A stretch of DNA of 24,703 nucleotides from a virus. The stretch's first letter is position 1. Every line of letters begins with the position of its first letter. The notes under the pieces were generated by a model. The model had not been told where the DNA came from and did not search any database. It saw only the letters and a program-made list of their open reading frames with translations. The stretch covers positions 1-24,703 of IMG/VR virus record IMGVR_UViG_3300034790_000060, one strand, 5' to 3'. The position numbers and the translations under genes were made by a program. Shown here one piece after another: positions 1-24,703 of this stretch.

Positions 1-159
1 TTGAACAGGCTTTAGTCCGTCAATCATATTAGGAATCGCTCTTGATTCCACAGTATACATTGCAAAAGACTTCCACTCGTTAGACGCTACTTTACTAATT
101 GGATAATCGCCAAGTGACGGCTTACTTGCTTCTTCAGATATGAACTGATCTAAACTCAT
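1..159 (-). CDS. 52: Type II DNA topoisomerase medium subunit gp52, N-terminal part (cut by window edge)
   Basis: This is the first 53 codons of the phage topoisomerase medium subunit, the GyrA/ParC-like DNA-cleaving subunit that works with the gp39-type ATPase subunit encoded just upstream. I translated the minus strand from the ATG at 159-157. The segment FAMYTVESRAIPNMIDGLKP at the end of the fragment closely matches the start of T4 gp52, which has the same Ala-Met-Tyr-Thr-Val-Glu and Arg-Ala-Ile-Pro-Asn-Met-Ile-Asp-Gly run. About 30 residues precede this block, so the N-terminus is somewhat longer than the T4 one as I remember it. The catalytic tyrosine would lie outside the window. A TAAGGA ribosome-binding site precedes the ATG, and a TTGACA/TAGTAT promoter lies just upstream. 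Confidence 0.9.
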   Translation of the reverse strand, partial: MSLDQFISEEASKPSLGDYPISKVASNEWKSFAMYTVESRAIPNMIDGLKPVQ

Positions 160-191
160 AATGATTCCGGTTCCTTATTTAATATATTACT

Positions 192-220
192 ATACTACAC
201 TAGTTATTGTGGACTGTCAA
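192..220 (-). promoter_or_regulatory. Sigma70-type early promoter for gene 52
   Basis: On the minus strand, TTGACA (220-215) and TAGTAT (197-192) are separated by exactly 17 bp. The -35 hexamer is embedded in AAATAACTGTTGACA, a 15-nt block shared by four promoters of this window. It overlaps the 3' end of the upstream 68-aa gene and points at gene 52, whose ATG is about 30 nt downstream. Confidence 0.8.
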
Positions 221-410
221 CAGTTATTTTCTTTTCTTTAGCAACACGTTCTTTTTTGGTTAATTTATTGCCCCAAGTATTATTGCTAATTCCAAGGTCG
301 CTTGCCATAGCTTTAGTTTTACCTTTGGTAACCTCACCGCCATTGGCAAGAAATTCAGCAACCATATCGCGTGTTTCTTCGTCTTCTACTTTTGAGTTAT
401 GCGTTCCCAT
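204..410 (-). CDS. Small hypothetical protein between topoisomerase subunit genes
   Basis: The gene encodes a 68-aa lysine-rich, probably soluble protein with no signal peptide or membrane segment. I do not recognise the family. The middle (GGEVTKGKTKAMASDLGIS, then NNTWGNKLTKKE) looks like a short helix-turn-helix or ribbon-helix DNA-binding fold, but this is only an impression. It sits 25 nt downstream of the topoisomerase large-subunit stop and has a good ribbon of evidence for translation: an AAGGATG ribosome-binding site just upstream of the ATG at 410. Its last codons overlap the gene 52 promoter. Co-transcription with 39 is likely. Its position between the two topoisomerase genes hints at a role in replication or topology, which cannot be shown from sequence. 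Confidence 0.65.
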   Translation of the reverse strand: MGTHNSKVEDEETRDMVAEFLANGGEVTKGKTKAMASDLGISNNTWGNKLTKKERVAKEKKITVDSPQ

Positions 411-435
411 TTTAACATCCTTGTTATTGTTATAT

Positions 436-2274
436 CTATGCCATCATATAATCTTTACGTAATTGAGAATTCTTACCGAACATCATTTCAAATGTCTTAG
501 CATCATCAACAGTTACAGTGTCATATACAGGTTCGTTAATGATTGTGCTATATTCTTCTTCTTGTAAAGAACCCAAGCCTTTAATATAACGATGCTTCCA
601 ACCAGTTTGATTTGTTTTGAACGCCGCAGCTTCCTCATATGTATAGAACCATTTAACTTCTTTAGTCTTGGTTGAAATCATAATAGGTGTACGAGTGATC
701 TTAACTTTCTTTTCGAGTAGCAACCGAGGCCAGAACTTATAGAAGAACGCAATCAACAAAGGACTGATGTGACCAATACCATCATGGTCGGCGTCGGTTA
801 ATGTTGCGATATATTTGTACGTCATATCATCAACACTATTTGGATTATTAATGTCTAACCCAAGAACAGCAACAAGTTCTGATAACTCTTTATTCTTTAA
901 TACATCAGCTGGTTTCATATCCCAAGTGTTCATAATAACACCACGTAGAGGATAAGCACCTACCTTATTAGCGTCTCGTACTTTCAACAAGAAACCCATT
1001 GCTGAGTCACCTTCCACAATTTTAAGAATTGCATCGGGCTTATTAGCTGAGATATGCTTTGGAACCTTAACTTTACGTAAACCCTTTTGAGCTAATGTAG
1101 CAGCACGTTTATCAGCCGCAATTTTCTTAGCAAGCTGTGCTTCAACAATTGGATCAATAATAGATGGCATGCCCATAATCTTACGAGCTACCGTGGCTGC
1201 ATCCTTAACACCAGACTCAATAGAGTGATCGCGGACGTTAGTCATTGGATTCGTTAAACGTTCTTTTGTTTGTGAATCAAATTTTGGATTGATAAAGTTG
1301 CGTGCAAACATTACAAAGGTAAGACCGTTCTTGATAGTTGACTTAGCAACTTCAATCTTGTGCTTACGTTTGATCATTGTTCCAAGTTCGTCTAAAACTC
1401 CATTAGTAAGGAAGTCGACGTATGTACCACCTTGGCGTGTATTAACACCATTCACATAAGAGTTTGAACGGAATCCATCTTCTGACGAAGCATAAAAGAA
1501 TGAAAGGTTTTCTGATTTATCTATAACTGCATCACCATCATCACCAACAAACATTTTAGCATATTTTCTAAGATCGTTTACTTTGATGCGTTTCTTATTA
1601 AAGGAGAAAGTAATTTCAGGGAATGCCATTTGAAGGCCAACCATACGATCTTCTACAAGAGATACAGTATCTAGATCATCAAGACTATCAACTTCGAAAA
1701 GACTATAATCTGGCACGAACGAAACTTCTGTTCCGCTTCCTTCAATTTGAGGTCCTTTCTTTACGTCGACATTAACAGCTTCACCACCGTCTTTACATTT
1801 AACGGTAATGAGTGTTTTATCTTTCCAAGTTTTGCCAACGAACTTAGATGAAAGAAAGTTTGTAGCAGCTGAACCAACACCGTTAGTACCGATAGTAACA
1901 CGACTATCATCAAAGCTTGTACCGGCGTTTACACGAGTCCATGCAGCTACTGGTTGAAGAATTTTCTCACCGCTAGCTTCATCGAATACTTCTTCTTGAG
2001 GAATTCCTCTACCATTATCTGTAACAACAACGACACCACTTTTAAGCGATACATCGATTTTATTAGCAAATTTAAATTTAGTACGAATTGCTTCGTCAAT
2101 AGAGTTATCAAGAATTTCGTCAACCATTTTAGATAAGGCTGGAACATACCTTGCAGTTTTCCATTGGCCCATCACAAAACGTTCAACTTCTTCTTGAGAG
2201 CTGGAACCCATATACATACCGATACGTTCACGTACGTGTTGGCGCGCGGTCAAAATTCTAAATTGTTCACTCAA
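436..2274 (-). CDS. 39: Type II DNA topoisomerase large (ATPase) subunit, gp39 with gp60 part fused
   Basis: This 612-aa protein is the GyrB/ParE-like ATPase subunit of the phage topoisomerase, which acts with gp52 in replication initiation and unlinking. The GHKL ATPase motifs are visible: EILDNSIDEA at residues 53-62, TDNGRGIP at 85-92 and GTNGVGSAATN near 129-139. The TOPRIM motifs VEGDSAMG (near 421) and LTDADHDGIGH (near 493) provide the acidic metal-binding residues. In T4 the equivalent protein is split between genes 39 and 60 and gene 60 contains the 50-nt translational bypass; here one continuous frame covers both. The start is TTG at 2274, with GGAG about 10 nt upstream; no ATG fits the conserved N-terminus better. 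A consensus promoter lies upstream at 2309-2337, and the 68-aa gene and gene 52 follow on the same strand. Confidence 0.95.
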   Translation of the reverse strand: MSEQFRILTARQHVRERIGMYMGSSSQEEVERFVMGQWKTARYVPALSKMVDEILDNSIDEAIRTKFKFANKIDVSLKSGVVVVTDNGRGIPQEEVFDEASGEKILQPVAAWTRVNAGTSFDDSRVTIGTNGVGSAATNFLSSKFVGKTWKDKTLITVKCKDGGEAVNVDVKKGPQIEGSGTEVSFVPDYSLFEVDSLDDLDTVSLVEDRMVGLQMAFPEITFSFNKKRIKVNDLRKYAKMFVGDDGDAVIDKSENLSFFYASSEDGFRSNSYVNGVNTRQGGTYVDFLTNGVLDELGTMIKRKHKIEVAKSTIKNGLTFVMFARNFINPKFDSQTKERLTNPMTNVRDHSIESGVKDAATVARKIMGMPSIIDPIVEAQLAKKIAADKRAATLAQKGLRKVKVPKHISANKPDAILKIVEGDSAMGFLLKVRDANKVGAYPLRGVIMNTWDMKPADVLKNKELSELVAVLGLDINNPNSVDDMTYKYIATLTDADHDGIGHISPLLIAFFYKFWPRLLLEKKVKITRTPIMISTKTKEVKWFYTYEEAAAFKTNQTGWKHRYIKGLGSLQEEEYSTIINEPVYDTVTVDDAKTFEMMFGKNSQLRKDYMMA

Positions 2275-2308
2275 AGGTTATTCTCCACAAGTTATCATCA
2301 ATGTTGCT

Positions 2309-2337
2309 ATTATATACTGTATCTACGTTACTGTCAA
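2309..2337 (-). promoter_or_regulatory. Sigma70-type early promoter for gene 39
   Basis: On the minus strand, TTGACA (2337-2332) and a perfect TATAAT (2314-2309) are separated by 17 bp. It points at the topoisomerase large-subunit gene about 35 nt downstream. The spacing and hexamers equal the host sigma70 consensus, as expected for a phage early promoter. Confidence 0.85.
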
Positions 2338-2441
2338 CTATAATTTTCCAACCCAATGAGTACAATCATCACTAGGGTCTGGAAAGTTAGGTAAATATGA
2401 GTTCATAGTCGTATATCCACATATTGTTTCAGTGCGTTATT

Positions 2442-2449
2442 TATAAATA
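2442..2449 (+). promoter_or_regulatory. T4-type late promoter for the tail-tube-like gene
   Basis: TATAAATA is the exact T4 late -10 element recognised by gp55-RNA polymerase, and there is no -35 hexamer. It lies 39 nt before the ATG at 2489. A structural gene behind a late promoter fits the T4 programme. The rest of 2275-2488 holds only this element, the gene 39 promoter and, weakly, a 22-codon minus-strand frame discussed under findings. Confidence 0.8.
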
Positions 2450-2488
2450 CTATCATAGCCTCTACGCAATGTCAATAGGAAATAGCAC

Positions 2489-2977
2489 ATGATTACTAAT
2501 TTTTTGTCACCAATCTCATTTAAGGTTGTCATAGATAGACTTCCAAACGTTGAATTCTTTACCCAAAGAGTGAGTTTGCCTGGGTTGAGCATGATGGCTC
2601 CGCAGCAAGCTTCTCCTATTCATAACATATATCAAACACCAGACCGCTTAGAATATTCTGATCTGGACTTAAGTTTTATTGTTGATGAAGATATGGAAAA
2701 CTACCATGAAATTCTTTTGTGGATGGAAGGTATGGGAACACCAGAATCTACGGACCAGCGGGCTGCACTTGAAAAAAGTAAGTACGGTTCTAAATCTGAC
2801 ATGTCTATTATAATAGAGAGTAGTGCTAGAAATTCAAATATCAAATTTACTTTTACCGAGTGTTTTCCTACTGCGCTTAGTGGTGTAGCTCTTGATGCTA
2901 CGGCTTCTACAGTAACACACCCTGAAGTTAACGTTACATTCAGATATACCAATATGACGTTTGAAAAAATAAGTTGA
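2489..2977 (+). CDS. Tail-tube-like structural protein (T4 gp19 family, probable)
   Basis: This 162-aa protein has the length of T4 gp19 (163 aa), the monomer of the inner tail tube. The N-terminal half has the family look: a beta-strand with FKVVIDRLP, an LPGLSM turn near residue 30, then DRLEYSDLDLSFIVDEDMEN followed by an aromatic-rich helix ending in LLWMEGMG. T4-like marine phages often carry several gp19-related proteins (tube, tube-initiator or neck parts), so the exact position in the virion is open. It has no signal peptide or membrane segment. A late promoter 39 nt upstream supports a virion role. The stop codon TGA lies inside the TTGACA of the next promoter. Confidence 0.6.
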   Translation: MITNFLSPISFKVVIDRLPNVEFFTQRVSLPGLSMMAPQQASPIHNIYQTPDRLEYSDLDLSFIVDEDMENYHEILLWMEGMGTPESTDQRAALEKSKYGSKSDMSIIIESSARNSNIKFTFTECFPTALSGVALDATASTVTHPEVNVTFRYTNMTFEKIS

Positions 2978-3002
2978 CACCTACCTTTTAGTGTGATATA
3001 AT
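2974..3002 (+). promoter_or_regulatory. Sigma70-type early promoter for uvsY
   Basis: TTGACA (2974-2979) and TATAAT (2997-3002) are separated by 17 bp, both perfect consensus. The -35 overlaps the stop codon of the tail-tube-like gene. The uvsY ATG is 37 nt after the -10. Confidence 0.85.
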
Positions 3003-3039
3003 GATCTATGAAAACATTGCTAACTAAGAAGGCTACATT

Positions 3040-3477
3040 ATGAGCGTTGAAGATATATCCGATATCTGGGCAGAAGATTCCACTATCGATGAAACAAATT
3101 TAGGAATGGCTGCTAAGAAAATTCCAGAATTGCACAACAAGTACTACACAATGTACTATAAAGAAGCGCTTAGAGTAAAGAAGCTTCGTTATGATTATAA
3201 AGAACTTGAGCTTGCTAAACGCGAATGGCTCGATGGTTCAATGGCTGAAGAAGATCTTAAAGATCATGGTTGGAAGCCAAATCCTAAAAAAATCATTCGA
3301 CAAGACCTAGATAAATGGATTCAAGCAGATAAGGATATTATCAAGCTAAGTCTCCGTATTGATTATCATACAGAAAATGCAAATTATCTCGAAGATATCA
3401 TCAAAACAATCCACTCAAGAAACTTTATCATTAAGTCTATGATTGATGTACTCAAATTCCAGCACGGCGAGTACTAA
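3040..3477 (+). CDS. uvsY: UvsY recombination mediator protein
   Basis: UvsY loads the UvsX recombinase on gp32-coated single-stranded DNA during phage recombination-dependent replication. The 145-aa product matches T4 UvsY (137 aa) in length and in its end: the C-terminal helix contains IIKTIHSRNFIIKSMIDVLK, aligning with the T4 segment that has Ile-Lys-Ser-Arg-Gly-Phe-Ala-Ile-Lys and a following Met. The middle contains a charged segment with an aspartate/lysine pair (ADKDIIKLSLRIDYH) that matches the T4 region ADKDVLKVDTSLQYW. The protein is highly charged and mostly helical. It has its own consensus promoter and stands directly before uvsW, as in T4, where the two genes also neighbour each other. 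Confidence 0.85.
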   Translation: MSVEDISDIWAEDSTIDETNLGMAAKKIPELHNKYYTMYYKEALRVKKLRYDYKELELAKREWLDGSMAEEDLKDHGWKPNPKKIIRQDLDKWIQADKDIIKLSLRIDYHTENANYLEDIIKTIHSRNFIIKSMIDVLKFQHGEY

Positions 3478-3497
3478 ATATAAACTAGTCGATTCAT

Positions 3498-3505
3498 TAT
3501 AAATA
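3498..3505 (+). promoter_or_regulatory. T4-type late promoter for uvsW
   Basis: TATAAATA is the exact late consensus, 32 nt before the uvsW ATG. T4 uvsW is likewise expressed late, so promoter class and gene agree. Confidence 0.8.
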
Positions 3506-3536
3506 GATGTATAGATTATAATGAATAAGGTGCAAT

Positions 3537-5030
3537 ATGTCAGAAGTAATTAACGTAGAACAAAAAAACGCTGTACACTTAATAGTACGGTGTGATCCAG
3601 GCACCGCAATGGAGCTTTCGGAATACTTCTCGTTTAAACCTGCAGGCTATCAATTTTCTCCAGCGTATAAGAACAGGATGTGGGATGGAACAATTCGTTT
3701 GTACCAACCAATGCGTCCTGTTCTTTATGTTGGTCTATTCCATCGTTTAAAGAAGTTCTGTGAAGATCGTGAGTATACATTAAACGCACCGGATCATTTG
3801 ATGCTAGGTGAAAGTATTCCAGACGACTATGGTTATACATTTGCTAAAGAAATTGGATGTAAATTTGAACCACGCGATTACCAAAACTCATACATTGTAG
3901 ACGGACTTCGTGATAGCCGTTCTTTATCTTTATCACCAACATCTTCTGGTAAATCTCTTATCATTTATTTAATGCAACAGCATTACTATAGAGTTTTCAA
4001 CCATCGTACACTTATTATCGTACCAACAATCTCATTAGTACATCAAATGGCTGGTGATTTCAATGACTACGGTTGTGATCCTGATATGGTCTATAAGATT
4101 CAAGGTGGTGTTGATAAGAACACTGATGCACCGGTTGTTATCTCAACTTGGCAGTCTTTGATGAAACTTCCTAAAGAATGGTTTGCTCAATTCAAAGTTG
4201 TACTAGGAGACGAGGCTCACTTATTCCAAGCTAAATCACTTCAAAAGATTATGGAAGGTTTGGATGAATGTTACTATAGACATGGTTTCACTGGTACTCT
4301 AAAGACAGAGGAAAGTAAAACACACCGTCTTGTTCTTGAAGGTTGCTTTGGTTCTGTACGTAAGCACGTTACTACTAAGGATCTTATGGATGCGGGTACT
4401 GTTGCCGACTTTAACATTAAAGCGATTGTTCTTTCACATAGCAAAGAAAACCGTAAGATATTCCACACAGAATTCAAAAAGATCAAGGAAGCTCAAAAGC
4501 GCTACCCTGCTGAACGTGAATATCTAGTAAACAATAACAAAAGAAATATCTTTATCAGAAATCTTCTATGGTCTCTCGAAGGTCAAAACAACTTAGTGCT
4601 GTTTGATCTTGTTGAAAAACATGGTAAGATTCTTGAGCCTATGCTACAAAAAGAAGGACGCGAACTGCACTTTATCTACGGTGGAGTGAGTGGTGATGAG
4701 CGTGAACGTATCAGGCATTTGGTAGAAAATGATCCTGAAAAGAAACACAACATCCTTGCTTCTTTCGGTACGTTCTCAACTGGTGTTAACCTCAAACGAC
4801 TAGATAACGTTATCTTTGCTTCTGGCTCTAAGTCTGAAGTTAAAGTTCTGCAATCAATTGGTAGAGCATTGCGTAAGGGTAATGGATCAGACAAAGCAAC
4901 ACTATATGATATTGCTGACGATTTGACTCATGGATCATTCGAAAACTATACTCTACAACACTTCAAGAAACGTATTGAGATTTATGGTACTGAACAATTT
5001 GATTTTAGAGTGTATACAGTTGATATTTAA
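3537..5030 (+). CDS. uvsW: UvsW RNA-DNA and branched-DNA helicase
   Basis: UvsW is a superfamily 2 helicase that removes R-loops, regresses forks and branch-migrates recombination intermediates, shifting T4 from origin- to recombination-dependent replication. The 497-aa product is colinear with T4 UvsW (503 aa). The N-terminal domain has the FSFKPAGYQFSP and MWDGTIRLY blocks. The helicase core shows Walker A in LSPTSSGKSLI (about 132-142), motif Ia in IVPTISLVHQMA, the DEAH-type box GDEAHLF (224-230), motif III-like TGTLKTEE and motif VI QSIGRALRKG near 438-448. A late promoter lies upstream, and no gene overlaps it. Two tandem mini-hairpins follow the stop codon. Confidence is high because motifs, length and the uvsY neighbour all agree. 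Confidence 0.96.
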   Translation: MSEVINVEQKNAVHLIVRCDPGTAMELSEYFSFKPAGYQFSPAYKNRMWDGTIRLYQPMRPVLYVGLFHRLKKFCEDREYTLNAPDHLMLGESIPDDYGYTFAKEIGCKFEPRDYQNSYIVDGLRDSRSLSLSPTSSGKSLIIYLMQQHYYRVFNHRTLIIVPTISLVHQMAGDFNDYGCDPDMVYKIQGGVDKNTDAPVVISTWQSLMKLPKEWFAQFKVVLGDEAHLFQAKSLQKIMEGLDECYYRHGFTGTLKTEESKTHRLVLEGCFGSVRKHVTTKDLMDAGTVADFNIKAIVLSHSKENRKIFHTEFKKIKEAQKRYPAEREYLVNNNKRNIFIRNLLWSLEGQNNLVLFDLVEKHGKILEPMLQKEGRELHFIYGGVSGDERERIRHLVENDPEKKHNILASFGTFSTGVNLKRLDNVIFASGSKSEVKVLQSIGRALRKGNGSDKATLYDIADDLTHGSFENYTLQHFKKRIEIYGTEQFDFRVYTVDI

Positions 5031-5033
5031 TCA

Positions 5034-5059
5034 TCCGCTTCGCGGAGTGTCAAAGACAC
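5034..5059. terminator. Two abutting triloop mini-hairpins after uvsW (possible terminator or RNA end)
   Basis: TCCGC-TTC-GCGGA (5034-5046) and GTGTC-AAA-GACAC (5047-5059) are perfect 5-bp stems with 3-nt loops, placed back to back with no gap. No T-run follows on either strand, so simple intrinsic termination is uncertain. On the minus strand the first hairpin contains GCGAAGC, known as an unusually stable DNA mini-hairpin. They could stop uvsW transcripts, stabilise the 3' end, or end a minus-strand RNA started at about 5098. Confidence 0.5.
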
Positions 5060-5104
5060 AATACTATATGGAATACTTATTATTATATTAAAGAACATAA
5101 GTCT

Positions 5105-5132
5105 ATTATACACAGCTTCTAAAATGTGTCAA
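5105..5132 (-). promoter_or_regulatory. Sigma70-type promoter reading back toward uvsW (antisense or small RNA)
   Basis: On the minus strand, TTGACA (5132-5127) and TATAAT (5110-5105) are separated by 16 bp. The upstream block AAATAACTGTTGACA is the one found at the gene 43, 41 and 52 promoters, so this is a member of the family and not a chance hit. There is no long minus-strand gene downstream; the first features reached are the two mini-hairpins and then the 3' end of uvsW in antisense. Confidence 0.65.
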
Positions 5133-5198
5133 CAGTTATTTTCACTTTAGGCAAAAATAATTAATTCTCAATAAACGTTGTAAGATTGAAATGAACTG

Positions 5199-5227
5199 TT
5201 GACAGCACAGCAATTGTGTGTTAATAT
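5199..5227 (+). promoter_or_regulatory. Sigma70-type early promoter for the 55-47-46 operon
   Basis: TTGACA (5199-5204) and TAATAT (5222-5227) are separated by 17 bp. The preceding AACTG matches the promoter family of this window. It lies 39 nt before the gene 55 GTG and diverges from the minus-strand promoter at 5105-5132. The rest of 5133-5198 shows no gene. Confidence 0.8.
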
Positions 5228-5266
5228 TAACTAAATCAAATAAACTCAACTTAAGGAGGATACCCA

Positions 5267-5842
5267 GTGGCTAAGAGACGTACACGTAATTACGTAAATA
5301 ACCCTGACCTGCTAGCAGCTCTCGTCGAATACAAAAGAATTTCACGAGAAGCCGAAGATGCTGGCGACGATAGACCACGTGTTCCCGACTATATTGGTAC
5401 ATGTATTTACCAGATCGCTACAAGATTGGCAACCAAGCCAAACTTTTCTGGTTACTCTTATAAAGAAGATATGATTTCAGACGGTATCGAAAACTGCCTT
5501 CTATATATCATGAACTTTAAAGAAGAAAAATCTTCAAATCCCTTTGCTTACTTTACACAAATCATTTGGTATGCTTTCCTGCGACGTATCGCTAAAGAAA
5601 AGAAGCAGATGTATATTCGCTTTAAATCTTCTCAGCATATGATTGCTACTGGTGGTACATATACAGGCGATAGTGATCTCCAACTAAATACTGCTGCAGA
5701 TTATATGAATGACTTTGTTCAAGACTTTGAAGATAAGCTTGCAAAGGATAAAGCCAAGAAAAAAGAAACTGAAGCTGCTAAGAAAGCTGAAGCTGATTTG
5801 TTGGATGAGAATAACATTACGGCTGCTGGAGACGAAACTTGA
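5267..5842 (+). CDS. 55: Late-transcription sigma factor gp55
   Basis: gp55 is the divergent sigma70-family protein that binds host RNA polymerase core and recognises the late TATAAATA element. The 191-aa product (T4: 185 aa) starts with YVNNPDLLAALVEYK, which parallels the T4 start Tyr-Val-Asn-Asn-Lys-Glu-Leu-Leu. It also has the conserved KPNFSGYSYKEDMISDGIEN and NPFAYFTQIIWYAFLRRIAK blocks, the latter being the sigma region 2 helix. The C-terminal tail is lysine/alanine/glutamate-rich and contains EADLLDEN, roughly where T4 gp55 has its clamp-binding SLDFLYE; the match is weak. The start is GTG at 5267, chosen for the strong AAGGAGGA ribosome-binding site at 5253-5260. The stop overlaps the TTG start of gene 47. 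Confidence 0.93.
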   Translation: MAKRRTRNYVNNPDLLAALVEYKRISREAEDAGDDRPRVPDYIGTCIYQIATRLATKPNFSGYSYKEDMISDGIENCLLYIMNFKEEKSSNPFAYFTQIIWYAFLRRIAKEKKQMYIRFKSSQHMIATGGTYTGDSDLQLNTAADYMNDFVQDFEDKLAKDKAKKKETEAAKKAEADLLDENNITAAGDET

Positions 5843-6903
5843 GTAAAATCGCAATTGTAACTGATATGCATATTGGCGTTCGAGGTGATTCAAAGTTATT
5901 TTTGGATCACCAAGAGCGTTTCTTTTCTGAAGTGTTCTTTCCTTATATAGATGAACATGATATTAAGATTATTTTTGATCTTGGTGATACATTCGATCGT
6001 CGTAAGTTTATTAACTATGTTTCTCTTGAACGTGGTAAGCAATTCTTCTTTGATCAGATCGCAAAACGTGGTATCGAATATCATGGTCTTGTTGGTAATC
6101 ACACTACGTATTACACCAACACTAACGAAGTAAACTCTATGAATTTACTTTTACGCGAATATCCTGACTTTAATATTTACGAGAACGAAGCTAAAGAAAT
6201 TCAAATCGGATCTACAAAATTCTTAATGGTTCCTTGGATTAACAACACTAACTATAAAGAGATGATGACTACAATCCGTGAGTCAACTGCTCAAATGTGT
6301 ATGGGTCATTTTTCTATTCAAGGATTTGAAATGGACAAAGGTCACTTATGTGATCACGGTCTAACAAGAGACGTATTCACTAATTTCGAAGCCGTATATT
6401 CTGGACACTTCCATCATCCTTCTACATATAACAATATTTCATATCTTGGATCTCCTTATGAGATGTCTTGGTCAGATTACCAAGGTAAGCGTGGCTTCCG
6501 CGTTCTCGATACAGAAACTCATGAGCTAGAATGGATTTTGAATCCTAACGTTATATTCCACAAAATAGAATATGATGATGCTGATATGACTATTGAAGAT
6601 ATTGCCAATTTAGATGTAAGTGCTCTTAAAGATACTTTTATTAAAGTTATTGTTAAGAACAGAACTAATCCATACATTTATGATTTATTCTTAAACAAGC
6701 TAACAGACGCTGGTGCAGCAGATGTTAAATCTATTGAAGATTCTCTTAATTTAGAATCTGAAGGTTTAGATGAAATACTAGATGAAACCAAGGACACAAA
6801 AGATATCTTACACGACTACATCAATTCTTTAGAGACAAAAGTCAATAAGATTGAGATTAAAAGATTGATTGATGAACTTTATGTTGAGGCGCAAAATATA
6901 TAA
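5839..6903 (+). CDS. 47: Recombination nuclease subunit gp47 (Mre11-like)
   Basis: gp47 is the calcineurin-like phosphoesterase subunit of the gp46/47 (Rad50/Mre11-type) complex, which resects DNA ends for recombination. The 354-aa protein (T4: 339 aa) shows the metal-binding motifs in order: TDMHIGV at the N-terminus, FDLGDTFDRR near residue 46-55, LVGNHTTYY near 83-91, MGHFSIQGF near 155 and SGHFHHPS near 188. The third motif reads GNHT where T4 and most Mre11 proteins have GNHD. The start is TTG at 5839, overlapping the TGA of gene 55 (ACTTGA), which indicates translational coupling. The stop shares one base with the start of gene 46, so the two subunits are coupled. Confidence 0.95.
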   Translation: MSKIAIVTDMHIGVRGDSKLFLDHQERFFSEVFFPYIDEHDIKIIFDLGDTFDRRKFINYVSLERGKQFFFDQIAKRGIEYHGLVGNHTTYYTNTNEVNSMNLLLREYPDFNIYENEAKEIQIGSTKFLMVPWINNTNYKEMMTTIRESTAQMCMGHFSIQGFEMDKGHLCDHGLTRDVFTNFEAVYSGHFHHPSTYNNISYLGSPYEMSWSDYQGKRGFRVLDTETHELEWILNPNVIFHKIEYDDADMTIEDIANLDVSALKDTFIKVIVKNRTNPYIYDLFLNKLTDAGAADVKSIEDSLNLESEGLDEILDETKDTKDILHDYINSLETKVNKIEIKRLIDELYVEAQNI

Positions 6904-8615
6904 TGAAGATCCATTTTAAGAAAATCCGATATAAGAACGTATTATCTTCGGGCAATGTATTCACTGAAATATTTCTTGATAAAAGCAAGACTACTTTAAT
7001 TAGTGGATCTAATGGTAGTGGTAAATCCACTTTGCTTGACGCTATTACGTTTGCGTTATATGGCAAAGCTTTTCGTAAAATTAGTAAACCACAGCTTGTT
7101 AACTCTATTAACCAAAAAGAGCTAGTAACAGAAATTGATTTTAGCATTGGTGCTAAGAATTATCAAATTAGACGTGGTATTAAACCAAATTTTATGGAGA
7201 TTAGTTTGAACGGCAAGCTTGTTGACCAAGATGCTGCTGTTCGTGATTATCAATCATACCTTGAGACAAACATTCTTAAGTTAAATTACAAATCATTTAC
7301 TCAAATTGTAATTCTTGGTAGTGCTACGTATGTTCCCTTTATGGAATTACCAGCTCACGGTCGTCGTGAAATCATCGAAGATCTTCTTGATATCCAAATC
7401 TTTAGTACAATGAATACTTTGCTAAAAGAGAAGACTAGCTCTAATAAAGAAAGTATCAACGAAAATTCTTATCAGAAAGATCTTGTTGAAACTCGCATTG
7501 AATCTGCAAAGGGTCATAACGATTCTATTCGTAAGATTCGTGAAACTGAAGTTGGTAAGATCAAAGAAAAGATGCAAGTACATCTTAAAACTATCAGTGA
7601 AGATCAAGAACAAGTCGAAGCTATACAAGATCTTCTAACAGCTGAAGCAGATAAAATCTCAGATAAACCTGTTATGAAATCAAAGATGGAAAAGGTTAAG
7701 TCATTCCGTCGTGACATTGAAAGTCAAGTACGTTCGCACCAGAAAGAGTTGTCGTTCTATAAAGACCACGATGACTGTCCTACTTGTAAGCAAGGCATTG
7801 AGCATGATTTTAAAGCCGGTATCATTACTGAGAAAGATACTAAAGTAACTGAACTTGCTTCTGGTCTTGAAAAACTTTCCGTAAAAACTAAAGAATACAG
7901 CGATCGTCTTGAAGCTATTTCTGCGGTTGAATCTGAAATGTCTGGTATGAATCTGAAAATTGGAGACTTCCGCGCCTCTATTAAAATGGCTAAGAGTGCT
8001 CTAACATCATACAAGAATGAATTAGTTTCTGCAGAACAAGAGGTAGAAGCCGTTGACATGAGCAAGCTTTTAGAGTATAATGAAACTCTACAGAATATCG
8101 AAGCACGGCAAACAACATTGTTCAACGAGAAAGAAGTCATTAGTGTTACTGCAGCAATGCTTAAAGATGGTGGTATCAAAGCCAGAATCATCAAGCAATA
8201 TGTTCCAGTAATGAATAAGCTTATAAACAAATATCTACAGGCTTTTGACTTGTTTGTTGATTTTCAACTTGATGAAAACTTTAATGAAGTAATCAAGTCG
8301 CGCTTTCGTGATACCTTCTCTTATGCTTCATTCTCTGAAGGTGAGAAACTTCGTATCACTCTTGCTATTATGTTATCTTGGCGTGCAGTTGCTAAGCTTC
8401 GTAATTCTGTATCAACTAATCTACTTATTCTAGATGAAACTCTAGATGGTGCGTTAGATGGTGTAGGTATTGAAATGCTAATCGATACTCTACATAACTT
8501 AAACTCTGATGATAATATTTTTGTTATCTCACATCGTGGACATCAGTTTGGCGACAAATTCATGTCTCACATTAAATTCGACAAAGTTAAGAACTTTAGC
8601 GAAATCGCCTCTTAA
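6903..8615 (+). CDS. 46: Recombination nuclease ATPase subunit gp46 (Rad50/SbcC-like)
   Basis: gp46 is the SMC-type ATPase partner of gp47. The 570-aa protein (T4: 560 aa) has Walker A GSNGSGKST at residues 35-43, Q-loop sequence near TQIVILGSAT, two long charged coiled-coil arms, and a zinc hook CPTC at 292-295. The C-terminal half carries the ABC signature SFSEGEKLRI near 475-485, then Walker B and D-loop LLILDETLDGALDG near 507-520, and a switch histidine in ISHRGH. The ATG overlaps the last base of the gene 47 stop (TAATG), a strong sign of coupled, equimolar synthesis. A large antisense frame across the arm region is a shadow caused by regular codon composition. Confidence 0.96.
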   Translation: MKIHFKKIRYKNVLSSGNVFTEIFLDKSKTTLISGSNGSGKSTLLDAITFALYGKAFRKISKPQLVNSINQKELVTEIDFSIGAKNYQIRRGIKPNFMEISLNGKLVDQDAAVRDYQSYLETNILKLNYKSFTQIVILGSATYVPFMELPAHGRREIIEDLLDIQIFSTMNTLLKEKTSSNKESINENSYQKDLVETRIESAKGHNDSIRKIRETEVGKIKEKMQVHLKTISEDQEQVEAIQDLLTAEADKISDKPVMKSKMEKVKSFRRDIESQVRSHQKELSFYKDHDDCPTCKQGIEHDFKAGIITEKDTKVTELASGLEKLSVKTKEYSDRLEAISAVESEMSGMNLKIGDFRASIKMAKSALTSYKNELVSAEQEVEAVDMSKLLEYNETLQNIEARQTTLFNEKEVISVTAAMLKDGGIKARIIKQYVPVMNKLINKYLQAFDLFVDFQLDENFNEVIKSRFRDTFSYASFSEGEKLRITLAIMLSWRAVAKLRNSVSTNLLILDETLDGALDGVGIEMLIDTLHNLNSDDNIFVISHRGHQFGDKFMSHIKFDKVKNFSEIAS

Positions 8616-8630
8616 AGGATCTACAACATT

Positions 8631-9077
8631 ATGAGAAAGTTAATTGCATTAAATCACGATAACTGGAAACGCCATATTCTTAAGGACGATCCTGTTCGTC
8701 CTCACTTAGATATGGATTGGAAACTAGAAGACGGTCGAGAAGTATATGCGATTGAAGATCAAGAAATCAATAAGATGCTATCTGTTGTGTGTATTGGTTT
8801 TACCAAGGGTCCAGTTATTACAGAAGCAGGATTAGATAAAACTGTTGATGATCCAGACACGGCTATGTTCTATACAGTCTGGAGTTATAGCAAAAACGCT
8901 GGTCGTGACGTTATTCTGGCAGCAGCAAAATTGATTAAGCGCGACAAACCACACATCAAACGATTTGTTACTCTAAGTCCTCTTACCGACGTTGCTGAAA
9001 GATTCCATTTACGTAACGGTGCTGTACTGCTAGAAAAAGGCGATGAATGCCAAAACTTTGAATATACATTGGATTAA
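8631..9077 (+). CDS. GNAT-like protein of unknown role (tentative)
   Basis: This 148-aa protein follows gene 46 by 15 nt, with an AAAGGATC ribosome-binding site. Its C-terminal half reads like a GNAT (acyl-CoA N-acyltransferase) fold: a strand with MFYTVWSYSK, a helix starting NAGRDVILAAAKLIK, a strand RFVTLSPLTD and a late FHLRNGAVLL element like the FYxxNGF end of GNAT enzymes. The classical acetyl-CoA loop (R/Q-x-x-G-x-G/A) is at best degenerate (SKNAGRD). I recall similar proteins near replication genes of other marine T4-like phages, so it is likely a conserved accessory gene. The substrate is unknown. In T4 the region after 46 leads to the clamp genes, which are missing here. Confidence 0.5.
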   Translation: MRKLIALNHDNWKRHILKDDPVRPHLDMDWKLEDGREVYAIEDQEINKMLSVVCIGFTKGPVITEAGLDKTVDDPDTAMFYTVWSYSKNAGRDVILAAAKLIKRDKPHIKRFVTLSPLTDVAERFHLRNGAVLLEKGDECQNFEYTLD

Positions 9078-9079
9078 AT

Positions 9080-9289
9080 ATGAACCATTCAGTAGAAGAT
9101 CTTATTAAGCGAATCAACGTGATGCATGATATGGCTTGTGCATTACATAAGGCCAGAAACGCAAAACCTGACTATGATAAATCAGCTTGCTCAAATTTGC
9201 TAGCTGATATCCAGTCAATAGCTCTACTCATTGCAAAAGATAAACAAGATAATAATGAAATCCCAACTGAGATCGACCCACGAAAATAA
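9080..9289 (+). CDS. Small hypothetical protein before gene 43
   Basis: The product is 69 aa, mainly helical, with two cysteines (MACALHK and SACSNLL) and no membrane segment. It starts 2 nt after the stop of the GNAT-like gene, so translation is probably coupled. I do not recognise the family. The early promoter of gene 43 begins just after its stop codon. It occupies part of the place where T4 keeps 45, 44, 62 and regA, but it is far too short to be any of these except, in size, a fragment, and shows no resemblance to them. Confidence 0.55.
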   Translation: MNHSVEDLIKRINVMHDMACALHKARNAKPDYDKSACSNLLADIQSIALLIAKDKQDNNEIPTEIDPRK

Positions 9290-9292
9290 CTG

Positions 9293-9321
9293 TTGACATT
9301 TACGTCTAACAATGTTACTAT
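9293..9321 (+). promoter_or_regulatory. Sigma70-type early promoter for DNA polymerase gene 43
   Basis: TTGACA (9293-9298) and TACTAT (9316-9321) are separated by 17 bp, preceded by the shared AAATAACTG block. The ATG of gene 43 is 28 nt after the -10. Confidence 0.82.
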
Positions 9322-9349
9322 AGTCTTATATTATGAATAGGGATCAAAT

Positions 9350-11890
9350 ATGTCTAAGTTTTACACATCCGTCGAGCGCTTCGCTAACAATATCTTGTGG
9401 CGCGGTTATGAAGATGGCAAGCGTTTTGAACGCAAAGTAAAGTTCTCTCCTACGTTGTTTATTAGCAACAAGAAGGGTACTGAAACAAAATACAAATCTT
9501 TGACTAATGGTCGTCCGTTGGCTCCAATTAAAATGGATACAATGCGCGAAGCTAAAGACTGGATCGAGCAATATAAAGATGTACACGGCATGCAAATCGC
9601 TGGTAGTACTAATTATGTTGCTCAGTTCATTCAGCAGCAATATCCAAACGATGTTAAGTTTGATACTTCATTAATTAATATCGCATCATTTGATATTGAG
9701 GTTGATATTAGTGACGGTTATCCAGACATGAATACTGCTGACAAAGAAATTACTTCTATTGCTTACAAGTCTTCTAAGTCTAACATATATCATTTGCTTG
9801 GCCGTAAAGACTTTGATAAGTCTAAAACCTTACTCGATATTGATCCTGAAGATATCAAATTCACAAAGTTTGATACCGAACAAGATTTGCTTCGCGAATT
9901 TAAACACATTTGGATGATGGACTATCCAGATATTGTTACAGGTTGGAACGTAGCTTACTTTGATATTCAGTACATCATTACTCGTATGGGTAGGTTGATG
10001 GGTGAAGAGTGGTGTAAGGATCTATCTCCTTGGCGCTCAATTCGTCAAACCGGTCGTGAATTCTTTGGTAAAATGCAACAAACGTTTGAAATCTCGGGCA
10101 TTGCAGTTATTGACTACATGGATGTTTTCAAAAAGTTCGGCTTTAAATATGGTCCACAAGAATCATGGAAGCTTGATCATATTGCTAACGTTGTACTTGG
10201 CGAAAAGAAACTAGACTATTCTGAGTATGGTACTCTTACTGAATTGTACGAACGTAACCCGCAGTTGTATCTTGACTACAACCTTAAAGATACTTGGCTT
10301 ATTAAACGTTTTGAAGATGAAACTGGGTTGCTTTCGTTAGTTATGACTGTTGCTTATGGCGGTGGTGTAAACTACAATGATGCGTTTGGTACTGTTGGAA
10401 TTTGGGAAACAACACTGTATCGCAAACTTATTAAAGATGGTATCGTGCCTCCACTGAAAGGTGGTCCTGGTGCACGTGCTGGCGATCTTGTTGGTGGTTA
10501 TGTTAAAGATCCAAAAGTCGGAATGCATCCTTGGGTTGTATCGTTCGATTTGAACTCTCTTTATCCTCACTTAATGCTACAATATAACATGTCACCTGAA
10601 ACTTACGTTGATGATCGTCGTGAATATGTTTCTGGCGAAATGGTTATGAACAACCAGTATCACAATACTGATAAATCAGTTTCTGTTGCAGCTAATGGCG
10701 TATGTTTTACTAATGAATTTAAAGGTGTTATTCCTTCAATCATTGATGAATACTATGGCAATCGTAGTATTATTAAACAAGAAATGCTTAAGGTCGAATC
10801 AGCTATCGAAGTTTGTGATGATCCTACTGAGAAAGAAAACCTTAAGCGCGAAGCAAACAATCTGCACAACCAACAGATGGCTATTAAGATTGCCATGAAC
10901 TCGTTGTACGGTGCTACTGCTAACGTTTACTTCTTGTACTATATTAATGAAATGGCTGAAGCTATTACAACATCTGGTCAGCTTTCAATTCGCTGGGCTG
11001 AAATGTCAGTTAACAAATATCTAAACAACTTGCTTAAAACTGACAACAAAGACTACATCATCTACATCGACACAGACTCGATCTACGTTGATATGTCTTC
11101 TGTGATTAAAGCTTCGTTTGGTACTGTTGATGTTAGCCGAAAGCAAGGTGAAGAGTTCCTCGACAAAGTTTGTAAGATGAAAATTGAGGAAGTACTTGAA
11201 AATGGTTATAAGGATCTTGCTACTAAGATGGGTGCTTATCGCCAAGCTATGGTAATGAAACGCGAAAAGATTACTGATAAAACAATCTTCATTGCTAAAA
11301 AGCGTTACATTATGAATACCTTGAACTCTGAGGGTGTTCACTATGATAAGCCAAAAATCTCTGTTACTGGTCTAGAATCAGTACGATCATCTACACCAGA
11401 AGTTTGTCGTGATAAACTACGTGGCTCTTTTGATGTTATTATGAATGGCGATGAAGCTGGTGTTCAACAATACATTGAAGACTTCCGTCAAGAATTCTAC
11501 ACGCTTCCTCCAGAAGCTATTGGTCGTAACATTGGTACAGACAACATTGATAAGTATCGTGGTCCTAATCTTTATAGAAAGGGTACGCCGATGCACGTCC
11601 GTGGTGCCATTCTTCACAATCATTATCTAACTGCTGCAAAGATGGACAAAAAGTACCCATTAATTTCTGGCGGTGACAAAGTTAAGTATGTTCATCTCAA
11701 GCAACCAAACCCTATTAAAGAAAACATCATATCGTTTCCAGGTGTTCTTCCTGAAGTATTTGGTCTGCATGAATATATTGATTACGAACTACAGTTTGAA
11801 AAAGTATTTCTATCACCTCTTCAAGCTATTCTACAAGCTGTTGGCTGGTCCGCAGTAAAAATTGCAACACTAGATGATTTCTTCGTATAA
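9350..11890 (+). CDS. 43: Family B DNA polymerase gp43
   Basis: This is the replicative DNA polymerase with 3'-5' proofreading exonuclease. The 846-aa protein is a little shorter than T4 gp43 (898 aa). Exo I is ASFDIEVD with D115 and E117, Exo II is in GWNVAYFDIQY, and Exo III is YNLKDTWLIK. Polymerase motif A is FDLNSLYPHLM with D400, motif B is KIAMNSLYGAT near 513-523, motif C is YIDTDSIYVD with D574 and D576, and a KKRY element is present in FIAKKRYIMN. The C-terminus IATLDDFFV resembles the T4/RB69 clamp-binding tail, so a gp45-type clamp must be encoded elsewhere. The start ATG has AGGGATC as ribosome-binding site. All catalytic acidic residues are intact. Confidence 0.97.
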   Translation: MSKFYTSVERFANNILWRGYEDGKRFERKVKFSPTLFISNKKGTETKYKSLTNGRPLAPIKMDTMREAKDWIEQYKDVHGMQIAGSTNYVAQFIQQQYPNDVKFDTSLINIASFDIEVDISDGYPDMNTADKEITSIAYKSSKSNIYHLLGRKDFDKSKTLLDIDPEDIKFTKFDTEQDLLREFKHIWMMDYPDIVTGWNVAYFDIQYIITRMGRLMGEEWCKDLSPWRSIRQTGREFFGKMQQTFEISGIAVIDYMDVFKKFGFKYGPQESWKLDHIANVVLGEKKLDYSEYGTLTELYERNPQLYLDYNLKDTWLIKRFEDETGLLSLVMTVAYGGGVNYNDAFGTVGIWETTLYRKLIKDGIVPPLKGGPGARAGDLVGGYVKDPKVGMHPWVVSFDLNSLYPHLMLQYNMSPETYVDDRREYVSGEMVMNNQYHNTDKSVSVAANGVCFTNEFKGVIPSIIDEYYGNRSIIKQEMLKVESAIEVCDDPTEKENLKREANNLHNQQMAIKIAMNSLYGATANVYFLYYINEMAEAITTSGQLSIRWAEMSVNKYLNNLLKTDNKDYIIYIDTDSIYVDMSSVIKASFGTVDVSRKQGEEFLDKVCKMKIEEVLENGYKDLATKMGAYRQAMVMKREKITDKTIFIAKKRYIMNTLNSEGVHYDKPKISVTGLESVRSSTPEVCRDKLRGSFDVIMNGDEAGVQQYIEDFRQEFYTLPPEAIGRNIGTDNIDKYRGPNLYRKGTPMHVRGAILHNHYLTAAKMDKKYPLISGGDKVKYVHLKQPNPIKENIISFPGVLPEVFGLHEYIDYELQFEKVFLSPLQAILQAVGWSAVKIATLDDFFV

Positions 11891-11900
11891 GGATATTGAT

Positions 11901-12113
11901 ATGAACTATGACGAAATGAAAGGTCGCTTCACACAACTCAACAAATTAATTGAAGCGGCTGATGCTGAAAAGGCCCCAGAAGAATTTGTTAACAAACTAA
12001 TAGCAGAACGTGCTGAACTTAGATGGAAAATTCAAGAAGCATTTAAGCAGCCAGCGCCAGATACTTTTGAATCAGAATATCCAGCTAATTGGCAACGAAG
12101 AATTGAAGATTAA
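11901..12113 (+). CDS. Small hypothetical helical protein after gene 43
   Basis: The 70-aa product is acidic and helical (LNKLIEAADAEKAPEEFVNK, then LIAERAELRWKIQEAFKQ), ending in a proline/tryptophan-rich tail (YPANWQRR). The family is unknown to me. I chose the ATG at 11901 because TAAGGAT stands about 10 nt upstream and the next upstream ATG (11874) lies inside the end of gene 43. It begins 10 nt after the polymerase stop and is probably co-transcribed with gene 43. Confidence 0.6.
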   Translation: MNYDEMKGRFTQLNKLIEAADAEKAPEEFVNKLIAERAELRWKIQEAFKQPAPDTFESEYPANWQRRIED

Positions 12114-12116
12114 TTG

Positions 12117-12145
12117 TTGACATTCTTACAATACTGTATTATAAT
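12117..12145 (+). promoter_or_regulatory. Sigma70-type early promoter for the MazG-like gene
   Basis: TTGACA (12117-12122) and TATAAT (12140-12145) are separated by 17 bp, both perfect consensus, 30 nt before the ATG at 12176. Confidence 0.85.
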
Positions 12146-12175
12146 TAATTAAATGAAACGAAATAGGAGTAAACT

Positions 12176-12589
12176 ATGAGCTATAACTGGTCTAAAGACA
12201 TTAACGACATGCACCACAAGTTTGGTGTAAAAGATTGGTTTGAAGCCAATAAAGACAACAAAGACTTGATGGATAAGTATTTGCGTTTCCGACTTTCAAT
12301 GTGTAAGGAAGAACTAGATGAAACAATGGATGCAATCGAAGCTCGAGACCCTGAAGAAATTGTTGATGGTCTTATCGACATGTGCGTTTTTGCTATTGGG
12401 ACTCTCGATGTCTTTGGTGTTGATGCTACTGCTGCTTGGCAAAAAGTTTATAACGCTAATATGGAAAAATCTGTTGGCGTTAAAGAAGGCCGTCCGAATC
12501 CGTTTGGGTTGCCAGATTTAATGAAACCAGACGGCTGGGTTGCTCCAAGCCACGAAGGCAACCACGGCGATATTAATAAAGCAATCTAA
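12176..12589 (+). CDS. MazG-like nucleoside triphosphate pyrophosphohydrolase
   Basis: All-alpha NTP pyrophosphohydrolases hydrolyse (d)NTPs to the monophosphate. This 137-aa protein has the fold's metal-binding signature: KEELDE at residues 44-49 on one helix and the EIVDGLIDMC block at 61-70 on the next (E61, D64, D68), followed by a hydrophobic helix and a conserved KVYNANMEK segment. The C-terminal NPFGLPDLMKPDGW part is typical for phage members. Phage MazG proteins have been proposed to alter nucleotide or ppGpp pools; activity on dNTPs is the better supported role. The ATG has an AGGAG ribosome-binding site and its own consensus promoter. Two very small genes follow. Confidence 0.8.
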   Translation: MSYNWSKDINDMHHKFGVKDWFEANKDNKDLMDKYLRFRLSMCKEELDETMDAIEARDPEEIVDGLIDMCVFAIGTLDVFGVDATAAWQKVYNANMEKSVGVKEGRPNPFGLPDLMKPDGWVAPSHEGNHGDINKAI

Positions 12590-12604
12590 TAAAGGGGTAA
12601 ACTT

Positions 12605-12766
12605 GTGAAAATCGTAATGCAGTATTCAAAATCAACAAAGAACACGCATATGTACTCTAATGATGCTTCAGACGCAGCTATTCCAACGCTGTACATCAAA
12701 AAGGTTGCAATGGAGAAAAACCCGCCACTGGAAATTGTAGTGTCCGTTACTGAAGAAGAAGGCTAA
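12605..12766 (+). CDS. 53-aa hypothetical protein
   Basis: This small frame starts at GTG 12605, 15 nt after the MazG stop, with AAAGGGG as ribosome-binding site. The translation begins MKIVMQYSKSTKNTHMYSND and continues with a IPTLYIKKVAM segment and a beta-rich end (LEIVVSVTEEE). The pattern of a strand, a hydrophilic turn and two more strands looks like a real small beta protein, and I have an impression of similar proteins in other T4-like phages, without a known function. The stop TAA overlaps the ATG of the next frame by one base, supporting translation. Confidence 0.6.
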   Translation: MKIVMQYSKSTKNTHMYSNDASDAAIPTLYIKKVAMEKNPPLEIVVSVTEEEG

Positions 12767-12861
12767 TGGCAAAATTAGAAGTCTTTTTTATGCGAATATA
12801 CACAAAGCTATTTGGCAAACCTAAAGATCCAGTAAACTACCTACGTGGTACTAAAAAGTAA
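12766..12861 (+). CDS. 31-aa basic microprotein
   Basis: The frame starts within TAATG at the end of the 53-aa gene and encodes 31 residues, beginning MAKLEVFFMRIYTKLFGKPK. It is basic, with a short amphipathic/hydrophobic first half and a NYLRGTKK end. It could attach to membrane or nucleic acid. Evidence is limited to the stop-start overlap and its position before a terminator-like hairpin. Confidence 0.4.
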   Translation: MAKLEVFFMRIYTKLFGKPKDPVNYLRGTKK

Positions 12862-12874
12862 CACAAACTCACAT

Positions 12875-12904
12875 AAGCGGCTAAGACAATCAAGGCTGCT
12901 TTTC
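12875..12904 (+). terminator. Probable intrinsic terminator after the MazG unit
   Basis: AAGCGGCT (12875-12882) pairs with GGCTGCTT (12894-12901) across an 11-nt loop, with two G-T pairs, and runs into TTTT. The T-run is short, so termination may be partial. It separates the MazG operon from the outer-membrane protein gene. Confidence 0.5.
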
Positions 12905-12907
12905 CAA

Positions 12908-12960
12908 CTGTATATATAATACAGGTATTTGCTACTTGCACCTATTTAAGATAAGTAGCA
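12908..12960 (+). promoter_or_regulatory. Leader of the outer-membrane protein gene: palindrome plus hairpin
   Basis: CTGTAT-ATATA-ATACAG (12908-12924) is a perfect 6-bp palindrome that contains TATAAT, so it may be a -10 region within an operator; no good -35 stands 17 bp upstream. It is followed by TGCTACTT (12930-12937) pairing with AAGTAGCA (12953-12960) over a 15-nt loop, 32 nt before the ATG. The function is inferred from position only. Confidence 0.4.
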
Positions 12961-12992
12961 CTAATGAATATTAAAGAAACAAAGGTAAGAAA

Positions 12993-13778
12993 ATGAAATT
13001 ATTTTTAACAACTGCATGCGTTCTAGCTGCAACATCAGTATCAGCTCAAGAAGTATCAGAATTTGGTGGTCCATATGTAACTTTCTCAGGTGGTGTTGAA
13101 ACCACTGTAGCAAAGACTGCAGCAGATAAGTGGGGCGCAACTACAGATTTTAATATCGGTATTAATACACTTGGCAATGCTGACGTATTGATGGGCTTTA
13201 AAGCTGATGGTGCTGGTGCGCTCACTCTTGATGAGTGGTCAGTTGCTTCAACAGCCGGTGGTGTTGGTTTTGCGTTTGGCGACCAAGATAACATCTTCGT
13301 AGAAGCAGAAAGTGGAACTACTCTTGAAGATCCTGCAATGGCAGAGAGCATTCAATTGAGTTCTATGGGCGCAACGGTTGCCGTAGGGTTCACTGATATC
13401 TCAGCTGATGTAACCGACATCGAAAATGTACAGGCCGCATACGCGGTACCAATGCCTCTAGTAACTATGGTTTCTGGCGACTATAACCTTGACTCAAAAG
13501 AATGGGTACTCGGTGGTCGTGCTGATACTGACTTCGCAGCCATTGGATTAGGTACAACAGTAACTTATGGTTCTGCCTCTGAAAACTTTGCGTTTGAAGC
13601 TGATGCAAGCGTATATGGTATCGTTGCTTATGTTAACGGTGATCAAGGTGATATGCTGCAAAACGTAGGTGCTTCAATCACTCGTGATTTTGCTGGGCTA
13701 ACATTTGAAACAACAGCAAACTATAATATGGATTCAACTAAATTTGTTCCAACCGCAAAATTGGGCTTTAACTTCTAA
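12993..13778 (+). CDS. Phage-encoded outer-membrane beta-barrel (porin-like) protein
   Basis: The 261-aa product has a clear Sec signal peptide: MK, then LFLTTACVLAATSV and a signal-peptidase site SVSA-QE after residue 18. The mature part is rich in Gly, Ala, Thr, Val and Asp, alternates hydrophobic and polar residues as in beta strands (for example VTFSGGVETTV and FAFEADASVYGIVAYV), has a single cysteine that is in the signal, and ends TAKLGFNF with a terminal Phe, the typical outer-membrane beta-signal. It resembles small alphaproteobacterial porins in style. In the infected cell it would be inserted in the outer membrane by the host BAM machinery; it may alter permeability or mask receptors (superinfection exclusion). 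AAGGTAAG is the ribosome-binding site. It stands alone between two terminators. Confidence 0.75.
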   Translation: MKLFLTTACVLAATSVSAQEVSEFGGPYVTFSGGVETTVAKTAADKWGATTDFNIGINTLGNADVLMGFKADGAGALTLDEWSVASTAGGVGFAFGDQDNIFVEAESGTTLEDPAMAESIQLSSMGATVAVGFTDISADVTDIENVQAAYAVPMPLVTMVSGDYNLDSKEWVLGGRADTDFAAIGLGTTVTYGSASENFAFEADASVYGIVAYVNGDQGDMLQNVGASITRDFAGLTFETTANYNMDSTKFVPTAKLGFNF

Positions 13779-13800
13779 TCAGAAGTCAAGCACTAAATAG

Positions 13801-13826
13801 GGAGACTCTTAACGGAGTCTCCTTTA
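13801..13826 (+). terminator. Intrinsic terminator after the outer-membrane protein gene
   Basis: GGAGACTC (13801-13808) and GAGTCTCC (13815-13822) form a perfect 8-bp stem with the loop TTAACG, followed by TTTAAATAAT. It lies 22 nt after the stop codon. Confidence 0.8.
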
Positions 13827-13829
13827 AAT

Positions 13830-13837
13830 AATAAATA
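13830..13837 (+). promoter_or_regulatory. Possible late promoter for heme oxygenase
   Basis: AATAAATA differs from the T4 late element TATAAATA only in the first base, a form common in marine T4-like phages (NATAAATA). It lies 30 nt before the heme oxygenase ATG and just after a terminator. The region is very AT-rich, so a chance match is possible, but no sigma70 promoter is seen instead. Confidence 0.4.
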
Positions 13838-13867
13838 AATTTATGATATAACAACGTGGAGTAATAT

Positions 13868-14431
13868 ATGTCGAACAAATTAAAAGAACTAACTTGGGCA
13901 CATCATCAATCCGCAGAGCGCCGAGTATTTGCTAAAGAACTTATTTCTGGTAACATTGATCCTGAATTGTATTACAAATTCTTACAATGCCAATACCTAA
14001 ACTATAAAGCGCTTGAAAACGCTACTATCATTCCACCAAATCTCAGTGTTATCCATCGAGCACCTCGCATGTTCCAAGATATTCGCGAACTAGAAACTAT
14101 GTTTGGTTTTGAACCAGACGGCGTATTCCCAGCTTCAGTAGATAAGTATATCACTCACATTGAAACACTAGCTGCGTCAAAAGACAACGAAGGTCTACTT
14201 GCTCACATGTATGTAAGACACTTTGGTGAACTTCACGGTGGTCAAATCATCAAGAAGAAAACACCTGGAAACGGTCTGATGTACGAGTTTGCTGGTGATA
14301 CTAAAGTTTTGATTGAAGAATTTAGAAAGCTTTTGAGCGACGATATGGCTGACGAAGCTAAAGTATGTTTTGACTTTGCATCTGAATTATTCGATGAGTT
14401 ATCAAAAGAAATGCTAAACAAAGCATCTTAA
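13868..14431 (+). CDS. ho1: Heme oxygenase (biliverdin-forming), HO-1 family
   Basis: Heme oxygenase cleaves heme to biliverdin IXalpha, CO and iron, using reduced ferredoxin in phototroph-type systems. The 187-aa protein starts LKELTWAHHQSAERRVF, aligning with the HO-1 proximal-helix motif LKEATKEVHTQAE and placing the heme-ligand histidine at H13. The distal helix is YVRHFGELHGGQIIKK (115-130), matching YTRYLGDLSGGQ. The two glycines that contact heme (G124, G125) are kept, while the usual distal Asp is Glu (E121) and the Ser is His. The length is slightly short for the family. The ATG has GTGGAG as ribosome-binding site. The bilin reductase gene follows one small gene later, so the biliverdin is probably passed on. 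Phage ho1 genes are known from marine T4-like viruses. Confidence 0.9.
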   Translation: MSNKLKELTWAHHQSAERRVFAKELISGNIDPELYYKFLQCQYLNYKALENATIIPPNLSVIHRAPRMFQDIRELETMFGFEPDGVFPASVDKYITHIETLAASKDNEGLLAHMYVRHFGELHGGQIIKKKTPGNGLMYEFAGDTKVLIEEFRKLLSDDMADEAKVCFDFASELFDELSKEMLNKAS

Positions 14432-14434
14432 CTA

Positions 14435-14463
14435 TTGACACATGATGCATTCCATTATATAAT
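14435..14463 (+). promoter_or_regulatory. Sigma70-type early promoter for the basic protein and bilin reductase
   Basis: TTGACA (14435-14440) and TATAAT (14458-14463) are separated by 17 bp, starting 4 nt after the ho1 stop. It therefore gives the reductase a promoter independent of ho1. Confidence 0.85.
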
Positions 14464-14494
14464 TGATACAAGACTTAACGAAAAGGATAAAGAT

Positions 14495-14689
14495 ATGCAA
14501 GAACAAACTCAAGTCACAGTTGAAGAAGATGATATTGAAATTGCCCCTCTTAAGAAAGATATGTCTGCTTCTACTCGAAGAGCTGCTAGTGCAACCGCAA
14601 GGGCTTCGCGCCGAGCGATCAAGCAAGTACGTGAAAGTAAAATTCTACGTGCTTGGGCAAAAGCTCGAAAAGCTCGGAAATCAAAATAA
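14495..14689 (+). CDS. Small charge-segregated basic protein inside the bilin cassette
   Basis: The 64-aa product has an acidic first third (VTVEEDDIEIAP) and a strongly basic, alanine-rich remainder (STRRAASATARASRRAIKQ, then LRAWAKARKARKSK), much like a histone-type tail. DNA or RNA binding is the obvious guess, but there is no recognised family. I chose the ATG at 14495, preceded by AAAGGAT, because an upstream TTG at 14435 is the -35 hexamer of the promoter. The stop TAA overlaps the ATG of the bilin reductase by one base, so the two are translationally coupled. Confidence 0.6.
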   Translation: MQEQTQVTVEEDDIEIAPLKKDMSASTRRAASATARASRRAIKQVRESKILRAWAKARKARKSK

Positions 14690-15369
14690 TGCAGTTATGG
14701 GATAGACTTAATGAGTACGCAGATCAATTGCGTACTCGCTTTGATGATAACTTTAATCGCTACGACAATAGCAGTTATACCAAAGATCTACAGTTTGAAG
14801 GTTGGAATGATATTTTTTGGGATTCAGATGAAATCTACAAGTGTCATTTAAAGATTATTAATCCAGCAGATGGCAAAGGTCTATGGTTGATGCACGTAAA
14901 TATATTTCCAGAAGCTGGTATTGAATTGCCTATTCTTGGATTTGATATTGTTGCTGGTCCTAAGAAGATTACTGGTTCGTTTATGGATTATAGCCCATTG
15001 CACGGTTATGACCATCCTTTCAACAAACATATGAAAGAACAAGTAACAAGTCTAGAATGGGTTAAGCCACGCGAACTTCCACCTTGGGCTGCAGAAATAT
15101 TTTCAGAAGATATGATAGCAGTTGGTAATATTAATTCTGAAGAAGAGTTAAATCAGTTTATTAGTGTTACATCAGGATTAGTAGATTATTACCTAGACAA
15201 CTTAGAAACTAACGCATACGTATCAAATCGTGATACATTGCCAATGTTAAATAAGTATTGTGAAAATCAAAAAATGAATCCACACTTGCATAGATCTATT
15301 CTTGCTATGGGTATTTCAGAAGAAGATAAAGAGCGTTATGTAAATAATGTGCTGTTTGAAGAAAAATAA
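14689..15369 (+). CDS. pcyX: Ferredoxin-dependent bilin reductase, PcyA/PcyX clade
   Basis: Ferredoxin-dependent bilin reductases reduce biliverdin IXalpha to phycobilins. This 226-aa protein aligns well with cyanobacterial PcyA (about 248 aa). GKGLWLMHVNIFPEAGIELP (63-82) corresponds to PcyA [20 protein letters not shown], so H69 equals PcyA H88. GFDIVAGP puts D86 at PcyA D105. ELPPWAAEIFSED matches ELPPWGEIFSEY, and YVNNVLFEE matches YMSQVLFDV at the end. PcyA E76, needed for the extra vinyl reduction that makes phycocyanobilin, is K55 here (CHLK for HLE). This points to PcyX, the phage enzyme known from metagenomic contigs that makes phycoerythrobilin. The start ATG overlaps the upstream stop; an in-frame TTG at 14653 is less likely. 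Electrons must come from a ferredoxin encoded elsewhere. Confidence 0.9.
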   Translation: MQLWDRLNEYADQLRTRFDDNFNRYDNSSYTKDLQFEGWNDIFWDSDEIYKCHLKIINPADGKGLWLMHVNIFPEAGIELPILGFDIVAGPKKITGSFMDYSPLHGYDHPFNKHMKEQVTSLEWVKPRELPPWAAEIFSEDMIAVGNINSEEELNQFISVTSGLVDYYLDNLETNAYVSNRDTLPMLNKYCENQKMNPHLHRSILAMGISEEDKERYVNNVLFEEK

Positions 15370-15548
15370 TGGATCATGCAAAAAAACAGTTGACAGTTAG
15401 TGGATGTTGTGATAATATAGTTATATCGAGTGGTACAAAGCAAATTAGATTTGGAATCCACTTATTTGACGTAACCGTTGTCTACTGTATCAATTGTGGT
15501 TCTGTAAAGGCAACATCTAATATACGGGAGAAAGAGTATGACAGGTAA
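15369..15548 (+). CDS. 59-aa Cys-rich (zinc-ribbon-like) protein coupled to the bilin reductase
   Basis: The frame starts in TAATG at the reductase stop and encodes 59 residues. It has a CC pair (SGCCDN, residues 13-14) and a CxxC in VVYCINCGSVKA near 40-43, the arrangement of a small zinc ribbon. There is no match to a 2Fe-2S or 4Fe-4S ferredoxin pattern, which would need more spaced cysteines. An early promoter lies inside its first third, and its last 11 nt overlap the next gene. The overlap with the reductase suggests joint translation. No function can be given. Confidence 0.5.
   Translation: MDHAKKQLTVSGCCDNIVISSGTKQIRFGIHLFDVTVVYCINCGSVKATSNIREKEYDR
15390..15418 (+). promoter_or_regulatory. 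Sigma70-type early promoter for the 33-59 unit
   Basis: TTGACA (15390-15395) and TAATAT (15413-15418) are separated by 17 bp. It lies within the 59-aa Cys-rich frame, so transcripts would start around 15425 and carry the 66-aa gene, 33 and 59. Confidence 0.75.
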
Positions 15549-15738
15549 TACTATTATGACAGAAAAGTCAGGACAGTCTCTGAAAGTTGATTATTTCGCA
15601 ACTGAATCTGGCGCAGGAATTCGATGTTTCATCAATGGTGATTTCCTTAAAGAAGAAGTCTATGAGGGCAAGAACATCCATTTTGCTCAAAGCGCTGCTG
15701 AAAATTGGGTAGCAGGAATTAAAACTTTAAATGGATAA
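15538..15738 (+). CDS. 66-aa hypothetical protein upstream of gene 33
   Basis: The product has an amphipathic beta-rich middle (LKVDYFATESGAGIRCFING, then FLKEEVYEG) and a C-terminal helix (HFAQSAAENWVAGI). I do not recognise the family. GGGAG about 8 nt upstream supports the ATG at 15538; a second ATG at 15556 is possible. The start lies inside the upstream Cys-rich gene and the end overlaps the gene 33 start by 8 nt. Confidence 0.6.
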   Translation: MTGNTIMTEKSGQSLKVDYFATESGAGIRCFINGDFLKEEVYEGKNIHFAQSAAENWVAGIKTLNG

Positions 15739-15982
15739 CGAAATAAAAATGATAACTCCAAGAACACCAGAAAGGGTACACCACGATATTCAGAACATGT
15801 TAGCTGCTGGTGTCAATTACATAGATGCTCTTGTAGAGTATGCCGAAATTAACGGACTTGAAATTGAAACAGTTGCTGATATTGTAAAGAAGTCGTCTAT
15901 TTTAAAAGAAAAAGTACGTTCTGAAGCAGTTGCAATGAAAATGGTGATCAAAGATGATAAAGACATCACAGAGTTATGCTAA
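15731..15982 (+). CDS. 33: Late promoter co-activator gp33 (short form)
   Basis: gp33 links RNA polymerase to the sliding clamp and, with gp55, allows clamp-activated late transcription. The 83-aa product (T4: 112 aa) aligns with T4 gp33 in its central and C-terminal part: NYIDALVEYAEINGLEIETV parallels the T4 stretch with YLEATTAFLEENSIPE, and ILKEKVRSEAVAMKMV parallels IIEKIQSEAIDENLL. The extreme C-terminus DKDITELC is in the place of the T4 clamp-binding TLDFLL and lacks its aromatic residue. The next gene being 59 and then 32 repeats the T4 order 33-59-32, which strengthens the call. Start and stop overlap both neighbours. Confidence 0.75.
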   Translation: MDNEIKMITPRTPERVHHDIQNMLAAGVNYIDALVEYAEINGLEIETVADIVKKSSILKEKVRSEAVAMKMVIKDDKDITELC

Positions 15983-16556
15983 CGAGGAATCTTTTCAGTG
16001 GTACGTAAAGTATCTTGCAATGAAAAGGCATTTCACGTCTGATAGTTATGACTATATAAAGTATCATGGAAAAATAAAAGCGTCGTTTGACAAGTTTAGA
16101 ACTCGCAATGACGCTTATTTCTTTGAAAAGCTTGCACGTAAAGATAATCCAGAAAAGCTTATGCTTGCTAATATGGTTGTTAAGCCTAACGCATGGATTC
16201 GTGAGATTATTGAACAAGAAGGCGAAGACCGTTATATTGAATGGCAGCGTAAACAAGATACTTTGTCTCGCATATTCAAAACCGATATAGCTAATCTTGA
16301 TGATAATTTTCAAGCCAACTTTACTTCTGTGAATGGACAACATCCATATATTATGACTATGTACATGCAACGAAAAATTAGTCTTGAAACGTTTGCTATT
16401 ATTTCACACATTGCTAATATATTTCCCTATTGGGATGAAAAAGTAGTTGACAAAATCGTAGCACATGATATAATAAGATTAATAAAGAAGTACAGACCTT
16501 TTTTACAAATTGAAGATAAAAAGTTTAAGGACTTAGTCCGAGATCGTTTTTTCTGA
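15954..16556 (+). CDS. 59: Helicase loader gp59
   Basis: gp59 binds gp32-coated forks and recombination intermediates and loads helicase gp41. The 200-aa protein (T4: 217 aa) shares the T4 pattern: YDYIKYHGKIKASFDKFRTR near residue 32-51 corresponds to YDVIKYNWCMRVSDAAYQKR, YFFEKLARK to YFFQKLSEK, and KISLETFAIISHIANI to NIISFETFILLDSFLNI. The protein is helical and basic at the end. The start at 15954 lies 29 nt inside gene 33. An internal TTGACA/TATAAT promoter and, at the stop, a late promoter serve gene 32. Gene order with 33 and 32 is as in T4. Confidence 0.87.
   Translation: MIKTSQSYANEESFQWYVKYLAMKRHFTSDSYDYIKYHGKIKASFDKFRTRNDAYFFEKLARKDNPEKLMLANMVVKPNAWIREIIEQEGEDRYIEWQRKQDTLSRIFKTDIANLDDNFQANFTSVNGQHPYIMTMYMQRKISLETFAIISHIANIFPYWDEKVVDKIVAHDIIRLIKKYRPFLQIEDKKFKDLVRDRFF
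16447..16474 (+). promoter_or_regulatory. Internal sigma70-type promoter inside gene 59, likely for gene 32
   Basis: TTGACA (16447-16452) and TATAAT (16469-16474), both perfect, are separated by 16 bp within the coding sequence for VVDKIVAHDII. It points at gene 32, 167 nt downstream. T4 gene 32 also has promoters upstream within neighbouring genes. Confidence 0.6.
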
Positions 16557-16564
16557 TATAAATA
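16557..16564 (+). promoter_or_regulatory. T4-type late promoter for gene 32
   Basis: TATAAATA begins at the base right after the gene 59 stop codon. It is the exact late consensus, giving a leader of about 70 nt before the gene 32 ATG. Confidence 0.75.
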
Positions 16565-16568
16565 GATG

Positions 16569-16584
16569 GTAGATTAAATTCTAC
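16569..16584 (+). promoter_or_regulatory. Hairpin at the 5' end of the gene 32 leader
   Basis: GTAGA and TCTAC pair around the 6-nt loop TTAAAT. It is about 56 to 72 nt before the ATG and followed by an unstructured A-rich leader. T4 gene 32 is autoregulated by gp32 binding that nucleates at a 5' leader pseudoknot at a similar distance; I found no pseudoknot partner for the loop here. Confidence 0.4.
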
Positions 16585-16640
16585 AACATACATCGCAAAT
16601 ATAACCAATGCTATATACAGCTAAATTAAGGAATTAAAAT

Positions 16641-17561
16641 ATGTCATTTGACGCACTCAAAAAGAACCGTTCAGCTTCTCTAACTAAACTGAACTCTCAG
16701 CTCGAAAAAATCTCATCTAAGAGCTACGCAGATCCCAACGAAGGTAAAATGTGGAAACCTACTCGCGATAAAGCTGGTAATGGTTTTGCTATCATTCGTT
16801 TCTTGCCCGCAGCAGCTGGTGAAGAAATGCCGTTCGTACGTGTATGGGATCACGGTTTCCAAGGTCCAACAGGTCTATGGTACATCGAAAACTCACTTAC
16901 TACTATTAACCAAGATGATCCAGTTTCCGAATTCAACGGCAAATTGTGGAATTCTGGTGTTGATGATGATAAGGCACTTGCACGCAAGCAAAAGCGTCGC
17001 CTTAAGTACTTCGCAAACGTTCTTGTTGTTAAAGATCCAGCTAACCCAGATAATGATGGCAAAATCTTCATGTATCAGTTTGGTAAGAAAATCTTTGATA
17101 AATTGAACGATCTTATGAATCCTCAGTTTGAAGATGAAACACCGGTTAACCCATTCGATCTATGGGAAGGTGCTAACTTCCGTCTTAAGATCCGTAAGTT
17201 TGAAGGTTATCCAAACTACGACAAATCAGAATTCGATTCTCCTTCACCGGTTTCTGATGATGATGCAGAACTAGAACGTATCTACAATGCAGAACACTCT
17301 CTACAGGAACTGATTGATCCTGCAAACTTTAAGTCTTACAGCGAATTGAAAACTAAATTGTTCCGTGTACTTGCACTTGACGAAGAAGCTTCAGTTCCTG
17401 CTAAAGCAGAAGATGATGAGTTTGATCTATCAAGCATGGGTAATCAATCAGCAGCAGCTCCAACACCTAGTGCTCCAGAAGCATCGCCAGAAGCATCAAC
17501 ATCCATGTCTATGGACGACGATGATGATCTATCGATCTTCAAGGAACTAGCGAATGGCTAA
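16641..17561 (+). CDS. 32: Single-stranded DNA-binding protein gp32, without zinc ligands
   Basis: gp32 coats single-stranded DNA in replication, recombination and repair. The 306-aa protein (T4: 301 aa) has the N-terminal cooperativity element (KKNRSASLTKL, the LAST-type basic/Ser-Thr motif), the core OB-fold with YFANVLVVKDPANPDNDGK near 129-147 (T4 YWANILVVKDPAAPENEGK), FGKKIFDKL and LWEGANFRLK, and an acidic C-terminal tail (MDDDDDLSIF) for partner proteins. The zinc-binding loop of T4 (one His, three Cys) is replaced: the place of the T4 SCPVC stretch reads SLTTINQDDPVSE and the whole protein has no cysteine. It has an AAGGAAT ribosome-binding site, and promoters of two classes precede it. 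The stop overlaps the next gene. Confidence 0.95.
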   Translation: MSFDALKKNRSASLTKLNSQLEKISSKSYADPNEGKMWKPTRDKAGNGFAIIRFLPAAAGEEMPFVRVWDHGFQGPTGLWYIENSLTTINQDDPVSEFNGKLWNSGVDDDKALARKQKRRLKYFANVLVVKDPANPDNDGKIFMYQFGKKIFDKLNDLMNPQFEDETPVNPFDLWEGANFRLKIRKFEGYPNYDKSEFDSPSPVSDDDAELERIYNAEHSLQELIDPANFKSYSELKTKLFRVLALDEEASVPAKAEDDEFDLSSMGNQSAAAPTPSAPEASPEASTSMSMDDDDDLSIFKELANG

Positions 17562-17880
17562 TAAAACCTATGAAGAGGTTTTAGATTTCGACTTCGGCTT
17601 CAGCTTTATTGATGAAGAACTTCAAGCAAAAAGTGCTGAAGCCGAAGAAACTATTCAGAACATCAGCAGTGAAAAGCAAACTTTAGAAGATCAATTAGTT
17701 GATGCTAAAGTTACTGCTGAGGATTTTGAATATCGATTAGAACTTCTATATAAATCGGTATCGCCATTCTTGGATAACCTTTGTAAAAATTCAGACAAGT
17801 CAACAATTTATTGGCCTGATCGAGTTGCAAAAATCCAAGCTTATAAATCAAAGCTGCTTACTATTGTGGAAGGAAAGTAA
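17554..17880 (+). CDS. Coiled-coil protein between 32 and uvsX
   Basis: The 108-aa product starts with an aromatic/acidic patch (DFDFGFSFIDEEL), then a coiled coil of about 40 residues (KSAEAEETIQNISSEKQTLE), and ends with a conserved-looking WPDRVAKIQAYKSKL segment. I have seen this arrangement after gene 32 in other marine T4-like phages but know no function. The start overlaps the gene 32 stop by 8 nt and the uvsX ATG follows 3 nt after its stop. It may bind gp32 or UvsX, which is inference from position. Confidence 0.65.
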   Translation: MANKTYEEVLDFDFGFSFIDEELQAKSAEAEETIQNISSEKQTLEDQLVDAKVTAEDFEYRLELLYKSVSPFLDNLCKNSDKSTIYWPDRVAKIQAYKSKLLTIVEGK

Positions 17881-17883
17881 ACT

Positions 17884-18954
17884 ATGAGTCTATTAGACAA
17901 ACTCGTGAAAAACAGTACCATTAAGATGTCGGCTCCTTTATTGGAATCGAAAGTTTATGGTAAGAAAGATATGGCACCAACAAATGTGCCAATGATTAAC
18001 GTTGCGCTATCAGGTCGAATCGATGGTGGTGTTTCTCCTGGGCTGCTTGTCTTGGCAGGTCCTTCTAAGCACTTTAAATCAGCATTTGCTTTGTTGATGG
18101 CAGGCGCTTATATGCAACGTAATAAAGACGCAGTACTTTTGTTTTATGATGCGGAATTTGGTACGCCACAAGCTTACTTTGAATCATTCGGTATTGACAT
18201 GGATCGCGTAGTCCATACACCAATTACCAATGTTGAAGAACTTAAGTTTGACATCGCGCACCAACTAGACCAAATTACCAAAGGTGAAAAGGTAATTATT
18301 GTCATTGATTCAATTGGTAACCTTGCTTCTAAGAAAGAAGTTGCTGACGCGCTTGACGGCAAATCAGTAGCAGATATGTCTAGAGCTAAGGCCCTTAAAT
18401 CTCTTTTCCGTATTGTAACGCCCCACCTTAACCTTAAAGATATTCCATTGATTGCGGTTAACCATACCTACCAAGAGATTGGATTGTTTCCTAAGGCTGT
18501 TGTTTCTGGTGGTACAGGTATTTACTATTCTGCTGATGCTATTTGGATCATCGGTCGCCAACAAGATAAAGTTGGTACTGAAATTCAAGGCTATCACTTC
18601 ATCATTAACATTGAGAAATCTCGACATGTTAAAGAGAAGTCTAAGATTCCAGTCTCGGTATCTTGGGAAGGCGGTATCGTTAAGTGGTCTGGTTTGATGG
18701 ATATTGCTGAAAAAGGCGGTTATCTAAATAAACCTAAAGTTGGTTGGTATGAAGCAATTGATCCATCTACTGGTGAAGTTATTTCTGAGAAGCTAATGCG
18801 TGCTAAAGAAGTTAACGATAATAAAGAGTTTTGGACGATGATGTTTGAAAAGACTGACCTGTCTACCTATATTAAGAACGCATTTACTATCGGTGCTTCA
18901 GGCTCAATCATGCGCGAAGATGATCAACCTGATGTTGTTAACGCTAAAGATTAA
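17884..18954 (+). CDS. uvsX: RecA-like recombinase UvsX
   Basis: UvsX catalyses strand exchange for recombination-dependent replication, with UvsY and gp32. The 356-aa protein (T4: 391 aa) has the phage-type Walker A LAGPSKHFKSAFALLM (57-72; T4 GPSKSFKSN), LLFYDAEFGTP near 86-95, Walker B EKVIIVIDSIGNLAS (136-150), and FIINIEKSRHVKEKSKIPVS near 239-258, equal to T4 FIINVEKSRTVKEKSKF. The ATG at 17884 has GGAAAG upstream. The C-terminus ends acidic and shorter than in T4. The gene is followed by its own promoter for helicase 41. Confidence 0.95.
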   Translation: MSLLDKLVKNSTIKMSAPLLESKVYGKKDMAPTNVPMINVALSGRIDGGVSPGLLVLAGPSKHFKSAFALLMAGAYMQRNKDAVLLFYDAEFGTPQAYFESFGIDMDRVVHTPITNVEELKFDIAHQLDQITKGEKVIIVIDSIGNLASKKEVADALDGKSVADMSRAKALKSLFRIVTPHLNLKDIPLIAVNHTYQEIGLFPKAVVSGGTGIYYSADAIWIIGRQQDKVGTEIQGYHFIINIEKSRHVKEKSKIPVSVSWEGGIVKWSGLMDIAEKGGYLNKPKVGWYEAIDPSTGEVISEKLMRAKEVNDNKEFWTMMFEKTDLSTYIKNAFTIGASGSIMREDDQPDVVNAKD

Positions 18955-18961
18955 ATAACTG

Positions 18962-18990
18962 TTGACATTCTATATGATGTATATTATTAT
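18962..18990 (+). promoter_or_regulatory. Sigma70-type early promoter for helicase gene 41
   Basis: TTGACA (18962-18967) and TATTAT (18985-18990) are separated by 17 bp, with the shared AAATAACTG block upstream. The gene 41 ATG is 75 nt downstream, leaving room for a structured leader. Confidence 0.82.
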
Positions 18991-19008
18991 AGTAAATAAT
19001 ACTTGAAT

Positions 19009-19041
19009 GTGCTGGCGGCTAATTGTATTGGTCGCCAGTAC
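19009..19041 (+). promoter_or_regulatory. Stable leader hairpin before gene 41
   Basis: GTGCTGGCG (19009-19017) pairs with CGCCAGTAC (19033-19041) with a single G-T pair, and two further inner pairs are possible, leaving a loop of about 11-15 nt. No T-run follows, so it is not a terminator. It ends 24 nt before the ATG and would sit near the 5' end of the transcript. Confidence 0.55.
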
Positions 19042-19065
19042 TCAACTTAATAATCGGAAAACGCA

Positions 19066-20478
19066 ATGATTGAAAACACCGTTCTATCAAATCTAATATT
19101 TAATGAATCATACTATCGCAAAGTATATCCTTATATCAAGGACGAGTACTTTGATGATAGTAGTCTTAAAAAGATCTTTGATACTTATTCAACTTACGTT
19201 GAAGAATATAAAGCTCCACCTTCTATTGAAGCTCTTAAAATCTCCCTCGATAAACGCAAAGACTTAAACGAATCTTCTTACCAAAGTATGATGCAAACCG
19301 TTGATGGTCTACACATAGACAATGAAACTAATTTTGATTGGCTTGTTAAAGAAACTGAAAAGTTTTGCCAAGATAAAGACTTGTTTAACTCTATTCGTAA
19401 AGCTATTCTTATTATGGATGGTGAGGAAAAAGATTTAGACAAAGGTGCTATCCCACAACTACTTTCAGACTCGCTAGGTATCAGCTTTGATACATCTGTA
19501 GGTCACGATTTTATTGAAGACTCTGACGCGCGTTATGAATTCTACCATCGTAAAGAAGAACGCATGCCGTTCGATATTGATCTTCTAAACAAAATCACTA
19601 AGGGTGGTTTGCCTCGTAAATCTTTAACTGTATTACTGGCTACAACCGGTGGCGGTAAATCTCTAGTTAAATGCCACGCAGCTGCTAGTTATCTAATGAC
19701 TGGTAAAAACTGTTTGTATATTACTATGGAAATGGCTGAAGAACGTGTTGCAGAACGTATCGATGCTAATATGATGGATGTTACTCTTGACGAATTAAAA
19801 ATGTTACCACGTGATGTTTATAAGAAACGCATGGATCGTATCAAATCAAAATGTACTGGTCAGTTAGTTATTAAGGAATACCCGACAGGTTCTGCTCACG
19901 TTGGTCACTTCCGCCATTTGCTTAATGAATTAAAAATGAAGAAGAACTTTACTCCTGATGTAATCTTTGTTGATTATCTAAACATTTGTGCATCACAACG
20001 TGTTAAAGGTGCTGCTGCGGCAAATAGTTATACTCTGGTAAAATCTATTGCTGAAGAAATCCGTGGTCTTGCTATGGAATACAACTGTGCTGTTGTTTCT
20101 TCATCTCAGTTTAACCGTGATGGCTATGGTAACTCTGATGTAGATCTTACAAACACTTCTGAATCTATGGGTATTACCCACACTGCCGATTGTATTATTG
20201 GTTTGGTTACAACTGAAGAACTTGATAATCTTGGTCAGCTAATGATGAAACAACTTAAAAACCGTTGGGGTGCATTGGATTATTATCGTCGGTTTGTTGT
20301 TGGTATTGATAGATCTAAAATGCAAATCTTTGATCTTGAAGAAGGCGCACAGCGTGGTATCGGAGGTACAAGTGCTGCTAATACTGCTTCGTTTGGTAGT
20401 TCAAATCAAGGCGGTGATAAGACAGCGTTTGGTGGCAGCAATAAAAAATCAATGTTTGCAGCTGGTGGTATTACGTAA
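19066..20478 (+). CDS. 41: Replicative DNA helicase gp41 (DnaB-like)
   Basis: gp41 is the hexameric 5'-3' helicase that unwinds the fork, is loaded by gp59 and carries the primase. The 470-aa protein (T4: 475 aa) has an N-terminal helical domain, a RecA-like core with KSLTVLLATTGGGKSLVK (Walker A near 192-199), ITMEMAEERVAERID, Walker B DVIFVDYLNICAS near 297-309, the SSSQFNRDGYG and LKNRWG elements with the arginine finger region, and a Gly/Ser/Asn-rich C-terminal tail. The ATG at 19066 follows AATCGGAAAA. It is transcribed from its own promoter with a leader hairpin. A late promoter and the putative packaged proteins follow. Confidence 0.95.
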   Translation: MIENTVLSNLIFNESYYRKVYPYIKDEYFDDSSLKKIFDTYSTYVEEYKAPPSIEALKISLDKRKDLNESSYQSMMQTVDGLHIDNETNFDWLVKETEKFCQDKDLFNSIRKAILIMDGEEKDLDKGAIPQLLSDSLGISFDTSVGHDFIEDSDARYEFYHRKEERMPFDIDLLNKITKGGLPRKSLTVLLATTGGGKSLVKCHAAASYLMTGKNCLYITMEMAEERVAERIDANMMDVTLDELKMLPRDVYKKRMDRIKSKCTGQLVIKEYPTGSAHVGHFRHLLNELKMKKNFTPDVIFVDYLNICASQRVKGAAAANSYTLVKSIAEEIRGLAMEYNCAVVSSSQFNRDGYGNSDVDLTNTSESMGITHTADCIIGLVTTEELDNLGQLMMKQLKNRWGALDYYRRFVVGIDRSKMQIFDLEEGAQRGIGGTSAANTASFGSSNQGGDKTAFGGSNKKSMFAAGGIT

Positions 20479-20482
20479 ATAG

Positions 20483-20490
20483 TATAAATA
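20483..20490 (+). promoter_or_regulatory. T4-type late promoter for the putative packaged proteins
   Basis: TATAAATA lies 5 nt after the gene 41 stop and 31 nt before the chosen ATG at 20521. It is an exact late element, and no sigma70 promoter is seen. Confidence 0.75.
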
Positions 20491-20520
20491 ACAGAAAGTA
20501 TAGTTAAGATGGTTAAACAC

Positions 20521-21804
20521 ATGCAAACGTTTACAAAATTCCTGTCAGAGGCGGCTATGGTAAGCAACTTAAAATCTTATATCAGAGACGCACTCGACGT
20601 AACACTTACAGCATCAAGCGGCGGGGTAAATCATATTCGATTCCCAATGGCTGGTAGAGATGCAGATCACGTCAAGGCATTTAAAAAGATAAACATAAAA
20701 GTTGTAGAATACGAGAAGACTTCTATCTCGAGCAAATATCCTACTAAGTTGTTAGTACTTACGAAAGCTATTGGCAAACTTAGAGTTGGCGATTCTATAC
20801 CTTGGGTTAACCGACATGCAGGAGCTGCTAAGAGTGGTCCTCGTATGTTTGGCAACAAATCGCTAACACCGGACGCGTTAGGTCTTGCAGGCAGAACACT
20901 TACATCTGAACAAATAATGTCTATCATTGAGCCAAAACTTGCAAAGAGTTATAACGCCGATACTGTTGCACAACTTATGGGTATGTGCCAAGCTGTTAGA
21001 ACTAAAAGCAATAAAATATCATATACTAATTCATTCGATGTACCTGATCTTAGAGTAGTTTCTGCAGACTTTGGTGAAATACTTTCTGCTATATGGTCAC
21101 AATCTAATCTGCTGTTTAAGAGTTCATTCTTTCCTAAATCTAGTAACGAACCCTTAGTAGATTTCTATGGTGTACGGTTTGGTATTGAATATCCAGTGTC
21201 AGTTAAATCTGGTGCAGGCAGTAAAGTTTCAATACAAAACATTCTTAATTCTATTAACAAAAAAGCTAAGAATGCTTCAGGCGCTGAACTTGCTGCAGAA
21301 AAGTCTCTTGCGGTATTTAAAATAGTTAATGAAATGCCAATGAAAGATCAAATGATCGAGCTCCACAAATTCATGGATACAGAAGCAATTAGAAAGCTTT
21401 CTAGTATTATGAACGTGCGAGTACCTGCTATTACACAAGATACTATAAAGGATTTTGTTGGTAAGTTTGAAGATCAGAAAGATTTAGTGACTGCGCTTGA
21501 ACCGTTCTGGAAAGTTCTGAACACTAAACTCGAAGAGAAAACTAAAACTGGCGATGATAGGTTTAGACTTGTGCTATCACCGTTAGGCGAATCTATTTGG
21601 AAGATACTTAATGCTGACGCTGAAATGCGCGAATCGCTTACACGTCTAGCTAAGCAAGTTACTCTTATTCAAATTAATATTGATGTAACAAAAACAAATA
21701 TTCTGTTTAAGAACAATTACTTTAAAAACTCGACGTTTAAATTTGGCTGGGCTGGATACGCTGGTAAAAACAAACTCGGTTTCCAAATGGTCAAAAAGGG
21801 ATAA
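20521..21804 (+). CDS. Late protein with capsid-targeting N-terminus, possible nuclease-like domain
   Basis: The 427-aa product begins MQTFTKFLSE-AA, close to the T4 capsid-targeting sequence of internal proteins and Alt (MKTYQEFIAE-A), with the prohead protease gp21 rule (I/L)-x-E before the cut. It may be packed in the head and cleaved after residue 10. The middle has PLVDFYGVRFGIEYPVSVKS with D214 and K229, spaced like a PD-(D/E)xK nuclease core, but Ser stands where the second acid is expected, so a nuclease role is tentative. The rest is helical and basic. I chose ATG 20521 since the targeting motif starts there; an ATG at 20509 would add four residues. The next gene carries the same N-terminal motif. 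Confidence 0.6.
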   Translation: MQTFTKFLSEAAMVSNLKSYIRDALDVTLTASSGGVNHIRFPMAGRDADHVKAFKKINIKVVEYEKTSISSKYPTKLLVLTKAIGKLRVGDSIPWVNRHAGAAKSGPRMFGNKSLTPDALGLAGRTLTSEQIMSIIEPKLAKSYNADTVAQLMGMCQAVRTKSNKISYTNSFDVPDLRVVSADFGEILSAIWSQSNLLFKSSFFPKSSNEPLVDFYGVRFGIEYPVSVKSGAGSKVSIQNILNSINKKAKNASGAELAAEKSLAVFKIVNEMPMKDQMIELHKFMDTEAIRKLSSIMNVRVPAITQDTIKDFVGKFEDQKDLVTALEPFWKVLNTKLEEKTKTGDDRFRLVLSPLGESIWKILNADAEMRESLTRLAKQVTLIQINIDVTKTNILFKNNYFKNSTFKFGWAGYAGKNKLGFQMVKKG

Positions 21805-21806
21805 CA

Positions 21807-23051
21807 ATGCACAATTTTAAAGAATTCATATCAGAAGCTGCTGCGGCTAGTAAGAATACTCACATGGAGCATCTCGAAGATGCTATTTTAAACCAAGGTG
21901 TGAATGGCACTCGTGAGGCTATTAACTTCCTAAGAGCATTGCGTGATATGTTAGCTGGTACTGCAAAATCTAAAGTAAATATTAGTGTTAAGTGGGACGG
22001 CGCACCAGCAGTATTTGCTGGTATTGATCCATCTGATAAGAAGTTCTTTGTTGCTAAAAAAGGTATCTTTAATAAGAATCCAAAAGTATACAAGACAAAC
22101 GCAGAAATTGACGCCGATATAGCTTCTGGCGATTTGAATGTTAAAATGAAACTAGCCCTTGCCGAGTTACCAAAACTTGGAATTAAAGGTGTAGTACAAG
22201 GTGATTTCCTATATGCAAAAGATGATCTCAAAGTGGTGGACATTGAAGGTGAACCGCACATTACTTTCCATCCTAATACGATTGTTTACACGGTACCTAA
22301 AAACTCAAAGCTTGGCGAACAAATACTCAGATCCAAGATCGGTGTGGTCTGGCACACAACATACCGAGGAAGTAGCTTTGAAGAAATGTCTGCAAGCTTT
22401 GGAGAGGAGATTGCTTCTGGCCTCAAAGCAACAAAGTCGGTCTGGTCAGTAGACGCTAGTTATTCAGACGTATCTGGTACTGCAAACTTTACTAAAGCTG
22501 AGACAGATAAGCTTAACGCTGTTCTTGGTCAAGCTGGTAAATTGTTTAAAACCATTAAGAAAGAAACACTTGATGGTATATCAGGTAACGATGATACTTT
22601 AACACAAACTAAGAAATTTGTTAATACAAAAATTCGTGCTGGTGAAAGAATTAAGAATCCTAGAACATTCGTAAAAGAGTTAGAAGCTTATATTGCTGCT
22701 ATATACGATAAAGAAGCAGATAAAAGAAAAACAGAAAAAGGTAAGGTTGCTCAGCGTCAAAAGAAAGATGCTACCCTCGAATACTTCAATAAAACAAATC
22801 CAGCTCAACTAGTAGCAGTATTTGAACTTTATAATCTCATCATTGATGCAAAGCATATGGTTATTAGAAAGCTAGATAAAGCAAAACAGGTTGGGACATT
22901 CCTCAAGACTGTTGACGGATATAAAGTAACAGAACAAGAAGGCTTTGTTGCTATTGATAAGATGGGTAAGAACGCAGTCAAACTAATCGATAGATTAGAG
23001 TTTAGTAATGCGAACTTCTCAGACAAATACATCAAAGGCTGGCAAAAATAA
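21807..23051 (+). CDS. Late protein with capsid-targeting N-terminus and KxDG nucleotidyltransferase-like domain
   Basis: The 414-aa product begins MHNFKEFISE-AAAAS, again matching the T4 capsid-targeting signal and the I-x-E cut rule. The domain after it contains ISVKWDGAPAVFAG with K62-W-D64-G65, the motif I of DNA/RNA ligases and capping enzymes, where the lysine takes up AMP or GMP. Further elements are KKFFVAKKGIFNKNPK, GVVQGDFLY (128-136), which sits like the acidic motif III of T4 Rnl2, and SKIGVVWHTTY (176-186), a possible motif IV. I recall such proteins in marine T4-like phages under a DUF name. The C-terminal half is helical and lysine-rich. A ribosome-binding site AAGGGAT stands upstream. 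It is probably co-transcribed with the gene before it from the late promoter. Confidence 0.65.
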   Translation: MHNFKEFISEAAAASKNTHMEHLEDAILNQGVNGTREAINFLRALRDMLAGTAKSKVNISVKWDGAPAVFAGIDPSDKKFFVAKKGIFNKNPKVYKTNAEIDADIASGDLNVKMKLALAELPKLGIKGVVQGDFLYAKDDLKVVDIEGEPHITFHPNTIVYTVPKNSKLGEQILRSKIGVVWHTTYRGSSFEEMSASFGEEIASGLKATKSVWSVDASYSDVSGTANFTKAETDKLNAVLGQAGKLFKTIKKETLDGISGNDDTLTQTKKFVNTKIRAGERIKNPRTFVKELEAYIAAIYDKEADKRKTEKGKVAQRQKKDATLEYFNKTNPAQLVAVFELYNLIIDAKHMVIRKLDKAKQVGTFLKTVDGYKVTEQEGFVAIDKMGKNAVKLIDRLEFSNANFSDKYIKGWQK

Positions 23052-23122
23052 CAGTTGCCTCTGGCGAATACCGACTATACCAAATTGGCACACTAAAATA
23101 CGTCATATTTTTGCATTTCTTT

Positions 23123-23153
23123 AATAAATATAATCGTTATACTAAAGTATAAC
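23123..23153 (+). promoter_or_regulatory. Possible late promoter and palindrome before the DUF1127 gene
   Basis: AATAAATA (23123-23130) is one base off the T4 late element. It is followed by GTTATACT-AA-AGTATAAC (23136-23153), a perfect 8-bp inverted repeat, 35 nt before the ATG. It could be an operator or, as RNA, a 7-bp hairpin with a TAAA loop. The rest of 23052-23188 shows no gene. Confidence 0.45.
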
Positions 23154-23188
23154 TAAACATTATATACGCGTTAAGGAGATGCAAAATC

Positions 23189-23464
23189 ATGGCACACACA
23201 ATTCAAACTTCACACTCAATTATCACTCTAGCATACAATAAAATAGTTAATTTTGTTTTATATGTAAACAAAGCTATCGCAGTTCGATCGATGAAGCGTG
23301 AATCATATAATCAATTAGCCTCCTTATCAAATAGAGAACTTAGCGATATTGGGCTGTGTCGTGGTGATATCATGGCCGTGGTAAATGATACCTTCTATAA
23401 AGATTCTATTCGCACTCGTGAAATCTTGCCAGACGCAAACACAAATCTCAAAGGGTGGTCATAA
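23189..23464 (+). CDS. DUF1127 family protein
   Basis: The 91-aa product contains YNQLASLSNRELSDIGLCRG (residues 46-65), the diagnostic DUF1127 motif (L-x-x-L-x-x-R-E-L-x-D-I-G-L-x-R-x-D-I). This family of small proteins is very common in alphaproteobacteria, where some members affect RNA turnover and phosphate or carbon metabolism. A longer-than-usual N-terminal part has a hydrophobic helix (LAYNKIVNFVLYVNKAI). The carrier being a phage suggests transfer from an alphaproteobacterial host. The AAGGAG ribosome-binding site is strong. A second small gene follows 1 nt after the stop. Confidence 0.85.
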   Translation: MAHTIQTSHSIITLAYNKIVNFVLYVNKAIAVRSMKRESYNQLASLSNRELSDIGLCRGDIMAVVNDTFYKDSIRTREILPDANTNLKGWS

Positions 23465-23465
23465 T

Positions 23466-23663
23466 ATGCTAGATCGTTTATGGTTACGTTTAGAGGTTAT
23501 TGGTTACAGCAGAGCAATCGGTGTAATGGCTGGCCAACACGGTGTTACCGCAGCTCATATGAAAAGTTTATATGAAGCTCGTGAGAAAGCAGTATTAGAT
23601 TTGAAAAAATCAAAAGATCAAGCAACAGAAGAACGTTACACGACAGCATTCATGGTGAAGTAG
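23466..23663 (+). CDS. Small partner protein of the DUF1127 gene
   Basis: The 65-aa product begins MLDRLWLRLEVIGYSRAIGV, an amphipathic helix, and ends with a charged helix (YEAREKAVLDLKKSKDQATE). I chose the ATG at 23466, one base after the DUF1127 stop, with AAAGGGTGG upstream; a frame-extension to 23385 would overlap the DUF1127 gene by 80 nt. The arginine-rich amphipathic start with a following helix resembles DUF1127-type small proteins in general style, but no family can be named. Confidence 0.6.
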   Translation: MLDRLWLRLEVIGYSRAIGVMAGQHGVTAAHMKSLYEAREKAVLDLKKSKDQATEERYTTAFMVK

Positions 23664-23688
23664 TCCAATGTAGCTCTGCACAAATTTG

Positions 23689-23696
23689 TATAAATA
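23689..23696 (+). promoter_or_regulatory. T4-type late promoter overlapping a terminator, for the glycosyltransferase genes
   Basis: TATAAATA is an exact late element directly followed by the terminator stem. The expected start point (about 23702) lies within the 5' arm of the hairpin, so transcripts begun here would escape termination. Confidence 0.65.
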
Positions 23697-23724
23697 AAAG
23701 GTAGTCGAAAGGCTGCCTTTTTTT
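23697..23724 (+). terminator. Intrinsic terminator after the DUF1127 unit
   Basis: AAAGGTAGTC (23697-23706) pairs with GGCTGCCTTT (23711-23720) over a GAAA tetraloop, a 10-bp stem with two G-T pairs, followed by a run of seven T's (23718-23724). This is a textbook rho-independent terminator. Confidence 0.88.
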
Positions 23725-23760
23725 ATTTAAAATAGATTATTAGAATCGTGGAGTTGGTTG

Positions 23761-24417
23761 ATGAATATTGAAAAGAAAATGACCCATATATGGATTGGGC
23801 CAAAAGCAGCCCCTACTAAATGGATGAACACTTGGAGAGATATGCACCCTGATTGGGAATACAGCGTATTTACTGACGAGATGTTGTGGGCGCGCAAATG
23901 GAGAAATCAATCGCTTATTGAAGAATATTATAGACGAGGAAGATATGCTGGGGCGCATGATCTAATTCGTTATGAGTTGATATATGAACGAGGTGGATTT
24001 TGGCCCGCCGCAGATTCTGTATGTTTACATAATACTGATGAGTTATTCACAAGTCCAGAACACCATGCATATACTGTTTATGAAAGTGAAAAAGCCAAAC
24101 CTGGCTACGTTTCTCCTATTCTTGCTGCAAATGCAGGCAATGAAGTAGTTGGAGCAATCATTGATCAGTTACACAAATTACAACCAAACCAGCTTCATAA
24201 CGAGCCGTTCATGTCTACGGGCAACGCATTCTTGGCTAAGTTTTTACTTCCATTTATGGCTGCTGATAAGGTAACTGTATGGCCTTCGTATACGTTAATA
24301 CCACAATGGTATGGATCTATTAAAAGATATGACGGACCCGGAAAAGTGTACGCCGAACAATATTTTGGTTCTACTGGTGCAAATTTGCAACTTAAAGGAT
24401 ATGATGAAGGGAGATAA
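23761..24417 (+). CDS. Glycosyltransferase-like protein (sugar-binding DXD family) with altered DXD
   Basis: The 218-aa protein resembles the family of Gly_transf_sug (DXD-containing) enzymes such as mannosyl- or capsular sugar transferases. It begins with THIWIGPKAAP (8-18), continues with PDWEYSVFTDE near 30-40 and has the hallmark AGAHDLIRYELIYERGGFW (63-81). Family members follow this with YxDxD; here the positions read PAADSVCL (82-89), so the first Asp of DXD is Ala. The metal/nucleotide-sugar site may be weakened or rebuilt. The ATG at 23761 follows GGAG (23750-23753); the TTG before it is not needed. It lies behind a late promoter and is followed by a second transferase-like gene, suggesting virion or host surface glycan modification. 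Confidence 0.75.
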   Translation: MNIEKKMTHIWIGPKAAPTKWMNTWRDMHPDWEYSVFTDEMLWARKWRNQSLIEEYYRRGRYAGAHDLIRYELIYERGGFWPAADSVCLHNTDELFTSPEHHAYTVYESEKAKPGYVSPILAANAGNEVVGAIIDQLHKLQPNQLHNEPFMSTGNAFLAKFLLPFMAADKVTVWPSYTLIPQWYGSIKRYDGPGKVYAEQYFGSTGANLQLKGYDEGR

Positions 24418-24420
24418 TTA

Positions 24421-24703
24421 TGTGGGCAACAAAAGCTTATATATTAAAAATTGATTCAGACATTTCAAACGAGTACGCTAAAATATGTGCAGACTCGTGC
24501 GATGATGTAGGGTTGCGTTGGGAATATTTTAACGGTTATCAGAATCAATCAGGCAAATCTGTTTTTGCGTCACTTGGTATTCATTGCGTGCATCCAGAGC
24601 CGTATGCATTTATTGCTAATCCAACCCCTGCTCAAAAGGCCGCATGCACTACAGCGGGACACTTTGCCATCTGGAAAGCTATCTCAGAGGGGCCAGATGA
24701 GGC
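24421..24703 (+). CDS. Glycosyltransferase family 25-like protein, N-terminal part (cut by window end)
   Basis: The frame starts at ATG 24421, 3 nt after the preceding stop, with AAGGGAG as ribosome-binding site, and is open to the window end (94 codons). The translated start MWATKAYILKID and the segment QKAACTTAGHFAIWKAISEG near residue 72-91 follow the family 25 pattern (an early strand with a polar residue run, then GxxxCxxSHxxxWxxI). The SH pair of typical GT25 is GH here. The second half with the DxD part lies outside the window. Confidence 0.5.

Follow-up and report, generated by a model that had tools for sequence, protein, structure and literature searches.

In a marine T4-like phage, two neighbouring genes encode proteins whose first ten residues resemble the signal that directs T4 internal proteins into the phage head, which raises the question of whether these proteins are also head cargo and, if so, what they would deliver. 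An earlier note had proposed that both carry T4-type capsid-targeting sequences (CTS) in front of enzyme-like bodies. The window analyzed here, that is, the whole stretch of 24,703 nucleotides in IMG/VR record IMGVR_UViG_3300034790_000060, is a 24.7 kb fragment of the phage genome. It encodes a gyrB-like topoisomerase subunit, tail tube, UvsY, a helicase, a late sigma factor, recombination nuclease subunits, DNA polymerase, gp59, gp32, a UvsX-type recombinase and gp41 helicase (some of these names were assigned by reading the ORFs). The gene for gp41 occupies positions 19066–20478, and the tagged pair, P0001 and P0002, follows directly:

20483–20490, + strand: late promoter octamer TATAAATA, T4-type, exact match, the sole one for the P0001/P0002 pair
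20521–21804, + strand: P0001 ORF, 427 aa, start MQTFTKFLSEAA
20521–20550, + strand: putative P0001 capsid-targeting tag MQTFTKFLSE, from the sequence; about half of the P0001 family is tagged
20551–21804, + strand: cargo 1, P0001 body, unnamed family, possibly PD-(D/E)XK-like, >50 IMG/VR relatives
21160–21207, + strand: P0001 conserved D214 ... S227-V-K229, invariant columns in a 29-sequence alignment
21807–23051, + strand: P0002 ORF, 414 aa, start MHNFKEFISEAA
21807–21836, + strand: putative P0002 capsid-targeting tag MHNFKEFISE, from the sequence; homologues with E10 66/67, F4 60/67
21837–23051, + strand: cargo 2, DUF6267 domain, PF19782 E = 1.3e-112 over residues 17–405; phrog_455
21990–22001, + strand: KWDG (K62–G65), nucleotidyltransferase motif I pattern KxDG; K62, D64 and G65 invariant in 67 sequences
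22938–22994, + strand: EGFVAI ... K392–R396, motif IV/V-like; E378, G379, V381, K392 and R396 invariant

The octamer TATAAATA occurs in six exact copies in the window, and those on the + strand lie upstream of genes. P0002 starts 2 bp past the P0001 stop codon, and no octamer was found upstream of it on its own strand with one mismatch permitted; without an octamer of its own, P0002 can only share the promoter of P0001. The earlier placement of both genes behind an exact late promoter therefore holds for P0001, whereas for P0002 it has to be read as one promoter common to both. A slightly longer frame with an ATG at 20509 (MVKHMQTF...) encloses the P0001 start at 20521, and the homologues at loci L082 and L002 keep both the internal start and the tag. 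The octamer preceded 43 of 154 tagged genes and 115 of 628 other ORFs, a difference so modest that we left it out as evidence.

Several other genes of the window deserve mention. Heme oxygenase (PF01126; 13868–14431, +) and then a ferredoxin-dependent bilin reductase (PF05996; 14653–15369, +) form a phage bilin pathway adjoining the replication genes, and a 261-aa ORF at 12993–13778 (+) has a signal-peptide-like start and a porin-like look, without a Pfam match. On the other side of the pair lie a small DUF1127 protein (PF06568; 23189–23464, +) and a glycosyltransferase-like ORF (23758–24417, +) with a PF04488 sugar-binding region including DXD, preceded by an exact TATAAATA at 23689. DUF1127 is known mainly from Alphaproteobacteria and may hint at the host.

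Conservation and occurrence of the N-terminal tag

Both N-termini can be written as M-x-x-F-x-x-F-(L/I)-x-E. Within the first ten residues of T4 IPIII, targeting depends mainly on positions 4 and 7 and processing on positions 8 and 10 (PMC9026906). P0001 and P0002 both have F4 and F7 at the hydrophobic or aromatic targeting positions, and positions 8–10 read LSE in P0001 and ISE in P0002 in agreement with (I/L)-x-E; the match to the T4 signal that the earlier note had described is thus borne out at all four key positions.

We computed positional entropies for the tags of 67 DUF6267 proteins, which were gathered by six patterns, five within the body and the sixth the N-terminal octamer MHNFKEFI, able to recruit identical tags only, and for which the tag-giving start was chosen where several were possible (a slight bias toward the tag). 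The values were 0.54, 1.42, 1.23 and 0.11 bits at positions 4, 7, 8 and 10, compared with 1.8–2.65 bits at positions 2, 3, 5, 6, 9 and 11; position 7 is F or Y, position 8 is L or I and position 10 is E. The conserved positions are exactly those of T4 IPIII targeting and processing, and E10 is near-invariant among homologues of about 40–87% identity. The untagged DUF6267 protein of S-SZBM1 begins MAKNTHLEH at the point where the tagged proteins continue xKNTHMEH, that is, at the tag end, which indicates that the tag is an addition before an intact domain. Residues 1–19 have pLDDT values below 50 in the AlphaFold model of P0002.

To count the tag, we used the regular expression M-x-x-[hydrophobic]-x-x-[hydrophobic]-[ILVMF]-x-E at ORF starts, and in the window it matched P0001 and P0002 and no other ORF. 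Among 1842 ORFs from nine genomes or contigs, the motif with F, L or Y at position 4 was found in 35, compared with a mean of 5.6 (range 1–9, about 0.3% of ORFs) for decoys in which the same motif was shifted by –2 to +7 residues along the N-terminus; at internal methionines of the nine genomes or contigs the tag motif matched 6 of 6114 times. From the decoy rate, the probability of at least two tagged ORFs in the window is about 0.0045, and that of an adjacent pair about 0.0003. In T4, which served as a control, the motif was found on ipII, ipIII and gp61.1 only; ipI shares the targeting half (MKTFKEF), its I-x-E site lying further downstream. As a separate observation, T4 gp61.1 (NC_000866 18966–19130, locus L197; 54 aa) begins with a complete CTS-like tag, MKTFKEFIKED, and is possibly an internal protein that has escaped recognition.

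In the related loci, 171 of 1899 ORFs were tagged, and after removal of the tag these fell into 30 clusters without detectable similarity to one another; a few of these clusters may be due to chance. The gene immediately upstream of DUF6267 varies, being HAD-type or HD_4 in some loci and in others a member of the P0001 family or of one of several unnamed families; the genes that replace one another there are mostly tagged. The P0001 and DUF6267 families each have tagged and untagged members; DUF6267 without a full tag occurs in several cyanophages and in HTVC008M, which indicates that the domain can work without it. Tagged or near-tagged DUF6267 was also found in Stenotrophomonas phage DLP6 (MMKFTQFLAESKD) and Methylophilales phage Melnitz. 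Tagged genes occur beside head genes too, and in one related genome (G003) the gene of a tagged 709-aa protein is flanked by those of the portal and the gp21 protease, a site taken in T4 by core genes 67/68. Two further carriers, an HD domain related to RelA/SpoT (L060 4453–4998) and a zeta-toxin/AAA_33-type kinase (L112 17744–18802), may regulate nucleotide or tRNA metabolism of the host.

The earlier note had also called for a gp21-type protease. The family PF03420 was not matched in the window, which is a fragment; among related records it is present in 9 of 14, including every record longer than 130 kb.

Tagged proteins in virions of related cyanophages

Published mass spectrometry allowed us to compare the motif, fixed before the comparison, with proteins of purified virions. 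The published list of S-CREM2 virion proteins has 52 entries (PMC10665884, Table 3), among them five of the six tagged ORFs of this phage:

SAM lyase: MKDFDSFLEE
unknown protein, 78 aa: MKDLHSFLTE
APH-like kinase: VKRFDAFLTE
unknown protein encoded between the terminase genes: MQTFSMFFSE
cytidylyltransferase: MKNFSSFLTE

The remaining tagged ORF, which starts with GTG, matches the motif weakly and is absent from the list. In S-SCSM1, one of two tagged ORFs is a virion protein (NMNAT, MKSFLQFLKE), and the other was not detected. The association between tag and virion detection was significant in S-CREM2 (Fisher's test, p = 0.0024) and in both phages combined (p = 0.0008), although CsCl-purified virions may contain contaminants and detection in virions is not equivalent to a location inside the head; indeed, the S-SCSM1 authors themselves raise carry-over. 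The earlier note had named tail and other non-head proteins as carriers that would speak against its proposal; no tail protein carries the tag in T4, S-CREM2 or S-SCSM1.

Other cyanophages showed the same pattern. The protein T4-GC190 of S-SM1 is a virion protein (PMC3037559); it starts MKKFSAFLNEA, and its gene adjoins DUF6267. In S-SZBM1, a cytidylyltransferase is the single enzyme detected in virions (PMC9146016), and it starts MRFRQFIIEA. A kinase of S-CRM01, reported in virions according to its citation in PMC10665884 and identified here as a homologue, starts MISFDQFLSE. The S-CREM2 authors suggest enzyme encapsulation and name no targeting peptide (PMC10665884). We found no report of the tag in these phages in the literature searched, where 'capsid targeting sequence' and 'cyanophage' occurred together only in a T4 review. 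The same tag on about two dozen unrelated proteins, virion enzymes included, looks like a general enzyme-carrying route into the host.

Some tag-like segments were seen away from N-termini. A 69-aa virion-annotated protein of S-SCSM1 (91626–91835; L189 10808–11017) has the tag-like C-terminus ...KKRTFKEFLEYIE. S-CREM2 ORF12 (L185 7704–10313), which is in the virion list, and S-CRM01 g128 (L196 8702–9253), on the – strand, have a tryptophan-rich start followed by the tag-like segments PLRFASFMAEAA and LSLDSFIKEAA, respectively, which may be variants of the tag located further inside the protein. A 444-aa virion protein encoded beside NMNAT in S-SCSM1 was considered as a DUF6267 member and ruled out, having no such Pfam match.

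The two putative cargo bodies

P0002 is assigned to DUF6267 with a score of 377 bits (curated cut-off 27), and its AlphaFold model has a mean pLDDT of 84.3. In addition to the residues listed above, QGD (131–133) is invariant in the 67 sequences; the motifs were assigned as III-, IV- and V-like by eye. EGFVAI aligns locally, but not significantly, with EGYVAV of T4 RNA ligase 1, and the DUF6267 profile has no significant similarity to T4 Rnl1, Rnl2 or DNA ligase. A PDB fold search with the model gave no significant match, RNA and DNA ligases recurring among the weak ones, and a PDB sequence search with the P0001 and P0002 alignments gave no meaningful match. The earlier word 'ligase-like' is supported in this protein by the conserved covalent nucleotidyltransferase pattern, but not by a significant profile or fold match; judged from these residues, we put the chance that DUF6267 is a ligase-like covalent nucleotidyltransferase at about even.

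A viral structure search identified S-PM2 A0A0M6VVW4 as a DUF6267–cytidylyltransferase fusion that matches the fold of P0002 (E = 2e-32), and phrog_455 spans both DUF6267 and cytidylyltransferase. These two observations tie DUF6267 to a family present in virions, and the fusion suggests a joint function; no cytidylyltransferase is annotated in the window. A literature search on DUF6267 found no paper.

P0001 had no match in Pfam, PHROG, NCBIfam or PADLOC. Among annotated phages a relative was found in Phage C48C1 only, compared with more than 50 loci in IMG/VR. In the 29-sequence alignment, E186, upstream of D214, and N240 are likewise invariant. The AlphaFold model (pLDDT 84.5) recovered HincII and HinP1I recurrently as weak matches in a PDB fold search, none significant. 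The PDB fold matches of both models being weak, we make no fold claim. The earlier words 'possibly nuclease-like' find a faint echo in invariant E186, D214 and S227-V-K229, set beside the D...(E)xK catalytic pattern of PD-(D/E)XK nucleases, and in the non-significant HincII and HinP1I matches; a nuclease is a lead that we regard as rather doubtful.

Proposed role, alternatives and known systems

The conserved positions coincide with those defined by mutation in T4, the carriers are many and unrelated, related phages encode a gp21-type protease, and tagged cyanophage enzymes are found in purified virions; on all these points the core of the earlier proposal has gained support. We hold with high confidence that the N-termini of P0001 and P0002 are capsid-targeting sequences. 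Published virion proteomics together with the motif check in relatives makes CTS-mediated packaging likely, and there is good reason to expect both proteins in the head; cleavage after E10 seems fairly probable, and injection into the host somewhat favoured.

We consider the following explanation likely as a whole. P0001 and P0002 would be late-expressed head cargo, with aromatic residues 4 and 7 steering each protein to the prohead core while the head is assembled. The gp21-type prohead protease would cut (I/L)-x-E at positions 8–10, releasing the enzyme within the head, and the released enzyme would pass with the DNA into the next host. In marine T4-like phages, the tag may be a general, exchangeable loading label, several of its cargos being enzymes that act on nucleotides or nucleic acids; DUF6267 would probably be a covalent nucleotidyltransferase, and cargo 1 is presumed to be an enzyme. 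By analogy with T4 IPI, we think that such an injected kit might act at entry to repair or protect phage nucleic acid or to disarm host defence.

The alternative that we take most seriously, unlikely as we judge it, accepts that the tag loads the prohead core and holds that the proteins serve assembly or maturation there, or undergo degradation, rather than being injected as effectors. The tagged 709-aa protein at the site of the T4 core genes would fit this idea, as would the (I/L)xE sites that T4 core proteins carry too; against it, several of the tagged proteins can be recognised as enzymes (SAM lyase, kinases, nucleotidyltransferases) and are still in finished virions. P0001 and P0002 might instead be ordinary late cytoplasmic enzymes with a vestigial tag, their relatives being detected in virions through carry-over of abundant proteins. 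The existence of untagged DUF6267 and the caution of the S-SCSM1 authors agree with this, but near-invariance of E10 despite the divergence of the homologues would be unexpected in a vestige, and virion detection is specifically enriched among tagged ORFs, so that we find it quite improbable.

That the peptide docks elsewhere, for example on the replisome or sliding clamp, and resembles a CTS by convergence seems very improbable. The pair does adjoin gp41, and binding of a clamp or helicase by a short aromatic peptide is conceivable; however, conserved E10 and (I/L)8 suit the protease rule better than a docking peptide, virions of relatives contain tagged proteins, and tagged genes also lie beside head genes. 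A chance resemblance can draw on the fact that only four positions are constrained by the motif, and these loosely, and on the low but real rate of decoy matches; it is contradicted by near-invariance over 67 homologues, recurrence on unrelated neighbours and enrichment over decoys, and is almost certainly wrong.

Returning to tagged cargo as the preferred reading, we lean, with some reservation, toward a general cargo-loading code in which a CTS is swapped among genes of a hypervariable cluster downstream of gp41, and a pre-made repair and counter-defence kit acts before phage expression. Its cargos would include DUF6267, HAD phosphatase-like and zeta-type kinase-like proteins, HD hydrolases, SAM lyase, APH-type kinase and cytidylyl- and NMN adenylyltransferases. 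If this is true, head content could be read from sequence. The presence of enzymes in cyanophage virions has been noted repeatedly, with no known loading route; a sequence-readable tag would predict which proteins are delivered at infection across very abundant ocean viruses. The tag would also give candidate roles to hypothetical gene families, DUF6267 among them, in a way that can be checked on existing proteomics data. The T4 internal-protein system is known mostly from small anti-restriction proteins, and the present reading would extend it to many enzyme families.

The T4 internal proteins IPI, IPII and IPIII resemble the present pair in the ten-residue N-terminal tag with key positions 4, 7, 8 and 10 (MKTYQEFIAE in ipII and ipIII), in being products of late genes and in the gp21-type protease, found here in relatives. 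They differ in their bodies, those of P0001 and P0002 having no Pfam or PHROG match to T4 internal proteins or Alt; the cargo here is 400-aa and enzyme-like, compared with small basic proteins in T4, and the tag in relatives is on many unrelated families. T4 IPI is injected and protects DNA from a restriction enzyme (PMC3012670), and T4 Alt, an ADP-ribosyltransferase, is an enzyme that is carried in the head, is cleaved by gp21 and is injected (PMC9026906). The N-terminus of Alt, MELITELFDE, is not this tag, and its body is unrelated to P0001 and P0002.

The cyanophage cytidylyltransferase/NMNAT-like proteins, SAM lyase and APH-like kinase carry the same tag and are found in purified virions, and the first of these share a gene cluster with DUF6267; they are of other enzyme families, and published work gives them no loading signal. 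S-PM2 A0A0M6VVW4 is one fused polypeptide, in contrast to the free-standing tagged DUF6267 protein described here, but its DUF6267 part matches P0002 in fold and its other part belongs to a family found in virions.
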